From Actinomycetota bacterium (GTDB taxonomy: Bacteria; Actinomycetota; Thermoleophilia; Solirubrobacterales; 70-9), in assembly GCA_018268675.1 (NCBI GenBank), contig JAFDWB010000009.1, positions 1-64,000 of the forward strand: a stretch of 64,000 nt of DNA, in the 5' to 3' direction. The position numbers and the translations under genes were made by a program. This document shows positions 1 to 64,000 of this stretch, in pieces. The first letter of the stretch is position 1, and every line of letters begins with the position of its first letter. The notes below the pieces were generated by a model. It was given only the letters and a program-made list of their open reading frames with translations. It had not been told where the DNA came from and did no database searches.

Positions 1-516
1 GGCGGTGTCGCCGTGGTCAAGGTCGGCGCTGCCACCGAGACCGAGATGAAGGAGAAAAAGCACCGCGTCGAGGACGCGCTGCAGGCGACCCGCGCCGCGC
101 TCGAGGAGGGCGTCGTGCCGGGTGGCGGCGTTGCGCTGCTGAATGCCCAGGCCGGTCTGGATCCCGAGAAGCTCGACGATCCGGACGAGAAGACGGGCGC
201 GCGGATCATCCACCGCTCGCTCGAGGAGCCGGTCCGCCAGATCGCCGAGAACTCCGGCGAGGAGGGCTCGGTCGTGGTCAACAAGGTCCGCGAGCTGAAG
301 GCCGGCGAAGGCCTGAACGCGGCGACCGGCGAGTACGGCGACCTGATCAAGGCCGGCGTCATCGACCCGACCAAGGTGACCCGCTCGGCGCTCGAGAACG
401 CCGCGTCGATCGCCAAGAACATCCTCGTCACCGAGGCGATCATCGCCGAGGCCCCCGAGGACAACGCCGGCGGCGGCATGCCCGGCGGCATGCCCGACAT
501 GGGCGGCATGATGTAA
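1..516 (+). CDS. groL: Chaperonin GroEL, C-terminal part (5' truncated by window edge)
   Basis: This is the last ~171 residues of the 60-kDa chaperonin GroEL, the ATP-driven folding chamber subunit in the cytosol. The frame is open from base 1 and starts inside the conserved segment [20 protein letters not shown]. It continues through the intermediate/equatorial hinge segment [13 protein letters not shown] and the equatorial ATP-binding region around [21 protein letters not shown]. It ends in the Gly/Met-rich tail [14 protein letters not shown] typical of bacterial GroEL. The upstream ~370 residues lie outside the window. A strong intrinsic terminator follows 24 bases after the stop, so the transcript probably ends here. 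Identity is certain; which paralogue (groEL1 or groEL2) cannot be told, although the GGM-type tail, rather than a His-rich one, fits the essential housekeeping copy. Confidence 0.97.
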
Positions 517-540
517 GCAATCCCCAGCGAGGGATTTCGA

Positions 541-568
541 AGGGCCCGGCACACGCCGGGCCCTTTTC
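541..568 (+). terminator. Intrinsic terminator of groL
   Basis: A 9-bp perfect GC stem (GGGCCCGGC / GCCGGGCCC) with a short ACAC loop is followed by TTTT. It sits 25 bases after the groL stop codon. This is a classical Rho-independent terminator, unlike the U-tract-less hairpins elsewhere in the window. Confidence 0.88.
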
Positions 569-656
569 GTTCCAAAGCCTCCCCAAACCGCGCACCACAC
601 GCGCGCTTTCCCCCGCCAAGCTCGGCCCCATGCCCCCGCACCCGAGGCACCACGAA

Positions 657-705
657 GTTGACGGGCCGAAAACCGGACTATCTGACGGGTTTTCGGCCCG
701 TCAAC
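657..705. repeat. 49-bp palindromic repeat, copy A
   Basis: Arms of 18 bases (657-674 and 688-705, beginning GTTGACGGGCCG) are perfectly complementary around a 13-base loop. The same element recurs in the opposite orientation at 43588-43636, with 46 of 49 positions identical when copy A is reverse-complemented. Both copies are also followed, on the same relative side, by a TGGGCGTGGGG stretch, so the repeat unit is somewhat longer than the palindrome. This copy lies between groL and a broken gene and may overlap that gene's original start region. It resembles a REP-like or miniature inverted-repeat element; no coding capacity is seen. Confidence 0.85.
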
Positions 706-716
706 ATCCAGCTGAT

Positions 717-1628
717 GTGGGCGTGGGGAGGCTCGCCGTCGCACAGAACGGGGTGGTGACTCTGCAGCAGCTCGAAGAGCTTGGGCTCACGGAAGATGCG
801 ATCGACAAGCGCGTTGCCAGGGGCCGTCTCCATCGCATTCATCAGACCGTCTACTCGTTGACGCCGCGGGTGATGACGGAGAGGGGAAGGTTCAGGGCGG
901 CGGTGCTCGCGTGCGGTCCGGATGCGGTGCTCTCGCATCGGTCGGCCGCGTACCTCTGGGGGCTCGTCGGCGGATGAGAGGGGCCGATCGACGTGACGGC
1001 GTCGAACCGGCGCGGCCGGAGCTCCGATGGCGTTGCCGCGCATCGCGACGGATCGCTGCAGCCGATCGACAGGACGACCCTCCACGGCATCCCCTGCACG
1101 AGCGTCGCGCGTACCCTGCTCGACTTCGCCGGCATCGCTCCCGAGTGGGAAGTGCGCAAGGTCGTCGCCGAGGCCGAAGTCCTCCGGGTCCTCGACCGGG
1201 CGAAGCTGCGGGCGCTGCTGAAGCGCAGTCGCCGTCGTCGCGGCGTCGCCCGGCTGCGGCTCGTCGTCGACTCGATCCATCCGCGGACGAAGAGGACTCG
1301 CAGTGAACTGGAGCGACTGTTCCTGGGGATGTGCGCGAAGCGAGAGGTCCCCGAGCCCGAGGTGAACGTCTGGCTCCCGGCACCGGACGGTCGCCGCTAC
1401 CAGGCCGACTTCCTCTGGCGCGACGGGGGGCTGATCGTCGAAGCCGACAGCCGCCGCTTCCACGACACCGACAGCGCCTTCGTCGCCGACCGAAAACGCC
1501 AGCAGCAGCTGGAACTGGCCGGCTGGCGCGTCTGCCGCTGCACCTGGGAGGAGGTCGAAGGGGAACCGCGCCGCCTCGCGAGCACCGTGGTTGCGCTCCT
1601 CGGACGTGCGGGCGCGCGTCCGGCCTAG
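717..1628 (+). pseudogene. AbiEi-type antitoxin-domain / DUF559 endonuclease-like protein, split by an in-frame TGA
   Basis: The reading frame encodes a common actinobacterial protein. Its N-terminal winged-helix AbiEi antitoxin-like domain contains VVTLQQLEELGLTEDAID and GRLHRIHQTVYSL. The middle segment contains GIPCTSVARTLLDFA. The C-terminal DUF559 / very-short-patch-repair-like nuclease fold contains YQADFLWRDGGLIVEADSR and ends with the KRQQQLELAGWRVCR strand. The frame is broken by one stop, TGA at 975-977, inside the usually continuous segment LWGLVGG-stop-EGPIDVT. Both halves lie in the same frame, so a single C-to-T change (CGA to TGA) would explain it. The start is taken at GTG 717 or 723; an open extension up to 630 runs through the palindromic repeat and is unlikely. 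It may be a true pseudogene, a sequencing error, or two separately translated pieces (a GTG at 993 could restart). Confidence 0.7.
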
Positions 1629-2746
1629 TAGTGCGGCTTCGTCGGCGGCTTCGCCTTCGCCTTCTTTTCCTTCGGCGGCAGCGGCGGCAGGACGCCGACG
1701 TTGTTTTCGGCGTAGGGGAGGAAGTTGGCGCGGCGGATCTTCTGGCGGTAGATGTCGGTGGTGCGGGGGTAGAGGCCGAGTTCGTAGGGGTTGCCGGGCC
1801 CGAAGCCCTGGTAGTAGCTGAGCATCTGCACGCGCTTGTGCCGGACGATCCAGGTGATCAGCTTGCTGACGAAGCTGGGTTCGTCCTTCTCCTGCACCGC
1901 CCACTCGGTGATCGCGACCGGCTTGCCCTTCCACTGCTTGCCTTCGTAGAAGCGGTTGAGGTCCTGCCAGACCGGATATTTGGAGTAGAAGTCGGTGCCG
2001 ACCCAGTCGACCCATTTGCTTCCCGGCCAGTAGTTGCCGGGGTAGTTGCCCTTGACCCGCGGCGAGCCGCCCGGAAGCGGGCTCCAGATGATGCTCACCG
2101 GGGCGATCGGCAGCGCGAGCGGCGGCGGCCCCGAGGTGCGGTTGAGCGGCGGCAGGCCGATTTCGGCGAGCTCCGCGTTCAGCCCTTCCAGGCTCAGCCC
2201 GCCGCGGACGATCGCGACGATCCGGCGGAACGCCTGCTTGTACCAGAGGGCGCTGTATTCGCCGCCTTTCAGCGTGCCGTCGCATTCGACCCCGGACCAC
2301 GGGTTGAGGCAGCGGTTCGGCTCGCCGAGCGGCCGGATGTAGGCCTGCACGTTGTGGCTGGCGAAGAACTGGTTCATCTGGATCAGGTAGTTGTCCCCCT
2401 GGCCGAGCGCGATCTGCTCCGGGGTGATGAACCCGCCCGGGAATTCCTTGTCTTCGGTCGCGATGTGGATGATCGGCCGCGTCTGCGTCGTCCGCCAGCG
2501 TTCGTAGGCGGCGTTGAAGCCTTTGCCCCAGCCCACGTAGGTCTCGAGCAGCGCCGCGTGCTTGCCGGTGAGTTCGGTGAAGCGCTCGTAGCTTTCGGCG
2601 GTCCCCTGGTCGGAGACGCCGAGCAGGACGTCGGGCTTCGGCGGCACCAGCGTCATCGCGGCGCCCGCCGGGGCGGCGAAGATGAGGGCGAGTGCCGCCG
2701 CGGCGAGCGCCGGCCAGGTCGAGCGTCTAGACCGTTTCGAGCACAT
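1625..2746 (-). CDS. Secreted GH26-like glycoside hydrolase
   Basis: A 373-residue protein starts with a signal peptide: basic MCSKRSRRS, a hydrophobic alanine/leucine stretch, and an APAGAA cleavage region near residue 29. The body looks like the GH26 (beta-mannanase type) TIM barrel, an exported enzyme that cuts beta-linked polysaccharides. Candidate catalytic acids are the Glu in IRPLGEPNR (about residue 140) and the Glu in AITEWAVQEKDE (about residue 276). WVGTDFYSKYP and QMLSYYQGFGPGNPY are typical barrel strand ends. The tail is proline/lysine-rich (PPKEKKAKAKPPTK). Its start lies inside the 3' end of the upstream epimerase gene (20-base overlap), so the two are probably co-transcribed. 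It ends with a 4-base overlap against the convergent DUF559 gene. The family call is moderately sure; substrate is unknown. Confidence 0.65.
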   Translation of the reverse strand: MCSKRSRRSTWPALAAAALALIFAAPAGAAMTLVPPKPDVLLGVSDQGTAESYERFTELTGKHAALLETYVGWGKGFNAAYERWRTTQTRPIIHIATEDKEFPGGFITPEQIALGQGDNYLIQMNQFFASHNVQAYIRPLGEPNRCLNPWSGVECDGTLKGGEYSALWYKQAFRRIVAIVRGGLSLEGLNAELAEIGLPPLNRTSGPPPLALPIAPVSIIWSPLPGGSPRVKGNYPGNYWPGSKWVDWVGTDFYSKYPVWQDLNRFYEGKQWKGKPVAITEWAVQEKDEPSFVSKLITWIVRHKRVQMLSYYQGFGPGNPYELGLYPRTTDIYRQKIRRANFLPYAENNVGVLPPLPPKEKKAKAKPPTKPHY

Positions 2747-3611
2747 CCTGCATCCTTCGCGGCGCGACCCCGAGTGCCTGCGCGTCGGCCGTGCCGCGCT
2801 CGCTGACCATCGCCACCTCCATCAGCTCGGCCTCCTCCCAGGTGGCGAAGACCGCGTCGCCGAAGATCGCCCGCAGCCCCACCAGGCCCGCCTTCACCGC
2901 GGGCAGCGGCAGGTGGACGAGCTCCCGCGGCCGCCCGGCGATGCGGCTCACCAGGTCCGACATCTCGTCGTAGGTGAGCGTCTCCGGCCCGGCCAGCTCG
3001 TAGCGCGGTCGCAGCGCGCCCCCCGCCAGTGCCCGGTCGACGCACTCCGCCGCATCCCGCGCCCAGATCGGCTGGAACGCGGCCCGCCCCTCCCCGGACA
3101 CCGGCAGCACCGGCAGGAAGGAGAAGCGACGCAGCAGGGTGATCCAGGGGTCGCTGCGGTCGTAGACGATCGAGGGCGCGAACACCGACGTCTCCAGCGG
3201 CGAGGATTCCACCGCCCGCTCCGCGACCCACTTGGCGCGGAAGAAGCGCGTCCGCTGCGCGGCACCCGTGTCGAGCGCGCTGAAGAAGACGAAGCGCCGC
3301 ACCCCGGCCCGCTCGGCTCCCTGCAGGAGGCGCACCGTGGCGAGTCCGTTCAGCTCCTCCAGGCGGCGCGGCGGCTGGTCGCGGATCGTCGCCGCCAGGT
3401 GGACGACGGTGTCGACGCCGCGCAGGCTCTGGCGCAGCGTGTGGGCGTCGGCGAGATTGGCGAGGCCGCCGAGTGCGATCTGCACGTCGACCCGTCGCGC
3501 CCCGAGCCGGCGCGGGTCGCGGACCAGGCAGCGGACATCCTCGCCGCGCTCGAGGAGCAGCGGCAGCAGCCGCGAGCCGACGCTGCCGGTCGCCCCGGTC
3601 AGCAGCAGCAC
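2727..3611 (-). CDS. NAD(P)-binding epimerase/NmrA-like protein (complex I NDUFA9-type SDR)
   Basis: An atypical short-chain dehydrogenase with an N-terminal Rossmann motif LLLTGATGSVGSRLLP. It continues with CLVRDPRR, VVHLAATIRDQPPRRLEELN and RFVFFSALD, and an FFRAKWVAERAVESS segment stands where classical enzymes have YxxxK. These features match the NmrA / NDUFA9-like group of membrane- or quinone-linked NAD(P)-binding proteins. The substrate cannot be named. I start at GTG 3611, which puts the Rossmann strand at residue 2 as usual in the family; a longer GTG start at 3713 adds 34 arginine-rich residues that look like untranslated DNA. It is divergent from the ferredoxin gene and overlaps the downstream glycosidase start. 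Confidence 0.78.
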   Translation of the reverse strand: MLLLTGATGSVGSRLLPLLLERGEDVRCLVRDPRRLGARRVDVQIALGGLANLADAHTLRQSLRGVDTVVHLAATIRDQPPRRLEELNGLATVRLLQGAERAGVRRFVFFSALDTGAAQRTRFFRAKWVAERAVESSPLETSVFAPSIVYDRSDPWITLLRRFSFLPVLPVSGEGRAAFQPIWARDAAECVDRALAGGALRPRYELAGPETLTYDEMSDLVSRIAGRPRELVHLPLPAVKAGLVGLRAIFGDAVFATWEEAELMEVAMVSERGTADAQALGVAPRRMQDVLETV

Positions 3612-3808
3612 CGGGTCCCCGCCTGTGACTCGCCTGCCATCGCCCCGAAGCCTAGTGCCGCCCCAGGCCGTGCCCGCCCGGCGCCGCCCGCGGCCCCGGC
3701 GCAGGCGACCCACTGCCGCCGCATATCTCTAAAATGGCGCTTCGCTCGTCGCAGGGGCCGCCAGGCACCTGTCGGCCAACGACGACAAACATTTAGGAGA
3801 CTTCCCAG

Positions 3809-4075
3809 ATGAGCTACGTGATCGCCGAGCCGTGCATCGGCCAGAAGGACAACTCGTGCGTCGAGGTTTGCCCCGTCGACTGCATCCACCCGACGCCCGA
3901 CGAGCCCGACTACGACTCGGTCGAGCAGCTTTACATCGACCCGGACGAGTGCATCGACTGCGACGCCTGCGTCGAGGCCTGCCCGGTCGACGCCTGCTTC
4001 GCCGAGGACCAGCTTCCCGCCGAGTGGGCGAAATACGCGGAGATCAACGCGAACTACTACAAGAAGGCGAGCTAG
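3809..4075 (+). CDS. fdxA: 7Fe ferredoxin, FdxA type
   Basis: An 88-residue acidic electron-transfer protein of the cytosol. Cysteines at 9, 17, 21 and 25 (C-x7-C-x3-C-x3-C) and at 48, 51, 54 and 58 (C-x2-C-x2-C-x3-C) give the pattern of a [3Fe-4S] plus [4Fe-4S] ferredoxin: the first half is spaced for the three-iron cluster and LYIDPDECIDCDACVEACPV is the four-iron half. Length and the C-terminal AEWAKYAEINANYYKKAS helix fit FdxA. A good ribosome site (AGGAG, 3795-3799) precedes ATG. The gene is monocistronic, closed by an intrinsic terminator at 4101. Likely partners are oxidoreductases and P450s (one P450 is encoded at 41.8 kb, but no link is shown). Confidence 0.94.
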   Translation: MSYVIAEPCIGQKDNSCVEVCPVDCIHPTPDEPDYDSVEQLYIDPDECIDCDACVEACPVDACFAEDQLPAEWAKYAEINANYYKKAS

Positions 4076-4100
4076 CGCCCGCCTCACCCAGCTGCACGAA

Positions 4101-4125
4101 GGGCCGCCCGAGGGCGGCCCTTTTT
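4101..4125 (+). terminator. Intrinsic terminator of the ferredoxin gene
   Basis: A GC stem GGGCCGCC / GGCGGCCC with a tiny CGAG loop is followed by TTTTT, 25 bases after the ferredoxin stop. This is a classical Rho-independent signal. Confidence 0.9.
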
Positions 4126-4141
4126 CATGCGCCAGGGAGGT

Positions 4142-4188
4142 CCGCCCCCGACGCTTGTCCTCGATACGAAGACAAGCGTCGGGGGCGG
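4142..4188. repeat. Perfect 18-bp inverted repeat (hairpin) between convergent genes
   Basis: Arms 4142-4159 and 4171-4188 are perfectly complementary (18 bp, starting CCGCCCCCGACG) around the 11-base loop CTCGATACGAA. The element lies between the ferredoxin terminator and the 3' end of the convergent NlpC/P60 gene (stop at 4205). It carries no U-tract, so it may stop transcription coming from the minus strand, or block exonucleases, by structure alone. Confidence 0.75.
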
Positions 4189-4204
4189 GGAGCATCGCCG
4201 GTGG

Positions 4205-4864
4205 TCAGTAGCCGACCGGGTGGCGGACCACGTAGCGGCCGGTGGCCGCGGCGGCGGTGCTGGGGTGCCAGCGGGGTCCGGTGCCGCTGGTGTCGCCGGC
4301 CGTGTCGAACCGCAGCCCGGCGACGACCATGTAGGTGTGGGACGCGTTGGCGTAGATCGTGATCCAGCGTCCCGGGCCCGCTTCGCCGAACGCCTCCAGC
4401 GAGCCGGAGGTGAGCGGCGTGTTCAGCAGCCGACCCCCGTGGAGCGCGTAGGAGACCGAGCCCGAGCAGTCGTAGCCGTAGCTGACCCAGCTCCCGTGCC
4501 CGCCGCCCCATACATACGGGGTGGTGCGGATCCGGTTCGCGGCGGCGATCACCCGCTTGACCACGAGCGGCGCGTTCGCGGGGGCGATCGCACGGCCGTT
4601 GACGAGCCGCGCCTTGCCGGCGGTACCGGGTACGTATTCGGCTTCGCCGGTCCCCGGTTCGCTCGCGACGGGGGGTTCGGTCGATTCAGGGATTTCGGCT
4701 TCCAGCCCGGACTGGGCGCTGACTCCGCCAGGGAGAGCCCGCGCCGAGGCCGCCGGGGCGGCGACCAGGAGGGTCGCGGCGAGCGTGGCCAGGGCGGCGA
4801 TGAAGAGCGCTGCTATAGGACTTCGACGGGCGGCACTCCTGGCCACCCCGGGGGCGAACGGCAT
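4205..4864 (-). CDS. Secreted NlpC/P60 family cell-wall hydrolase
   Basis: A 219-residue protein with an N-terminal signal sequence (a hydrophobic stretch AALFIAALATLAATLLVAA, residues ~18-36). A Glu/Pro linker follows, then a C-terminal NlpC/P60 papain-like domain that cleaves peptidoglycan stem peptides. Visible catalytic parts are YDCSGSVSYAL (nucleophile Cys), ASHTYMVVAGLRFDT (His) and a downstream GPRWHPS. TPYVWGGGHG is the family's conserved strand before the Cys. A clear ribosome site GGAGGAGG (4871-4878) precedes ATG. Upstream on the same strand lies a c-di-AMP riboswitch, which is well known to control NlpC/P60 and other wall-remodelling genes in Actinobacteria, so expression is probably reduced when c-di-AMP is high. 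Confidence 0.9.
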   Translation of the reverse strand: MPFAPGVARSAARRSPIAALFIAALATLAATLLVAAPAASARALPGGVSAQSGLEAEIPESTEPPVASEPGTGEAEYVPGTAGKARLVNGRAIAPANAPLVVKRVIAAANRIRTTPYVWGGGHGSWVSYGYDCSGSVSYALHGGRLLNTPLTSGSLEAFGEAGPGRWITIYANASHTYMVVAGLRFDTAGDTSGTGPRWHPSTAAAATGRYVVRHPVGY

Positions 4865-4880
4865 TCACAACCTCCTCCGT

Positions 4881-4999
4881 GGGCCTGCGGGGTTAGCTGT
4901 CGGGCTGGCGCTGAAGGAGCCTGCGCTCCCACCGCGAGGTGGGTTCGCCCCAAAATCCTGGTTCCCCCGCTCCCGACCCTTCTGAGGCCGGGATTAGGC
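4881..4999 (-). promoter_or_regulatory. ydaO/yuaA-type c-di-AMP riboswitch
   Basis: Read on the minus strand, the leader of the NlpC/P60 gene carries the conserved blocks of the ydaO/yuaA riboswitch in order. These are GTCGGGAGCGGGGGAACC (complement of 4960-4977), GGGGCGAA (4944-4951), a variable stem, and the 3' signature GACAGCTAACCCCGCAGGC (4883-4901). The start and end of the aptamer pair through GCCT/AGGC-type ends. It stops 17 bases before the start codon, with the ribosome site in between, so control could act on transcription read-through or on translation. Known role: binding of c-di-AMP usually turns the downstream gene off. The call rests on the motif blocks; a covariance-model search was not run. 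Confidence 0.9.
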
Positions 5000-5082
5000 A
5001 TTTATTTGTAAGCGCTAACGCGCGGCCGACAGCATAGTTGCGGTCGCGGCCGGCCGCGTCGCGGATGGTCGCTTTGTGCGGG

Positions 5083-5149
5083 GGGCCGATCCGGGGTGAC
5101 CCGGCGGAACAAAAGCGGGAGGTTCCGGCGGGTCACCCCGGATCGGCCC
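5083..5149. repeat. Covarying hairpin element, copy 1
   Basis: A 67-base hairpin. The outer stem of 21 bp (5083-5103 with 5129-5149, starting GGGCCGATCC) is perfect. It is followed by one G-G mismatch, a 6-bp inner stem CGGAAC/GTTCCG and an 11-base loop AAAAGCGGGAG. The inner stem, mismatch and loop are shared with copies at 40248 and 45392, whereas the outer stem is locus-specific yet fully complementary. It lies 60 bases downstream of the mrp stop codon on the minus strand and upstream of the riboswitch leader. It could end or protect the mrp transcript. No U-tract is present. Confidence 0.85.
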
Positions 5150-5208
5150 ACGGGCGATTGCGGGGGCCGTCGCCCGCCCGTGGTCAGAAGTGATCCCCGA
5201 TGCCCGGG

Positions 5209-6357
5209 CTACTGCACGACCGGCAGCGGGGTGCCACCGATCGCGGGCATCTCGGCCATCGCCGGGGTCGCCTGGAGCACCGGGAGCTCCTGCGGGGTCG
5301 AGGCGATGATCCCGCGGGCCGCCTGGCGGATCGCCTGGGCGGCGGGGGAGTCGGGTTCCGAGGTGACCAGGGGGGTGCCCTCGTCGGAGTGCTCGCGCAG
5401 CGGCTCGGAGAGGGGGACCTTGCCGAGCAGCGGCACGTCGAGCTCGTCGGCGAGCAGCTGGCCGCCGCCCTCGCCGAAGATCGTGAAGCGCTCGCCGTCG
5501 GGCGTGGTGAAGCCCGACATGTTCTCGATCACGCCGAGGATCTCGAGGTCGAATTTCTTCGCCATCTCGGCCCCCCGGTGGGCGACCGACTGGGCCGCCG
5601 GCTGCGGCGTGGTGACGACGATGAACTTCGCCTGCGGCAGGAGCTGGGCCAGCGTCATCGAGACGTCGCCGGTCCCCGGTGGCAGGTCGAGCAGCAGGTA
5701 CTCGAGTTCGTCCCAGGCCACGTCCTCGAGGAACTGCTGGATGGCCTTGTGGAGCATCGGCCCGCGCCAGACGACCGCGGCGTTCTCCTCGACGAAGAAG
5801 CCGATCGACATCACCTTGACCCCGCCGGCCGACTCCAGCGGCAGGATCTTCCGCTCCCCGTTCACCTCCGGTTTGGCGTTGACGCCGAGCATGCGGGGGA
5901 TCGAGTAGCCGTAGACGTCGCAGTCGAGGGCTCCGGACGGGTGCCCTTCCGCGGTCAGCGCCGCGGCCAGGTTGGCGGTCAGCGTCGACTTGCCGACGCC
6001 GCCCTTGCCCGAGGACACGCAGATCACGTTTTTGACCTTGGCGAGCGCGCCCTGCGGCAGCTTGCCCCGCCCCAGCGTCTGCTGGAGCTGCCCTTTCTCC
6101 TCGTCGGAGAGGACGTCGAAGCCGACCGCGACCTCGGTCACCCCCTCCAGCTCGCCGACGCGCTGGGTGACCGCTCCTTCGAAGTGGGAGCGGATCGGGC
6201 AGCCGGGGGTGGTCAGCGAGACCACCACCTCGACCCGTCCGCTGGGCTGGATCTCGATCGAGCGCACCATGCCGAGCTCGACGATCGAGCGGCGCAGCTC
6301 GGGGTCGATCACGCCCCGCAGCGCCTCGTTCACCTGGTCGTTCGTGGGAAGGCTCAT
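5209..6357 (-). CDS. mrp: Mrp/ApbC family P-loop ATPase, iron-sulfur carrier type
   Basis: A 382-residue cytosolic protein. Residues ~5-80 form the MIP18/DUF59 domain with its conserved TTPGCPIRSHFE cysteine. Residues ~108-350 form the ParA/MinD-like ATPase with the deviant Walker A SSGKGGVGKST (115-125), LDCDVYGYSIP, LLLDLPPGTGD and the family marks VVWRGPM and IENMSGF. Mrp proteins bind and hand over Fe-S clusters. The CxxC pair found after ENMS in E. coli-type Mrp is absent here (ENMSGFTTPDGERFTIFGEGGG-like segment has no cysteine), so cluster binding may rest on the DUF59 cysteine or be lost. The C-terminus has an extra Pro/Met-rich tail. Start ATG 6357; it is divergent from the secreted protein at 6484. 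Function assignment is good for the family, not for the exact role. Confidence 0.9.
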   Translation of the reverse strand: MSLPTNDQVNEALRGVIDPELRRSIVELGMVRSIEIQPSGRVEVVVSLTTPGCPIRSHFEGAVTQRVGELEGVTEVAVGFDVLSDEEKGQLQQTLGRGKLPQGALAKVKNVICVSSGKGGVGKSTLTANLAAALTAEGHPSGALDCDVYGYSIPRMLGVNAKPEVNGERKILPLESAGGVKVMSIGFFVEENAAVVWRGPMLHKAIQQFLEDVAWDELEYLLLDLPPGTGDVSMTLAQLLPQAKFIVVTTPQPAAQSVAHRGAEMAKKFDLEILGVIENMSGFTTPDGERFTIFGEGGGQLLADELDVPLLGKVPLSEPLREHSDEGTPLVTSEPDSPAAQAIRQAARGIIASTPQELPVLQATPAMAEMPAIGGTPLPVVQ

Positions 6358-6483
6358 TGCGAACCATTCTCGCAAAGCGCGGCTTCGGGCCGAGGTTCGG
6401 GGGGCGATCTGCCGCGGCAGGGGGGAGAGATCGGGCGCCCCCGGCCCTTGGGTCCCGGCAAGCAGACGAGGCGAGGAGGCGAC

Positions 6484-8421
6484 ATGGCAGGGGCGCGGGG
6501 CGGGCTGGGAAGGATCGCGGCGATGGCGATCGGGCTGGGGGTGATCCTCGCGCTGGTCCTGGTCGACGCGGCGCGGGCGGAGAGCTACGCCGTCGCGCAG
6601 TGCGGCTGGGGCGTGGGGGTCGAACTCGACCCGGCGGTGCCGAAGACCGAAGGCGCGGCGGCCTACCTGCACACCCGCGGCTGCACCGCCCCGGCGCCCG
6701 GCGCCCCGGCCGGCCTGGAGTTCATCACCGACCGTGCCAACAAAGGCGAACAGGGGGTCGCGCGGGCGCGCTGGGTCGCGCCGCCGGGGACGACCATCTC
6801 CGGCGCCCGCTTCACCTGGTCGGGAGCGCTGGCGCTGGTCGTCTGGCAGGTCGCCGGGTTCGACGACGGCACCGGCGCCTCCGGTCTCTTCGCCGACGTG
6901 GGCAACACCCCGCCGCACCAGGTCGGGGCGTCCGACATCGGCCCCGCGAAAGCATTCGAGGTGCGCCTCGAATGCTTGATCCTCGGCACCACGTATGGCT
7001 GCAACCGATCGGTGCAGTCGACCATGTGGATGAGCGAGCTGACGCTCACCGTCGAGGACCCGGTTCCGCCGCAGGCGAAGCTCGGCGGCGACCTGGCGGG
7101 CCCCGGGTGGCACCGAGGGACGGTGTCGCTCGAGCTCGGCGGCGAAGATCCGGCCGGCGGGGGGATCTACCGCGCGGCGGCGAACGTCGACGGGGTCCCC
7201 GTCCTCGCCGCGGACATCGCCTGCGCCGTGGCCACGATCGAAGGCGAGGTGCGCGCGGTCCGGTTGCGGCCCTGTCCGCCGACCGCGTCGCGGGCGGTCG
7301 CGGTCGACACCACCGCCTTCGCCGACGGGGTCCACGCGCTACGCGGCTGCGCGGCCGACTTCGGCGGGAACCTCGGCTGCGCCGCCGCGGCCCAGATCCA
7401 GGTCGACAACTCGCCGCCGGAGGTCGAATTCTCCGCCGCGCCGGAAGGCCAGGTGGCGGCGACCGTCACCGACGCCTTCTCCGGTCCGGCGGCGGGGACG
7501 ATCGCGGTGCGGCGCGCCGACTCGGACTCCTGGGCCGACATCCCGACCACGCTCGATCGCGGCGCCGGCGGGAGCGCGACGCTGCGGGCGCGGCTGCCCG
7601 ACCTGTCCCGCGGCGCCTGGTTCTTCCGCGCCACCGCGACCGACGGGGCCGGGAACGCCGGCTCGGCCCAGTTCCGGGCGGCCGGCACCCGGGCCGGGCT
7701 GCGGCGGGCGGCCGCGGGTGGCTCGCCGGGTTCCGGCGCCGCCACCCACCTCACGGCCCGGCTGGTCGGCTCCGATCGGGGCGGTCGAGCCGCCAGGGCG
7801 GCCGGATCGGACGACGGCGGGGCCACGCTGACCGTGCCTTTCGGTTCCGCCGTCGGGGTTCGCGGCCGACTGACCGACGCGCACGGCGGCGGGGTCGCGG
7901 GACGGGCCGTGGCGGTGGCCGCGCGGCCGCCGGCGGGCGCCGCGTTGCCACCGGAGCGCCGGCGCGTCGTCACCGACGAGGCCGGGCACTTCGCGCTGCG
8001 CCTGGCCCCCGGGACCTCGCGCCGGGTGCTCGTCTCCTTCCGCGGCGGCGCCGGCCTGGCGCCGGCCCGCGCGCGGCCGCTGGCGCTGCGGGTGCGGGCA
8101 GCGGTGAGCCTCGCCGCGAGCCCGCACCGGTTGCGGACCGGCGACAGCGTCATCTTCAGCGGGCGCGTGCGCCCAGGCCCGGCGCGGATCCCCGCGCGCG
8201 GCAAGCTCGTCGCGGTCCAGTACCTGGAGCGCTCGAGCGGGCGGTGGCGGCCCGCGCTGGTGGTCCGCACCGGCAGCCGCGGCCGGTTCAAGGCTCGCTA
8301 CCGCTTCCGCTACATCACCGGCGCCGCCCGCATCCGCCTGCGCGCCACCGCGCTGCCGGAAGCGGGGTGGCCCTACGCGAGCGGTTCCTCCACCCCGGTC
8401 ACGCTCGAGGTCCGCGGATGA
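6484..8421 (+). CDS. Large secreted protein with Ig-like modules, unknown function
   Basis: A 645-residue exported protein. A signal peptide (MAGARGGLGRIAAMAIGLG... ending near ARAESY, about residue 30) is preceded by a strong ribosome site GAGGAGG. The first half has paired cysteines (AQCGWGVG, LHTRGCTAP, RLECLILGTTYGC) and the pattern of a carbohydrate-binding-like beta-sandwich. From about residue 200 on there are Ig/FN3-like repeats with motifs such as VDTTAFADGVHALRG and QIQVDNSPPEV, which are common in Solirubrobacterales surface proteins. The C-terminal ~150 residues form another beta domain with HRLRTGDSVIFSGRV. No catalytic motif, LPxTG sorting signal or C-terminal membrane anchor is seen. 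It is divergent from mrp. I do not recognise a function. Confidence 0.82.
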   Translation: MAGARGGLGRIAAMAIGLGVILALVLVDAARAESYAVAQCGWGVGVELDPAVPKTEGAAAYLHTRGCTAPAPGAPAGLEFITDRANKGEQGVARARWVAPPGTTISGARFTWSGALALVVWQVAGFDDGTGASGLFADVGNTPPHQVGASDIGPAKAFEVRLECLILGTTYGCNRSVQSTMWMSELTLTVEDPVPPQAKLGGDLAGPGWHRGTVSLELGGEDPAGGGIYRAAANVDGVPVLAADIACAVATIEGEVRAVRLRPCPPTASRAVAVDTTAFADGVHALRGCAADFGGNLGCAAAAQIQVDNSPPEVEFSAAPEGQVAATVTDAFSGPAAGTIAVRRADSDSWADIPTTLDRGAGGSATLRARLPDLSRGAWFFRATATDGAGNAGSAQFRAAGTRAGLRRAAAGGSPGSGAATHLTARLVGSDRGGRAARAAGSDDGGATLTVPFGSAVGVRGRLTDAHGGGVAGRAVAVAARPPAGAALPPERRRVVTDEAGHFALRLAPGTSRRVLVSFRGGAGLAPARARPLALRVRAAVSLAASPHRLRTGDSVIFSGRVRPGPARIPARGKLVAVQYLERSSGRWRPALVVRTGSRGRFKARYRFRYITGAARIRLRATALPEAGWPYASGSSTPVTLEVRG

Positions 8422-8450
8422 CCGCCCTGCCCGCCGCCCCCGCCCGCCCG

Positions 8451-8489
8451 GCTGTTCCTTTTGCCGACCTGCCCGGCAAAAGGAACAGC
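8451..8489. terminator. Perfect 16-bp hairpin between secreted-protein gene and cyclophilin gene
   Basis: Arms 8451-8466 and 8474-8489 (GCTGTTCCTTTTGCCG and its complement) enclose a 7-base loop. It starts 30 bases after the stop at 8421 and ends 14 bases before the next start at 8503. The right arm carries AAAA, the left TTTT, but no U-tract follows the stem. It probably limits read-through into the cyclophilin gene; alternatively it is a leader structure close to that gene's ribosome site. Confidence 0.6.
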
Positions 8490-8502
8490 TAGGGTGCGGG
8501 GC

Positions 8503-8961
8503 ATGTCGAAAGCGACGCTGCAGACCAATGCCGGGCCCATCACCGTCGAGTTCTTCGACGACGACGCGCCGAAGACCGTCGAGAACTTCCGCAAGCTCGC
8601 GGGCGAAGGGTTCTACGACGGGCTGATCTTCCACCGGGTGATCCCCGACTTCATGATCCAGGGCGGCTGCCCTGAGGGGACCGGCACCGGCGGCCCCGGC
8701 TACACCTTCGAGGACGAGTTCAACGACCATAAGGTGGTCCGCGGCGCGCTCGCGATGGCCAACGCCGGGCCGAACACCAACGGCTCGCAGTTCTTCATCG
8801 TCACCACCGGCGCGGCGCCGTGGCTCGACGGCAAGCACACCGTCTTCGGCGAAGTCGTCGACGGGATGGACGCGGTCGACGCGATCGAGGGCTCGCAGAC
8901 CGACGCCCGCGACAGGCCGCTCGAGGCGAAGACGATCGAGAGCGTCGCGCTCGCCGATTAG
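8503..8961 (+). CDS. Cyclophilin-type peptidyl-prolyl cis-trans isomerase
   Basis: A 152-residue single-domain cyclophilin that isomerises X-Pro bonds during folding. The family core is complete: [13 protein letters not shown] contains the catalytic Arg/Phe/Met/Gln, [15 protein letters not shown] forms the substrate pocket, and [15 protein letters not shown] is the conserved Trp/His/Phe segment. No signal peptide or membrane segment, so it acts in the cytosol. ATG 8503 is chosen because the beta strand [16 protein letters not shown] then begins at residue 2, as usual; the upstream hairpin excludes an earlier start. It ends in a 4-base overlap with the convergent channel gene. Confidence 0.95.
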
Positions 8962-9716
8962 TCGGCCGCCGGCCCGGGCTCGCTCGGGCCGGCTTCTTTG
9001 GCGGCCTGACGCGCCGCGCGGCGGCGTTTCAGGTTCTCACCCGGACGCCAGAGGCTGACCAGCCCGGCGACCAGGGTGACGAGGAAGATCTGGCCGATCA
9101 GCATCTCGAAGGTCGCGACCATCTGCCCGGGCTGCCCGCCCGGCACCAGGTCGCCGTAGCCGGTGGTGGTCAGCGTCGTGTAGCTGAAAAAGAGGAAGTC
9201 GCCGTGCTGCGGGTGGGGGACGCCGGCGAAGAAGGGGCTGTCCTGGAGCCGCGCCACCGTCTCGTAGGTGGTGCTGAAGAGCAGCCCGATCGCCATGTAG
9301 ACGCTGATCGCGCCGAGGATCGTGCGGGCGTTGACCTCCACCGCGAGGACCACGCGGATCAGGACCGCCACCGTCGCCACCGCGAGCAGCCCGATCTGGA
9401 TCGCGGCGGCGAGGTTGAACCAGAGGTCCGCGCCGGAGATCGCGCCGGCGATCCCGAGCAGCAGGCTGAGGCCGCTCAGGTTGAGCGCGATGTGCACGTA
9501 GTGGGTCGGCGAGTGCGAGCTGGACAGGGCGACGACGGAGGTCGCGCTGGTCACCGCGAGGATCAGCACGGCCCCCCAGCCGCCGTTGTCGAGCAGCGAG
9601 GTGAGGATGAAGGTGACGATCACCAGGCCGAGGACGAGGCCGAAGGCGTCGGTGAACCGTTCGGCGCGCTGTATCCACCGATTGGCTCCGGGAGCACGGA
9701 TGCCGGAAAGGTCCAT
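8958..9716 (-). CDS. Two-pore-loop type potassium channel (ion channel family)
   Basis: A 252-residue membrane protein. Several hydrophobic segments ([19 protein letters not shown], an [16 protein letters not shown] helix, [29 protein letters not shown]) precede a pore region with the K+ selectivity filter TTTGYGD at about residue 190. A last helix ([15 protein letters not shown]) follows, then a basic cytosolic tail [13 protein letters not shown]. It therefore has the Ion_trans_2 pore module at its C-terminus and a 4-TM sensor-like part in front, without the regular Arg ladder of a voltage sensor and without an RCK/TrkA domain. It likely passes K+ across the cytoplasmic membrane. Gating is unknown. 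It is convergent with the cyclophilin gene. Confidence 0.9.
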
Positions 9717-9779
9717 GTTCGCGGTAGTTCGGCCGGCCGGCGCCGTTTCCTGCCGCCCCCGCGGAGCCCCGCTCCCGTC

Positions 9780-10454
9780 CTACTGCCGCGCCGCCTCCGC
9801 CGCCGCCCGCTCGCGCCCCAGGTAGGAGGTCAGCACCAGCTCGACCAGGTCCGGCAGCAGCGCGCCGAGCTGCTCGCCTTCGCCCGCCTCGACCTTGGCG
9901 AGGACGAGGGCCGCGAGGCCGCCCGCGAGGCTCTGCTTCGTGGCCGGCGAGGCCTGGCGGGCGCTCTTCGGCCGCCCCTCCACCAGCGCCGCCAGCAGGC
10001 GGTCGAGGAAGGCGTGCCCGCGAGCGGCGATCTCGCCCCCCGCCGCGGGCGGGACGCCGAGCTCGAAGCGGGCCAGGTCGGGATTGGCGGCGAAGGCGTC
10101 GAGCAGCGCCGCGAGCCGGGCTCGCACCCGGCCGCCCCACGCCCGCTCGCCGGCGCCGGCGTCGCCGATCGCCTCGAGCAGGAAGGCCCCGACCATGTCG
10201 TAGGTGTCGGCGAAGCACTCTTCCTTGGTCTTGAAGTAGCCGTAGAAGGTCCGCCGCGAGAGCCCCGCCGCGGCGGCGATGTCGGAGATCGTCGCCTCGT
10301 GGTATCCCTGCGCCGAGATCGCCGCGATCATCCCCGCGGCGATCCGCTGGCGCTGGTTCTCGATCACGAACTCGCGCGGCAGCCCGTGGCGACCCGGCGG
10401 CAGTCGCGGCAGCGCCTCGGCCTCGGTGTCGAGCCTCTTCCCGCCCTTGCTCAT
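9780..10454 (-). CDS. TetR family transcriptional regulator
   Basis: A 224-residue protein. A 40-residue basic lead is followed by the TetR DNA-binding helix-turn-helix: RIAAGMIAAISAQGYHEATISDIAAAAGLSRRTFYGYFKTKEECF, given here as contiguous pieces around AAAAGLSRRTFYGYFKTKEE. The C-terminal ~150 residues form an all-helical ligand/dimer domain that does not point to a known ligand. The ATG at 10454 gives the usual distance to the HTH. It is the first of three regulators on the minus strand; no partner enzyme or pump gene adjoins, so the target is unknown. Confidence 0.9.
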   Translation of the reverse strand: MSKGGKRLDTEAEALPRLPPGRHGLPREFVIENQRQRIAAGMIAAISAQGYHEATISDIAAAAGLSRRTFYGYFKTKEECFADTYDMVGAFLLEAIGDAGAGERAWGGRVRARLAALLDAFAANPDLARFELGVPPAAGGEIAARGHAFLDRLLAALVEGRPKSARQASPATKQSLAGGLAALVLAKVEAGEGEQLGALLPDLVELVLTSYLGRERAAAEAARQ

Positions 10455-10582
10455 CGCAGGGAGCTTATGCGCCGGGGCGATGTCGGTGCGCGGGCGCCCG
10501 ACACGGCTGCTTCCAAAGTCGTCGTTGCTGTGCAAGTACCAGAGGGTCGACTCGGTGGTTTCGCGCCGATTACGCGCCTGGC

Positions 10583-11227
10583 TCAGACCTCGACCAGCTG
10601 CCGCGCCACCCGCTCCGCCCGCCGCAGCTCGGTCCGCGCCGCCTCCTCGCCGAGGTACGGCCGCACCGCCCCGTACATCAGCGCCGGCACCAGGTCGGCG
10701 GGGCGCCGGTCGAGCTCTCCGGCGGCGTGGCGGGTGAGCGCGTCGATCGCCGCCCCTGTGGCGATCACCGCCGCCGCGTTGGGCACCGCCGCCGGGTCCG
10801 GGCAGACCGTGCGGCCCGCGTCGACCAGACTCGCGCACCAGGCGAAGAGTTCTTCGCGGCGCAGCCGCGCCATCTCGCCCGCCTCGAGGATCCGCCAGAC
10901 GCCGAAGCGGTAGGCCGCCGGGTAGGCCTCGATCAGGGTGACAATCTGCCAGGCCGCCGCGCGCAGGTTGTCGGGCCAGCCCGGTGCCTCGGCGAAGGCC
11001 CGGCCGACCCGCCGTTTGAAGTCCTCGGCGTGGCATTCGAAGACGCGCAGGACGGCGTCCGCCTTGTCGGTGAAGAGGTGGTCCCACTCCTGGCGCCCGA
11101 CCCCGGCGCGCTCGATCATCTCCTCGACGCTCGCCTCCGCGTAGCCGCGGGCGGCGACCACCTCGACCACGGCGGCGCAGAGCGGGTGGACGAGAAGCGC
11201 CGGCTGGTCGGGCGCGAGGCGGCTCAT
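10583..11227 (-). CDS. TetR-like regulator with a divergent HTH
   Basis: A 214-residue protein with TetR architecture. The N-terminal HTH reads VEVVAARGYAEASVEEMIERAG followed by VGRQEWDHLFTDKADAVLRV. It therefore lacks the usual aromatic Y-x-x-F pair at the end of the recognition helix (EWDHLF instead of FYxHF) but keeps the TDK turn. The C-terminal domain is helical with PTRAYRFGVWRILEAGE-like segments. It starts at ATG 11227 and lies 40 bases downstream of the next TetR gene, so the two are probably co-transcribed. No ligand or target is apparent. Confidence 0.82.
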   Translation of the reverse strand: MSRLAPDQPALLVHPLCAAVVEVVAARGYAEASVEEMIERAGVGRQEWDHLFTDKADAVLRVFECHAEDFKRRVGRAFAEAPGWPDNLRAAAWQIVTLIEAYPAAYRFGVWRILEAGEMARLRREELFAWCASLVDAGRTVCPDPAAVPNAAAVIATGAAIDALTRHAAGELDRRPADLVPALMYGAVRPYLGEEAARTELRRAERVARQLVEV

Positions 11228-11267
11228 CGCCGTCCCCCGCGGCGCGGCCGGGCGGGCCGCGGTGGGG

Positions 11268-11939
11268 CTAGCCGGCGAGTGCGGGCGTCGAGCCGAGCCG
11301 GCGCAGCTCGGCGGCGCCGAGGATCGGCTCCAGCACCACCTGCGAGGTCTCGGCCAGGAGCTCGGCCGCCGAGTCGACCTCGGACGCGAGCAGGCGCTGC
11401 TGGAGAAAGTAGGCCGTGCCGCCGACCGCCGCCTGCTCGAAGGTCTCGGGCAGGGCCAGGGCCTCGGGCCGCTCGCTGCGGCCACCGCGCAGCCGGGCGG
11501 CGAGCTCGTCGAGGAGGGCCAGGTAGCGCTTGCGCGCCTGTGCCCCGGCGCTCGGCGCCTCGACCAGGATGATCCCCGCCGCCAGGGGCTCCGCCACCGC
11601 CGCCTCGATCAGCGCGCCGAGGCTCGCGTAGGCCTGCGCCGCCCAACTCTCCTCGCCCGCGACCGCGCCGGCGAGGCGTTGCCGTCCCTGCTCGACCACC
11701 CGGTCGAAGACGGCGAGAAAGCAGCTCTCCTTGCCGTCGAAGTGACCGTAGAAGCTGCCGACCGAGCCGCCCCAGGCGTCGACGATGTGCTCCACCGTCG
11801 TCTGCTGGTACCCGCGCTTGGCGAACACGCCTGTGGCCGTGATCAGGATGCGATCGCGCTGGTAGGAGGCGAGCGCCTCGCGGGAGAGCCGCTCGCGCCC
11901 GACCGCGCCGCGTGCGAGATGACGGGGAAGGTCTGCCAC
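11268..11939 (-). CDS. TetR family transcriptional regulator
   Basis: A 223-residue TetR protein with the HTH ITATGVFAKRGYQQTTVEHI and VDAWGGSVGSFYGHFDGKESC, followed by a helical sensor domain. GTG 11939 is preferred because it places the HTH ~25 residues from the N-terminus. An ATG at 12035 would add 32 residues of unlikely composition that run over the candidate operator. It is divergent from another TetR gene across ~150 bases that contain an imperfect palindrome, the usual layout for an autoregulated regulator pair. No neighbouring pump or enzyme gene suggests the inducer. Confidence 0.87.
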   Translation of the reverse strand: MADLPRHLARGAVGRERLSREALASYQRDRILITATGVFAKRGYQQTTVEHIVDAWGGSVGSFYGHFDGKESCFLAVFDRVVEQGRQRLAGAVAGEESWAAQAYASLGALIEAAVAEPLAAGIILVEAPSAGAQARKRYLALLDELAARLRGGRSERPEALALPETFEQAAVGGTAYFLQQRLLASEVDSAAELLAETSQVVLEPILGAAELRRLGSTPALAG

Positions 11940-12039
11940 GCCTCGATGATAGCCGCCGGCCGGTCCCAGACATTGCAGACAGCCGATTACGGAAAGGCCC
12001 AGGTCCGCCGCTGGCGCGGTGGCCGAACGTGTCATGATT

Positions 12040-12053
12040 AGACGTAATAGTCT
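12040..12053. promoter_or_regulatory. Candidate operator between divergent TetR genes
   Basis: The short palindrome AGAC-GTAATA-GTCT lies in the only AT-rich patch of the intergenic space between two divergent TetR genes. Such sites commonly bind TetR dimers. The match is short, so this is a weak call. Confidence 0.3.
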
Positions 12054-12136
12054 CCATATCGCGCTATCGAGTTTGCAGTCTCGCAGGGAAGGTGCAGGCG
12101 CGTCAACTTTTCCTGCGCGGTCGCACCCGATCGACG

Positions 12137-12832
12137 ATGTCCAGGGAACCGGCTAAGAGACCAGGCGACGAGGAGCGGCCCTTCACCACCGAGGCGGCCG
12201 ATGGCTCGCTGCGCCGCCGCCGGTCCGCCCAGCGCGACGAGCTGTCCGCGCGCCTGCGGACCGCGGCGCTCGAGCTGGCGGGCGAAAAGGGGTATGCGGC
12301 GCTCAGCGTGCAGAAGATCATCGACCGCTCCGGTGTCGGTCGGTCGGCCTTCTATTCGACCTTCGCGGACAAGGAGGAGTGCTTCCTCGTCGCCTATGGC
12401 GCGGCGGCGCTCGAGCTCGAGCAGAGCCTCCTCGACCCTTGCCGGGAGGCGCCCGACTGGCTGACCGGGTTCGTCGGCTCGCTTGCCGTGCTCGCCGCCC
12501 TGCTCGCCGAACGGCCGGCCTGGGCGGCGGGCGTCCTCGCCGAGGTGCAGGTCGCCGGGGGCGCCGCCGGCACCGTGCGAAAAGAAGTGTTCGAGCGCCT
12601 CTCCAGCGCGATCGATGCCGCGCGCCGCGAGACCGGGTCTCGCCACTCTCCACCTCCGACGACTGCGATGTTCATCCTAGCCGCGATCGAGTCGGCGGCG
12701 CTACGGAGCTTGCGCGGCATCGGTCCGGACTTCGCTGTCGCGGCGCCCGACCTGATCTATGTCGCCGCCGTTCCTTACCTGGGCGCCGAGGCCGCGGCGC
12801 GGGCCCGCCGGCGGGCGCTCCGCGCCTGGTAG
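12137..12832 (+). CDS. TetR family transcriptional regulator
   Basis: A 231-residue protein. An arginine-rich lead precedes the TetR HTH, with LRTAALELAGEKGYAALSVQ and KIIDRSGVGRSAFYSTFADK followed by EECF. A helical C-terminal domain follows, with a conserved end FAVAAPDLIYVAAVPYLG that is also seen in the 10583 regulator (LVPALMYGAVRPYLGEE), so the two are likely paralogues. ATG 12137 is taken; an upstream ATG at 12092 would add 15 residues. It is the fourth TetR-type gene in a row and the last gene before the exported-protein operon at 13240. Confidence 0.88.
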   Translation: MSREPAKRPGDEERPFTTEAADGSLRRRRSAQRDELSARLRTAALELAGEKGYAALSVQKIIDRSGVGRSAFYSTFADKEECFLVAYGAAALELEQSLLDPCREAPDWLTGFVGSLAVLAALLAERPAWAAGVLAEVQVAGGAAGTVRKEVFERLSSAIDAARRETGSRHSPPPTTAMFILAAIESAALRSLRGIGPDFAVAAPDLIYVAAVPYLGAEAAARARRRALRAW

Positions 12833-13239
12833 AGGTGCTGACACTGTGTGCTTGTCTTTGGAGACCTGAACCTCTAAATTAGAAACGCCTGCTCGGTCGC
12901 GCTCCGACGCGCCCGCCGCAGGTGGCCTCGATTTGCGGAGCGGTCACCCTAACCGCGCTCCCCGGGGCCGACCGGTCGCCTCCTATCCCTGGCAGGCACC
13001 GGGCAAGGCGCGGGCGCCGAGGTTCGCCAATCCCTGTGGCAGCCTCGGTCCCCGCGCCGCCCGCATCTGCCTGGTGCCTGTCGCTTCGAAGCTTCCCGTT
13101 GTCACTTTGTAGACCCCGACCTCAAAACGTGTTAAGGTTCTCGCCGTCCGCCAGGGAGGCGGAGGCAAAGGGGCTCCGCGAGGGTCGCCCGAGGGAACCG
13201 GGCGGGAGGTAGGGGCCAGGGAAATCAGGAGGAACCGAA
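12833..13239. other. Intergenic leader of the exported-protein operon with a long imperfect hairpin and a possible promoter
   Basis: These 407 bases hold no convincing gene. From 12991 to 13081 the sequence can fold into one long imperfect hairpin: GGCAGGCACC at 12991 pairs with GGTGCCTGTC ending at 13082, with further pairing of the CGCGGG/CCCGCG kind inside and CCGAGG/CCTCGG near the tip. It could be an attenuator or terminator of upstream transcripts. Downstream, TTGTCA (13099-13104) and TCAAAA (13122-13127), 17 bases apart, are a possible weak promoter. AGGAGG at 13228-13233 is the ribosome site of the 13240 gene. Confidence 0.45.
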
Positions 13240-16200
13240 GTGAACGCCAAGACCGTCGATTGCTCGCGGCCGGACGCCATGCGACGCACCGTCGTGGTGG
13301 TTGCCGTGGCGGCGGTGCTCGTCCTGCTTCTCGGTCCCTGCGCGTCGCCGAGCCTCGCCAGCGAACACACCGAAGTGACCGGTGAATACGGCAAGGAAGG
13401 ACCCGCGTCCACCGGGATCGGCGGCGGCTGTCACCTCGCCTATAACAGCGCCGCCGGCGATCTCTACCTGGCCTCGGACGGCAGGATCTACGGCCTCGCG
13501 GTCACGCCCGGCACCGCCACCCCGCTGGGCGGGAACTTCCCGGTCAGCGCCGGCATCAGCACCGGCTGCGGCGACCCGGACATGGAAGTCGACAACTCCG
13601 GCAGCGGCAACATCTATGCCGTCCAGTCGGGCGGACAGATATATGGGTGGCACGCGAACGGGACCCCACTCGGTGCGCCGTGGCCGATCACCGTTCCCGG
13701 TGAAGGCGAAACCTGTGGCGTCGACGTCGCCGCGAACGGGGAAGTCTGGGGCGGCAACTACTCGCAGAGGAAAATCTTCAAATTCACCGCCGCGGGGACG
13801 GCGAACGGCTCGATCAGCGTCGGCTTCTCCTTCTGCAAGTTCGCGATCGACCGCGCCGATGGCGACATCTTCGTGGCGCCGTACGATGGCGGTGAAATCG
13901 TCAAGTTCACCGCCGAAAGCGGCTACACGACCCAGGTCAAGTTCCCCGCCTCCGGCAGCGGCGACCCCGGCCTCGCCGTCAACGGGGCCGAACACAAGCT
14001 CTACGTCGGCAACAACAACAGCTCGACCGTCAAGGTCTACGACACCGAAACCGGCGGGTTGGTGGAAGAAGTCAACCTCGGCGCCGCGGGCGGCGGCGGC
14101 ATCGCCGTCGACGAAGGCACCGACACCCTCTTCGTCAGCGTCGGCTCCGGGTCCACCGGCGTGATCAAGGAATACCTCGGGCTGACCACGCCGAAGGCGA
14201 CGACCGGGGAACCGATCGGCAACAGCGAAGTCAGCGGGACGGCAAACCCCAACGGCGTCGGGCCGATCACCGAATGCTATTTCGAATATGGCCTGACGAC
14301 GGCCTACGGCAGCAGACAGAACTGCGCCCAGTCGACGCCGATCTCAAGCGAAGAGACGGTGACCGCGAACCTGCCGGGCCTGACCGGCGAGGAAACCTAC
14401 CACTACCGCCTGGTGCTGACCAACGGCCAGCCGCACGTGATCGGCCGGGGCGGGGACAAGACGATCATCCCCCACAACGTCAAGGGCCTGTTCACCGAAG
14501 CCGCCACCGAAATCACCCAGGAATCGGCGACGCTGAACGCCAGCTTCGAAGGCACGAACGAAGACACCCACTACTACTTCGAATGGGGCCAGAGCACCCA
14601 GTACGGGCACCGGACCGCGACGCCCCCCGGCGAAGATGCCGGTGCGACCACCGGCCACACCACGATCTCCTCGCCGATCGCCGGGCTCAGCCCCGGCGTC
14701 ACCTACCACTACCGGGCGGTCGCCGAAAACTCGATCGGCATCTCGAAGGCCCAGGACAAGACCTTCAAGACCTATGAACTCCCGTCGATCGAATCGTTCA
14801 CGACGAAGAACATCTCGGCCCATGCCGCCGAGGTCGACGCCAACATCAATCCCCACGGCTTCGAAACCGAATACTTCGTCGAATACGGGCCGTCGGTGTC
14901 CTACGGCTCGATCGCCCCGGTCCCCAACGGCACGCTGCCGGCCGGCGCCACCTCGCAGGCCGTCGCGGTCCAGCTGACCGGCCTCCAAGGGGTCACCTAC
15001 CACTTCCGCGTCGTCGCCATCAACCGCTGGGGCACGACCCGGACCGGCGACCAGACCTTCAACTTCTTCCCGCCGCCCTGCCCGAACGCGACGATTCGCC
15101 AGCAGACCGGCAGCCAGTACCTGCCGGATTGCCGCGCTTACGAGCTGGTCTCGCCCGGTGAAGCGGGCGGCGTGACCCTCCGCAACGCGTCCTGGGCACC
15201 CGACCCGCTCGCCACCAACCCGGCGCGCTTCGCCTTCGGCGGCGAGCTCGGGGCGCTGCCGGGCGCGAACGCCAGCAACAGCCTCTCGGTCGACACCTAC
15301 ATCGCCACCCGCACCGCCAACGGGTGGGAATCGCATTACGTCGGGGTCCCCGGCAGCATGGCCCTCGGCGACAGCTCCCCGCTGCCGAACCAGACGTTCA
15401 CCCGCTTCTTCAACTTCCTCGAAGGGGCCGGCTTCGAAGGCGTCAAGCAACCGCTCAACAACATCCCCTACATCTGGGACGCGGAAGGGAACCTTGTCGA
15501 ACGCTGGCCCGCCAACTTCGAAAGCGTCCAGGGCGCGCTGGAAGCCGAAGGCGCCTGGCAGCCGTCGCCGGACTTCAGCCACCTCGCCTTCTCCACACGC
15601 AATGCGGTGTTCGCCGAAGGCGGCCAGACGACCGTGCCGGGCTCGGCGTACGACTACAACGTCGCCACCCACAGCACTCAGCTGATCTCGCTGACCGCGA
15701 ACGGCACACCGATCCCGCAGCAGCCCGGGAACGCCGCCAGCACCCACGAGTTCATCCAGTTTCCCGGCAATCGGCTCGACTTCAACAACGAAACCAATGA
15801 AGCCCGCAAGGGTCACCCGGCGGTCGCCGGCCCGGCGGTGTCGACCAACGGGTCGCACATCCTGATGTCGACCTCGAGCGCCCCGGTCGGGTTCTTCACC
15901 CACCCGACCCCGCCCACCGTCCTCTATATGCGGGTCAACGACGCGGTCACCTACGAAGTGTCCCAAGGTCACGCGGTCAACTACGTCGGCATGACCGCCG
16001 ACGGGAAGGAGGTCTTCTTCACCTCACAGGAACGGCTGACGCCGGAAGACACCGACAGCAGCGTCGACCTCTACATGTGGAGTGAAGCGGGCAACACGCT
16101 GACCCTGATCTCGAAGGGGCCGGAAGGGACGAACAACGCGGGCAACAGCGACGCCTGCGCGGCGAGCTGGACGACGAACTGCAACATCGTCCCAGTGCAG

Positions 16201-17130
16201 GGGACCGCGGCGACCGACAATGCGATCGCCGCCGAAAGCGGCGAAATCTACTTCTACTCGCCGGAGCAGCTCGAAGGCTCCAAAGGCATCCCCAACCAGG
16301 AGAACCTGTACGTCTACCGCGAAGGGCGCCCGCGGTTCGTCGCCACGCTCAGCCCGATCACGCTGCCCGAAGGGCACACCGGCCCGATCAGCCGCATCCA
16401 GGTTTCCCCGAACGGTGAACACGCCGCCTTCCTCACCCGTAGCCGGCTGACGAGCTACCAGAACAACGGGCTCGAAGAGATGTACACCTACGAACCCGCG
16501 AGCGGCAAGATCCTCTGCGCCTCCTGTATCCCGAACGGGGAACCGCCGCACGCCGATGTCACCGCCAGCAAGGCGGGCTTGTTCATGGCCAACGACGGGC
16601 GGACGTTCTTCCAGACGACCGACGCGTTGGTGTCTCAGGACACCAATCAGGGGACCGACGTCTACGAGTACGTCGAAGGGCGGCCGCAGCTGATCACCTC
16701 CGGGACCGGGACCCGCGGGTCCGCCGGCGGGCTCGGAAGCAACGGCAATATCGGCGAAGAAGGGCTGGCCGGAGTCAGCGCCAACGGGGTCAACGTCTAC
16801 TTCTCGGCCCGCGAAGAGCTGGTGGCGCAGGACAAAAACGGCGCCTTCCTCACCTTCTACGACGCCCGCACCGGCGGCGGCTTCAGCTACGAACCGCCGC
16901 TTGCCCCGTGCGAAGCGGCGGACGAGTGCCACGGCGAAGGCAGCAGCGCGCCGCCGCCGCCGAGCATCTCGAGCGCCGCCCGCCTGGGCGAAGGCGGCAA
17001 CGCGCCCAACCCGAAGCAGAAGAAGCAGAAGAAGAAAAAGCACAAGGGCAAAAAACAGAACCCGAAACAGAAGAAGAGCAAGAAATCGACGCACCGCGTG
17101 AACCACGGAAAGGGCGGCAACCATGCCTGA
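13240..17130 (+). CDS. Giant exported beta-propeller / FN3-like protein A with lysine-rich tail
   Basis: 1296 residues. A signal sequence (hydrophobic VVVVAVAAVLVLLLG, residues ~17-31) is followed by an NHL/beta-propeller-like part (~40-315) with repeated VDNSGSGNIYAV-type blades. Three FN3-like modules follow (~318-610), each with YFEYGxxTxYG and TYHYR/TYHFR strands. Then comes the marker CPNATIRQQTGSQYLPDCRAYELVSP at ~612 (given in part), and a second large WD40/TolB-like propeller (~640-1215) with FSTRNAVFAEGG and FFTSQERLTPEDTDSSVDLY. The C-terminus has PCEAADECHGEGS and PPPPPS, then a ~45-residue tail rich in Lys (KQKKQKKKKHKGKKQ). It is paralogous to the 19921 protein. GTG 13240 is chosen for its AGGAGG site. 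Glu is encoded almost only by GAA. It overlaps the next gene by 8 bases. Function is unknown; a cell-surface role is inferred. Confidence 0.85.
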   Translation: MNAKTVDCSRPDAMRRTVVVVAVAAVLVLLLGPCASPSLASEHTEVTGEYGKEGPASTGIGGGCHLAYNSAAGDLYLASDGRIYGLAVTPGTATPLGGNFPVSAGISTGCGDPDMEVDNSGSGNIYAVQSGGQIYGWHANGTPLGAPWPITVPGEGETCGVDVAANGEVWGGNYSQRKIFKFTAAGTANGSISVGFSFCKFAIDRADGDIFVAPYDGGEIVKFTAESGYTTQVKFPASGSGDPGLAVNGAEHKLYVGNNNSSTVKVYDTETGGLVEEVNLGAAGGGGIAVDEGTDTLFVSVGSGSTGVIKEYLGLTTPKATTGEPIGNSEVSGTANPNGVGPITECYFEYGLTTAYGSRQNCAQSTPISSEETVTANLPGLTGEETYHYRLVLTNGQPHVIGRGGDKTIIPHNVKGLFTEAATEITQESATLNASFEGTNEDTHYYFEWGQSTQYGHRTATPPGEDAGATTGHTTISSPIAGLSPGVTYHYRAVAENSIGISKAQDKTFKTYELPSIESFTTKNISAHAAEVDANINPHGFETEYFVEYGPSVSYGSIAPVPNGTLPAGATSQAVAVQLTGLQGVTYHFRVVAINRWGTTRTGDQTFNFFPPPCPNATIRQQTGSQYLPDCRAYELVSPGEAGGVTLRNASWAPDPLATNPARFAFGGELGALPGANASNSLSVDTYIATRTANGWESHYVGVPGSMALGDSSPLPNQTFTRFFNFLEGAGFEGVKQPLNNIPYIWDAEGNLVERWPANFESVQGALEAEGAWQPSPDFSHLAFSTRNAVFAEGGQTTVPGSAYDYNVATHSTQLISLTANGTPIPQQPGNAASTHEFIQFPGNRLDFNNETNEARKGHPAVAGPAVSTNGSHILMSTSSAPVGFFTHPTPPTVLYMRVNDAVTYEVSQGHAVNYVGMTADGKEVFFTSQERLTPEDTDSSVDLYMWSEAGNTLTLISKGPEGTNNAGNSDACAASWTTNCNIVPVQGTAATDNAIAAESGEIYFYSPEQLEGSKGIPNQENLYVYREGRPRFVATLSPITLPEGHTGPISRIQVSPNGEHAAFLTRSRLTSYQNNGLEEMYTYEPASGKILCASCIPNGEPPHADVTASKAGLFMANDGRTFFQTTDALVSQDTNQGTDVYEYVEGRPQLITSGTGTRGSAGGLGSNGNIGEEGLAGVSANGVNVYFSAREELVAQDKNGAFLTFYDARTGGGFSYEPPLAPCEAADECHGEGSSAPPPPSISSAARLGEGGNAPNPKQKKQKKKKHKGKKQNPKQKKSKKSTHRVNHGKGGNHA

Positions 17131-19924
17131 CACCTACGTTGCCGACCGCCCGTCGCGCCGCGGCCGGCGAACCTCTGCCGCCGCTGCCCTGCTCGCGTTC
17201 GCGGTGCTTGTCGTGGCCCTGCTCGGAATCGTCCCGGGTCGCGCCGCCGCCGACTCGCCGATCTACCAGTTTGAAGTCTCTCCCTCGACCACCCAGGCGG
17301 GCGGCCACCCGAACCTGAGCACCCTGGTGTGGGTGGGCAACCGCTTCACCCAGCACATCCCGCCGCCGAGCTGCGATTGCCAGGACCCGAAAGAAATCAA
17401 CATCGAAATGCCGACCGGGGTGATCGGCAACCCGCACTCGACCCAGCAGTGCGCCGCCGCCGACTTCGCCCAGAAGATCTGTGCTCCCGAGGCGCAGGTG
17501 GGCAGCGCGGTGATCACGATCAACGCCGAAAAACCGGGCTCGGGAGGCTTCGGGAAGGTCGCGGTCTACAACCTCGAACCACACCCCGGAGAAGCGGGCC
17601 TCCTCGGCTTCCACTTCCCGTTACTCAACTTTCCCATATACGTCTCGATAAATTCGCGCACCGAGAGCGACTACGGGCTCGACGCGACGGTGGAGGGGAT
17701 CACCCATCTGCTCCCGCTGGCCGTGGTGGAAATGGAACTGTGGGGCGTGCCCGCCTCGCCGTCCCATAACGTCAATCGCCTGCCTGCCGGGTGGGAACCG
17801 TTCTTCGACGGCGAAAACCCGCCGACGCCGTCGAACGAACCGGAAGTCCCGTTCCTCGACAACCCGACGACCTGCGGCGTGCCGCTGACGGCGACCGCCA
17901 CGGTGACGTCCTACGACCTTGGCGTCACCCACGCCAGCGATCCGTACCCGGCGACCACCGGCTGCGACCAGCTCAGCTTCAACCCGAGCCTCTACGCGCA
18001 GCCGACCACCAGCGCCACCGACAGCGCCTCGGGCCTCGAAGTCGACCTCAAGGCCCCCCAGGTGGCGAGCCCCGAAGCGCCGTCGCCGTCGGAGATCCGG
18101 GCGACCAGCGTGCAGCTGCCGCCGGGCTTCTCGATCAACCCCAACGCGGCCGACGGCAAGACCGCCTGCACCAACGAAGAAGCCTCGATCGGGACGAGGC
18201 TCGAAGCCCACTGTCCGGACGACTCGAAGGTCGGGACGGCAGTCATCGACAGCGCCGCCCTGCCGGGGCCGATCTCCGGCTACGTCTATCTCGGCAATCC
18301 GCTGCCCGGCAACCGGTACCGGTTGATCATGACCGCGGACGGCTACAACGTCCACGTGAAGCTGCCCGGCTCGGTCAGCGCCGACGAAGCGACGGGGCAG
18401 CTGACGGTCAGCTTCCAGAACCTCCCGCAGACCCCGTTCTCGGATTTCAACCTGCACTTCTTCGGTTCCGAACGCGGGCTCCTCGCGACGCCCGACCAGT
18501 GCGGGACCTATCAGGTGACCAGCACCTTCACGCCGTGGGACGGGCTGCTTCCCGAACAGACCAGCGCCCAGCCGTTCAGCCTCGACTCGGGCCCGAACGG
18601 CTCGGCCTGCGCCGGGTCGGTACGGCCGTTCGAACCTGGCTTCGAAGCCGGCTCGGCCGACCAGACGTCGGGCAGCCACGCGCCCTTCTCCCTGGTCCTG
18701 ACCCGCAGCGACGGCAACCAGAACCTGACCGCGCTCGACGTGTCGACCCCGCCGGGCTTCACCGCGACGCTCGCGGGGGTGAGCTACTGCCCGGAGTCGG
18801 CGCTGGCGGCCGCCGCGAGCTCGAGCGCCTCCGGCGTCGCCCAGCTCGCCACGCCGTCCTGCCCGGCGAGCTCCCAGATCGGGACCTCGACCACCGCGGC
18901 GGGCGCCGGCGATCATCCCGTCTACCTGCCGGGGAAGGTTTACCTCGCCGGCCCATATAAGGGCGCGCCGCTGAGCCTGGCGGTGGTGACGCCGGCGGTC
19001 TCCGGCCCCTACGACCTCGGCAACGTCGTCGTCCGCGCCGCCCTCCACGTCGATCCGACCACCGCCCAGATCACGGCCGAATCGGATCCGCTGCCGCAGA
19101 TCCTCGACGGGATCCCACTGCGGCTACGCCGGGTCATCATCAACCTGGACCGGCCGGGATTCACACTCAACCCGACCAACTGCGACCAGTTCGCGGTGAA
19201 GGCGACGATCTTCGGCAACCAGGGCGGCAGGGTCGAACGCACCGATCCTTTCCAGGTCGCCAACTGCGCGGGCCTGCCGTTCGGGCCGAAGCTGGCGCTG
19301 AAGCTGACCGGCGGGACCACGCGGGCGAAGAACCCGGCCGTGCAGGCGACGCTGACGGCAAAGCCGGGCGAAGCGAACATCGCCAAGGTCATGGTGACGA
19401 TGCCGCCCTCGATCTTCCTCGATCAGGGTCACGTCGGGTCGCCCTGCACGCGGGTGCAGTTCGCGGCCGAAGCCTGCCCGGCGAAGTCGGTGCTGGGAAC
19501 CGCGACGGCCTGGTCGCCCCTGCTGGAAAAGCCGCTGACCGGGACGGTGTACCTGGCGAGCGGCTACGGCCACAAGCTGCCCGACGTGCTCGCCGCGCTG
19601 AAAGGCCAGGTGAACATCAACCTGGACGGGATCGTCTCCTCCTACCACCAGCGGCTGCGCACCACCTTCGCCACCGTTCCTGACGTTCCGGTGAGCAAAT
19701 TCACCCTGAACCTCCTCGGCGGCAAGAAGGGGCTGCTGGTGAACAGCCAAAACCTCTGCAAGGGCGCCCAACTGGCGACGGTGAACATGACCGGTCAGAA
19801 CAACGCGCGCGCCAACTCGCAATCGCAGCTCGGCGTGCAGTGCGGCAAGAAGAAGAAAGCAGGGAAGAAGGCGGGTGGCAACGGCGCCGTGACCAAGGCG
19901 CTCAAGAGCGGGGAGGCGAAATGA
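17123..19924 (+). CDS. Giant exported protein B, unknown family
   Basis: 933 residues. Signal sequence with a hydrophobic stretch AAAALLAFAVLVVALLGIV (~20-38). The mature part opens with IYQFEVSPSTTQAGGHPNLS, the hallmark shared with the B' protein (24444). Further shared blocks are PLPGNRYRL, SFQNLPQTPFSDFNLHFFG, NPTNCDQF and EKPLTGTVYLASGYG. Repeated Cys-containing units (STQQCAAADFAQKICAPEAQVG, PASSQIGTSTT, CTRVQFAAEACPAKSVLG) suggest a repeated beta domain that recognises or stabilises extracellular ligands. The tail is lysine-rich (GKKKKAGKKAGG). The start overlaps the preceding stop by 8 bases and the end overlaps the next start by 4, so translation is probably coupled. I do not recognise a function. 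Confidence 0.83.
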   Translation: MPDTYVADRPSRRGRRTSAAAALLAFAVLVVALLGIVPGRAAADSPIYQFEVSPSTTQAGGHPNLSTLVWVGNRFTQHIPPPSCDCQDPKEINIEMPTGVIGNPHSTQQCAAADFAQKICAPEAQVGSAVITINAEKPGSGGFGKVAVYNLEPHPGEAGLLGFHFPLLNFPIYVSINSRTESDYGLDATVEGITHLLPLAVVEMELWGVPASPSHNVNRLPAGWEPFFDGENPPTPSNEPEVPFLDNPTTCGVPLTATATVTSYDLGVTHASDPYPATTGCDQLSFNPSLYAQPTTSATDSASGLEVDLKAPQVASPEAPSPSEIRATSVQLPPGFSINPNAADGKTACTNEEASIGTRLEAHCPDDSKVGTAVIDSAALPGPISGYVYLGNPLPGNRYRLIMTADGYNVHVKLPGSVSADEATGQLTVSFQNLPQTPFSDFNLHFFGSERGLLATPDQCGTYQVTSTFTPWDGLLPEQTSAQPFSLDSGPNGSACAGSVRPFEPGFEAGSADQTSGSHAPFSLVLTRSDGNQNLTALDVSTPPGFTATLAGVSYCPESALAAAASSSASGVAQLATPSCPASSQIGTSTTAAGAGDHPVYLPGKVYLAGPYKGAPLSLAVVTPAVSGPYDLGNVVVRAALHVDPTTAQITAESDPLPQILDGIPLRLRRVIINLDRPGFTLNPTNCDQFAVKATIFGNQGGRVERTDPFQVANCAGLPFGPKLALKLTGGTTRAKNPAVQATLTAKPGEANIAKVMVTMPPSIFLDQGHVGSPCTRVQFAAEACPAKSVLGTATAWSPLLEKPLTGTVYLASGYGHKLPDVLAALKGQVNINLDGIVSSYHQRLRTTFATVPDVPVSKFTLNLLGGKKGLLVNSQNLCKGAQLATVNMTGQNNARANSQSQLGVQCGKKKKAGKKAGGNGAVTKALKSGEAK

Positions 19925-22900
19925 CGGTCAGGGCACGGAAATCGGGTCGGCGAGGACGCCTCGCCCTGCTGGTGTGCGGTGCGGTGCTGGCCGCCGCCCT
20001 CGGCGGCGCGGCGTCGGCGAGCGCCGAGCAGTTCACCCCGCATGTCCTTTCCGGCACCTTCGCCGGCGCCGACTCCACCACCGGCGCCTTCGGCGAAGTC
20101 AACGGCCTCGCCGTCGACCAGCAGAGCGGTGACGTGTACGTGTTGACCAACCGCTACAGCACCGGCCTCAAGGTCTACAAGTTCAACTCGCTCGGGGTCG
20201 CCACGCCCTTCAGCTCGCTCTCCGGATCCAACGTGCTGACGGTGACGACGAAGCAGGCGGGCGAAGCCGCGATCGCGGTCGACAACTCGGGCGGGACGAA
20301 TCAGGGCCGGATCTACGTGACCGCCGGCGGCGTCGGCGAGACCTGGGCCTTCGAACCGAGCGGCGCCGCGGTCGGCGGGAAGTTCCCGATCGCCAGCGGC
20401 GCGACCGCGATCGCGGTCGACCCCACCGACGGCCACTTCTGGCTCAACAGCCCGCATCTGACGCAGCGCCTCGTCGAATATCTGCCCGACGGCACCGAAA
20501 CGGCCAACGTGGTGACGGTCAGCTTCGGCGAAATCTACGGCGCAGGTGTCGATCCGCAGGGCAATGTCTACACGTTCAACTACCAGGCGGGCGTGCTCAA
20601 GTACAGTCCGACCGGCGCGCTGCTGAACAAGACGGCGATGCAGACGTTCGGCGGCCTCACCGTCAATCAGGTCAGCGGCAACGCCGTCTTCATCGAAGGA
20701 AACGGCGGCCAGGAGATCGATCCGGCAGGTAATCGACTGCCGAGCTTCGCCTTCTCCGGCAGTTACGGCACGAGCGTTGCCGTCAACGGGGTCAACGGTT
20801 ACCTCTACGCGAGCAACGGCAACAGCGGGACCGTCAGCATCTTCGCCCCAGGGACCGCGGTGGTGCTCCCGGACGCAGAACTCGGCCAGGCGACCAACTT
20901 CGAGGCGACCTCGGTCGAAGCCCACGCCACCGCCAACCCCAGCGGGGTCGAAACGACCGAATGCAAATTCGAATACGGGCCGACCGAAGCCTACGGCAGC
21001 ACCGTCCCGTGCGCGCAGGGCCAGAGCCTCACCGGCAACGCACCGGTCGCGGTCAGCGCCACCCTCACCGGCCTGAGCAAAGGCGGCACCTACCACTACC
21101 GTCTCAGCCTCGCCAACGGCAATGCCGCGCCGAACAACACGGTGAGGAGCAAGGACGCCACCGCGGTGGCGTCCTCTCCGCCTGCGGCGGGCGAAACCTA
21201 TGTCAACGAAGTCCATTCCGACAGCGGGCTGCTCCACGCCGAAGTCACCCCGGAAGGGGCGCCGACCACCGTTCACGTCCTCTACGGGACGGCTAACTGC
21301 TCTACCGAACCGGGTAGTTGCGCGAGAACCCCGGAGAGCGGATCGGTCGGGGCCGGCCTGAATCCCGTCGCCGTGGCGCTGAAGGTGACCGGCCTCAGCG
21401 CCGGCACCACCTACCACTACGTGTTCGTCTTCACCAACCAGAGTGGGACCACCGAGTCGGGCCAGCAGTCTTTCACCACCTTCCCCTACTCACCGGCGCT
21501 CGAAGACCACTGCCCGAACGCCCACGTGCGCCAGCAGACCGGCGCCGCGTTGCTTTCCGACTGCCGCGCCTACGAGCTGGTGTCGGCGGGCAACACCGGC
21601 GGGTACGACGTCGAGTCCTACCTGGTGCCAGGCCAGGAACCGTTCGCCGGCTTCCCGGAAGCCGAAACCCCGACGCGGCTCCTCTACGGCGTCCATGACG
21701 GGGCGATCCCCGGCAGTGGCAACCCGACCAACCACGGGCTCGACCCCTACATCGCGACCCGCGGCGGAGAAGGCTGGACCACCAACTACGTCGGCATCCC
21801 CGCCAATCTGCCGTACTCCGCCGAATCCTTCGCCTCGCCGCTGGCGGGTGCCGACGCGAAGCTCAGCACCTTCGCCTTCGGCGGCGAAGACCTCTGCTCG
21901 CCCTGCTTCGGTGACGGCACCACCGGAATCCCGGTGCGGACCGCGAACGGCGGTCTGGTCCAGGGCATGGTCGGCTCCGAGAATCCGGGTCCTGCGGCGG
22001 CGCCGAACATGCTGGTGCGGGTTCCCGTCTCGGCCAACGGCGAGCACCTGGTCTTCGGGTCGACCGACCAGTTCGAAGCGGGCGCCGGCAGCCCGGCGAT
22101 CTACGATCGCAACCTCGAAACGGGAATCACCCACGCTGTCTCGGTGCTGCCTGGCGGTGGCCCCATCCCCTGCCTGATGCAGTGCTCGACCGACGGGCTC
22201 GCGGAGCTTGCGGTCTCGGCAGACGGCTCACGCATCGTCATCGGCCAGCTGGTCAGGGTCGACAGCGCCGGCAACCGCTACTGGCACCTGTACATGAACA
22301 TCGGCGACTCGAGCCGGACGATCGACCTGACGCCCGGGGCCACCGACGGCGCCACCTTCGCCGGGATGGCGCGCAACGGTGCGATCGTCTACTTCACCAC
22401 CGTCGATGCGCTGACCGGCGAAGACCACGACCACAGCGCCGACCTCTACCGCGCCGATGTCAGCCCGGCCGGGGCGACCCTTACGAACGTCTCGATCGGG
22501 AGCGGCGGCTCGGGGAACGGTGAAGCGTGCAATCCGATCGGCAACTCGGTCGACGAACACTGGAACACCGCCGAAGCCGAAGCCAACTGCGGCGTGGTCG
22601 CGGTCGGCGGCGGCGGCGGTGTCGCGGCCGAAGAGGGCGGCGCCTACTTCCTCAGCCCCGAACTGCTGGACGGGACCGCGGAACCGCAAGACGGGGTGAA
22701 GAACGCGCCCAACCTCTACCTGACCCGCCCCGGCGCGGCCCCCAGGTTCGTCGCCACCCTGGAGTCGAGTCTCACCGGCCCGACCCCGGCGCTCGAGTAC
22801 CACAAGCCGACCTTCACCTTCGCCGCCACCCCGAACCCCAGATACGTCGCGGTCGACGACTCCAGCGGACCCTCCAAGGGCGACATCTACGTCGTTGATG

Positions 22901-24444
22901 GCAACGAACAGGTGATCCGCAAGTACGACTCGGCCGGCCACCTGATCACCAGCTGGCAGACGGGCGGGAAGCTCGTGTACGCGTTCGGCGCCTCGATCTC
23001 CGGCATCGCCGTGGGGTCGACCGGGACCCTCTACGTCGCCGTCCACCAGGAAATCAACGGCGGCGCGCCGCGGATCTTCGAATTCGACGAAACGGGGGCG
23101 CTGATCGGCACCGCCGAAGTCGAAGGTGCCCCGTCGCCGATCGGCATCAGCGTCGACGACGAAGGCTGGGTGTACTTCATGGGCTACGCCGAACAGATCA
23201 GCCGCTGGAAACGGGGCCAGGGGACGCAGATCATCTCCACCGAAGAATATCGGTCCGGTACGAAGACGGCCCTCGCCGTGGACCCGGCGACCGGCGAACT
23301 GTTCGTCTCGCTCGGCGGTGAGTCGATCGCCCGCTACAAGTTCAACTCCTCCGGTCAGGTGATCGAAGCGGGTGGTGCGGTCTGCAACCAGCACTGTGAA
23401 CCGACGGAAAAGTTCGGCAGCGGGGAAGTCTCCGGCATCAAGGACATGGTGGTCGAACCGGGGACCGGCGACCTCTACGTCGACGAGGGCAACAAGATCC
23501 TGCGCTTCTTCGGCAACGGCCGTCCGGCGCCCGGGCCGGCCACTGGGGCCGAAACGCTCAGTAACTCGGGCGCCGTGGGAGTGAGTGCCGAAGGCGACCT
23601 CTATGCCACCAACCTGGGGTCCGGAGGAGCGGACGTGCAGGCGTTCGGCCCGCTGACCCTGGCGCACGACCCGCGCACCGACAGCCCCCTCGTGGTCGAC
23701 TCGGTCGGCGAACCCGAAGTCCGGCACACCGGCGATTTCCAGGTCACGCCCAACGGCAATGACGCGGTCTTCGTGGCGACGATCCCGTTCACCGGCTACA
23801 GCAACGCGGGCCACGAGGAGGTGTTCCGCTACGACGCGACGGCCGGGCAGATCGTCTGCGCCTCCTGCGCGCCCACCGGTGCGATCGCCACCGGCGAAGC
23901 GAAACTCGCTCCCAACGGACTCAGCGTCACCGACAACGGCACCGTGTTCTTCGACTCGACCGATCCGCTCACGCCCCGCGACCTCGACAACCGCGAAGAC
24001 GTCTACGAGTGGGAGAACGGGGAAGTGAACCTGATCTCGACCGGGATCAGCCAGTTCAACTCGAGCCTGCTCACCACCAACGCCAGCGGGACCGATGTCT
24101 TCTTCTTCACCCGCGACTCGCTGGTCCCGCAGGACCAGAACGGGAGCCTGGTGAAGATCTACGACGCGCGGATGAACGGAGGCTTCCCCTACACGCCGCC
24201 GCCGCCGAGCTGCAAGGCCTCCGACGAGTGCCACGGGGCCGGCACCCCGGCGCCGCCGCCGCCGAACATCAAAACCGTCGCCGGCACCCGCGGCAACCAG
24301 CCGGCGTCACCCGCGAAGGCGTGCAAGAAGGGCTTCGTCAAGCGCCACGGCAAGTGCGTCAAGAAGACGAAGAAGAACGCCAAGGGCAAGAAGCAGACGA
24401 AGCGGGCCGGGCGAGCCGCCGGCAACAAGGGGGGAGGACACTGA
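19921..24444 (+). CDS. Giant exported beta-propeller / FN3-like protein A' with lysine-rich tail
   Basis: 1507 residues, the largest protein in the window and a paralogue of the 13240 protein. Signal sequence (LALLVCGAVLAAALGGAASA), an NHL-like propeller (~40-310), two FN3-like modules (~313-525: CKFEYGPTEAYGST, TYHYRLSLANG, TYHYVFVFTNQSGTT), then the marker RQQTGAALLSDCRAYELVS near 535. A long second propeller part carries an inserted NHL-like set at ~960-1250 (VDDSSGPSKGDIYVVD, VEPGTGDLYVDEGNKILRFF). The end repeats the A pattern: CKASDECHGAG, PAPPPPNI, then a Lys-rich tail (CKKGFVKRHGKCVKKTKKN). ATG 19921 overlaps the upstream TGA (ATGA). It differs from A by the inserted blades and a Cys-containing tail. 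Role unknown; surface-exposed by inference. Confidence 0.85.
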   Translation: MTVRARKSGRRGRLALLVCGAVLAAALGGAASASAEQFTPHVLSGTFAGADSTTGAFGEVNGLAVDQQSGDVYVLTNRYSTGLKVYKFNSLGVATPFSSLSGSNVLTVTTKQAGEAAIAVDNSGGTNQGRIYVTAGGVGETWAFEPSGAAVGGKFPIASGATAIAVDPTDGHFWLNSPHLTQRLVEYLPDGTETANVVTVSFGEIYGAGVDPQGNVYTFNYQAGVLKYSPTGALLNKTAMQTFGGLTVNQVSGNAVFIEGNGGQEIDPAGNRLPSFAFSGSYGTSVAVNGVNGYLYASNGNSGTVSIFAPGTAVVLPDAELGQATNFEATSVEAHATANPSGVETTECKFEYGPTEAYGSTVPCAQGQSLTGNAPVAVSATLTGLSKGGTYHYRLSLANGNAAPNNTVRSKDATAVASSPPAAGETYVNEVHSDSGLLHAEVTPEGAPTTVHVLYGTANCSTEPGSCARTPESGSVGAGLNPVAVALKVTGLSAGTTYHYVFVFTNQSGTTESGQQSFTTFPYSPALEDHCPNAHVRQQTGAALLSDCRAYELVSAGNTGGYDVESYLVPGQEPFAGFPEAETPTRLLYGVHDGAIPGSGNPTNHGLDPYIATRGGEGWTTNYVGIPANLPYSAESFASPLAGADAKLSTFAFGGEDLCSPCFGDGTTGIPVRTANGGLVQGMVGSENPGPAAAPNMLVRVPVSANGEHLVFGSTDQFEAGAGSPAIYDRNLETGITHAVSVLPGGGPIPCLMQCSTDGLAELAVSADGSRIVIGQLVRVDSAGNRYWHLYMNIGDSSRTIDLTPGATDGATFAGMARNGAIVYFTTVDALTGEDHDHSADLYRADVSPAGATLTNVSIGSGGSGNGEACNPIGNSVDEHWNTAEAEANCGVVAVGGGGGVAAEEGGAYFLSPELLDGTAEPQDGVKNAPNLYLTRPGAAPRFVATLESSLTGPTPALEYHKPTFTFAATPNPRYVAVDDSSGPSKGDIYVVDGNEQVIRKYDSAGHLITSWQTGGKLVYAFGASISGIAVGSTGTLYVAVHQEINGGAPRIFEFDETGALIGTAEVEGAPSPIGISVDDEGWVYFMGYAEQISRWKRGQGTQIISTEEYRSGTKTALAVDPATGELFVSLGGESIARYKFNSSGQVIEAGGAVCNQHCEPTEKFGSGEVSGIKDMVVEPGTGDLYVDEGNKILRFFGNGRPAPGPATGAETLSNSGAVGVSAEGDLYATNLGSGGADVQAFGPLTLAHDPRTDSPLVVDSVGEPEVRHTGDFQVTPNGNDAVFVATIPFTGYSNAGHEEVFRYDATAGQIVCASCAPTGAIATGEAKLAPNGLSVTDNGTVFFDSTDPLTPRDLDNREDVYEWENGEVNLISTGISQFNSSLLTTNASGTDVFFFTRDSLVPQDQNGSLVKIYDARMNGGFPYTPPPPSCKASDECHGAGTPAPPPPNIKTVAGTRGNQPASPAKACKKGFVKRHGKCVKKTKKNAKGKKQTKRAGRAAGNKGGGH

Positions 24445-27173
24445 TGACGGCAGGGCGTTCGAATCGGAGGGGCCCGCTGTGGGCCTTCGCATCGGGGCTC
24501 GCCCTGGCCCTGGCCTTGGCGTTCGCCTGCGCGGGCACGGCCACGGCGACCGAGCCGATCGGCGCCTTCGAAACGACCACCTCGACCACCCAGGCCGGCG
24601 GCCACCCGGACCTGACCGCCTCCTTCTCGCTCGAAAACCCGGGGAAACCGGAGGCGGCGCAGAACGTCACCGTGGAAACGCCGCAGGGCCTCTTCGGCAA
24701 CCCGAACGCGATCCCGCAGTGCACCTCCGTTGCCTTCGCCACCGAGGAATGTCCGCCGACCTCGCAGGCCGGGCTGATCACCGTGCATGCTCTTTACGAA
24801 GGCAACCCCAACTACCTGCTCGGGACCGCGCCCGTCTATGACCTTCAGCCGTCCGAATCGCAGACGGCCCTGTTCGGCTTCATCGTCCCGACCCTCGACA
24901 TCCCGATCCAGATCCCGGTCTCGGTCCGCACCGGCAGCGACTACGGCCTGCGCTTCAACGTCGCCGAGATCACCCAGGTCACCCCGCTGGCCTCGGCCAG
25001 GATCACCTTCTGGGGGTTCCCGGCCGACAACGTCCACGCCGCCGAACGGTTCCCCAAAGGCGCACCTGGCCGGCCCGCCGGGTGCGCCGAACTCGCCGAC
25101 ACCAGTTGCCTCTCGACGCCGACCGAACTGACGATCACCCCGCATCCGCTCACCGACAACCCGATCGTGTGCACCGGTGCGCCGCTGGTCACGAAACTGA
25201 AGGTGCAGACCTACCAGGATCCTGAACATCTCTCCGAACGGGAAGCGACCTACCCGGAAACCACCGGCTGCGAGAAGGTCGTCTTCAAACCGCTGCTCTA
25301 CTCGAAGCCGACGAGCAGCGAAACGGACTCGCCCTCGGGCCTCGACATCACCCTGAAGGACGAACAGTTCCTCGGCTACGCGGTGTCGCCGTCCCAGATC
25401 CGCGACTCCGCGGTCACCCTGCCACCGGGCCTGACGATCAACCCCGACGCCGCCGACGGGCAGACCGCGTGCACCGACGCCCAGGCCAGGTTCGGCACCG
25501 AGGAACCGGCCGAATGCCCGGACAGCTCGAAGATCGGGACCGTCACGTTGCACACCGTCGCCCTGTCGGGGCCGCTCCCGGGCTCGCTCTACATCGGCGA
25601 ACCGCTGCCCGGCAACCAGTACCGCCTGTTCCTCGTGGTCAGCGGCTTCGGCATCAACGCGAAGCTGGTCGGCGTGGTCAGACCGAACCCGCAGACCGGA
25701 CAGGTGACCGTCTACTTCGAAGAACTGCCGCAGGTGCCGTTCGACACCTTCGAAATCCACCTGTTCTCCTCCGACCGCGGCCTGATGGCGACCCCGACCG
25801 TCTGCACGATCTACAAGACGCAGGCGTCGTTCGTGCCCTGGGACGCGCTGCTGCCGGAAGTGAGCTCGGCGCAGACCTTCGGCCTGACCTCGGGCCCACA
25901 CGGCACTTCCTGCCCGGGGCAGGTCCGGCCGTTCAACCCGACCCAGGTGGCCGGCACGTCGAACCCGGTGGCGGGCGCGCACTCGAGCTTCGCGCTGAAG
26001 CTGGAACGCGAAGACGGCGACCAGTACCTGGGCAAGCTGAACTTCACGATGCCGCCCGGGTTGAGCGCCGACCTGCACGGGGTGACCTACTGCCCCGACG
26101 CGGCGATCGTTGCCGCTGCCAACACTCCCGGACGGGTCGAGCGGGCGAACCCGAGTTGCCCGGCGAGCTCGGAAATCGGCGTCTCCAACGTCGCCGCCGG
26201 GCCGGGAAGCCACCCCTTCCACGCCACCGGGAAGATCTATATGGCGGGTCCCTTCCAGGGCGCCCCGCTGAGCCTTGTGGTGGTCACCCCGGCGCTTGCC
26301 GGACCGTATGACTACGGGACCGTGGTGGTCCGGGTCGCTCTCAACATCGACCAGCACGATGCGCACGTGATCGCCGACTCGGAAACGGTGCCGCAGATCA
26401 TCGGCGGCATCCCGCTGCGGCTGCGGTCGATCGAAGTGAACATCAACCGGCCGAACTTCATGCTGAATCCGACCAACTGCTCCCCCTTCAGCGTCAAGAG
26501 CCAGGGGATCGGCGACCAGGGCACGGCGGCCGAATTCTCGTCTTACTTCCACGTGAACAACTGCCAGACGATGCCGTTCAAGCCGACGATGAAGATCAGG
26601 CAGCTGGGCGGCAAAGGGCAGACGAAGCGCGCCAAGGACCCGTCCATGCAGTTCGATCTCAACACCCGGCCCGGCGACGCGAACATCAAGTCGGTGGCGG
26701 TGACGCTGCCGAAAGCATTCGCGATCGACCAGCGCCACCTCGGCAACATCTGCTCGAAAGCCGAACTGGCGGCCACCCGCTGCGCCGGCAGGGCGCCGAT
26801 CGGGACGGTCTCGACCGAAACGCCGCTGCTCGAAAAGCCGCTCTCGGGGCTCGCCTACGCGGTCTCCGGCTTCGGCAAGCTGCCCCACCTCGCCTTCATC
26901 CTGGGCGGCCAGGTGATGCTGATCCCCGAAGCCGAATCTTCCTCGGTCCAGGGCGGTCATCTCAAAACCGTGGTGCCCGTCGTCCCCGACGCGCCGATCG
27001 GTCACTTCCGCCTCACGCTCTACGGCGGCAAGCGCGGCTACCTGACCAACACCAGGTCGCTGTGTGCCTCGGCGGCGGTGACCACGGTGGAATACGTGGC
27101 CCAGAGCGGCAAGAAGCTCACCCAGAGGGTGACGACGCAAACCGCCTGCAAGGCGAAAGGCAAGACCAGCTGA
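24444..27173 (+). CDS. Giant exported protein B', paralogue of B
   Basis: 909 residues with a signal sequence (LWAFASGLALALALAFACAG). The mature start PIGAFETTTSTTQAGGHPDL parallels B. Matching blocks in the same order include GNPNAIPQCTSVAFATEECP, GSDYGLRFNVAEITQVTPLA, SGLDITLKDEQFLG, PLPGNQYRLFLVVSGFGINA, FEIHLFSSDRGLMATPTVC, NPTNCSPFSVKSQG, TPLLEKPLSGLAYAVSGFGK and LYGGKRGYLTNTRSLCA. Unlike B it has no long Lys tail, ending KACKAKGKTS-like. The start ATG shares one base with the preceding TGA (TGATG). The repeated even spacing of Cys pairs suggests tandem disulfide-bonded beta domains. Function unknown; the pairing A with B and A' with B' suggests the two kinds work together. Confidence 0.83.
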   Translation: MTAGRSNRRGPLWAFASGLALALALAFACAGTATATEPIGAFETTTSTTQAGGHPDLTASFSLENPGKPEAAQNVTVETPQGLFGNPNAIPQCTSVAFATEECPPTSQAGLITVHALYEGNPNYLLGTAPVYDLQPSESQTALFGFIVPTLDIPIQIPVSVRTGSDYGLRFNVAEITQVTPLASARITFWGFPADNVHAAERFPKGAPGRPAGCAELADTSCLSTPTELTITPHPLTDNPIVCTGAPLVTKLKVQTYQDPEHLSEREATYPETTGCEKVVFKPLLYSKPTSSETDSPSGLDITLKDEQFLGYAVSPSQIRDSAVTLPPGLTINPDAADGQTACTDAQARFGTEEPAECPDSSKIGTVTLHTVALSGPLPGSLYIGEPLPGNQYRLFLVVSGFGINAKLVGVVRPNPQTGQVTVYFEELPQVPFDTFEIHLFSSDRGLMATPTVCTIYKTQASFVPWDALLPEVSSAQTFGLTSGPHGTSCPGQVRPFNPTQVAGTSNPVAGAHSSFALKLEREDGDQYLGKLNFTMPPGLSADLHGVTYCPDAAIVAAANTPGRVERANPSCPASSEIGVSNVAAGPGSHPFHATGKIYMAGPFQGAPLSLVVVTPALAGPYDYGTVVVRVALNIDQHDAHVIADSETVPQIIGGIPLRLRSIEVNINRPNFMLNPTNCSPFSVKSQGIGDQGTAAEFSSYFHVNNCQTMPFKPTMKIRQLGGKGQTKRAKDPSMQFDLNTRPGDANIKSVAVTLPKAFAIDQRHLGNICSKAELAATRCAGRAPIGTVSTETPLLEKPLSGLAYAVSGFGKLPHLAFILGGQVMLIPEAESSSVQGGHLKTVVPVVPDAPIGHFRLTLYGGKRGYLTNTRSLCASAAVTTVEYVAQSGKKLTQRVTTQTACKAKGKTS

Positions 27174-27188
27174 CAGTGGAGGAGATAA

Positions 27189-27836
27189 ATGCAGGCATCA
27201 GGGATCAAAAAGCAGATTCGCAGCCACCTCACCTACGCCAACGTGATGGCGACGATCGCGGTGTTCCTCACCCTCGGTGGGGCGACCGCGGTGGCGGCCG
27301 GCGCGCTCGGTAAGAACACGGTCGGCTCGCGGCAGCTGAAGGCGCAATCGGTGACCACCGGCAAGATCGCCAACAACGCGATCACCGGCGCCAAAGTCGC
27401 CAACGGCTCGCTGACCGGCGCCGACATCAACGTCGGCGCGCTCGGGACCGTCCCCAGCGCCACCACGGCGGGTTCGGCCGGTAACGCCAACACGGTCGGC
27501 GGCCACGCGGCGGCCTGCCCCGGCGGGACGACCTTGATCCGCGGCCTCTGCTTCGACTCCGCCGCCAACCCGGTCGCGCCCACCCAGGCGGCGGCCGCCG
27601 ATGCCTGCGCGGCCAAGGGCGGCTGGCTGCCCAGCCCGATGGAGCTCTACGAGGTGCGCAGCATCCTCAACCTGGGCACCGGCGTCGGCGACGAACACCA
27701 GTTCACCAACGAGGTGTACGCCAACACCGCCGGGTCGAACTACTCGACCGTGGTCGTCGACGGCGAAGGTGCGATCACCGAGCAGGGCACGAACGAGCCT
27801 TCGCGCTACACCTGCGTGTACCCACTCGTCCGCTAG
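27189..27836 (+). CDS. Exported protein with LTYANVMATIAVFLTLGG leader
   Basis: 215 residues. The N-terminus KKQIRSHLTYANVMATIAVF runs into a hydrophobic LGGATAVAAG helix, a leader type I associate with Thermoleophilia exported proteins (from memory, not a search). Residues ~45-95 are a repeat-like stretch of GSRQLKAQSVTTGKIANNAI and similar Asn/Gly/Thr/Val-rich units, likely a beta-helix stalk. The last ~110 residues, with two Cys pairs (AACPGGTTLIRGLCFD, DACAAKGGWLPSPMELYEV, YTCVYPL), resemble a small C-type-lectin or DUF1566-like globular head. It begins 15 bases after B' behind a GGAGGAGA ribosome site, so it belongs to the same operon. Role unknown, presumably displayed on the cell surface. 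Confidence 0.82.
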   Translation: MQASGIKKQIRSHLTYANVMATIAVFLTLGGATAVAAGALGKNTVGSRQLKAQSVTTGKIANNAITGAKVANGSLTGADINVGALGTVPSATTAGSAGNANTVGGHAAACPGGTTLIRGLCFDSAANPVAPTQAAAADACAAKGGWLPSPMELYEVRSILNLGTGVGDEHQFTNEVYANTAGSNYSTVVVDGEGAITEQGTNEPSRYTCVYPLVR

Positions 27837-27844
27837 CCGTGAGC

Positions 27845-28642
27845 ATGGGAAACAGCCTGGCAAAGCTCGTCTGCGCGAGCGCCCTCGCAATCGTGTTGCT
27901 CCTGACCGCCCTGGCGGTGTCCGCCGCGGGCGAAATCGCCCAGGTGGGCAACCTGCAGGTGTCGTTCAACGGCGGCATCGCGCCGATCAAGCTGCCGCGC
28001 TCCGAAGCTGTCCCGGTCACCGTGCAGACGGCAGGCAAGATCAAGACCACCGACCGCTCGACCCCGCCGAAGCTCGAACGGATCCTGCTGTCGATCAACT
28101 CCAAGGGGGTGATCCAGACCAAGGGCCTGCCGACCTGCTCGCTGGCGAAGCTCGAATCGATCTCCGCGGCGGGGGCCAAGAAGGCCTGCGCGGGAGCACT
28201 CATCGGGCACGGCAACGTCACCTCCCGCGTTTCCTTGCCGGGGCAGGGGGCGTTCGCCTCCAACGGTGGGCTGCTGGCCTTCAACGGGAAGATCCACGGT
28301 GGACCCGCGATTCTCGCCCAGGTGGCCTCCGGCGCGCCGCTGCCGTTGACCTACGTGATCGTCTTCGAAGTGAAGAAGACGAAGGGCACCTTCGGCACCG
28401 AACTGATCGGGACCCTGCCTCCGATCGCCTCCGAATACGGATACATCTCGGCGTTCAACCTGACGCTCGGTCGTACCTACACCTACAAGGGCGAAAAGCT
28501 GAGCTACGCGTCCGCCTCCTGTCCGGCACCGAAGGGCTTTCCCGGCGCGACGTTCCCGTTCGCCAAGGCGGCCTACGAATTCGCCGGCGGCCTGGCGGTA
28601 CGGAGCACCCTGGTGCGCGAATGCAAGGTGCGGGGCGGATGA
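27845..28642 (+). CDS. Small secreted protein, tandem paralogue 1
   Basis: 265 residues (GTG 27839 would add two). Signal sequence LVCASALAIVLLLTALAVSA. The mature protein is beta-rich with the pattern VGNLQVSFNGGIAPIKLPRS, VQTAGKIKTTDRSTPPKLER, TKGLPTCSLAKLESISAAGA and CAGALIGHGNVTSRV, and later GRTYTYKGEKLSYASASCPA. The next gene (28668) encodes the same pattern, so the two arose by tandem duplication. Three to four Cys residues probably form disulfides. No catalytic motif. It is part of the exported-protein operon. Confidence 0.82.
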   Translation: MGNSLAKLVCASALAIVLLLTALAVSAAGEIAQVGNLQVSFNGGIAPIKLPRSEAVPVTVQTAGKIKTTDRSTPPKLERILLSINSKGVIQTKGLPTCSLAKLESISAAGAKKACAGALIGHGNVTSRVSLPGQGAFASNGGLLAFNGKIHGGPAILAQVASGAPLPLTYVIVFEVKKTKGTFGTELIGTLPPIASEYGYISAFNLTLGRTYTYKGEKLSYASASCPAPKGFPGATFPFAKAAYEFAGGLAVRSTLVRECKVRGG

Positions 28643-28667
28643 ACGGCGACTCAGACAGGAGGGTGGG

Positions 28668-29453
28668 ATGAAGAAGCGCAGCGGCAGAAGCCGGCTCAAG
28701 GTTGTCGTCCTCGGGTTGGCCCTGACGGCGGTGGCGGCCGGGCTGGCGTCGGTCGCGGTCGCCGACACGGTGACGGCGGGCAACGTGACGATCTCGATCG
28801 AAGGCGCGGTGTCGCCGCAGAAGCTGCCGAAGACGACGCCGGCGCCGATCACGCTCACCGTCTCCGGCTCGGTCAAGACGACCGACGGCTCCCACCCGCC
28901 GGCGCTCAAGACCATCGCGCTCGAATTCGACAAGAACGGCGGGATCTACACCCAGGGCCTGCCGACCTGCAACCCGGCGAAGCTGATCTCGACCCTCACC
29001 GCGCAGGCGAGGAAGGTGTGCGGCCCGGCCCTGGTCGGCACCGGCACGGTCTCGGCCCAGATCCTCTTCCCCGAACAGGCGCCGTTCAACGCCTCGGGAC
29101 CGCTGCTGATCTTCAACGGCAAGCCCAAAGGCGGCAAACCGGTGTTGGTCTTCCACGTCCACGCCAACGTGCCCGCGCCGACCACTTTCGTCACCGAGGG
29201 CGTCATCTCCAAGGCCTCGGGCAAATACGGCACCTCGACCGAAATCGCGATCCCGACGATCGTCAGCGGCCAGGGCTCGCTGACCTCCTTCAAGGCCACC
29301 CTGCACAAAACCTGGACCTACAAGGGGCAGAAGCGGAGCCTGCTGTTCGCCAAATGCCCGACCGGATCGCTGTTCGCCCACGGTGAATTCGACTTCGTCA
29401 ACGGGACGAAGATCGCCGGCGAAGTCGCGAAAGCCTGCACCCCGACGAAATGA
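28668..29453 (+). CDS. Small secreted protein, tandem paralogue 2
   Basis: 261 residues with a signal sequence (LKVVVLGLALTAVAAGLASVAVA) behind an AGGAGGG ribosome site. It matches the 27845 protein along its whole length: VTAGNVTISIEGAVSPQKLP, VSGSVKTTDGSHPPALKTIA, YTQGLPTCNPAKLISTLTAQ, ARKVCGPALVGTGTVSAQIL, HKTWTYKGQKRSLLFAKCP. Cys positions are conserved between the two. The repeated YTYKG/WTYKGQK strand and the TxGLPTC box are good search seeds for the family. Function unknown. Confidence 0.82.
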   Translation: MKKRSGRSRLKVVVLGLALTAVAAGLASVAVADTVTAGNVTISIEGAVSPQKLPKTTPAPITLTVSGSVKTTDGSHPPALKTIALEFDKNGGIYTQGLPTCNPAKLISTLTAQARKVCGPALVGTGTVSAQILFPEQAPFNASGPLLIFNGKPKGGKPVLVFHVHANVPAPTTFVTEGVISKASGKYGTSTEIAIPTIVSGQGSLTSFKATLHKTWTYKGQKRSLLFAKCPTGSLFAHGEFDFVNGTKIAGEVAKACTPTK

Positions 29454-29470
29454 ACAGGAGCTGAAGACCG

Positions 29471-29953
29471 ATGAAGATCAAAGCCGTCGCGGTGGCCGTC
29501 GCCGCCGTCTTCCTGCTGGTCGCGGTACCGCTCGCCTTCGCCGCCGAACAGACCAAGGAAACCTACGTGGCCGAAGTGGAACCGATCTGCGAAGCGAACA
29601 CCAAAGCCAACGAAAAACTCCTCAAGAACGTGAAACCGGAGGTCAAGGCGGGGAAGCTGGGGCCCGCCGGGGCCAGCCTGCTCCAGGCGGCGAGAGCGCT
29701 GAAGAAGACCTGGTCGGAATTGAGCGCGGTGCCGCAGCCCGCCGCCGACGCGGCGAAGCTGACCAAGTGGCTCGGCTACGTGAAGACCGAGGCCACGCTC
29801 TTCGAAAAGGCGGGCAAGCTGTTGAAGTCGGGAAAGAAGGCGCAGGCCCAGCAGATCGTCAACAAGCTGAGTCGCAATGCCAACCTCGCCAATTTCGAAG
29901 TCGTCAGCTTCGGCTTCCACTACTGCAAGTTTGAACCCTCGAAATTCCTCTGA
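29471..29953 (+). CDS. Small secreted helical protein
   Basis: 160 residues. Signal sequence KAVAVAVAAVFLLVAVPLAFA, then an almost wholly alpha-helical, Lys/Ala-rich mature protein with two cysteines (VEPICEANTKANEK and FGFHYCKFEPSKFL). The pattern of an early EPIC-x-AN and a late YC is familiar from small secreted or lipoprotein-like proteins of Actinobacteria that lack a known function. It starts 17 bases after the previous stop, behind GGAGC, within the same operon. It is followed at once by a lipoprotein gene. Confidence 0.8.
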   Translation: MKIKAVAVAVAAVFLLVAVPLAFAAEQTKETYVAEVEPICEANTKANEKLLKNVKPEVKAGKLGPAGASLLQAARALKKTWSELSAVPQPAADAAKLTKWLGYVKTEATLFEKAGKLLKSGKKAQAQQIVNKLSRNANLANFEVVSFGFHYCKFEPSKFL

Positions 29954-29960
29954 GAGACGG

Positions 29961-30503
29961 GTGCCGCCGAGCGCGCTTGCCGCCCTCTTCGTCACGCTCG
30001 TGATCGGACTGGGCGGCTGCGGCTCGGGCTCGGGGTCGGATCCGGGGGTGGGCTCGGGGTCGTCCTCGACCGGAACCTCGTCCCACTCCAGCATCACCGG
30101 GTTCGGCGCCGTCGCCGGCGGCCACGAGAAGGCCGCGGTGGCGGCCGCCGTCCACTCCTTCCTGACCGCGCTCGCCAACCACGACTACCCCGGGCTCTGC
30201 GGCCGCATCACCGCGTCCAACCGCAAGCAACTCCGGTCCTTCGGCGAAGGGGGGAGCGGGGCCGGCGGTTGCGCGACGGTGCTGAGGAAGCTGCTCAACC
30301 CGGGGGTGGCGGGCGAAGCCCGCCGGGCCGCGGCGGCGCCGGTCAAGTCGGTGCGGATCGAAGGCGAAACGGCCTTCGCCCTCTTCACGCCCAAGGGCGG
30401 CTCGGCCAGCTACCTGGTGATGCGCGCAGAAGGGGGCGGGTGGAAGGCGATCAGCCTGACCCCGGGCACCCCGCTCGACCCGACGGCGACGGCCAACCCC
30501 TAG
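29961..30503 (+). CDS. Putative lipoprotein
   Basis: 180 residues from GTG 29961, chosen because the signal peptide VPPSALAALFVTLVIGLGGC then ends in a lipobox (LGGC). A longer frame reaching back into the preceding gene is unlikely. The mature part begins with a Gly/Ser-rich linker. An NTF2-like or DUF-type helical/beta domain follows, with FLTALANHDYPGLCGRITAS and KSVRIEGETAFALFTPKGGS plus SYLVMRAEGGGWKAIS, typical of small exported domains with a WK-x-I final strand. It is likely anchored to the outer face of the membrane. It lies between the helical secreted protein and another lipoprotein. Confidence 0.77.
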   Translation: MPPSALAALFVTLVIGLGGCGSGSGSDPGVGSGSSSTGTSSHSSITGFGAVAGGHEKAAVAAAVHSFLTALANHDYPGLCGRITASNRKQLRSFGEGGSGAGGCATVLRKLLNPGVAGEARRAAAAPVKSVRIEGETAFALFTPKGGSASYLVMRAEGGGWKAISLTPGTPLDPTATANP

Positions 30504-30507
30504 GCCG

Positions 30508-31080
30508 ATGCCCCGACCGCTCGCAGCCATCCTCGTCGCGCTCGCCCTCCTCGCGCTCGCCGGCTGCGGCTCGTCCGGCTCCACCAGCGGCGGCTCGACC
30601 CCGGGCAAGCCGAGCCAGGCGGAGATCGAACGGAGCCAGGCCGAAGCCGAAAAGGGCGCGAAGGCGACGGCGCGGAGCGCCAAGGCGGCGGAAGAAAGCG
30701 CGCCGAAGGGGGCCTCGCGGACCCTGCGCGGCATCTACCGGGCCTTCCCGGCGCCGTCGAAGGGCTCCCTGGAACCGGCGGCCAGGAAGGCGGTGGCGGC
30801 GGGCGAAGCGGCCTGTCGGGGCAAGACCCCGGTGCAGGTGAAGGAGGAGTTCTACGCCGCGGCCAAGCGCTACCTCGAACCCGAACAGGCGAAGATGATC
30901 GGCCGCATCGCGAGCTTCGAACGCCAGGCGGCCACCGAACAGGGATTCGTCGCGGGCCAGCTCGCCGCCGACACCTACGCCGCCACGCTGTCCGAAGAAG
31001 CGGCCCGCCCGGGGTACCAGGGGTGCGTCTACTCCCTCGCCCGGCAGGTCGAGAAGCAACTGGCGCCGGGGAGCCAGTAG
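30508..31080 (+). CDS. Putative lipoprotein, helical
   Basis: 190 residues. The signal peptide LAAILVALALLALAGC has a clear lipobox (LAGC). The mature part has a Ser/Gly linker, a charged coiled-coil-like helix (QAEIERSQAEAEKGAKATAR) and a helical domain with AGEAACRGKTPVQVKEEFY and a late PGYQGCVYSLARQVEKQL (two Cys). The stop codon TAG shares its last base with the GTG start of the MmpL gene, so the lipoprotein and the transporter are translationally coupled. An accessory or adaptor role to the MmpL transporter is a reasonable inference. Confidence 0.8.
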   Translation: MPRPLAAILVALALLALAGCGSSGSTSGGSTPGKPSQAEIERSQAEAEKGAKATARSAKAAEESAPKGASRTLRGIYRAFPAPSKGSLEPAARKAVAAGEAACRGKTPVQVKEEFYAAAKRYLEPEQAKMIGRIASFERQAATEQGFVAGQLAADTYAATLSEEAARPGYQGCVYSLARQVEKQLAPGSQ

Positions 31081-34000
31081 TGCCGTTCAGCCTCCGCCAC
31101 CCGCGCTTGACCCTGGGCGCGGCGCTCCTCGTCATCGTCGTCCTCGGCGTCATCGGCCTGCGCGTGCAGGACAGCCTCTCGCCGACCTCGCTGGACGTCG
31201 CCGGCACCGAGTCCTCGCGGGCCGAAGCCGAGCTCCACCGGTACTTCGGCGACTCCGCCCCGTTCGCGATCCTCCTGCGCGGCCCCGAAGCCGAACTCGA
31301 ACGCCAGGGCCCGGAACTTGTGCGGGCGCTCCGCGCCGATCCCGAAGACCGCAAGGTCACCACGATCTCGCCCTGGGACAAGGGCTCGGTGGCGCGCCTG
31401 CGCCCGGGGCCGAACCGGGCCCTGATCCTGGTCGACTTCCACGTCTCCGTTCAGGAGGCGGTGGACCACACCGTCCCCTACCTCAACGAACTGCTGGAAC
31501 ACCAGGTGAAGGCGCCGGTGACCGCGACCCAGACCGGCTTCGCCAGCCTCTCGCGGGCGATCCAGGACGAATCGATCTCCTCCTCGGAGCGCGGCGAGCT
31601 GATCGCCCTGCCGGTGTTGCTGTTGGTGCTCTTCTTCGTCTTCCGCTCGCCGATCGCGGCGCTGATCCCGCTGTGCTTCGGCGCGATCACCGTGGTCACC
31701 AGCCGCGGCGTCCTCCAGCTCGCCTCCCACTCGCTCTCGATCGATGCCTTCGCCCTGACCGTGAGCACGATGATGGGGCTGGCGCTGGGGGTGGACTACG
31801 CGCTGCTGATGGTGTCCCGCTACCGCGAGGAGCTGGCCGCCGGGCTCGAGCCCCTGCAGGCGGTGATCAACACCCGCCGCTCCGCCGGGCGGACGATCAT
31901 CTTCGCCGGGTCGACGCTCTTCCTCTCGATGTTCGTCTCGATCTTCATCCTGCCCGGGTCCCTGCTCGTCTCCCTGGCGGGCACCGTGATCATCGTCGTC
32001 GTGATCAGCGTGCTGGTCGCGACCCTGGTGGCGCCGCCGCTGCTGGTGATGGTCGGGACCAACGTCGACCGGTGGCGGATCGGCTCGGCGGCCGGCGGGC
32101 GCTCGCGGCTGATGGCCTTCGTCAACGCCGCCCTGCGCCGGCCGGTCGTCGCCGTGCTCGTCATCGGCGCCGTCGTCCTCTGCCTGGCTGCGCCCGCGGT
32201 CGGGCTGAAGACCGGCCCGCCCTCGACCGAACAGCTGCCGACCGACAACCAGCAGCGCAAGGACGCCGAAGCGGTCGACGCCGGCGCCGGGCCGGGGTGG
32301 GAGGCCCCCTACATCCTCGTCGCCTCGACCGAACGCGGGCCGATCACCGCCGACCCGGTCTTCCACGAACTGACCGCGTGGCAGGGGAAGGTCGCCGAAG
32401 ACCCCGCGGTCCAGGCCGTGATCGGGCCGGCCCAGGTAGGGAAGAAGGTCGCGCCGCTGCAGAAGTCGAGCCGGCAGATCATGGGCGCGAACGGCGAAGG
32501 TGGCAGGCGGCTCGCCGAACTGCGCGAACTAGGGCCGAAGCTGGCGCGGGCCGAGCGTGGGATCGCCCGCATCCGCTCCGGCCTGATCGAAGCCGCCGAG
32601 GGGGCCGGGCTGCTCGGCCAGGGCTCGGGGCGGGCGGAAGGCGGCGCGACGACGATCGCCGGCGGCATCGCCAGGGCGCAGAAAGGGGGAGAACGGGCGA
32701 TCGGGGCGATCGCCAGGATCGCCGGTGGCGCGGGCGAACTCGCCGCCGGCCAGAGCGAAGCCAAGGTCGGCTCGCTCTCGCTCAAGCTCGGCCTCTCCAC
32801 CCTGCTGAAGGACCTGCGCTCGAACGGTCTCGGCAAGGCGCGGCAGCTTCGCGACACCCTGCAGAAGGCCGCCGCCGCCAACCCCGAACTGGCGGGCGCT
32901 CTCTCGGAGGCCCAGCGGCTGGTCCTGCACCTGTCCCTGAACCGCAACGAAGTCCGGCATCTGCGGGGCGAATCGCAGCGCCTGCACGGCGGCGAGTCGC
33001 GGCTCCTGGCCGGGAGCCAGGCACTTCACAAGGGGGCGAAGCGGCTGGAAACCGCGGCGCGCGAACTGCCCGCCGGCCTGAACCGGCTCTACGGCGGCGC
33101 GCGGCGCCTCGCCACCGGGCTGACCCAGTTGCAGGCGGGCGCCGAAGCGCTCGAAACGCATCTTTCGAGCGGGTCTCAGAAGGCCGAACCGCTGCAGACC
33201 GGGCTCCACCACGCGAGCGTCAAAGTCTCGGCCGGGGCGGGCGCGCTGACCGACCAGGTCGGGCGCCTCCACCACCGCTCGCCGGGGATCTTCGAATCCG
33301 GCTACTACGTCCTCTCGGCCCTCGACGGCGCGGGTCCGCGCCAGCGGCAGAGCGCCGCCACCGCGATCGACCTTGAAAAGGGCGGCCAGGCGGCGGCGAT
33401 CCTGGTCATCCCCCACTACACCTTCAACACCCCCGGCTCGGTGGACCTCTACCAGCGGCTGCAGCGCTACGCCGGCGAACTCGAAGCCCGCAGCGGGCTC
33501 CGGGTCGGCGTCGCGGGCGGCGCCGCCCAGCTGACCGACTACAGCAACGTCACCCGCGAATCGATCCCGATCGTCGTCATCGCGATCACCCTGGTCACCT
33601 TCCTGGTGATGGTGGTGGTGCTGCGCGCCGTCCTGCTGGCGGCCCTCGCGGTGGCGCTCAACCTCCTCTCGGTGGCGGTCGCCTTCGGCGTCCTGACGCT
33701 GCTCTTCAACGTCCCCGCCGGGTACCCGCTGGGCGGCAACAGCTACGTCGACGCGGTCGGCGCGGTGATGATCTTCGGCGTCATCTTCGGGCTCTCGATC
33801 GACTACGCGGTCTTCCTGCTGATGCGGATGCGGGAGAGCCACGACGAGGACGGCGACCACGCCAGGGCGATCGCCTTCGGCCTCGAGAAGACGGCGCGGG
33901 TGATCACCGGCGCGGCGCTGATCATGATGGCCGTCTTCATCGTCTTCGCGGGCGCGCCGATCGCCACCGTGAGCCAGCTCGGCATCGGGCTCACCGTGGC

Positions 34001-34154
34001 GGTGCTGCTCGACGCGACGGTGGTGCGGATCGTCCTCCTGCCGGCGCTGATGCTGTTGCTCGGCGACCGGGTCTGGTGGCTGCCGGGGCCGCTGCAGCGC
34101 CTTCTGCCCGAGATCGACCTTCACGGCGAGGCGCGCGTGGGGGAGGCGGGCTGA
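31080..34154 (+). CDS. MmpL/RND family membrane transporter
   Basis: 1024 residues from GTG 31080. Two repeats, each with one membrane helix, a large extracytoplasmic loop and a bundle of five helices, give the usual 12-helix RND layout. The first bundle has MMGLALGVDYALLMVSRYRE and the second has FGVIFGLSIDYAVFLLMRMR, the conserved GxxxDY proton-relay segments of MmpL proteins. The second loop (~380-800) is unusually long, helical and Gln/Leu/Ala-rich (ARRLATGLTQLQAGAEAL-type heptads), as in MmpL proteins that move lipids to the surface. Helices and cytosolic turns mostly use GAG for Glu, whereas the external loop uses GAA. Co-transcribed with lipoproteins upstream and a wax ester synthase downstream, it may export a lipid. 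Confidence 0.9.
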   Translation: MPFSLRHPRLTLGAALLVIVVLGVIGLRVQDSLSPTSLDVAGTESSRAEAELHRYFGDSAPFAILLRGPEAELERQGPELVRALRADPEDRKVTTISPWDKGSVARLRPGPNRALILVDFHVSVQEAVDHTVPYLNELLEHQVKAPVTATQTGFASLSRAIQDESISSSERGELIALPVLLLVLFFVFRSPIAALIPLCFGAITVVTSRGVLQLASHSLSIDAFALTVSTMMGLALGVDYALLMVSRYREELAAGLEPLQAVINTRRSAGRTIIFAGSTLFLSMFVSIFILPGSLLVSLAGTVIIVVVISVLVATLVAPPLLVMVGTNVDRWRIGSAAGGRSRLMAFVNAALRRPVVAVLVIGAVVLCLAAPAVGLKTGPPSTEQLPTDNQQRKDAEAVDAGAGPGWEAPYILVASTERGPITADPVFHELTAWQGKVAEDPAVQAVIGPAQVGKKVAPLQKSSRQIMGANGEGGRRLAELRELGPKLARAERGIARIRSGLIEAAEGAGLLGQGSGRAEGGATTIAGGIARAQKGGERAIGAIARIAGGAGELAAGQSEAKVGSLSLKLGLSTLLKDLRSNGLGKARQLRDTLQKAAAANPELAGALSEAQRLVLHLSLNRNEVRHLRGESQRLHGGESRLLAGSQALHKGAKRLETAARELPAGLNRLYGGARRLATGLTQLQAGAEALETHLSSGSQKAEPLQTGLHHASVKVSAGAGALTDQVGRLHHRSPGIFESGYYVLSALDGAGPRQRQSAATAIDLEKGGQAAAILVIPHYTFNTPGSVDLYQRLQRYAGELEARSGLRVGVAGGAAQLTDYSNVTRESIPIVVIAITLVTFLVMVVVLRAVLLAALAVALNLLSVAVAFGVLTLLFNVPAGYPLGGNSYVDAVGAVMIFGVIFGLSIDYAVFLLMRMRESHDEDGDHARAIAFGLEKTARVITGAALIMMAVFIVFAGAPIATVSQLGIGLTVAVLLDATVVRIVLLPALMLLLGDRVWWLPGPLQRLLPEIDLHGEARVGEAG

Positions 34155-34156
34155 CG

Positions 34157-35581
34157 ATGGCGGGGTCCGCGCGGGGCGAGCGCCTGAGCTCCTTCGACAC
34201 CTCCTTCCTCACCAACGAGCGCGGCGGCGCCCACATGGCGATCGGCGCGGTGCTGATGTTCGCCGGAGCGGTCCCCGACGAGGCCGACCTCGTCACCCAC
34301 ATCGGCGCCCGCCTGCACCAGGTGCCGCGGCTGCGCCAGCGCCTCCACCGGCCGCCGCTCGACCTCGGCACGCCCTACTGGGTCGCCGATCCGGACTTCG
34401 AGCTCCGCCGCCACGTCCATTTCGTCCGCCTGCCGGCGCCCGGCACCGAGGAGCAGTTCCGCGAGCTGGTCTCCCGCCTGCTCGAGCCGCCGCTGGCGCG
34501 CGACCGGCCGCTCTGGGAGCTGCACGTGGTCGGCGGGTTCGAGGACGAGCGGTTCGCGATCGTCTACCGCACGCACCACGCGATGGCCGACGGGATCTCC
34601 GCGGTCGACATCGGGATGCTGCTCTTCGACGTCGAGCCGCGCGCCGAGCCCGACCGCCACCAGGAGCCCTGGCGGGCGCCCCCCGTACCCGGGCCCGCGG
34701 TCCTGCTGGGCGGCGCGGTGCGTGGGCTCTTCGCCACCTGCGGGCGGCTCGGGCGCTGGGTGCGCCGCGCGCTCGCGCGGCCGGGGCGCGCCTGGCGGAG
34801 CGCCGTCGACGGCCTGGTCGGCGTCTGGGAGGTGACCCTGAACCTGGCCCGCCCGGCGCCGGCGGTGCCGCTCAACGTGGCGATCGGCGGGCGTCGACGC
34901 TTCGATTGGGTGACGGCGGATCTGGCCGAGCTGAAGCGGGTGAAGGAGGCGGCCGGGGCGACCGTCAACGATGTCTCGCTGGCGATCGCCACGGGGGCGC
35001 TGCGGCGCCTGCTGGTCGAGCAGGGCGTCGAGGTCGAAGGGGTCGAGCTGAAGGCCCTGGTGCCGGTCTCGATCCGCGCCTTCGACGAGCACGGCGAGCT
35101 CGGCAACCGGCTGACCGCGATGCGCGGGCCGCTGCCGGTCGGCGTCGCCGATCCGCTCGAGCGGGTGCGGGTGATCGCCGCGGCGATGGACGCGCTGAAG
35201 GGGTCGAAGCAGTCGCTCGGCGCCGAGGCGATCTGGGGCCTCAACGACTGGTTCCGCGACTTCGCCCCGCCGCTGCTGCTGAACCCGACCGCGGCGATCA
35301 ACTTCTCGCCGCGCCTCTTCAACCTCCTGGTCACCAACTTTCCCGGCCCGCAGTTCCCCTTCTACGTGCTCGGCCGCGAGCTGACCCACATCCACCCGCT
35401 CGGCTTCCTCGCCCGCCGCCACGCCGTCGCGATCGCGATCCTCTCCTACAACGGCGAGGTCTCCTTCGGGGTGTTGGTCGAACCCGACGCCGGGATCGAG
35501 CTCCGGTCCCTGGTCGAGCACGTGGAGGCAGCCGTCGCAGAGCTCTCCGCCGCGGTCCCGCTGGCGCCGGCGCGGGGCTGA
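34157..35581 (+). CDS. Wax ester synthase / diacylglycerol acyltransferase (WS/DGAT)
   Basis: 474 residues. The acyl-CoA-dependent O-acyltransferase of the WS/DGAT family joins fatty alcohols or diacylglycerol to acyl-CoA to make wax esters or triacylglycerol. Landmarks are the opening LSSFDTSFLTNERGGAHMAI, PLWELHVVGG, the catalytic HHAMADG (~residue 138), ATVNDVSLAIATGALRRLL, VPVSIR, GNRLTAM and the late NFPGPQFPFYVLGRELTH. It begins two bases after the MmpL stop, so it is the last gene of the 22-kb block. A fatty acyl reductase-like gene converges on it. The internal segment ~180-245 is Arg/Pro-rich and longer than in Acinetobacter WS/DGAT. Confidence 0.93.
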   Translation: MAGSARGERLSSFDTSFLTNERGGAHMAIGAVLMFAGAVPDEADLVTHIGARLHQVPRLRQRLHRPPLDLGTPYWVADPDFELRRHVHFVRLPAPGTEEQFRELVSRLLEPPLARDRPLWELHVVGGFEDERFAIVYRTHHAMADGISAVDIGMLLFDVEPRAEPDRHQEPWRAPPVPGPAVLLGGAVRGLFATCGRLGRWVRRALARPGRAWRSAVDGLVGVWEVTLNLARPAPAVPLNVAIGGRRRFDWVTADLAELKRVKEAAGATVNDVSLAIATGALRRLLVEQGVEVEGVELKALVPVSIRAFDEHGELGNRLTAMRGPLPVGVADPLERVRVIAAAMDALKGSKQSLGAEAIWGLNDWFRDFAPPLLLNPTAAINFSPRLFNLLVTNFPGPQFPFYVLGRELTHIHPLGFLARRHAVAIAILSYNGEVSFGVLVEPDAGIELRSLVEHVEAAVAELSAAVPLAPARG

Positions 35582-35621
35582 GCTCCCGGCTCCGCCCTCC
35601 GCACCGGGGTCAGGTCGGGGA

Positions 35622-35725
35622 AATGGGAGGTCCGTCACCGTTCCTCCCGTCTTCCTCATACCTTCCCATTGGTCAGGACTTTGCTGTGGAGAGAAACTCG
35701 CTCTATACGCGAGTAAGGCTCCACA
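35622..35725. repeat. Two hairpins in the convergent gap between WS/DGAT and acyl reductase genes
   Basis: The ~300-base gap (35582-35880) holds no gene. AATGGGAGGT (35622-35631) pairs with ACCTTCCCATT (35660-35670) with one bulge. Further on, TGTGGAG (35685-35691) pairs with CTCCACA (35719-35725) and encloses a second stem ACTCGC (35696-35701) / GCGAGT (35709-35714). These could end transcription from both sides. The rest of the gap is unremarkable pyrimidine-rich sequence. Confidence 0.5.
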
Positions 35726-35880
35726 GGCGCCCTGTCGCCGTTGTCCGTGGCCTCCTTTCCGCACGAGACCGTCACGGAAGTCCGACTTCGCATCGTCCTT
35801 GTGCCTTCTCCCCCACGCACCCCGCAACCAAGGCGGGCCCAACCGCCCCGAACACCCCCGTCCCTCGCCCTACCAACCCC

Positions 35881-37428
35881 TCACGCCGGCCGCGCCGTCC
35901 CCGGGAGGCGTTCGGCGACCATCTGGTGGAGCTTCGGCAGGTGGATCCGCTCGAGGTAGTCGGTCCAGTCGATCGCGCCGGTGTCGAAGGAGAAGTCGGC
36001 GCGGTCCTCGGGGTCGAGCTCGGCGAGCAGGGCCTGGGCGCCGGAGTCGTCGAACCGGCAGCTGAGCTGGGTGTAGGGGGCGTAGATCTCGACCATCCGG
36101 CGGATCCGCCGGGCGAGGGAGGTGTTGCGGCGGAGCGCCGGGCGGGCGCGCCGGGCGGGGGGCGCGACGGCGACGCGGGCGCCGATCGCGAGGAGTCCCT
36201 CGCGGCCGCGGCTCCAGAGCAGGGCGCGGGAGCGCGAGGCGAAGCGCAGGTCGCCGATCGCGATCTCGCGGCCGTGGCGGTCGAGCAGCGGGTGGCGGCG
36301 GAAGTAGGCGCGGGTGTGGCCCGCGAGCTCGCCCAGCGTCAGCGGGTTGCGGCCGCTGCTGGAGACCGACACGCAGCGGTTGCCGCGCGCCGGGAAGGCG
36401 GCGGCGGCGAGGCAGGCGTTGGCGACGCAGTCGACCGGGACGATGTCGATCGGGTTGGAGGCCCGGCCCGGCAGGTGGGTGAGGCCGCGGGAGGCGTAGG
36501 CGATGATCAGGGGGTCGGCGACCTTGAAGCCCTCGAGCCAGCCGGGCCAGGGGCGGCTCAGCGCCGACTCGACGATCGAGGGCCGCACCACTGTCACCCG
36601 GTCGCTCCGCTCGAGCAGCTGCCGCTCGCCGATCGCCTTGGTCATCGAGTAGGTGTCCGGCCAGCCGGCCGCCGCCGCGAACTGCCGCCCGCGCTCGGCG
36701 AGGCGCTCCTCGACCCAGCGGCGCCGGAGCTTCTCGCCGCGCTCCTCGACCGAGCCCGCGCGGCCTTCGGCGACCGCGCGCTCGGCGTCGCGGCGGAAGT
36801 GCGCCGCCCGCGCCCCTGAGTCGGCCTCGGCCTCCGCGCGCCACTCGAGCGCCGCTCCGAGCACCGCCTGGGGATCGAGGTCGGCGAGGCCCGGGTGCAC
36901 GTCGTCCTCGGCCACCCTCGGGACCCGGCAGTCGGCCGTGTAGGCGGTCGAGACGTGGACGAAGTCGGGATCGGCGCCGGCCTCCCGGATCGCGTCGAGG
37001 AGGCGCACGGCGCCGAGCCCGTTGATCTCGATCGCGCGGTCGAGCGGTTCCTCGAAGGAGACCGAGGCGGCGCAATGGATCACGGTGCTCACGTCCCCGA
37101 GCTTCTCCGCCGACCGGCACCCGAGCCCGTCCACGCGCAGATCGCCGGCGAGCGCCTCCAGTTCGCCCTCGCCGAGCATCCGCTCGACCAGCGACTGCGG
37201 GATCGGCCGGAACGGCTCGGCGGTGAGGACCTCATCGACCAGTCGCCGCCGCGCCTCCTCCCCATCGGCCGCCCGCAGCAGCACCAGCAAGCGCACCCGT
37301 TCGGTCCCCATCAGCAGCGCGCTCAGCACCGCCTTGCCGACGAACCCGCTCGCCCCGGTCAGAAGCAGCGTCGACCTGCCCAGCCGCGCCCCCATCCCGG
37401 CGGGCTCACCGATCCCCCCGCCCTCCAT
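35881..37428 (-). CDS. Fatty acyl-CoA reductase-like NAD-binding protein (male-sterility family)
   Basis: About 515 residues. Extended-SDR / NAD_binding_4 architecture: Rossmann motif LLLTGASGFVGKAVL near residue 20, VSTVIHCAASVSFEEPLDRA, FVHVSTAYTADC, and the catalytic YSMTK (Y-x3-K, ~residue 265). VVRPSIVESALSRPWPGWLE, typical of acyl reductases, and a C-terminal sterile-like region with IDWTDYLERIHLPKLHQMV follow. Such enzymes reduce acyl-CoA to fatty alcohol, the alcohol substrate of wax ester synthase, whose gene converges from the other side. ATG 37428 is chosen; GTG 37446 is possible. A helical insert at ~205-255 (EWRAEAEADSGARAAHFRRD) is unusual. The exact reaction is inferred. Confidence 0.82.
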   Translation of the reverse strand: MEGGGIGEPAGMGARLGRSTLLLTGASGFVGKAVLSALLMGTERVRLLVLLRAADGEEARRRLVDEVLTAEPFRPIPQSLVERMLGEGELEALAGDLRVDGLGCRSAEKLGDVSTVIHCAASVSFEEPLDRAIEINGLGAVRLLDAIREAGADPDFVHVSTAYTADCRVPRVAEDDVHPGLADLDPQAVLGAALEWRAEAEADSGARAAHFRRDAERAVAEGRAGSVEERGEKLRRRWVEERLAERGRQFAAAAGWPDTYSMTKAIGERQLLERSDRVTVVRPSIVESALSRPWPGWLEGFKVADPLIIAYASRGLTHLPGRASNPIDIVPVDCVANACLAAAAFPARGNRCVSVSSSGRNPLTLGELAGHTRAYFRRHPLLDRHGREIAIGDLRFASRSRALLWSRGREGLLAIGARVAVAPPARRARPALRRNTSLARRIRRMVEIYAPYTQLSCRFDDSGAQALLAELDPEDRADFSFDTGAIDWTDYLERIHLPKLHQMVAERLPGTARPA

Positions 37429-37560
37429 ATGTAGGCCCCCGCCCACAGGCTGATTCTACGGAAGCGGCGCGTTCCCACGGCCGCATTGCAGGCCGAAAAT
37501 CGAGCGATTTCGAATGCTTCGGCGCGCTCCAAAGGTGGAGCGGCGAGCCGCAAAGTGGAA

Positions 37561-37649
37561 CGGAGGGGGTGGGATTCGAACCCACGAGACGCCGTAAGAC
37601 GCCCAACGGCTTTCAAGGCCGCCGCATTCAACCGCTCTGCCACCCCTCC
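37561..37649 (-). tRNA. tRNA-Ser (anticodon TGA)
   Basis: Read on the minus strand, the gene has acceptor arms GGAGGGG / CCCCTCC with discriminator G, a D-arm with GCAGAGCGGTTGAATGC, the anticodon loop CTTGAAA (TGA), a long variable arm as required for serine tRNAs, and the T-loop GGGTTCGAATCCC. It is 89 bases long with no encoded CCA. Confidence 0.96.
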
Positions 37650-37670
37650 GGAGGTTGATTGGATGGTGGC

Positions 37671-38855
37671 ATGCGCCGCCTGCTCCTGCTCGCCTCCGCG
37701 ATCGTCTTCCTCGATCTGACCTTCTTCACGGCGATCGCGCCGTTGCTGCCGGAATACAAGCAGGAGCTGCACATGACCACGGCGCAGGCGGGGATCCTCT
37801 CCGCCGCCTACGCGGCCGGGACTCTGGCCGCGGCGATCCCGAGCGGGTACGTGGTCAGCCGCTTCGGGCCGCGGCACTCGGTGATCTGGGGGCTCTGCGG
37901 ACTCGGCGTCGCCAGCTTCCTCTTCGGCATCCTCGACTCGGCCTGGCCGCTCGACGCGGCGCGCTTCATCCAGGGGGTGGCCGGCGCGCTGATCTGGTCG
38001 GGCGCGCTGACCTGGCTGATCGACAGCTACCCCGAGGACCGGCGCGGCTCGGTGATCGGCACCGCGCTCGGGACCGCCGTCGCCGGGTCGCTGATCGGGC
38101 CGGTCCTCGGCGCGCTCGCGGCGCAGATCGGGACCGAACCGGTCTTCGGCAGCATCCTCGTCGTCGCCCTGGTCCTGGCGTTCGTCGCCTCGCGCACCCC
38201 GGACACGACCGCCCGCGACAACCAGCCGCTGCGCGAGGTCCTCGAGTGCTTCCGCGATCGTCCCCTGATCGAGGCGGCGATCTTCGTCAGCTCGCCCTCG
38301 CTGATGTTCGGCGCGATCGACGTGCTGCTGCCCCTGCGGATCAACGCGCTCGGTGGCGGGCACGCGCTGATCGCGCTCGGCTTCGTCGGCGGCGCCGCGG
38401 TCGAGTCGGTGCTGGCGCCGCTCTCCGGCCGCCTCTCCGACCGCGTCGGTCGGCGCGGCCCCTACGTGCTGGGGATGGCGATCTGCGCCGCCGCGATGGT
38501 CCTCTTCGCCTTCGCCGACTCGCTGGCGACGGTGATCGTCTCACTGCTCGTCGTCTCGCTCGGCTCGGGGTTCTGCTTCGCCCCGGCGATGACGGTGATC
38601 TCCGACGCCGCCGAGGCGACCGGCCTCCACCAGGGCTACGCGGTCAGCGTCAGCAACATGGCGTGGGCGGCGGCGCAGGTGTTCGGCAGCGTGGTCGGGG
38701 CGGCGGTCGCCGGGGTGACCGGGGACGCGGCGCCGAGCATCGCGATCGCCGTCCTCCTGGTGCTGACGATCCTCTACGCCCGCAACTCCCTCGCCGGGCC
38801 GGGCGCGGGAACGGGGCCGGAGCCGGGGCGCGAGCCCGTGGCGGCGGAGACGTAG
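37671..38855 (+). CDS. Major facilitator superfamily transporter
   Basis: 394 residues with twelve predicted membrane helices. MFS marks are the loop between helices 2 and 3 (GYVVSRFGPRHSVIWG) and the matching one in the second half (GRLSDRVGRRGPYVLGM), as well as FIQGVAGALIWSGALTWLID. The group resembles drug/metabolite efflux proteins, but no substrate is evident. ATG 37671 is preferred; an in-frame TTG at 37659 sits closer to a GGAGG and would add four residues. It starts next to the divergent tRNA-Ser gene. The C-terminus is a short Gly/Pro/Glu tail. Confidence 0.92.
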   Translation: MRRLLLLASAIVFLDLTFFTAIAPLLPEYKQELHMTTAQAGILSAAYAAGTLAAAIPSGYVVSRFGPRHSVIWGLCGLGVASFLFGILDSAWPLDAARFIQGVAGALIWSGALTWLIDSYPEDRRGSVIGTALGTAVAGSLIGPVLGALAAQIGTEPVFGSILVVALVLAFVASRTPDTTARDNQPLREVLECFRDRPLIEAAIFVSSPSLMFGAIDVLLPLRINALGGGHALIALGFVGGAAVESVLAPLSGRLSDRVGRRGPYVLGMAICAAAMVLFAFADSLATVIVSLLVVSLGSGFCFAPAMTVISDAAEATGLHQGYAVSVSNMAWAAAQVFGSVVGAAVAGVTGDAAPSIAIAVLLVLTILYARNSLAGPGAGTGPEPGREPVAAET

Positions 38856-38912
38856 GACGGGCGCGGTCCTCTCGATCAAAGTCCGACCCGCGCCACCCGG
38901 GATACTCCGGGC

Positions 38913-40226
38913 GTGGGAGTGGTGAGGCAGGCGGGGGAGTGGGTCAACTGGGCGGGGGACCAGCGGTGCCGGCCGGCGCGGATCGTGGCGCCGCGCTCGC
39001 GCGAGGAGCTCGTCGAGGTGGTCGGCGCGACGGCGGCGGCCGGGGGGAAGGTGTCGGTCGCGGGGTCCGGGCATTCGTTCACCGAGGCGGCGATGACCGA
39101 CGGGACGATGGTGCGGCTGGACGCCCTCCGGGGCGTGCTCGAGGCCGACCGCGCGAGCGGCCTGGTGCGGGTCGGCGGCGGCACCGTGCTGCGGGAGCTG
39201 AACGACGAGGTGGCGGCGCTCGGGCTGGCGCTGGAGAACCTCGGCGACATCGACGCGCAGACGATCGCCGGGGCGATCTCGACCGGCACCCACGGGACCG
39301 GGGCGGGGTTCGGCAACATCTCGGCGCGGGTCGAGGGGGTCGAGCTGGTGCTCGGCGACGGCAGCGTGCGCGAGCTGGACGCGGCGGGCGAGGCGGAGCT
39401 GCTGCGGGCGGCGCGGATCGGGGTCGGGGCGCTGGGCGCGATCAGCGCGGTGACGCTCCGCTGCTTCCCCGCCTTCGTCCTCGAGCGGGTCGACGCGCCG
39501 CACCCCCGCGAGGAGGTCCTCGACCGCTTCGGGGAGCTCGCCGCCGCCAACGACCACTTCGAGCTCTTCACCTTCCCCTACTCCGACCGCGCCCTGGTGC
39601 TGGAGCGCAACCGGGTCGACTCGCCGCCCCGCCCGCGCGGGCGCGCCGCCGCCTTCCTCAACGACATCGTGCTGGAGAACTGGGCGCTCGAGGCGCTCGC
39701 GGCGACCGGCAAGGCGCTGCCCGCGGCGACCCCGGCGCTCGCCCGCCTCGCCGGGCGCCTCGCCGCGGGCGGCCGCACCGTCGACCGCAGCGACCGCGTC
39801 TTCGTCAACGAGCGCCGCGTCCGCTTCACCGAGATGGAGTACGCGGTGCCGCGCGAGCACGGCCCGACCACGGTCCGCCACGTGGTCGAGTGGGTGCGCG
39901 CCAACCGGTATCCGGTCTTCTTCCCGATCGAGGTGCGGGTGGCGGCGGGCGACGACGCCGACCTGAGCGCCGCCCACGAACGCCCCACCGCCTACGTCGC
40001 CGTCCACCAGTACCGCGGTATGGAGTGGCGCCCGTACTTCGAGGCGGTCGAGTCGATCATGGATGACTTCGGCGGCCGCCCCCACTGGGGGAAGCGCCAC
40101 TTCCAGACCGCCGCGACCCTGGCGCCACGGTACCCGCGGTGGAGCGCCTTCCAGAGAGCTCGGGATCAGCTGGACCCCGGGCGCGTCTTCACCAACGCGT
40201 ACGTGGAACGCGTGCTCGGTTCTTGA
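38913..40226 (+). CDS. FAD-linked sugar-1,4-lactone / alditol oxidase family protein
   Basis: 437 residues of the VAO/PCMH fold. FAD-binding part: RPARIVAPRSREELVEVV, then VAGSGHSFTEAA with the His that is covalently attached to FAD in this family, VRVGGGTVLRELNDEVAALG, DIDAQTIAGAISTGTHGTG and FGNISARVEGVELVLGDGS. C-terminal ALO domain: [39 protein letters not shown] and RARDQLDPGRVFTNAY, closing with the family's usual D-P-x-x-x-F-x-N. It oxidises a sugar lactone or polyol with O2 (L-gulono-, D-arabinono-lactone or alditol oxidase). The substrate cannot be told. GTG start. A covarying hairpin (40248) separates it from the convergent gene. Confidence 0.93.
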   Translation: MGVVRQAGEWVNWAGDQRCRPARIVAPRSREELVEVVGATAAAGGKVSVAGSGHSFTEAAMTDGTMVRLDALRGVLEADRASGLVRVGGGTVLRELNDEVAALGLALENLGDIDAQTIAGAISTGTHGTGAGFGNISARVEGVELVLGDGSVRELDAAGEAELLRAARIGVGALGAISAVTLRCFPAFVLERVDAPHPREEVLDRFGELAAANDHFELFTFPYSDRALVLERNRVDSPPRPRGRAAAFLNDIVLENWALEALAATGKALPAATPALARLAGRLAAGGRTVDRSDRVFVNERRVRFTEMEYAVPREHGPTTVRHVVEWVRANRYPVFFPIEVRVAAGDDADLSAAHERPTAYVAVHQYRGMEWRPYFEAVESIMDDFGGRPHWGKRHFQTAATLAPRYPRWSAFQRARDQLDPGRVFTNAYVERVLGS

Positions 40227-40247
40227 TCCTCACAGGGCGCTGCTTGG

Positions 40248-40318
40248 GCGGGACCTCGAGGGTGACCCGGCGGAACAAACAGCGGGGAGGTTCCGGCGGG
40301 TCACCCTCGAGGTCCCGC
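40248..40318. repeat. Covarying hairpin element, copy 2
   Basis: 71 bases: perfect 22-bp outer stem (40248-40269 with 40297-40318, starting GCGGGACCTC), one G-G mismatch, the conserved CGGAAC/GTTCCG inner stem and a 13-base loop AAACAGCGGGGAG (two bases longer than in copies 1 and 3). It fills the gap between two convergent genes, 21 bases after one stop and 9 bases from the other. A two-way terminator role fits this position. Confidence 0.85.
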
Positions 40319-40327
40319 TCGGCGCAC

Positions 40328-41539
40328 TCAGAGGAACGTCTTGCCCTCGCCACGATAGGTGGGCACGACGTCGACGATGCGGTCGCCTTCGATCAGGTGG
40401 AGGACCTCGAAGCGCTCGCACAGCTCGCCCGCCTTGGCGTGACGCATGTAGACGCGGTCACCGACCTGAAGGTCCGCCGCCGGGGCCCCGAGCAGGGGCG
40501 TCTGCACCTCGCCCGCGCCCTCCTCGGGATCGAGCTTCAGCCCCTCGGGCAGCCACGGCGAAGGGAGGCGCGCCTTGTCGCCCGCGCCCGAGGCGAGGTA
40601 GCCGCCGCCGAGCGCGGTCGCGATCTCAGGCGCGGGCTTGCGCACGATCGGCAGCGCGAAGCCGGCCGCCGGGGTCAGGCTGAAGCTCCCGTAGTGGTCG
40701 AAGAGGGTGGGGGCGTAGAAGCCGGAGCCCGCGGTCACCTCGGTCACCGCCGCCTCGGCGCCGGTCGTCTCGAGGCTGCCGGTGCCGCCGCCGTTCACCA
40801 CCTCGAGCTCGCAGAACTCGCTGATCGCGGCGACGATCGCGCCGCGCCGCTCGGCCAGCTCGGCCGCCGAGCGCCGCTGCATGAAGCGGATCGCCGCGCC
40901 GCGCAGGCGCCGCCCCGGCGGCCGGTCCGGCACGCCCGCGATCTGGCCCTCGTAGGCCATCAGCGCGTCGAGTTCGATCTGCGGGCGGCGTTCGATCTCG
41001 CGCGCCAGCGCCACCGCCTGTTCGACCGTGTGCACCGGGGAGCGCTTCGGCCCGATCTTCAGCCGGCCGCCGAGCGCCCACCAGCTCGCGTCGATGTCGA
41101 TGCAGACGCGGACCGGCGGCGCGTCGGCGCCGAGCACCGCCTCGATCGCCTCCAGGTGCCGGGCGCAGTCGACCATCACCAGCGGCGCGCGGCCGGGGTC
41201 GGCGGCGGAGCGCAGCGCCAGCTCCCGCAGCGCCGCGCTGTCGGCGGTCGGGTAGGCGAGGAGCAGGTCCTGGTGCCCGTGTTCGGCGAGCCAGAGGGTC
41301 TCCGGCAGCGTGTAGGTCATCAGCCCGGTGAAGCGCGCGTCCCGCCCGAGCACTTCCTCGATCAGCGCTCGGCAGCGGAGCGACTTCGTCGCTACCCGGA
41401 TCGGCTTGTCCCCCGCCCGCTCGAGCAGCGCCGCCGCGTTCGCCCACATCGCGTCCAGGTCGACGAAGGCGAACGGCGCCTCGACCTCGGCGAAGATCCG
41501 CTCGTAGCGCTCGTGCGACTGCTGCGGCGGGGAGGACAC
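40328..41539 (-). CDS. PLP-dependent alanine racemase-fold enzyme (amino acid deaminase/aldolase-like)
   Basis: 403 residues. The N-terminal alanine-racemase barrel begins FAFVDLDAMWANA and has the PLP-lysine in PIRVATKSLRCRALIE. GLMTYTLPETLWLAEHG, VCIDIDASWWALGGRLKIGP and ALMAYEGQIAGV are typical of the D-threonine aldolase / D-serine dehydratase group. The C-terminal domain carries RVYMRHAKAGELCERFEVLH, where the His (and in relatives a Cys) ligates a metal next to the active site. These enzymes act on D-3-hydroxy amino acids. GTG 41539 is used; a TTG at 41572 would extend it. It converges on the oxidase gene across the hairpin. Exact substrate unknown. Confidence 0.88.
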   Translation of the reverse strand: MSSPPQQSHERYERIFAEVEAPFAFVDLDAMWANAAALLERAGDKPIRVATKSLRCRALIEEVLGRDARFTGLMTYTLPETLWLAEHGHQDLLLAYPTADSAALRELALRSAADPGRAPLVMVDCARHLEAIEAVLGADAPPVRVCIDIDASWWALGGRLKIGPKRSPVHTVEQAVALAREIERRPQIELDALMAYEGQIAGVPDRPPGRRLRGAAIRFMQRRSAAELAERRGAIVAAISEFCELEVVNGGGTGSLETTGAEAAVTEVTAGSGFYAPTLFDHYGSFSLTPAAGFALPIVRKPAPEIATALGGGYLASGAGDKARLPSPWLPEGLKLDPEEGAGEVQTPLLGAPAADLQVGDRVYMRHAKAGELCERFEVLHLIEGDRIVDVVPTYRGEGKTFL

Positions 41540-41619
41540 CGGCCCCACCCTATCCCCGCGCTCCCCGCCCAATACCTACAATCGGTCCTCGCGGATCGGG
41601 ATCCCGGCCCGCGATGCGC

Positions 41620-41708
41620 GGAGAGGTGGCCGAGTGGCTGAAGGCACTCGCCTGCTAAGCGAGTAGGGGGCGCAAGCTCTCTCGAGGGTTCGAATCCCTC
41701 CCTCTCCG
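41620..41708 (+). tRNA. tRNA-Ser (anticodon GCT)
   Basis: Acceptor arms GGAGAGG / CCTCTCC with discriminator G, D-arm GGCCGAGTGGCTGAAGGC, anticodon loop CTGCTAA (GCT), a long variable arm (GTAGGGGGCGCAAGCTCTCTC) and T-loop GGGTTCGAATCCC. It is 89 bases long without encoded CCA. This isoacceptor reads AGC/AGU codons. Confidence 0.96.
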
Positions 41709-41811
41709 TTTGCGGGGATTTGAGGGTGCCTCACTTCCCTGCGTCCTTGCGAGGCTGGCTCAAATCCGCGCAAACCCTGCGGGGTTGCATTGATGACGCG
41801 CGGGGCCGCGC

Positions 41812-43272
41812 TCAGTCGTGCTTCGCAGCGATCACGACGCGGGCGCCGCGGGCGGGGATCATCGTCACGTTGCGGTGCATGGCGCGCTCGGGGGCGGGGC
41901 GATCGGGGAGGAGGTCGAGGCGGCGGGCCATCGCGGTGAGGACGACGCGTTGCTCGGCCATCGCCAGGGCGGCGCCGAGGCAGCGACGGATGCCGCCGCC
42001 GAAGGGGATCCACTCGTAGGTGCCCGGCTTGCGGCCGAGGAAGCGCTCGGGGCGGAAGGCGAAGGGGTCGGGGTAGACGTCCTCGCGGTGGTGGACGAGG
42101 AGGATCGACATCGCGATCGCGGTGCCGGGCTCGACCCCGTGGTCGCCGAGGCGCCAGGGGACCTGGACGCGGCGGCCGATGATCGGGATCACCGGGCGGG
42201 AGCGCATCGTCTCGACGATCGTGGCCTCGACGCGCTCCTCGGCGTCCTCGTCGCGGCGCACCGCTTCGACCAGCGCCGCGTGCGGCTCCGGGTTGCGGAC
42301 CAGGCGCTCCCAGGCCCAGGCCAGCGAGTTGGCGGTCGTCTCGTGGCCGGCCAGCACCAGGGTGAGGAGCTCGTCGCGGAGTTCTTTGTCGTCGAGCGCC
42401 TCGCCCTCCTCGGTCCGGGCCTGGAGGAGGATCGAGAGGATGTCCCGCCGTGCGTCGAGGTCGGTCGCCCGCCGCCGCTGCCGGATCACCGCGTACAGGG
42501 GCCGGTCGAGCATCGCCAGGCCGAACTTCAGCGGCCCCATCGCCTCCTCCCGCCCGACGTGGAGCAGTTCGGTCAGCTGCGAGGTCGGCCAGGTCGATGC
42601 CGCCACCGTCTTGCGGACCGCGGTCCGCAGCGCCGCCTCCGGGGTCCCCGGCGCGGGCCTGCCCTCGACGCCGAAGATCCCGGCCATGATCACGTCGAGC
42701 GTGATCGCCTGCATCCGCGGCGCCAGCGCCAGCGGCTCGCCGACCGGCCAGCGGTCGATCTCCCGTTCCGCCGCGTCGGCGATCATCGCCGTGTACTGGG
42801 CGATCGCCTCGCCGTGGAAGGGCGGCAGCAGCAGCTTGCGCTGGCGCATGTGGCGCGGCCCGACCGCGGTCAGCACCGAGTTGGGGCCGAGGATCGGCCG
42901 TAGCGGCGACTCGCCGGTCAGCGACGGCGCCTGCTCGGGCTTCGCGGTGAAGAGCGAGCGGACGTGATCGGGGTGGGAGGTGATCACCGGGCCGCCCGGG
43001 ATCACCCCGCGCATCCGGAACACCTCGCCGAGCTCCCGCCGCCCCTTGAAGACGAACTCGATCTGGCGCATCGAGAAGCGCAGCGTCTGGGCGACCTTCG
43101 GCAGCGGGACGGTCGGGACTGTGGCGAGCGTCGCCAACTCGGCCGCCTCGATCGGCCCGGCGGGAGAGGGAGGCGCGGCGCCGACGAGCTCCGGGAAGAG
43201 CGGACCCTCCGCCTCGGGCGGCGCGTCCGCCGCAGCGCCGCGGCTCTCGGTTGCGGTCGGTGAAGTCGCCAT
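41812..43272 (-). CDS. Cytochrome P450
   Basis: 486 residues from ATG 43272. All core P450 motifs are present: I-helix AGHETTANSLAW (~300), K-helix ETMRSRP (ExxR), PERF (~395) and the heme loop FGGGIRRCLGAALA with the thiolate Cys (~425). The N-terminus is an Ala/Pro-rich, soluble stretch without a membrane anchor, so the enzyme is cytosolic. The general look (IPIIGRRVQVPWRLGDHGVE, FLGRKPGTYEWIPFGGG) is that of the bacterial group related to CYP110/CYP102-like fatty-acid or terpenoid hydroxylases. Substrate is unknown, and no reductase gene adjoins; ferredoxin FdxA at 3.8 kb is one possible electron donor. Confidence 0.95.
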   Translation of the reverse strand: MATSPTATESRGAAADAPPEAEGPLFPELVGAAPPSPAGPIEAAELATLATVPTVPLPKVAQTLRFSMRQIEFVFKGRRELGEVFRMRGVIPGGPVITSHPDHVRSLFTAKPEQAPSLTGESPLRPILGPNSVLTAVGPRHMRQRKLLLPPFHGEAIAQYTAMIADAAEREIDRWPVGEPLALAPRMQAITLDVIMAGIFGVEGRPAPGTPEAALRTAVRKTVAASTWPTSQLTELLHVGREEAMGPLKFGLAMLDRPLYAVIRQRRRATDLDARRDILSILLQARTEEGEALDDKELRDELLTLVLAGHETTANSLAWAWERLVRNPEPHAALVEAVRRDEDAEERVEATIVETMRSRPVIPIIGRRVQVPWRLGDHGVEPGTAIAMSILLVHHREDVYPDPFAFRPERFLGRKPGTYEWIPFGGGIRRCLGAALAMAEQRVVLTAMARRLDLLPDRPAPERAMHRNVTMIPARGARVVIAAKHD

Positions 43273-43455
43273 CGCGGAGAAGGTTGCATAGAACCATGTC
43301 ACGGTCAACCGGAGTCATCTCACACACGGGGGTGGGCTGGCGGGGGCGGGAAGGGACGGGAGCGGTGCGCAGGACGGCAAGGGACAAGGGACGTGGGGGT
43401 GGCGGGGGGACGGCGAGGGATGCGGGGATGGCAAAGGACGCGAGGCGGCTGCGAG

Positions 43456-43511
43456 AGCCGCGGATGCCGGTCCGACCCGGGCTGGCTGAGGTCGGCCCGG
43501 CATCCGCGGCT
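43456..43511. repeat. 22-bp hairpin upstream of the P450 gene
   Basis: Arms 43456-43477 and 43490-43511 (starting AGCCGCGGATGCCGG) pair at 21 of 22 positions around a 12-base loop. It is the first of three strong hairpins in the ~600-base gap between the P450 gene and the pyruvate kinase gene. No coding sequence is convincing in this gap. Confidence 0.75.
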
Positions 43512-43587
43512 CCTGGGAGGTGGGGAGCAGTGACGGAAGGCGGGAGAAGTCACGCTTCCGTGCGTGGGCGCCCCACGCCCACCCAGG

Positions 43588-43636
43588 GTTGACGGGCCGA
43601 AAACCCGTCACATGGTCCGGTTTTCGGCCCATCAAC
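43588..43636. repeat. 49-bp palindromic repeat, copy B
   Basis: Arms 43588-43605 and 43619-43636 (17 of 18 paired) around a 13-base loop. This is the inverted copy of the element at 657-705, matching it at 46 of 49 positions. Both a stem base and two loop bases differ. The shared flank TGGGCGTGGGG is found upstream of this copy on the minus strand. Confidence 0.85.
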
Positions 43637-43731
43637 CTGGACCGGCCACGGAAGACGCACCGAAGCCACGTACTTCGTCACGAGCTCCCGCGCGTGGGCC
43701 TCGAACCCCGTCCCCATCCTGAAAACCACCT

Positions 43732-43829
43732 GACGGTTGGTGAGTTGGCCACACCCCGCAGGGGTCAACTGACCAACCGTCCCGGGCGCCAGCCCGAGGC
43801 GCCAGCAATCCGGGCGCCAGCCCGAGGCG
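43732..43829. repeat. 19-bp hairpin followed by a 20-base direct repeat
   Basis: GACGGTTGGTGAGTTGGCC (43732-43750) pairs with 43763-43781 at 17 of 19 positions around a 12-base loop. Immediately after, the 20-base unit CCGGGCGCCAGCCCGAGGCG occurs twice, at 43782-43801 and 43810-43829. Each unit itself contains GGGCGCC-type dyads. The segment ends ~90 bases before the pyruvate kinase start and could be part of its leader. Confidence 0.7.
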
Positions 43830-43920
43830 ACAGCCGCCGTCCCTTCCCCCGCCCCCCAAACGGCGAATCCGATCACCGCCCGTTCACGCTCGGCGCCGCG
43901 CGGTGGCTACTCTGAGCGCG

Positions 43921-45372
43921 ATGACGCTCTATCCGCTCGCCAGGCCCAGCGCCCACCTCGACCGGCGCACCAAGATCATCGCCACCGTCGGCCCCGCGTC
44001 GTGGGACCGGGGGGTGCTCGAGCAGCTGATCGCGGCGGGCGCCGACGTGTTCCGGCTGAACTTCTCCCACGCCGGCCCTGAGAAACAGGCGCAGACGATC
44101 GCCACGATCCGCGCCGCGGCCGAGGCGCTCGGGCGCGAGGTGGCGATCCTCGGCGACCTCCCCGGCCCAAAGCTCCGCATCGGCAACATCCGCGACGACT
44201 ACGCCGAGCTCGAGACCGGCATGCACGTCACCCTCACGCCGCGCCCGGTCGAGGGCGACCGCGAGACGATCCCGGTCTCCTGGTCGGGCGTCACCGGTCT
44301 GCAGGAGAACCAGCTCGTCTACCTCGCCGACGGGGCGATCCGCCTGCGGGTCGGCACGCTCGACCGCGAGGGAGTCGACTGCGAGGTCGAGGTCGGCGGC
44401 ACCCTCTCCTCGCACAAGGGGATGAACATCCCCGGCGGCGCCGCCGAACTCCCCGCCGCGACCGAGACCGACCTCGACTGGGTCGACTTCGCGGTCCGCG
44501 AGGGGATCGACCTGCTCGCGGTCTCCTTCGTCTCCTCCGCCGCCGACCTGCGCCCGGTCGAGGAGCGCCTTCGCACGCTCGGCTCCGACATCCCGCTGAT
44601 CGCGAAGATCGAGCGCCAGCAGGCGGCCGCCAACGTCGAGGAGATCGCCGCCGCGGCGACCAGCGGCATCATGGTGGCGCGCGGCGACCTCGGCATCGAA
44701 GTGCCGCTGGCCGAGGTGCCGGTCCTGCAGAAGCGCCTGATCCGCACCGCCGGGCGCCTCTCCAAGCCGGTCGTCACCGCGACCCAGATGCTCGCCTCGA
44801 TGGTGACCGCGCGCCGGCCGACCCGCGCCGAGGTGACCGACGTCGCCAACGCGATCTACGACGGCACCGACGCGATCATGCTCTCCGAGGAGACCGCGGT
44901 CGGCGACAACCCGGTCGAGGCGGTGCGCGTGATGGACCGCATCGCCCGGGCCACCGAGCCCGATCTGCGCTACGGCGAGTGGCTCTTCTCGCGCACCGAC
45001 CAGGCGAGTCAGGAGGTCGCCGACTCGGTCGCCCAGAGCGCGGTCGGCGCGGTCTACCGGCTCGGCCTGAAGGCGCTCGTGGTGCCGACGACGAGCGGCC
45101 GCACCGCCCGCATCGTCTCCGCCCACCGGCCGAACGTGCCGGTGCTGGCGATCTCGCCGCGCCTCGAGACGGTGCGCCGCCTCAACCTCCTCTTCGGTGT
45201 CACCGCGGTCCAGTCGAAGCCGGAGGAGGACATCCGCGGGCTGCTCGAGGACTGCGCGGCGATCGCCGCCAAGCATGGGGTGGCGCACTCCGGGGAGCTG
45301 ATCGGGATCACGGCGGGGCTGCCTGACCAGGAACTGGGGACGAATCTCTTCGAGGTGCATCGGGTGCCTTGA
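43921..45372 (+). CDS. pyk: Pyruvate kinase
   Basis: 483 residues. This glycolytic enzyme turns phosphoenolpyruvate and ADP into pyruvate and ATP. Landmarks: RRTKIIATVGPASWD near the start, FRLNFSHAGPEKQ, LGDLPGPKLRIGNI, IPLIAKIERQQAAANVEEI (catalytic Lys), GIMVARGDLGIEVPL (metal-binding Glu/Asp loop), VVTATQMLASMVTARRPTRAEVTDVANAI and the C-terminal allosteric domain with VPTTSGRTARIVSAHRPNVP. Full length. ATG 43921 is used; GTG 43903 would add six residues. Glu is encoded by GAG throughout, in contrast to the exported-protein operon. Transcription probably ends at the hairpin at 45392. Confidence 0.97.
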   Translation: MTLYPLARPSAHLDRRTKIIATVGPASWDRGVLEQLIAAGADVFRLNFSHAGPEKQAQTIATIRAAAEALGREVAILGDLPGPKLRIGNIRDDYAELETGMHVTLTPRPVEGDRETIPVSWSGVTGLQENQLVYLADGAIRLRVGTLDREGVDCEVEVGGTLSSHKGMNIPGGAAELPAATETDLDWVDFAVREGIDLLAVSFVSSAADLRPVEERLRTLGSDIPLIAKIERQQAAANVEEIAAAATSGIMVARGDLGIEVPLAEVPVLQKRLIRTAGRLSKPVVTATQMLASMVTARRPTRAEVTDVANAIYDGTDAIMLSEETAVGDNPVEAVRVMDRIARATEPDLRYGEWLFSRTDQASQEVADSVAQSAVGAVYRLGLKALVVPTTSGRTARIVSAHRPNVPVLAISPRLETVRRLNLLFGVTAVQSKPEEDIRGLLEDCAAIAAKHGVAHSGELIGITAGLPDQELGTNLFEVHRVP

Positions 45373-45391
45373 GTGCTGGGGGCTTGCGGGG

Positions 45392-45458
45392 GGACCGTCC
45401 GGGGAAGCCCCGGCGGAACAAAAGCGGGAGGTTCCGGCGGGGCTTCCCCGGACGGTCC
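45392..45458. repeat. Covarying hairpin element, copy 3
   Basis: 67 bases: perfect 21-bp outer stem (45392-45412 with 45438-45458, starting GGACCGTCCG), one G-G mismatch, inner stem CGGAAC/GTTCCG and loop AAAAGCGGGAG, identical in core to copy 1. It lies 19 bases after the pyruvate kinase stop, before the enoyl-CoA hydratase gene on the same strand, where a terminator is expected. Confidence 0.86.
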
Positions 45459-45540
45459 TCGGCGGCCCACTGCGGGGACCGGGGATCGCAGAGGTCGCTG
45501 GTGAGGGAGAAGCTGCCGGAGGCGGGGGTAGGGTCGGGGG

Positions 45541-46332
45541 ATGAGTGAGGGTGGGGGGGTCGTTCGGGTCGAGGTGGATGCTTCGGGGCTCGCGGTGCTC
45601 ACGCTCGACAGCCCGCCGCTGAACCTCTTCGACCGGGCGATGATCGACGACCTTGGCGCCGCGGTCGAGGCGCTGGTGGCGGCGCCGCCTCGGGCGGTCC
45701 TTATAAGGGCGGCCGGCCGCGCGGTCTCGGCGGGGGTCGACGTCAACGTCTTCGACGGGCTCACGTCGGCGGGCGCGACCGAGCTCTGGACCGGGCTCCT
45801 GCAGATGATCGACGCGCTCGAAGAGCTGCCCGCGCCGGTCGTCTTCGCCGCCCACGCGCTCACCCTCACCGCCGCCTTCGAGGTGGCGCTCGCCTGCGAC
45901 CTGATCGTCGCCGCGCCCGGGGCGAAGTTCGGCCTGGTCGAGAAGGTGGTCGGGCTGACGCCATCGATGGGCGGCACGCAGCGGCTCGCCGAGCGGGCGG
46001 GCTCCGGGCGGGCGCGCCAGTTCGTGATGAGCGGGGAGCTCTTCGAGGCGGTCGAGCTGGAGCGCTGGGGCGTCGTCAACGAGATCTACCCGGAGGCGGA
46101 GTTCGAGGCGCGCTCGCGGGCGCTCGCCGCGGGCCTCGCCGCCGGCCCGACCCGCGCCCACGCGATGACGAAGCGCATCCTCCGCCGCTTCCGCGAAGGC
46201 GGCATCCCGGCCGCCGACGAGGCGGTGCGGACCGAGGCGGTCGAGCTCTTCGCGACCGAGGACCTGCAGGGCGCAGTGCGCGCCTTCCTCGAGCACGGCG
46301 GCCCCGGGCACGCGGAGTTCCACGGCCGGTAG
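45541..46332 (+). CDS. Enoyl-CoA hydratase/isomerase (crotonase) family protein
   Basis: 263 residues of the crotonase fold: LAVLTLDSPPLNLFDRAMID, LIRAAGRAVSAGVDVNVFDG (first oxyanion-hole segment), AFEVALACDLIVAAPGAKFG, LVEKVVGLTPSMGGTQRLAE, and RARQFVMSGELFEAVELERWGVVNEI. Both acidic positions used in hydratases are present (Glu of AFEVALACD and Glu of FGLVEKV). The second oxyanion-hole element normally G-G-G before the first Glu reads L-T-A-A-F, so activity may be altered. It likely works in fatty-acid breakdown or a related CoA pathway, and a thioesterase-like gene follows 22 bases later, suggesting one operon with it. Confidence 0.88.
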   Translation: MSEGGGVVRVEVDASGLAVLTLDSPPLNLFDRAMIDDLGAAVEALVAAPPRAVLIRAAGRAVSAGVDVNVFDGLTSAGATELWTGLLQMIDALEELPAPVVFAAHALTLTAAFEVALACDLIVAAPGAKFGLVEKVVGLTPSMGGTQRLAERAGSGRARQFVMSGELFEAVELERWGVVNEIYPEAEFEARSRALAAGLAAGPTRAHAMTKRILRRFREGGIPAADEAVRTEAVELFATEDLQGAVRAFLEHGGPGHAEFHGR

Positions 46333-46354
46333 ATCGATCATCTAGGGTCCGGCG

Positions 46355-46816
46355 ATGGAGATCGATTTCGACGCGATCGCGAAGGGCATGGCGATCGCGG
46401 TGCCCTATATCGCGCACACCGGGATCGAGGTGACGGAGATGTCGGAGGGGGCGGCGACGGCGGCGCTGCCCGACCGCCCCGAGCTCCACAACCACGTCGG
46501 CAGCCAGCACGCCGGGGCGCTCTTCGGGGTCGCCGAGGTGGCGAGCGGGGCCGCCTTCGTCGGCGCCTTCGCGCCGCGCATGGGGGACCTGACGCCGCTC
46601 GTGCGGGGCGCCGAGATCGCCTACGTCAAGGTCGCCCGCGGCCGGGTCGAGGCGCTGGCCCGCCTCGGGGTCCCGGCCGCCGACGCGCTCGCCACGCTCG
46701 ATGCCGAGGGCCGCGTCGACTTCTCGGTCGAGGTCGAGCTCACCGATCCCGACGGCGCCGTCGTCGCCACCGCGACGGTCATCTGGAACGTCCGCCTCAA
46801 AGACCCGGCGTCCTGA
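46355..46816 (+). CDS. Hotdog-fold thioesterase-like protein (DUF4442/PaaI type)
   Basis: 153 residues of the hotdog fold, seen in IEVTEMSEGAATAALPDRPE, LHNHVGSQHAGALFGVAEVA (the HNHxGxxHAGA helix start of PaaI-like thioesterases), VRGAEIAYVKVARGRVEALA and the final strand ATATVIWNVRLKD. Such proteins hydrolyse acyl-CoA thioesters or bind acyl groups. It sits between an enoyl-CoA hydratase and an ABC ATPase gene in a tight same-strand cluster, which supports a CoA-ester role. Substrate unknown. Confidence 0.88.
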   Translation: MEIDFDAIAKGMAIAVPYIAHTGIEVTEMSEGAATAALPDRPELHNHVGSQHAGALFGVAEVASGAAFVGAFAPRMGDLTPLVRGAEIAYVKVARGRVEALARLGVPAADALATLDAEGRVDFSVEVELTDPDGAVVATATVIWNVRLKDPAS

Positions 46817-46833
46817 GCGCGACCGGAGGAGCG

Positions 46834-47637
46834 ATGGCGGCGATCCGGATGTCGGCGGTGACCGTGTGGCGCTGGGTCGCCGCCGAGCAACGGCGCGCCG
46901 TCCTCCTGCGGGAGCTCGACTGGACGGTGGAGCCCGGTCAGCACTGGGTGGTCCTGGGGCCGAACGGGGCGGGGAAGACGACCCTCCTCAACCTCGCCGC
47001 CGCCGTCTCCCACCCCTCGGAAGGCACCGTCGAGGTCCTCGGCGAGCGCCTCGGCGCGGTCGACATGCGGACGCTCCGCGAATCGATCGGGACGCTAGAG
47101 CCGGGCCTTTCCCGCAAGATCAGGGGTCGCCTCACCGGCCTCGAGGTCGTTCTCACCGGCGCGACCGGCAGCATCGCCCTCCTCCACGACCGGATCACCC
47201 CGGAGGACCGCGCCCGCGCCGAGCGCCTGATGGTCGAAATCGGCGTCGAGCCCCTTCGCGACCGTCGCTTCGAGGACTGCTCCCAGGGCGAGCGCCAGCG
47301 CCTCCTCCTCGCCCGCTCCCTGATGGACGAGCCCGACCTGCTCCTCCTCGACGAGCCCACCACCGGCCTCGACCTCCCCTCGAGAGAGCGCCTGATCGCC
47401 TCCCTCGACACCATGGCCGAAGCCAACCACGACCTCCCCACGGTCATCGTCACCCACCACCTCGAGGAGATCCCCTCCACCACCACCCACGCCCTCCTCC
47501 TCCGCCAAGGCGCCCCCGTCGCATCCGGCCAGATCGCCGCCGTCCTCACCAGCCAAGCCGTCTCCACCACCTTCGACATCGAGGTCCAGGTCGCCCACAA
47601 CACCGGCCGCTGGGCCGCAATGGTCCTCCGCAGCTAA
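46834..47637 (+). CDS. ABC transporter ATP-binding protein
   Basis: 267 residues, a single nucleotide-binding domain: Walker A GPNGAGKTT (~45), signature CSQGERQR (~150; first position Cys instead of Leu), Walker B LLLLDEPTTGLD, and the switch His in VIVTHHLEEIP. The order and the text HWVVLGPNGAGKTTLLNLAA and VTHHLEEIPSTTTHALLL resemble the ModF/YheS-like or iron-type ATPases that occur alone. No permease gene is next to it, so it may serve a distant permease or act as a non-transport ABC protein. Ribosome site GGAGGA. Precedes tRNA-Arg. Confidence 0.92.
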   Translation: MAAIRMSAVTVWRWVAAEQRRAVLLRELDWTVEPGQHWVVLGPNGAGKTTLLNLAAAVSHPSEGTVEVLGERLGAVDMRTLRESIGTLEPGLSRKIRGRLTGLEVVLTGATGSIALLHDRITPEDRARAERLMVEIGVEPLRDRRFEDCSQGERQRLLLARSLMDEPDLLLLDEPTTGLDLPSRERLIASLDTMAEANHDLPTVIVTHHLEEIPSTTTHALLLRQGAPVASGQIAAVLTSQAVSTTFDIEVQVAHNTGRWAAMVLRS

Positions 47638-47686
47638 AATCCCCGCCTCCCGCGGACCAAGGCCCCACCAGGCCATCCGCCGGCAC

Positions 47687-47760
47687 GCGCCCGTAGCTCA
47701 GCCGGATAGAGCGTCGGTCTACGAAACCGAAGGTCACTGGTTCGAATCCAGTCGGGCGCG
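47687..47760 (+). tRNA. tRNA-Arg (anticodon ACG)
   Basis: Acceptor arms GCGCCCG / CGGGCGC with discriminator G, D-arm with AGCTCAGCCGGATAGAGC, anticodon loop CTACGAA (ACG, read as ICG after editing), 5-base variable loop and T-loop TGGTTCGAATCCA. It is 74 bases long without encoded CCA. Confidence 0.96.
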
Positions 47761-48228
47761 TTCCGCTATGTCGCGAGGCGAGCCCCGCGATCAATCCGGT
47801 ACGCCGCCGGGGATTCGCAGCCTTGCGGAGGGCGCCTGTGGGCGCTGTTGCCACCGCGCGATCCGTGGGGATGGGTAGGGACAGCGGCGCGGCGCGGGTG
47901 GGCGGGGGTTGGCCGATAGGTTGGGTGCTGGCCGATTACGACGAGTGGCCACGGCGCCGGTTCGGCGCCGTTCGGCGGTGGTGACGAACTACATGGGGCT
48001 CGGCATCGTCTTGGTGGTGACGTTCGTAGCTGCGCGCCGCGTAGAGGATCTGGCCGAGCACCGATGCCTCGATGACGGCGAACCCGGCGATGACTCCTGG
48101 TGAGACCATGAGTCGATTGTCCGCCTATGGCTTCGGCGTCGCAAGGGTCCGGGTAGGGCGGGCCTCGCCCGTCGCGTGCACGGTCGGTCGCCGCTGGCGA
48201 GCGACGACCCGGGCGGTGGGCCCTTCGG
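47761..48228. other. Intergenic stretch with only a doubtful small ORF
   Basis: 468 bases between tRNA-Arg and the permease gene. A 57-codon frame on the minus strand (ATG 48109 to TAA 47936) encodes a hydrophobic start (PGVIAGFAVIEASVLGQILY) and a His/Arg-rich end. A 64-codon frame overlaps it on the plus strand. Neither has a good ribosome site or a recognised domain. The minus frame could be a tiny membrane protein or a gene remnant. Nothing else is visible. Confidence 0.25.
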
Positions 48229-49635
48229 TCACTGCTCCGCCTCGACCACCGCCGCCGCGATGCCGCGTGGCCTGCCCGCCCGCACCCAGAGTCGCCAGAG
48301 CACCGCGGCGATCGCGAGCGAGGCCGCGAGCGAGGCGATCGGGTTGCCGCGGGAGAGGTTGATCGCCAGGGTGAAGCTCACGACGACGGCGCCGAGGACG
48401 CTCATCGCGAAGACGAACCGGCGTCCCTCGCGGCGCGAGAACCGGGCCATCGCCAGCAGCCCGACGAGGAAGCTGAGGAAGACGGCGACCGCGTAGAAGA
48501 GGACTAGCTCCTGTTCCTTCGCGCCCGCCGCCGTGACCACCGCGGCCGAGACCGCGAGGAAGACTCCCACCGCGACGTAGGGGGTGTGGTGGCGGTTGAC
48601 GATGCCGAGGCGAGGGTGCAGGACGCCCGCCTCCGCCCCGCTCGCCCGCACGCGCCGGGCCAGTGCCCGCAGCAGGCCGGGCCCCGCCTGGAACGAGGAG
48701 CTGGCCGCGGCGAGGAGCAGCAGGGCGGTGACGACCTGAAAGGTCGTGTAGAGGCGGTCGGCGACGCTCGCCTTGGCGACTTCGGAGATCTGCGTCTCGT
48801 CGGGTCGCGGGATGCCGACGTGGAGGTGGACCGCGAGCGCCGTCAGGCCGAGCGTCAGCGTTCCCACGATCGCGAGGGTGGCCCAGATCGTGATCCTCCC
48901 GAACCGCCGCCTGCCGGCGTCGTCGAGCTGGCCGAGCTGGGCGATCGCCGAGGAGGGAGCCTCGACCCCGGTGGCGAGCGCCATCGCCACCGGGAAGGCG
49001 AGGATCACCGCCAGCAGCGGGGAGTGGCCCGCCGACAGGTCGATCGGCGGGCGCGAGGGGGTGGTGCCGAAGCCCGAGGCGAGGACGACGACGCTGACCA
49101 GGACGAACAGCGTCGTCATCGCCGCGAAGATCGCCCGACCGATGTGGCCGAACCAGGTCAGGCCCGCGACGACGAGAAGGATCGTGAGGGCGAGCGGGAC
49201 GCGGAGCGGCGCCAGGCCCGAGGCGAAGGCGATCAGCGCCGAGGAGGCCGCCGAGACGCTGATCGCGATGGTGAGGACGAAGTCGACGATCAGGGCGCCG
49301 ATCGGGATGAAGGCCCAGGCCTCGCCGAACGCGGACCCCGCCGCCGCCGCGGCGCCGCCGCCTTCCGGGAAGCGGCCGATCAGCTCGTGGTAGTTGGCGA
49401 TGATCAGGGCGATCACGGCGACGACCAGCGCCATCGTCGGCAGCAGCAGGCCGAGGTCGCCGTCGAGCGCCCGCAGCGCCGCCTCGATCGCGTAGGCGAC
49501 CGAGGAGACCGGGTCGGCCATCACCGCGAAGGCGAAGGCGACGAGGAGCACCGGCCGGGAGAAGGCGAGCGCCCGCAGCCGGCCTGTCGAGGGGTCCTGG
49601 TCGGTGTCGGCCGGATGGGTGCGGTTTACGGGCAT
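48229..49635 (-). CDS. APC-superfamily amino-acid/cation permease
   Basis: 468 residues with about twelve membrane helices. The opening PVLLVAFAFAVMADPVSSVA, then AYAIEAALRALDGDLGLLLP, GRFPEGGGAAAAAGSAFGEA and WAFIPIGALIVDFVLTIAIS, is typical of APC-family permeases. The GGGAAAA...AFG region is the broken helix 1/loop of the family. No regulatory domain (Usp, ACT) is attached, as sometimes found in long members. The substrate (amino acid or potassium) is unknown. ATG 49635 is chosen to start just before the first helix. It is divergent from the flavodoxin-like gene at 49778. Confidence 0.88.
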   Translation of the reverse strand: MPVNRTHPADTDQDPSTGRLRALAFSRPVLLVAFAFAVMADPVSSVAYAIEAALRALDGDLGLLLPTMALVVAVIALIIANYHELIGRFPEGGGAAAAAGSAFGEAWAFIPIGALIVDFVLTIAISVSAASSALIAFASGLAPLRVPLALTILLVVAGLTWFGHIGRAIFAAMTTLFVLVSVVVLASGFGTTPSRPPIDLSAGHSPLLAVILAFPVAMALATGVEAPSSAIAQLGQLDDAGRRRFGRITIWATLAIVGTLTLGLTALAVHLHVGIPRPDETQISEVAKASVADRLYTTFQVVTALLLLAAASSSFQAGPGLLRALARRVRASGAEAGVLHPRLGIVNRHHTPYVAVGVFLAVSAAVVTAAGAKEQELVLFYAVAVFLSFLVGLLAMARFSRREGRRFVFAMSVLGAVVVSFTLAINLSRGNPIASLAASLAIAAVLWRLWVRAGRPRGIAAAVVEAEQ

Positions 49636-49777
49636 GGCTCGGCGGGTGCCGACCAGGCTTCCCGGCTCACCGAGATGGACGATACGCGCTCCGCCGAGGT
49701 CGCTCCCGTTCACCCTTTCGTAAGCCGCGCCCTGGAGACTCGCCGCCGCAAGAGCCCGAAACCGATGAGGGGGAGAG

Positions 49778-50530
49778 ATGACCGAGCTGACCGAGATGCA
49801 GTCCGAGCTGTGCGACCGAAGCGACACCGACTACTCCGACCTCAGAGCGCTCTTCATCAACTGCACGCTGAAGCGCAGTCCCGAGATCTCCAACACCCAG
49901 GGGCTGATGGACATCTCGATGGAGATCATGCGGCGCAACGGGGTCGAGGTCGACTGCCTGAGGGCGATCGACCACGAGATCGCGACCGGCGTCTGGCCCG
50001 ACATGACCGAGCACGGCTGGCAGGTCGACGAGTGGCCGGCGATCTTCGAGCGGGTGATGGCGGCCGACATCCTCGTGATCGGCACGTCGATCTGGCTGGG
50101 TGAGAAGTCCTCGGTCGCGACCAAGATCGTCGAGCGCCTCTACGGCAACTCCCACCTCCTGAACGACGCCGGTCAGTACTCCTACTACGGCCGCGTCGGT
50201 GGCTGCCTCGTCACCGGTAACGAGGATGGCGTCAAGCACTGCGCGATGAACATCCTCTACTCGCTGCAGCACCTCGGCTACACCGTCCCGCCGCAGGCCG
50301 ACGCCGGTTGGATCGGAGAGGCCGGACCCGGCCCGTCCTACCTCGACGAGGGCTCGGGCGGCCCCGAGAACGACTTCACCAACCGCAACACCACCTTCGC
50401 CGCCTGGAACATGCTCCACCTGGCGCGGATGCTGAAGGACGCCGGCGGCATACCGGCACACGGCAATCAGCGACCGGCCTGGGACGCCGGCTGCAGCCTC
50501 GACTTCCCCAACCCGGAGTACCGGGTGTGA
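49778..50530 (+). CDS. Flavodoxin-like NAD(P)H-dependent oxidoreductase (FMN reductase family)
   Basis: 250 residues. The flavodoxin-like fold is read from DLRALFINCTLKRSPEISNT (phosphate-binding loop), VDCLRAIDHEIATGVWPDMT, MAADILVIGTSIWLGEKSSV and YSYYGRVGGCLVTGNEDGVK. Such proteins bind FMN and reduce quinones or flavins with NAD(P)H. The C-terminal part is longer than in simple FMN reductases (NRNTTFAAWNMLHLARMLKD). Good ribosome site GGGGGAGAG. It is followed after ~36 bases by the AbiE-like pair, separated by a palindromic promoter/operator region. Confidence 0.87.
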   Translation: MTELTEMQSELCDRSDTDYSDLRALFINCTLKRSPEISNTQGLMDISMEIMRRNGVEVDCLRAIDHEIATGVWPDMTEHGWQVDEWPAIFERVMAADILVIGTSIWLGEKSSVATKIVERLYGNSHLLNDAGQYSYYGRVGGCLVTGNEDGVKHCAMNILYSLQHLGYTVPPQADAGWIGEAGPGPSYLDEGSGGPENDFTNRNTTFAAWNMLHLARMLKDAGGIPAHGNQRPAWDAGCSLDFPNPEYRV

Positions 50531-50532
50531 GT

Positions 50533-50558
50533 TGTATCCTGTATTGATACGCGATACA
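50533..50558. promoter_or_regulatory. Palindromic operator/promoter of the AbiE-like pair
   Basis: TGTATC (50533-50538) and GATACA (50553-50558) form an outer dyad, and GTATC / GATAC (50534-50538, 50546-50550) a second, nested one. The cluster is strikingly AT-rich for this genome and ends 8 bases before the start codon at 50567, so it overlaps where a promoter for a nearly leaderless mRNA would lie. Autoregulation by the first gene's HTH protein is the natural reading. Confidence 0.6.
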
Positions 50559-50566
50559 CTCGGGCC

Positions 50567-51094
50567 ATGGTCAAGGCCGCCGACATCTACGTTCTCGCCG
50601 GACTGCTCGAGCAGGACGAGCAGTGGAGCTATCGGTCGCTGGCGCATCGGCTCCGGGTGGCGCACCCGGTCGTTCAGCGTGCCCTGGAGAGGGCAAAGGC
50701 GGCTGAGCTGTATTCACCGGATCGGCGCGGGCCTCATCTCCCTCACTTCGAGGAGTTCGCGGTCCACGCGCTGCGCTTCATCGCTCCGGCCCAGCTGGGC
50801 GCCCTCGTACCCGGCGTGCCGGCGGCCTGGGCGGCGGAGCCGATGGCCGGCGCGATCCGCTCCTCTGGCGATGAGCCGCCGCCGGTGTGGCCCTACGCTC
50901 AGGGTCGGGTGCGAGGCCAGGCGATCGAGCCACTGCATCCGGCCGCGCCCGAAGCGGTCGAGAGCTGGTCCGGGCTCGGCGAGCTCCTCGCCCTGCTCGA
51001 CAGCCTCCGCCTGGGGGATGCGCGGGTCCGCAACGTAGCCGGCGACCTTCTCGCCGAGAGGCTCCGCTCCTTGCCCTCGGTCGCGAACCAATGA
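50567..51094 (+). CDS. Winged-HTH protein of an AbiE-like two-gene module (putative antitoxin/regulator)
   Basis: 175 residues. The N-terminal ~60 residues form a winged helix (YVLAGLLEQDEQWSYRSLAH, RLRVAHPVVQRALERAKAAE, LYSPDRRGPHLPHFEEF), and the rest is a helical domain of unknown fold with ALRFIAPAQLGALVPGVPAA. The gene overlaps the next by 4 bases (ATGA), and that gene encodes an AbiEii-type nucleotidyltransferase. In known type IV toxin-antitoxin systems the first gene encodes the HTH antitoxin that represses its own promoter. This protein is not a close AbiEi match, so the name is inferred from order and domain type. Confidence 0.72.
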   Translation: MVKAADIYVLAGLLEQDEQWSYRSLAHRLRVAHPVVQRALERAKAAELYSPDRRGPHLPHFEEFAVHALRFIAPAQLGALVPGVPAAWAAEPMAGAIRSSGDEPPPVWPYAQGRVRGQAIEPLHPAAPEAVESWSGLGELLALLDSLRLGDARVRNVAGDLLAERLRSLPSVANQ

Positions 51095-51776
51095 GCGCAC
51101 CGCAGCTCGAGGCGGCTGCGGCGGTCCTCGGTCCGCTCGTCGACGAGGTCGTCTTCGTCGGCGGCGCGACCGTCCACCTCTGGATCACCGAGCCTGGCGC
51201 TGCCCCTGCCCGAGCCACCGACGACGTCGATGTGATCTGCGAGGTCGCGACCCGCGTCGAGTACCACCGGCTGGGGGAGAGGCTGCGCGAGCGGGGGCTT
51301 CGCGAGGCGATGGACGAGCCGGTCATCTGCCGCTGGCGTAGCGCCGACCCGAGCCTCGTCTTGGACGTGATGCCGACCGACCCCGACATCCTCGGCTTCT
51401 CCAACCCGTGGTACGAGGAGGCGATCGCGACCGCGGCGACGGTTGTTCTCGACTCGGGGGCCGGGATACGCGCCACGACGCCGGCGCCGCTGGTCGCGAC
51501 GAAGCTATGCGCATGGAAGGGCCGGGGCCGTGGTGACACGTTGGCAAGCCTCGATGTCCACGACGTGCTGACGCTGATCGACGGTCGACCCGAGCTGGTG
51601 GATGAAATCCGCTCCGCGCAGCCGGTTCTCCGGGATTACATCCGGGCCGAGCTGAGCAGGCTCCGGACGGGGCCGTACTTCGACTACGCGGTCGACGGCG
51701 CCACCGCGGCTACGGTTCGGTCGGTGCCGACCGCGCCCGTCTCGTCCGGGACCGTGTCGACGAGCTCCTCGCCTGA
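51091..51776 (+). pseudogene. AbiEii/AbiGii-like nucleotidyltransferase, probably frameshifted near its 3' end
   Basis: The protein starts VVFVGGATVHLWITE and continues ATDDVDVICEVATRVEYHRL, the G-G-x-n-D-x-D active site of DNA-polymerase-beta-like nucleotidyltransferases, followed by DPSLVLDVMPTDPDILGF and ATKLCAWKGRGRGDTLASLD (Lys plus D-x-x-D helix of AbiEii toxins). As written, the frame runs to 51993 and its last ~70 residues are a Ser/Arg-rich read-through across the antisense glycosyltransferase gene. If one G is restored near 51707-51710 (GCGGC to GCGGGC), the frame instead gives AGYGSVGADRARLVRDRVDE and stops at 51774-51776 just before the next gene. That reads like a real C-terminus. 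So a one-base loss (mutation or sequencing error) is likely. Confidence 0.72.
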
Positions 51777-51797
51777 CCGCAGCTCGCGGTCGCGTCG

Positions 51798-53294
51798 TTA
51801 CAGCTCGGCCGGCGTCTCGCCGGCGAGGACGGGGTCTGCCGTCGGGTCGAGGCGCGGGATGCTGGGGTCGGGGGCCACGCCGCCGGGGAGCAGTGGGCCG
51901 AAACCCTTCCGCGTCATCTCGCCCCAGTGCTGCTTGCCGCGGGCGAGGGTGTACCAGGCGCGCATTCGGACCAGGGCGAGCATCTGGCGGTAGCCGATGT
52001 TCTCGATCACAGCGCAGGCGGCGAGGCGCATGAGGTCGGACCAGCCCGGATAGCGACGGAAGGCCCGCTCCTCCATCAGGATCACGAGGAAGCTGAGGAC
52101 GAGGCCGTAGGTCAGGGCGATGGCCAGGAAGGCCAGCGCGAACGCCAGGGGGATGATGCCGAGGGCGACCGCGACCACGAAGAGCGTGTAGCCGACGCAC
52201 TCGATCGTCGGGCCGAGCAGCTCGAAGACGAGGAAGTACGGCATCGCCAGGCAGCCGATCCGCCCGAAGCGCGGTCGGAAGAGCATCGTCCGGTGGCGGG
52301 CGATCATCTCGATCAGGCCGCGCTGCCAACGGTCCCGCTGGCGCACGAGCGTGCCGAGATCCTCGGGGCACTCCGTCCAGCAGATCGGGTCGGGGAAGAA
52401 CGTGATCCGGCAGGGCTTTCGCTGTTCGCGCTGGTGGCGGTGGAGGCGCAGGACGAGCTCGGCGTCCTCGCCCACCGTGGTCGGGTCATAGCCACCCACC
52501 TCGACGCAGACGTCGCGGCGGAAGAGCCCGAACGCGCCGGAGATGATCATCAGCATGCCGCCCTTCGACCAGCCCACGCGTCCGCCGAGGAAGGCCCGGA
52601 GGTACTCGACGATCTGGAGGTTCGCCAGGAGGTTGCGAGGGGTGCGCACCTCGACGAGGTGGCCGTTCTCGAACCGCGATCCGTTGACGACGCGGACGAT
52701 CCCGCCGACGGCGACGGTCTCGGGCGCCGCCTGAAACTCCCAGACCAGCCGCGAAAGCGCGCCGGCGTCCAACATCGAGTCGCCGTCGATCGCACAGAAG
52801 AGCGGGTAGTTGGCGTGGTTGATCCCGGCGTTGAGGGCGTCGGCCTTGCCGCCGTTCACCTTGTCGATGACGACGACCCGGGGCTCCAGCGGGCTCGCGT
52901 ACACGGCGCGAACCAGCTTCGTGGGGAGGTTCGAGCGCGGCACCCGACCAACCTCGACGAGCCCGAACGCGTCCTTCAGGACCGCCAGCGTCCCGTCGGT
53001 GGAGCCATCGTTGACGACGACGATCTCGAACTCGATGAACTGCGACCCCAGCAGCGAGCGCAGCGACGCGACGATCGAGGGCTCCTCGTTGTAGGCCGGC
53101 ACGAGGATCGAGACCGGCATGCTCATCTCCGACTCGGCGACGGACCGGTAATCGCGCAACGGCCGGCGCCTGACGTAGTGCTCGATCGCCCGCCAGCCGG
53201 CGATCGCGAGGACGGTGTAGATCGCCTGCAGGACGATGACGTAGCTGAGCATGAAGACGTTGAAGCCGCGCAGGAACTCCTCGAGCGTGGTCAT
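51798..53294 (-). CDS. Membrane-bound family 2 glycosyltransferase (processive type)
   Basis: 498 residues. One N-terminal membrane helix (FMLSYVIVLQAIYTVLAIAG), then a GT2 catalytic domain with SILVPAYNEEPSIVASL, EIVVVNDGSTDGT, NGGKADALNAGIN, the D-x-D in FCAIDGDSMLD, GEDAELVLR and the Q-x-x-R-W product motif RQRDRWQRGL. Three to four C-terminal helices follow. This is the layout of PgaC/IcaA or cellulose/hyaluronan synthase-like enzymes, which polymerise a beta-linked sugar at the cytoplasmic face and push it out. Its start overlaps the HEAT-repeat gene stop by one base (TGATG), so the two are translationally coupled. Polymer unknown. Confidence 0.92.
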   Translation of the reverse strand: MTTLEEFLRGFNVFMLSYVIVLQAIYTVLAIAGWRAIEHYVRRRPLRDYRSVAESEMSMPVSILVPAYNEEPSIVASLRSLLGSQFIEFEIVVVNDGSTDGTLAVLKDAFGLVEVGRVPRSNLPTKLVRAVYASPLEPRVVVIDKVNGGKADALNAGINHANYPLFCAIDGDSMLDAGALSRLVWEFQAAPETVAVGGIVRVVNGSRFENGHLVEVRTPRNLLANLQIVEYLRAFLGGRVGWSKGGMLMIISGAFGLFRRDVCVEVGGYDPTTVGEDAELVLRLHRHQREQRKPCRITFFPDPICWTECPEDLGTLVRQRDRWQRGLIEMIARHRTMLFRPRFGRIGCLAMPYFLVFELLGPTIECVGYTLFVVAVALGIIPLAFALAFLAIALTYGLVLSFLVILMEERAFRRYPGWSDLMRLAACAVIENIGYRQMLALVRMRAWYTLARGKQHWGEMTRKGFGPLLPGGVAPDPSIPRLDPTADPVLAGETPAEL

Positions 53295-54346
53295 CAGGCC
53301 GCCGCCTGCTCGACGAGGACGGCATGCAGCGCCAGTTGCTCGCGCGCCCGATCCGCCGCGTATCGATCCTCGTGCTCGACCGCCTCTCGGAGCACCTCGA
53401 GCCCCGGGTCACCGAGTTCGCGGAGCGCGCGGGCGGCATTCGCACGCACCCACCAGGCGCGATCGGAAAGGCACCGCTCGAGCGGTTGCAGCGCCTCGGC
53501 GGCGCCCAGGGTGCCGAGTGATTTGGCCGCCTGCGCACGAACCGCCCAGACCTCCGACGACAGCGCCGTGACCAGCGCCGGGACGCAGGCCGGCGCACCG
53601 ACGCGCCCGAGTGACCGGGCGGCGGAGATCCGGACCTCCACCGAATCGCTGCGCAGCAGCTCGGCGAGGGGGCCGGCGGCGCGCGGGTCGGCCGCGAGTC
53701 CCAACGCCCGCACCAGGCTCGCATCGCTTGCGGTGGGTCCGCTCTCCAGCGCCGCGAGGATCGTCTCCACCGCCCATGGCGCCCCGAGCCGCTCGATGAT
53801 CCGCTCCGGGGGAAGGACCTCGGCGGCGAGGCCGGCGATCAGCACCTCGGCAGCGCGCGGCGTCGCGGCGCGAGCGAGGCCGGAGCAGGCGACCAGGCGC
53901 ACGTCGGGGTCAGGGTCGCCGAGCAGCGGGGCGATCTGCTCGACCGCCGCCGAGGTGCCGGGCCGCGAAAGGAGGAAGGCGGCGCGGGCGCGGGTGAGCG
54001 CCCGCCCGGAACCGAGGTCCGCGATCAGGCGGGAGCGCAGCGAGGACGCCTCCATGCCGCGCCCGATCGCCTCGAAGTCGGCCGGCTTGAGCGTTTCGTG
54101 CCCGGCGTCGATCGAGATCGCGAGGTCGATCTGGGCCTCCTCGTCATCCTCGGCGCCGGTGAAGGTCGCGGCGATCGCGGCCACGTCGGCGGTGCCGAAC
54201 ACCTCGGCGTAGCGCGCCCGGCGATCGGCGGACCGCAGCTCGCGGCGATCGCGCCGCAGCTTGCGGGCGAGGGCGAGTCCGAGCATGGCCAACCACAGCA
54301 ACAGGCTCGACCCGACCAGCAGGAGGAGACCGGACAGGACGCTCAT
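53294..54346 (-). CDS. Membrane-anchored HEAT-repeat protein
   Basis: 350 residues. One N-terminal membrane helix (VLSGLLLLVGSSLLLWLAMLG), a basic juxtamembrane stretch (ARKLRRDRRELRSADRRARY), then HEAT/PBS-lyase-like repeats from about residue 120 to the end, for example DPDPDVRLVACSGLARAATP, SDSVEVRISAARSLGRVGAP, SSEVWAVRAQAAKSLGTLGA and SDRAWWVRANAARALRELGD. HEAT repeats form a curved scaffold for protein binding. Coupled with a GT2 synthase gene downstream, it probably assembles or controls the polysaccharide synthase on the inner membrane face. Start ATG 54346; an earlier start would put 16 residues before the helix. Confidence 0.87.
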   Translation of the reverse strand: MSVLSGLLLLVGSSLLLWLAMLGLALARKLRRDRRELRSADRRARYAEVFGTADVAAIAATFTGAEDDEEAQIDLAISIDAGHETLKPADFEAIGRGMEASSLRSRLIADLGSGRALTRARAAFLLSRPGTSAAVEQIAPLLGDPDPDVRLVACSGLARAATPRAAEVLIAGLAAEVLPPERIIERLGAPWAVETILAALESGPTASDASLVRALGLAADPRAAGPLAELLRSDSVEVRISAARSLGRVGAPACVPALVTALSSEVWAVRAQAAKSLGTLGAAEALQPLERCLSDRAWWVRANAARALRELGDPGLEVLREAVEHEDRYAADRAREQLALHAVLVEQAAA

Positions 54347-54436
54347 CTTGTCCCTCGCTATCGGCGCTTCCGGGCCGCGGCTAAAGCTGTGCACACGCCC
54401 GTGTCGCGGCCGGCGGAGTCGACCCCGGCACGGGTC

Positions 54437-54946
54437 TCAGGCCATGCCGCTCGTCTCGAGCCAACCGCGGACCACGTCCTGCTCGGGGCCCCAGGCCGCC
54501 CATACCGAGCGTCCCCACTCGTAGGCGCGGTCGCGGGCCACGGCCGGGTCGCCGTCGAGCGGCACGTGGACGAAGCTCAAGGTGCGGGGCCGGCCGGCAT
54601 CCGGCCGTCGCAGGCGGCGGAAGACCGGGCGCTCGACCATCCGCCTGTGGAGGCGGGTTCCCTCGGCCGGATCGACGTCCCGCTCGAGGAAGAGCGCGAG
54701 CGTCATCAGGTGGATGGCGACCGACCGGATCGCCCGCGGATCGTCACCGTCCGGGTGCTGGGCGGCGTAGGCGTCGACGACGATCTGGTGGAACCGCATC
54801 CGCCTCGGATCCTGGTACTGGGCGGCCAGCAACGCGCCGTAGCCCCGCCAGCAGGCCGCCGAGCCGCGCATGTAGGGGTGGGTGGGACCCGTCTCGACCG
54901 GCAACGCGATGCCGCAGCCGGGGCAGGTCTCGAGCGAAGGGGGCAC
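54437..54946 (-). CDS. DUF5946 family protein
   Basis: 169 residues. The N-terminal PPSLETCPGCGIALPVETGP runs into THPYMRGSAACWRGYGALLA. This CxxC-containing opening plus GPTHPYM and a CW-x-x-Y segment is the signature of DUF5946. A histidine-rich helix RFHQIVVDAYAAQHPDG and LMTLALFLERDVDPA follow, so metal binding by Cys/His is likely. GTG 54946 is chosen because it places the CPGC at residue 8. It is the last gene of a minus-strand set behind the DHFR-like and monooxygenase-like genes. Function unknown. Confidence 0.8.
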   Translation of the reverse strand: MPPSLETCPGCGIALPVETGPTHPYMRGSAACWRGYGALLAAQYQDPRRMRFHQIVVDAYAAQHPDGDDPRAIRSVAIHLMTLALFLERDVDPAEGTRLHRRMVERPVFRRLRRPDAGRPRTLSFVHVPLDGDPAVARDRAYEWGRSVWAAWGPEQDVVRGWLETSGMA

Positions 54947-54975
54947 GACGGGGAGGATGACGCTCGGGGCATCCG

Positions 54976-55263
54976 TCAGCCGGGCCGGCGCATGCCCGCC
55001 ACCTCGTATTCGGCGACCTCCGCGCCGGTGATCGCGGCCCGCTGGGCGTCGGTCGGCCCGGTCCCGCGGAAGGCCTCCACGTCGGCGCGGCTCTCCCAGC
55101 GCTCGAAGACGTCGATGCGCGCCGGGTCGAGCGGATCCGCCGAGAGGGCGAAGTCGAGGCAGCCCTCGGCTCGGCGGGCGCGCTCGACCACGGAGGCGCA
55201 GTCGGCGAGGTAGGCCGCCCTCGTGTCCGGCTCGACGAGCAGATGGCCGGCGACGATGATCAT
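54976..55263 (-). CDS. Antibiotic biosynthesis monooxygenase (ABM/YgiN-like) domain protein
   Basis: 95 residues, a single ferredoxin-like ABM domain: MIIVAGHLLVEPDTRAAYLA, VVERARRAEGCLDFALSADP, IDVFERWESRADVEAFRGTG. Such small dimeric proteins oxidise quinol-like substrates without cofactors or act as stress-linked scavengers. The start overlaps the DHFR-like gene's stop by 4 bases (ATGA), so translation is coupled. It is under the putative control of the TetR operators at 55854-55909. Confidence 0.9.
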   Translation of the reverse strand: MIIVAGHLLVEPDTRAAYLADCASVVERARRAEGCLDFALSADPLDPARIDVFERWESRADVEAFRGTGPTDAQRAAITGAEVAEYEVAGMRRPG

Positions 55264-55832
55264 CGCCCGCTCCCCGCCGGGGCGGTATCGAGGTCGTAGC
55301 GGAGCACCAGGACCCCGGAGCCGAATCGCCGCTCGTCGAGCAGCCGCAGCGGTCGGGCCGGACCGCCGGTGCCGAACAGGCGGGTGCCGGAGCCCACCAG
55401 GGCCGGGTGGACCAGGAGGCGCAGCTCGTCGAGGACACCTGACGTCAACGCGCTCCTCACCGCCCCCGCGCCGGCGAACACGGCGATGTCACCGGCGGCG
55501 TCCGCGGCGGCCCGGATCGCCGCGGCGGGGTCTCCTTCGAGCACCTTGCTGTTATGCCATGCCAGGTCCTCCCGCGGGTGGCCGAGGATGTACTTCGGCA
55601 ACTCGTGCATACGTCGCCGCTGCGTCTCGGAGACCTCCGGCCCCGCCGCCGGCCAGAACCGCGCGAGCCCCTCGTAGGCGACGCGGCCGAGGACCATGCC
55701 GCCGATCGATTCGAGCATGCCGTCGATGTGCTCGTCGAACTCCTCGTCGGCCGACCACCACCCGAGACCACCCTCGGCATCGTCGACGTATCCGTCCACC
55801 GACACGCTGATATGCGCGTACACCCGTGTCAT
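55260..55832 (-). CDS. Dihydrofolate reductase-like (RibD C-terminal) protein
   Basis: 190 residues of the DHFR/RibD-C fold: RVYAHISVSVDGYVDDAEGG, GGMVLGRVAYEGLARFW, ARFWPAAGPEVSETQ, KYILGHPREDLAWHNSKVLE, AGDIAVFAGAGAVRSAL, ELRLLVHPALVGSGTRLFG. This widespread stand-alone group (YwjB/YyaP-like) probably reduces an unknown pterin- or flavin-like substrate with NADPH. ATG 55832 is chosen for the strong GGAGGAGGG ribosome site. It is the first gene of a three-gene operon (DHFR-like, ABM, DUF5946), divergent from a TetR gene with two operators between. Confidence 0.9.
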   Translation of the reverse strand: MTRVYAHISVSVDGYVDDAEGGLGWWSADEEFDEHIDGMLESIGGMVLGRVAYEGLARFWPAAGPEVSETQRRRMHELPKYILGHPREDLAWHNSKVLEGDPAAAIRAAADAAGDIAVFAGAGAVRSALTSGVLDELRLLVHPALVGSGTRLFGTGGPARPLRLLDERRFGSGVLVLRYDLDTAPAGSGR

Positions 55833-55853
55833 GCGATCCCTCCTCCGTCCGAC

Positions 55854-55875
55854 TTCTTGGATCATCGACCAAGAA
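55854..55875. promoter_or_regulatory. TetR operator 1 (candidate)
   Basis: A perfect dyad TTCTTGG (55854-55860) / CCAAGAA (55869-55875) separated by 8 bases, in the 92-base gap between divergent DHFR-like and TetR genes. The gap is notably AT-rich for this genome. It is a natural binding site for the adjacent TetR protein. Confidence 0.75.
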
Positions 55876-55881
55876 CATAAC

Positions 55882-55909
55882 GACTTTTTGGTTATTTCAT
55901 CAAGAAGTC
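55882..55909. promoter_or_regulatory. TetR operator 2 (candidate)
   Basis: A second dyad, GACTTTTTG (55882-55890) and CAAGAAGTC (55901-55909), with one mismatch. Operators 1 and 2 share CAAGAA and CTT elements, and the outermost sequences also pair (CGACTTCTTG at 55850-55859 with CAAGAAGTCG). Two sites allow control of both divergent promoters. Confidence 0.65.
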
Positions 55910-55924
55910 GTCTAGGATCGGGTG

Positions 55925-56536
55925 ATGACCCGCACGGGACGCCCGCGTAGCTTCAGCGAGCCGGCGGTCGTCGAGGCCGCGACCGAGGTCTTCTGGGAGC
56001 GCGGCTACGCCGGCACGAGCGTGCAGCGACTCGGCGAGCGGGCGGGGGTGCTGCCGGGGAGTCTGCATGCCGCCTTCGGCGACAAGCGGGCGCTGTTCCT
56101 GCGGGCGCTCGGCCACTATGCGCAGGGCCAACGCGAGGCCGCCGCGTGGCTGCGGGAGCCGGGCCCGGTGCTGCCGCGGCTGCGGGAGATGATGTACGGG
56201 ATCGCCGCCGCGGCAGGGACCGCGCAACCGCGCGGTTGCATGCTGGGCAACACGGCCATCGAGGCGGCCGGCGACGAAGAGACCGCCGGGATGGTGCGCG
56301 AGGCGTTCTCCGAGCTCGAGGCGGCCCTTGCCGAGGCACTCGCCCGCGGCCGGTCCGACGGCGAGGTCAGGCACGAGGTCGAGCCTCTCCCTCAGGCACG
56401 GGCGCTCCTCGCCACCATGCAGGGCCTGCACGTGCTGGCGCGCGTGGAGACCGACCCGGGTCGGCTGCGCGAGGCGGTCGACGCCACGCTCGGGCCACTG
56501 GCAGAGACCGCGCCTGAGGACCCCCGCACCGCCTGA
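55925..56536 (+). CDS. TetR family transcriptional regulator of the divergent DHFR-like operon
   Basis: 203 residues from ATG 55925. HTH: SEPAVVEAATEVFWERGYAG, TSVQRLGERAGVLPGSLHAA, FGDKRALFLRALGHYAQGQR, a TetR_N type with the FGDK turn of the AcrR/YxaF-like group. The C-terminal domain has the PRGCMLGNTAIEAAGDEETA segment found in regulators such as YxaF/LmrA and RutR-like proteins that often sense quinones or planar drugs. With a quinol-monooxygenase-like and a DHFR-like gene in the divergent operon, a quinone or electrophile stress role is plausible. It most likely represses both transcripts through the two dyads in the gap. Confidence 0.9.
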   Translation: MTRTGRPRSFSEPAVVEAATEVFWERGYAGTSVQRLGERAGVLPGSLHAAFGDKRALFLRALGHYAQGQREAAAWLREPGPVLPRLREMMYGIAAAAGTAQPRGCMLGNTAIEAAGDEETAGMVREAFSELEAALAEALARGRSDGEVRHEVEPLPQARALLATMQGLHVLARVETDPGRLREAVDATLGPLAETAPEDPRTA

Positions 56537-56607
56537 GACGGCACTCTGAACGGCGCCCCGCCGGGGTCACTCGCGGTGCGTCCGGACCTTCCATCTCACT
56601 CCCCTCG

Positions 56608-58767
56608 TCAGTCGTTGCCGGCGGGAGCGCCGGCATGCGCGGGCGCCCCCTCCTCCGCCGCGTCGAGCCGCAGGAGCCCGGCGATCGGCCTCGGCATCCA
56701 CCAGTTCCAGCGGCCCATCAGGGCGAGCAGGGCGGGGACGACGAGGCTGCGCACGACGACCGCGTCGAGGACGATGCCGAAGGCCAACGGCGTCGCGATC
56801 ATGCGGACGACGATGTCGGGGCCGGTGGCGATCGAGAGGCAGGAGATCGCCAGGATCAGGGCGCCGCAGGTGATCAGCCGGCCGGTCTTGGCGAGCGCCC
56901 CGACGATCGCCTCCTCGGTCGACCCGATGCGGTCGTATTCCTCGCGGGCGCGGGCGAGGACGAACACCTCGTAGTCCATCGAGAGCCCGAAGAGGAAGGC
57001 GAAGATGACGATCGGGATCCAGTCCTTCACCGAGCCGGTCGCGCCGGTGCCGAAGAAGAGCCCCGAGCCGTGGCCGTCCTGCCAGAAGAGGACCAGGAAG
57101 CCGTAGGAGGCGCCGAGCGAGAGCACGTTCATCGCCACCGCCTTCAGCGCCAGCACCACCGACCGGAACGCCCGCGCGAGGAGCAGGAAGGTGAGCGCGC
57201 CGATCACCGCCAGCATCAGCCAGAAGTTGCCGTAGACCGCTTCGTCGAAGCTGATGTTTGACGCGGTGTTGCCGCCCACTTCGACGTGGCCGGGGACCGC
57301 GGCGAGGCGTTCGGTCAGCCGCGGGATCAGCGCTTCGCCCGCGGCCGTGTCGCCCTCGTGTTCGGGGACCACGGTGATCATCGCGGTCCCCCCGCGGCGG
57401 AACTGCGGGTCTTCCGGCGCCAGCACGGTGTAGACGCCTTCGGTCCCGCCCGCGATCCGCGCCGCCCGCGCCGCCGCGGCCGGCCCGCCTTCGACCAGCA
57501 GCTGGACCGGGAAGACGGCGGCCGCCGGGAGCCCTTCGGCTTCCAGCCCTTCCATCGCCTTCGCCGCCGGCGGGTGGGTCGACTCGAGCGCCGCGACGCT
57601 GGGTTCGGCCAGGTTCAGCGACAGCGCCGGGACCGCGAGCGCGATCAACACCGCGAGGCCGCAGAGGCCAGCCACCCAGCGCCTCCGCACGACGAGGCGG
57701 CCCCAGCGCTCCCAGGCGCGGCTGTAGGTGGTCGAGCCCTTGCGCACCCGGTGGCGGTCGAGCGCCGGGCCCCAGGCCCGCAGCGTCACCGGCAGCAGCG
57801 TGATCGCCGCCACCAGCGCCACCAGCGGGATCATGAAGCCCGCGTAGCCAACGCTCTGGAGGAAGCCGATCGGCAGCACGACGAGGGAGAAGAGTCCGAT
57901 CGCGACGGTGAGGCCGCTGAGCACGACGGCGCGCCCGGCGGTGTCGCCCGCGGCGAGGATCGCCTCCTCGTCGCCGAGCCCGCGTTCGCGCCCTTCGCGC
58001 CACCGCGTCACCACCAGGAGGCAGTAGTCAACGGTGACGCCGAGCCCGATCAGGGCGACCAGGTACTGGGCCAGGAAGCTGACTTCGGTCACCTTGGTGA
58101 GCGCGAAGAGGAGCAGGAAGGTGGTGAGGATCGACGGCAGCGCCATCAGCAGCGGCACCACGGCGATGCTCGAGCCGAAGACGAAGGCGAGGATGACGAG
58201 CGCGCCCGCGGCGCCGATCAAGGTCTCGACCAGGACGCTCGGGCCGCCGCCCCCGCCGCCGGCGGACTGGAGCTGCTCGAAGCCGGTGACTTCGACGGTC
58301 GTTCCCGCCGGGGCCGCCGCCCGCAGCGCCGGTTCGATCCGTTCCATCACCCCGGCGCCCAACGGTTCGTCGGGGTTCGGCATGTCGAAGATCGCCCAGG
58401 TGCTCCGCCCGTCCGCCGACAGCAGCTTCCGGTCGCCGGTGGTGGCGAAGTCGAGCACGCCGAGGTGGCCCGCCCGGTTGGCGGCGGCGAAGGTCGTGGC
58501 GGCGATCCGGCGGCCGGCGGCGGTCCCCATGCCCTTGCCGGCCGGCAGGTGGAGCACGGCGATGGTCGGCTGCTCGTGACCGTCGAGCCCGAACACCGCT
58601 TTCAGGTGTTCGTTGGCGTCGTACCCGGCGGTCCCGGGCGCGGCCTGGTTGTGGGTGAGGGCGCCGGTCGCCGAAGAGAGCGTCAGCACCCCGGCCACGG
58701 TCAGCGCCACCCACGCGAGGACGACGAGCCGGCGGTGGCGGAGGGAGAAGCTGGTGATCGATTTCAT
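56608..58767 (-). CDS. MMPL-domain RND membrane transporter
   Basis: 719 residues. Twelve-helix RND layout: helix 1 (VVLAWVALTVAGVLTLSSA), extracytoplasmic loop 1 (~35-180), helices 2-6 with LGVTVDYCLLVVTRWREGRE, cytosolic loop, helix 7 (AGLCGLAVLIALAVPALS), loop 2 (~400-525), helices 8-12 with FLFGLSMDYEVFVLARAREE. Both D-Y segments of the proton relay are present. Shorter than mycobacterial MmpL; this size matches the Streptomyces-type ActII-3/YdfJ group that exports antibiotics or lipids. The gene is divergent (176 bases) from a histidine kinase gene, so the two-component system probably controls it. Confidence 0.93.
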   Translation of the reverse strand: MKSITSFSLRHRRLVVLAWVALTVAGVLTLSSATGALTHNQAAPGTAGYDANEHLKAVFGLDGHEQPTIAVLHLPAGKGMGTAAGRRIAATTFAAANRAGHLGVLDFATTGDRKLLSADGRSTWAIFDMPNPDEPLGAGVMERIEPALRAAAPAGTTVEVTGFEQLQSAGGGGGGPSVLVETLIGAAGALVILAFVFGSSIAVVPLLMALPSILTTFLLLFALTKVTEVSFLAQYLVALIGLGVTVDYCLLVVTRWREGRERGLGDEEAILAAGDTAGRAVVLSGLTVAIGLFSLVVLPIGFLQSVGYAGFMIPLVALVAAITLLPVTLRAWGPALDRHRVRKGSTTYSRAWERWGRLVVRRRWVAGLCGLAVLIALAVPALSLNLAEPSVAALESTHPPAAKAMEGLEAEGLPAAAVFPVQLLVEGGPAAAARAARIAGGTEGVYTVLAPEDPQFRRGGTAMITVVPEHEGDTAAGEALIPRLTERLAAVPGHVEVGGNTASNISFDEAVYGNFWLMLAVIGALTFLLLARAFRSVVLALKAVAMNVLSLGASYGFLVLFWQDGHGSGLFFGTGATGSVKDWIPIVIFAFLFGLSMDYEVFVLARAREEYDRIGSTEEAIVGALAKTGRLITCGALILAISCLSIATGPDIVVRMIATPLAFGIVLDAVVVRSLVVPALLALMGRWNWWMPRPIAGLLRLDAAEEGAPAHAGAPAGND

Positions 58768-58943
58768 GGCCGCAACGCTAGGAGCGGCGCACCACCCTGT
58801 CGTCGGCCCGGCGGACGCACCTGGCCTCCGCCGCGCGGCGCAGGAAACGCGTCCGGGAGCGGGATCTCGAGTACTCCCGCGGGAGTATGGGCCTACGCCG
58901 CGAGGCCGATGACAGGGCCGCCCGGCTTCGCTACCTTCGGCCC

Positions 58944-60080
58944 GTGAACCTGCCCCGCCCGCGGCCCCTCGACGTCCTGATCGCGGCCGTCTGCGCCGCG
59001 GCGATGGTCGTCGAGGCGGCGGTCAACCCGGAGCGCGCCGCGGGCTTCGACCCGCTCGCGATCCCGCTCGCGCTGCTCGCCGCGGCCCCGCTCGCATGGC
59101 GACGAAGCCGGCCGATCGGCGCCCTGCTCCTCTGCGTCCCGGGTCTGATCGCCTTCCTCCTCCTCGTCGGCCCCGCGGAGGCCGCGACCGCCACCGCGAT
59201 GATCGCCCTCTACACGGCGGCCGAGCGCGGCGACCGCCGGCGCTCGATCCTGATCGCGGCGATCGCGGCGGTCTTCCTCGGTGGCCTGATCTGGCTGCTG
59301 GCCGCCCACGAGGAGACGGCGGTGAAAGCGCTGCGCCTGCTGATCCTCCTGAGCCCGATCGGGGTCGGCGAGATCGTCCGCACGCGACGCGAGCTCGGCG
59401 AGGCCGAGGAAGACCGGCGGGAGGCGCTCGAGCACGAGCGCGAGGAGGAAGCGCGGCGGCGGGTCGCGGCCGAGCGGGTGCGGATCGCCCGCGAGCTGCA
59501 CGACAGCCTCGGCCACGCGCTGGTCGCGATCGACGTCCGCGCCGGCGTCGCCCGCCACCTCGGCGACCCGGAGTCGGCGGCGACCGCGCTCGCCGAGATC
59601 CAGGCCGTCTCAGGCGAGGCGCTGGGGGAGCTGCGGGGGACGATCGACCTGTTGCGCGAGAGCGGCGAGCCCGCGCCGACGCGGCCAGGCCAGGGGCTCG
59701 ACGGGGTGCCCGAGCTGATCGAGACCCTGCGCGCGGGTGGGGTCGAGGCGGACGCCCGCTTCGACCTCGGCGCGACCGAGCTGCCGCGCTCGCTGGGCCT
59801 GGTCGCCTACCGGATCGTGCAGGAGTCGTTCACCAACATCCTCCGCCACGCGGATGCGGCGCGGGCGACGCTCGAGGTGCGGGTCGTCGGCCGCCGACTG
59901 GAGATCGAGGTGACCGACGACGGCACCATGAAGGTGGGCGCGACCGCTGCGCCCGGCCACGGCCTGCGCGGGATGGCGGAGCGTGCCGAGGCGCTCGGCG
60001 GCAGCGTCGAGGCGGGGCCGGCCGGGGGCGGCTGGCGGGTCCGGGCGGCGCTGCCGCTCGACGGCGGGCTGCCCGCGTGA
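58944..60080 (+). CDS. Sensor histidine kinase, NarL/LiaS-type (HisKA_3)
   Basis: 378 residues from GTG 58944. Four to five membrane helices with very short loops ([69 protein letters not shown]), so it senses inside or at the membrane. A coiled region ([20 protein letters not shown]) leads to the phosphorylation site [16 protein letters not shown] (His in HDSLGH). The ATPase domain has [20 protein letters not shown] (N-box), VTDDGTMK and [15 protein letters not shown] (G2-box). It passes phosphate to the response regulator encoded 8 bases downstream. Confidence 0.93.
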
Positions 60081-60087
60081 GGCGCCG

Positions 60088-60774
60088 GTGACCTCGGTCC
60101 TGATCGCCGAGGACCAGACGATGGTGCGGGCCGGCTTCCGGGCGCTGATCGAGGCCGAGCCCGACCTCGAGGTCGCGGGCGAGGCGGCGAACGGGCGCGA
60201 GGCGGTCGAGCTGGCGGTCGCGCGCCGGCCCGACGTCGTCCTGATGGACATCCGGATGCCGGAGATGGACGGCCTCGAGGCGACCGCGCGGATCGCCGCC
60301 GCGCCGGGGATGGGCGGGACCCGGATCCTGATCCTCACCACCTTCGAGCTCGACGAGTACGTCTTCGGCGCGCTGCGCGCCGGCGCCGCCGGCTTCCTGC
60401 TGAAGGGCGGCGACCCGGCCGACCTTCTCGCCGCGATCCGCGTCGTCGCCGGCGGCGACGCGCTGCTGGCGCCGAGCGTGACCCGCCGCCTGATCGAGGT
60501 CTACGCCGCGGCGCCGCCGGCGAGCCCCGTCGAGGTCCCCGGCCTCGACGACCTGACCGCGCGCGAGCGCGAGGTCCTCGTCCTGGTCGCCGAAGGGTTG
60601 ACCAACGCCGAGATCGCCGAGCGGCTCGTGCTCAGCCCGTTGACCGCGAAGACCCACGTCTCCCGGATCCTCACCAAGCTCGGCGCCCGCGACCGGGTCC
60701 AGCTGGTGGTGATCGCCCACCAGGGCGGCCTCGTCGAGTCCGCCGATCACACCCACCCGAAAGGAACTCTGTGA
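60088..60774 (+). CDS. NarL/FixJ-type response regulator
   Basis: 228 residues. Receiver domain: [20 protein letters not shown], phospho-acceptor Asp in [17 protein letters not shown] (~residue 53), [20 protein letters not shown] and LLKGG with the conserved Lys. DNA-binding LuxR-type [59 protein letters not shown] 60088 is used. Paired with the upstream kinase (8-base gap). Likely target is the divergent MMPL gene and perhaps the hydrolase gene that begins on its stop codon. Confidence 0.95.
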
Positions 60775-61463
60775 TGAGCAAACCCTCCGTCGTCCTCGTC
60801 CACGGCTTCTGGGGCGGCGCCGCCCACTGGTCGAAGGTCATCGTCGAGCTCGACCGCCGCGGCTACGACTCCCTGCACGCGGTCGAGAACCCGCTCACCT
60901 CGCTGGCCGACGACGCCCACCGCACCGGCCAGATGATCGACCAGATCGACGGCCCGGTCGTCCTCGTCGGCCACTCCTACGGCGGCGCCGTGATCACCGA
61001 GGCGGGCGACCGGCCGAACGTGGCGGCGCTCGTCTACGTCGCCGCCTTCGCGCCCGACGCGGGCGAGACCCTCGGCGCGATCACCGAGCAGATGCCCCCG
61101 GCCGCCGCCGACGCGATCGCCCCCGACTCCGACGGCTACGCCTGGATCGCCCAGGACCGGTTCCGCGAGAGCTTCTGCCAGGACCTCGGCGCCGACGAGG
61201 CGCTGGCGATGGCGGTCACCCAGAAGGCCCCGGTCGCCTCCACCTTCGGCGACCCGGTCACCGCGCCCGCCTGGCGCTCGAAGCCGAGCTGGTACCAGGT
61301 CTCGACCGAGGACCGGATGATCCACCCCGACAACGAGCGGCGGATGGCCGCCCGGATGGACCCCCGCGAGATCGTCGAGCTGGCGGCGAGTCACGCCTCC
61401 CTGGCCTCCCAGCCGACGGCGATCTGCGACCTGATCGACGCCGCGGCGGAGGCGACGAAGTAG
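60774..61463 (+). CDS. Alpha/beta hydrolase
   Basis: 229 residues: VVLVHGFWGGAAHWSKVIVE (oxyanion strand HGFWGG), nucleophile elbow GHSYGGAVI (Ser ~75), AALVYVAAFAPDAGETL, and the late STEDRMIHPDNERRMAARMD with acid, ASHASL with the catalytic His. This is the small AB_hydrolase_6 / salicylate-esterase-like group. ATG 60774 overlaps the response regulator stop (TGATG), so it belongs to the two-component operon. Substrate unknown. Confidence 0.9.
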   Translation: MSKPSVVLVHGFWGGAAHWSKVIVELDRRGYDSLHAVENPLTSLADDAHRTGQMIDQIDGPVVLVGHSYGGAVITEAGDRPNVAALVYVAAFAPDAGETLGAITEQMPPAAADAIAPDSDGYAWIAQDRFRESFCQDLGADEALAMAVTQKAPVASTFGDPVTAPAWRSKPSWYQVSTEDRMIHPDNERRMAARMDPREIVELAASHASLASQPTAICDLIDAAAEATK

Positions 61464-61593
61464 CCCGAGGGATGCACGAGCCGCCGCCCGACCGTGCCCG
61501 GCCGACGCCGTCGGCGCATGCGTATCCGGTGACGATCACGGCATGGGCCTCGCAGAGTGTTCGTCCTTGGTTCGGTATCCCGCCCCCGATGAC

Positions 61594-61647
61594 GAACGCA
61601 CCCGCGGCCGGCCCGGGTCAGGTCCACCGCCGGGCACGGGTGCGTTC
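61594..61647. repeat. Inverted repeat of GAACGCACCCG
   Basis: GAACGCACCCG (61594-61604) pairs with CGGGTGCGTTC (61637-61647), and a third, partial copy GAACGCACCGG lies at 61679-61689. The ~250-base stretch 61464-61712 holds no gene; this hairpin lies between the hydrolase and the MarR remnant. Confidence 0.45.
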
Positions 61648-61712
61648 ACACTTATCTACAACTGTCGTGGCCGACTGCGAACGCACCGGCCTGGGGCCCC
61701 ACCCCGGGGCGA

Positions 61713-61929
61713 TCAGCCTCTCTCCTCTTCGGCGCTCGCTGAGGCGGCGGCGCGCAGCTTGGACAGCGCGGCGGCTAGCTGGCCGAGGGATCGCTCCGAG
61801 AGTGGGTCGCGGAGGAAGGTCTCGAGTTCGCGGTCGAAGACCGCCTCGGCCTCTTCGAGCAGCTTTTCGCCGCCGGCGGTGAGCTCGAGGATGGAGGAGC
61901 GGCGGTCGCTGGGGTTCGGACGCCGCCCG
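61713..61929 (-). pseudogene. MarR-family regulator, C-terminal remnant
   Basis: On the minus strand, a frame ending with TGA at 61713 encodes NPSDRRSSILELTAGGEKLL, then EEAEAVFDRELETFLRDPLS and ERSLGQLAAALSKLRAAASA. This is the wing and C-terminal dimer helices of a MarR regulator (normally ~150 residues). The N-terminal ~85 residues with the recognition helix are missing: just upstream the sequence switches, out of frame, into another gene's 5' part. It is a leftover of a deletion and not a functional gene. Confidence 0.72.
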
Positions 61930-62110
61930 CGGCAAGCACCTCGCCCGCCGGCTCCGGGCCGGCGAACCGGCCGCCCGCGAACGCGATCAGGCGACGGCGC
62001 CCCGTTGCGCCCTCGCCAATCTCGAGCGGCGGCGCCGGCTCGCCGCGCAGCCGGTAGACGTGCCGCAGGCGCAGGGTCGGCAGCGCCAGGGACGAGATCT
62101 CGGATTCCAT
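61930..62110 (-). pseudogene. DUF3237 family protein, N-terminal remnant
   Basis: From ATG 62110 (ribosome site GGAAGGAA) the minus strand encodes LALPTLRLRHVYRLRGEPAP, PLEIGEGATGRRRLIAFAGG and RFAGPEPAGEVLAAGG, the first ~60 residues of a DUF3237 protein (family motif P-L-x-x-G-x-x-x-x-G-R-R-x-x-x-x-x-G-G-x-F-x-G-P). It stops matching right where the family should continue P-G-G-x-D-W. From there the DNA is the MarR remnant in another frame. The original promoter and start may still be active, producing a nonsense fusion up to a stop at 61775. Confidence 0.72.
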
Positions 62111-62230
62111 CGGGTTCCTTCCTGGGTGAGAGACGGCGGCGTGATCCGCGTTCTCAAGCCGATGATGACACCCGGTCCCGCCTCGGCTAGGTTCCGGCCA
62201 GACCCCGAAGCGGACAGAAAGAGGAGCGAG

Positions 62231-63079
62231 ATGGCGGCGACGACGATCACCGAGCACGAGGCTGAGCAGGTCGAGAAGGCGAACGCGACCGGGAAACAGC
62301 CGGTCGTCTTCATCCACGGGCTGTGGTTGCTGCCGAGCAGTTGGGACCGCTGGGCCGCGGTCTTCAAAAAAGCCGGCTACGTGGCATTGACGCCGGGCTG
62401 GCCGGACGACCCGGAGACGGTCGAGGAGGCGCGGGAGCACCCGGAGGCGCTCGCCCACAAGTCGATCGGCCAGATCGCCGACCACTTCGAGGAGGTGATC
62501 GGCGGCCTCGACAAGAAGCCCGCCGTGATCGGCCACTCCTTCGGCGGCCTGCTCACCCAGATCCTCGCCGGGCGCGGGGTCTCCGCCGCCTCTGTCGCCT
62601 TCGACTCGGCGCCCTTCCGCGGCATCCTGCCGCTGCCGATCTCCTCGCTGAAATCGGGGAAACCGGTGCTCGGGAACCCGGCCAACCGCAGCCGCGCGGT
62701 GCCGCTCACCTACGACCAGTTCCGCTACTCGTTCGCCAACACGGTCGACGAGGAGGAGGCGAAGCAGCTCTTCAACGAGTTCGCGGTCCCCGGATCGGGG
62801 GTGCCGCTCTTCCAGGCGGCGAGCGCCAACCTCAACCCCTGGACCGAGGCCAAGGTCGACACCAAGAACCCCGACCGCGGGCCGCTGCTGATCGTCTACG
62901 GGACCGCCGACCACGTCTCGCCGAAGGCGATCAACGAGGCGATCTACAAGAAACAGGAGAAGAACAAGGGTGTGACCGAGCTCACCGCGATCGAGGGCGC
63001 GAGCCACGGTCTGACCATCGACCACACCTGGCGCAAGTCCTGCGACACCGCGCTCGAGTTCGTCAAGCGGTTCGTCTGA
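62231..63079 (+). CDS. Alpha/beta hydrolase
   Basis: 282 residues: VVFIHGLWLLPSSWDRWAAV, GYVALTPGWPDDPETVEEAR, nucleophile elbow AVIGHSFGGLLTQILAGRG (Ser ~105), SAASVAFDSAPFRGILPLPI, LLIVYGTADHVSPKAINEAI (acid Asp) and AIEGASHGLTIDHTWR (His). This set fits esterase/haloperoxidase-like hydrolases of Actinobacteria. ATG 62231 follows GGAGCGAG. It is divergent from the DUF3237 remnant. Its stop shares a base with the ATG of a tiny SDR remnant. Substrate unknown. Confidence 0.9.
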   Translation: MAATTITEHEAEQVEKANATGKQPVVFIHGLWLLPSSWDRWAAVFKKAGYVALTPGWPDDPETVEEAREHPEALAHKSIGQIADHFEEVIGGLDKKPAVIGHSFGGLLTQILAGRGVSAASVAFDSAPFRGILPLPISSLKSGKPVLGNPANRSRAVPLTYDQFRYSFANTVDEEEAKQLFNEFAVPGSGVPLFQAASANLNPWTEAKVDTKNPDRGPLLIVYGTADHVSPKAINEAIYKKQEKNKGVTELTAIEGASHGLTIDHTWRKSCDTALEFVKRFV

Positions 63080-63153
63080 TGGACCTCGGCCCCGGCAGGT
63101 CCTACATCACCGGCGAGGCGCTGGCCGTCAACGGGGGGACGGTGATGGACTGA
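63079..63153 (+). pseudogene. Short-chain dehydrogenase, C-terminal 24-residue remnant
   Basis: The 24 codons after the hydrolase stop read MDLGPGRSYITGEALAVNGG plus TVMD. S-Y-I-T-G-x-x-L-A-V-N-G-G is the invariant C-terminal end of classical SDR enzymes (normally ~250 residues), so only the last strand and turn remain. It lies directly against the hydrolase stop and overlaps the end of the convergent luciferase-like gene by 26 bases. It looks like a deletion scar, not a functional peptide. Confidence 0.7.
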
Positions 63154-64000
63154 CGTCGAGCAGCTCGCGCACGCGGGGGATCACCTCGCGGCCGAAGAGC
63201 TCGATCGCGGCGCGGCGCTGCTCGTGGGGGACCGCGCCGACGGCGTAGTGGAGGTCGAAGCGGCTCAGGCTGAGGGTGCCGGCCACCTCGGCGATCCGCC
63301 GCGCCACGGTCTCCGGGGAGCCCACGTAAAGCGAGCCGTGCTCGACTTCGGCGAGGAAGTGCTCGTAGGTCGGCGGCGCCCAGCCGCGCTCGCGGGAAGC
63401 GGCGGCGAACGCGTCCCTGTAGTGGGGCCACTGGATCGCGATCGCCTCCTCGTCGGTCTCGGCGACGAAGCCGAGGGAGTGGAGGCCGACCGGGAGCTGG
63501 GGCTGCCCGGTCTCCTCGAGCGCCCGCCGGTAGAGGTCGACGAGGGGGCGAAGCGCTCGGGGCTGCCGCCGATCACGGCCAGCATCAGCGGCAGGCCGAA
63601 GCGCGCCGCGCGCAGGACCGACTGGGGGCTGCCGCCGACCCCGACCCAGGTGGGGATGTTGCCGGGCGGGATCGGCGGGCTGACCGACTGCGCGGTGAGC
63701 GGCGGGCGGTGCCTGCCCGACCAGGTGACCGGCTGGTCGCGGAGCAGGCGCACGAGGAGGTCGAGCTTCTCCTCGAAGAGCTCCTCGTAGTCGGCGAGGT
63801 CGTAGCCGAACAGGGGGAAGGAGTCGGTCAGCGAGCCGCGGCCGACGATCAGCTGCGCGCGGCCGTCCGAGACCGCGTCGAGCGTGGCGAAGTTCGTGTA
63901 GAGGCGCACCGGGTCCTGGGTGCTGAGCACGGTGACAGCGGTGCCGAGCCGAATCCGCTCGGTCTGGGCGGCGATCGCCGCCAGCACCACGTGGTTGGCC
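63128..64000 (-). pseudogene. LLM-class flavin-dependent oxidoreductase, frameshifted and cut by window edge
   Basis: The minus strand encodes a luciferase-like monooxygenase: NHVVLAAIAAQTERIRLGTA, VTVLSTQDPVRLYTNFATLD, GRAQLIVGRGSLTDSFPLFG, NIPTWVGVGGSPQSVLRAAR, LMLAVIGGSPERFAP. After that the frame is lost. The right continuation, VDLYRRALEETGQPQLPVGL, SLGFVAETDEEAIAIQWPHY and GSPETVARRIAEVAGTLSLS, lies in another frame up to the stop at 63128. One C is missing in the run of five C (G at 63544-63548 on the plus strand); with six C the frame is whole. Either a recent mutation or a homopolymer sequencing error. The N-terminus lies beyond the window end. Confidence 0.75.

What the first reader, a model, noticed from the sequence alone, without database searches (positions are those of the whole stretch)
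5083..5149. Dispersed hairpin family with a conserved core and locus-specific but perfectly compensated outer stems
Three elements (5083-5149, 40248-40318, 45392-45458) share the same architecture. Each has a G-G mismatch, inner stem CGGAAC/GTTCCG and a purine loop (AAAAGCGGGAG in copies 1 and 3; AAACAGCGGGGAG in copy 2). Beyond the shared CCCG next to the mismatch, the outer 21-22 bp differs strongly among loci (GGGCCGATCC, GCGGGACCTC and GGACCGTCCG at the 5' ends) yet is fully self-complementary every time. A copied repeat would carry the same outer stem, so either structure is under selection or a mechanism rewrites one arm from the other. I know of no named family with this core.
Basis: seen in the sequence. 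Interest (0 to 1): 0.8.

Follow-up and report, generated by a model that had tools for sequence, protein, structure and literature searches.

The report
Roaming hairpins, often inside genes
The three hairpins belong to a family of roughly 70-base DNA palindromes that has spread through one branch of actinobacteria, landing just after genes and, in frame, inside working enzyme genes; the loop stays the same while the two arms of each copy change together, as if one arm were copied from the other during DNA replication.

Summary
The three hairpins belong to a dispersed family of about 56-77 bp palindromes: at least 36 copies in this genome (relatives are named Solirubrobacterales), loop-bearing members in 11 of 12 genomes of the genus and in 2 of 3 of one other genus. 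The hallmark is a 12-nt loop, AACAGCGGGGAG; all stems vary. Of 96 copies read, 59 are outside ORFs, mostly within 30 nt of a stop codon, and 37 lie in frame inside genes (CysRS, Lhr, PrmA, CofE, CopCD), often at the same site in many species. CofE gives clean filled/empty sites (63-nt in-frame insertion). Two unrelated loci share an identical 20-nt outer arm, so whole hairpins are copied. Stems are 98.1% Watson-Crick over 1728 pairs, with no excess of G-T over A-C mismatches. At orthologous sites arms co-change (21 compensated, 14 one-sided; 2.6 and 68 expected if independent), and loops are inverted inside nearly unchanged arms. Best reading: a miniature mobile, protein-coding palindrome, like Rickettsia palindromic elements in habit, whose arms are homogenised by template switching. 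The mobiliser is unknown; it is not a Y1 (REP-type) transposase.

The parts
5083..5149 (+). Hairpin copy 1 (type I): arms 5083-5103/5129-5149, G-G mismatch 5104/5128, inner stem 5105-5110/5122-5127, loop 5111-5121 (AAAAGCGGGAG). Lies 60 nt after the stop of the minus-strand Mrp-type gene.
40248..40318 (+). Hairpin copy 2 (type I): arms 40248-40269/40297-40318, G-G mismatch 40270/40296, inner stem 40271-40276/40290-40295, loop 40277-40289 (AAACAGCGGGGAG). Between convergent genes.
45392..45458 (+). Hairpin copy 3 (type I): arms 45392-45412/45438-45458, G-G mismatch 45413/45437, inner stem 45414-45419/45431-45436, loop 45420-45430 (AAAAGCGGGAG). Starts 20 nt after the pyruvate kinase stop.
5209..6357 (-). 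Mrp/ApbC-type P-loop NTPase gene upstream of copy 1 (host context)
   Evidence: no copy of this family at the locus in relatives, another hairpin family there in G006
38919..40226 (+). D-arabinono-1,4-lactone oxidase-type gene left of copy 2 (host context)
40328..41548 (-). Alanine-racemase-domain gene right of copy 2, convergent (host context)
43921..45372 (+). Pyruvate kinase gene left of copy 3 (host context)
   Evidence: hairpin absent at this place in all relatives found
45541..46332 (+). Enoyl-CoA hydratase-type gene right of copy 3 (host context)

Best explanation
The three hairpins are copies of a miniature, non-autonomous mobile palindrome, defined by a 12-nt loop (AACAGCGGGGAG) on a long GC-rich stem. 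Shown: the whole hairpin is gained at new places (clean in-frame 63-nt insertion in cofE; identical outer arms at two unrelated loci), and copies sit just after stop codons or in frame in protein loops. Inferred: copies elsewhere are purged. Shown: after insertion the stem changes but its arms change together, and the loop can invert while the arms stay. Inferred: this is DNA-polymerase template switching between the arms during replication, which keeps the stem perfect and makes it locus-specific. Inferred: the loop is kept because it is the recognition tag of an unknown mobilising enzyme or host factor, and inside genes the hairpin is read through as about 20-25 extra residues in whichever of six frames it landed.
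For: Family and spread. In-frame residence in conserved genes and alignment to solved relatives. Filled/empty sites: cofE, CysRS, pyruvate kinase. Whole-element copying. Arms co-change and loop inversion. Arm homogenisation and spacer inversion are the documented results of template switching between inverted repeats (PMC8604942).
Against: No mobilising enzyme was found and Y1 transposase is absent. No movement was seen within a species. The loop remains conserved at old sites such as CysRS, which inert copies would not explain. Intergenic copies in tandem spacers prefer the purine loop on the sense strand (24 of 34, p=0.02), which suggests some strand-specific role or bias. One-sided changes are not rare (14 of 35 changes).
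Confidence: 0.62

Rival explanations
1. A structured RNA element (terminator, 3' stabiliser or protein-binding hairpin) under selection for RNA pairing and loop sequence; the arms co-vary by ordinary compensatory mutation.
For: Very stable folds, strong covariation, conserved loop, position after stop codons (43 of 53 within 30 nt) and rarity in divergent spacers, strand bias in tandem spacers.
Against: 37 of 96 copies lie inside ORFs; the loop is inverted at orthologous sites; G-T is not favoured over A-C; no T-run follows any of 74 hairpin ends; copies absent at orthologous 3' ends; no Rfam match.
Confidence: 0.15
2. A DNA site: the hairpin or cruciform is bound by a host protein, and selection at the DNA level keeps arms complementary on both strands and the loop constant in either orientation.
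For: No G-T over A-C preference, tolerance of inversion, loop conservation across two genera.
Against: Patchy presence at orthologous loci and many lineage-specific copies; placement inside enzyme genes is hard to explain for a host site.
Confidence: 0.1
3. Repeated independent insertion of different copies at the same hot spots, rather than one insertion whose arms co-evolve.
For: The same spacer or protein loop holds unrelated hairpin families in different species (ALO spacer; second Lhr site); many orthologous stems are no more alike than paralogous ones.
Against: Some orthologous pairs are far more alike than paralogues and yet show inverted loops or compensated changes (PrmA G000/G003, CysRS G006/G004; CopCD in three species).
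Confidence: 0.2

Closest known systems
Rickettsia and Wolbachia palindromic elements (RPE, WPE)
   Same: Short palindromic repeats found between genes and, in frame, inside conserved protein genes, at the same place in orthologues (PMC2229807, PMC3767692).
   Different: RPEs are 100-150 bp, encode a conserved peptide (PMC10969869) and are reported to lose repeat identity with time (PMC6649704); here 56-77 bp, six frames used, arms kept nearly perfect, loop is the constant part, host is a high-GC actinobacterium.
REP/BIME elements with RAYT transposases
   Same: Dispersed GC-rich hairpins of bacterial chromosomes.
   Different: No Y1 transposase in any of 12 genomes; conserved part is the loop, not a tag at the foot; many copies inside genes.
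MITEs
   Same: Small, dispersed, palindromic, with no enzyme gene of their own.
   Different: The outer ends are the variable part, and no target duplication is evident at the one clean site (net 63-nt gain).
Coding palindromes in nematomorph mitochondria
   Same: Perfect inverted repeats inside genes, with arm homogenisation by template switching proposed (PMC6649704).
   Different: Those arms encode conserved parts of the protein and are not a dispersed family; here the hairpin is an added insert with a constant loop.
Inverted-repeat template switching (quasi-palindrome correction)
   Same: Arm homogenisation and spacer inversion (PMC8604942).
   Different: A mutational process, not an element; here it would act on a mobile family.

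Membership tests
Rickettsia palindromic elements | Palindrome inserted in frame in conserved genes as well as between genes | tested here: met
Rickettsia palindromic elements | Length 100-150 bp | tested here: not met
   56-77 bp
Rickettsia palindromic elements | Encodes a conserved peptide | tested here: not met
   three sense and three antisense frames are used
Rickettsia palindromic elements | Sequence similarity to RPE families | not tested
   RPE sequences were not fetched
REP/RAYT | Y1 (RAYT-type) transposase in the genome | tested here: not met
   0 of 12 genus genomes, control genomes positive
REP/RAYT | Extragenic location | tested here: not met
   37 of 96 inside ORFs
MITE | Target site duplication | tested here: inconclusive
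   one clean site, net insert 63 nt for hairpins of 63-65 nt, no duplication evident
MITE | Constant terminal inverted repeats shared with an autonomous transposon | tested here: inconclusive
   outer ends vary between copies; no autonomous partner was sought beyond Y1
Intrinsic terminator | T-run after the hairpin | tested here: not met
   0 of 74 ends have 5 or more T in 8 nt
Known Rfam RNA family | Match above gathering score | tested here: not met
   no match at the three hairpins
Template-switch homogenised inverted repeat | Arms change together, and spacer inverted with arms unchanged | tested here: met
   the polymerase step itself is not testable here

The most novel reading that the evidence does not exclude
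A mobile palindrome whose identity resides only in its 12-nt loop: the stem is a self-templated sequence that replication keeps rewriting, so each copy acquires its own perfect stem, its loop flips, and it can sit in frame in any of six frames inside conserved enzymes, moved by an enzyme unlike the known hairpin transposases.
Probability: 0.4. Interest if true: 0.8.

Novelty: new variant of a known kind. Interest (0 to 1): 0.65.

Why it matters
In the papers I could search, frequent in-frame palindromic insertion into conserved enzymes is described above all for Rickettsia and Wolbachia. A second, unrelated lineage with the same habit would make it a recurrent route by which proteins gain insertions. 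The orthologous series (same gene, ten species, different perfect stems, flipped loops) is a natural record of arm rewriting in bacteria and makes its rate measurable. The conserved loop is a bait for finding the enzyme that moves or binds it.

Tried and rejected
Chance hairpins: rejected, 0 expected; 32 hairpins with stem score 15 or more in contig C95 v 0 in a Markov control. REP/RAYT: rejected, no Y1. T-run terminator: rejected. Known RNA family: none. Phage or plasmid carriage: no match to copy 1; 8 viral-contig pattern hits show no stem around the loop motif (L129-L136), so chance. Integron attC: considered from memory and dropped, because there the conserved boxes are outer. Outer arm copied from the target site: looked plausible at the ALO spacer (8-nt match to the G008 site) but found no support at the clean cofE site. 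My first impression that compensated changes are nearly exclusive was too strong: on alignable orthologues one-sided changes are 14 of 35. G005's two model hits lack the loop, so I do not count that genome.

Full report
WHAT IS THERE. The three hairpins are as described. Copy 1 lies 60 nt after the stop of a minus-strand Mrp-type gene, copy 2 between convergent genes, copy 3 starts 20 nt after the pyruvate kinase stop.

FAMILY IN THIS GENOME. The core GGCGGAACN{6,20}GTTCCGGC occurs 12 times in 4.2 Mb, against 0 for the reversed control pattern. In the alignment of the 12, 16 pairs have two-sided changes (shuffles: mean 10.7) and 58 cells do (shuffles: 17). A covariance model finds 14 type I copies and about 20 copies of a related type II with the same loop but another inner stem, e.g. 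..CCCCCTCTCTCACGAACAGCGGGGAGGTTCGTTCGGGGG... Reading about 850 kb of contigs added two more, 36 in all.

FAMILY OUTSIDE. All 12 genus genomes have model hits at E<=0.01, but the two hits of G005 lack the loop, so 11 of 12 have true members. Among 50 genomes of the family, hits at E<=0.001 occur only in 11 of the 12 genus members and in 2 of 3 genomes of one other genus; the latter have the same loop on different inner and outer stems. Across species even the inner stem changes with compensation (GGAAC/GTTCC, GGAC/GTCC, GGGC/GCCC, GAGC/GCTC) while AACAGCGGGGAG(G) is kept.

INSIDE GENES. With a simple codon-usage gene caller, 37 of 96 elements lie inside open frames; coding DNA is 87% of the sequence. 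Host genes include CysRS, an Lhr helicase, PrmA, an MMPL transporter, a radical-SAM CofH-type enzyme, CopCD, an FAD/Fe-S oxidase and CofE. A few of the 37 are at gene junctions or C-terminal ends rather than mid-protein (L050 between cytidylate kinase and EngA; L045 and L052 near the stop). Alignment to solved relatives shows true insertions: in Lhr, residues 170-199 stand where 5v9x has three residues; in CofE, residues 150-166 have no counterpart. All three sense and all three antisense frames are used, by my reading of the peptides. Intergenic copies cluster after stop codons (43 of 53 within 30 nt); divergent spacers hold only 3, at one orthologous locus, although they are 24% of spacers.

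GAIN AND MOVEMENT. CofE is filled in G001 and G002 and empty in eight aligned relatives, with a net 63-nt in-frame insert; G004 is also too short to hold it. CysRS is filled in ten of the eleven genus genomes whose site could be read, and empty in G005 and in other genera. The window's own copies look recent: relatives lack them at the pyruvate kinase, Mrp and ALO loci or hold other hairpin families there. Two unrelated loci of this genome (C62:4439 and C21:30565) share a 20/20 outer arm with flanks at chance identity. Whole hairpins are therefore copied, and the locus-specific stems are the product of later divergence.

ARMS AND LOOP AFTER INSERTION. Over 96 elements and 1728 outer pairs, 98.1% are Watson-Crick; the 33 exceptions are 14 A-C, 8 G-T and 11 others. 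Selection on an RNA strand should spare G-U; no such preference is seen. In 12 alignable orthologous comparisons, 21 of 231 pairs changed on both sides and 14 on one; at the flanking divergence 2.6 and 68 are expected if the arms were independent. These comparisons are partly non-independent, were picked for alignability and need a detectable hairpin in both species, so the ratio is biased upward. At PrmA, G000 and G003 have nearly the same arms (20 of 21 pairs) but the core reads AACAGCGGGGAG in one and its reverse complement in the other; CysRS of G006 and G004 show the same, and CopCD and other sites also differ in orientation. Arm homogenisation with spacer inversion is the documented signature of polymerase template switching between inverted repeats (PMC8604942).

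HOW IT MOST LIKELY WORKS. Shown: dispersed copies, whole-element insertion, in-frame residence, arm co-change, loop inversion, loop constancy. Inferred: template switching as the rewriting process; read-through of the insert into protein; a trans-acting mobiliser that recognises the loop. Unknown: that enzyme. It is not a Y1 transposase.

COMPARISON. In habit this resembles the Rickettsia and Wolbachia palindromic elements (PMC2229807, PMC10969869, PMC3767692). It is not filed as an RPE: it is about half as long, encodes no constant peptide, and keeps its arms nearly perfect where RPEs are reported to lose repeat identity (PMC6649704). It fails the tests for REP/RAYT, T-run terminators and Rfam families.

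LIMITS. The genomes are fragmented assemblies, the named relatives MAGs. Gene calls are my own. Element sets come from one model and are not exhaustive. The literature held is open access only, and the primary RPE paper I tried was not readable, so RPE features rest on later papers and reviews.

Noticed in passing
window 657-705, 4142-4188, 8451-8489, 43455-43512, 43587-43637, 43732-43781: Hairpins of several other dispersed families with conserved stems (e.g. GTTGATGGGCCGAAAACC..., CCCCCGACGCTTGTC..., GCTGTTCCTTTTGCCG...). They recur many times across C82, C91 and C95 and are almost all intergenic.
   Followed up: partly
G000 contigs C82, C91, C95 hairpins listed: Some of the other families have loops that resemble the type I loop in one orientation (ACAGCCTGCCAG, ACAGCCCGCCAG, AACAGCCGGAGC v AACAGCGGGGAG). 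They may form one superfamily defined by the loop.
   Followed up: no
window 4867-5010 (minus strand): c-di-AMP riboswitch (RF00379, 82.5 bits) between copy 1 and a downstream 219-aa minus-strand gene without a Pfam match.
   Followed up: no
L137 (G009), second Lhr insertion site of G000: G009 carries a different hairpin, without the AACAGCGGGGAG loop, at the place where G000 has its second Lhr element: insertion sites attract unrelated hairpins.
   Followed up: partly
L270 / L274 (G009 cofE): The cofE gene of G009 is split over two contigs; the C6 end is a low-complexity G/C run close to the hairpin site of G002, so such sites may break assemblies.
   Followed up: no
L009 (G000:C91:120106 and 120657) and L167 (G003): Two type I hairpins in opposite orientation about 550 nt apart are conserved in G000 and G003; in G000 a ~120-aa ORF of unknown function is called between them.
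   Followed up: partly
window 41708-41775: Imperfect hairpin directly after the tRNA at 41620-41708, possibly its terminator.
   Followed up: no
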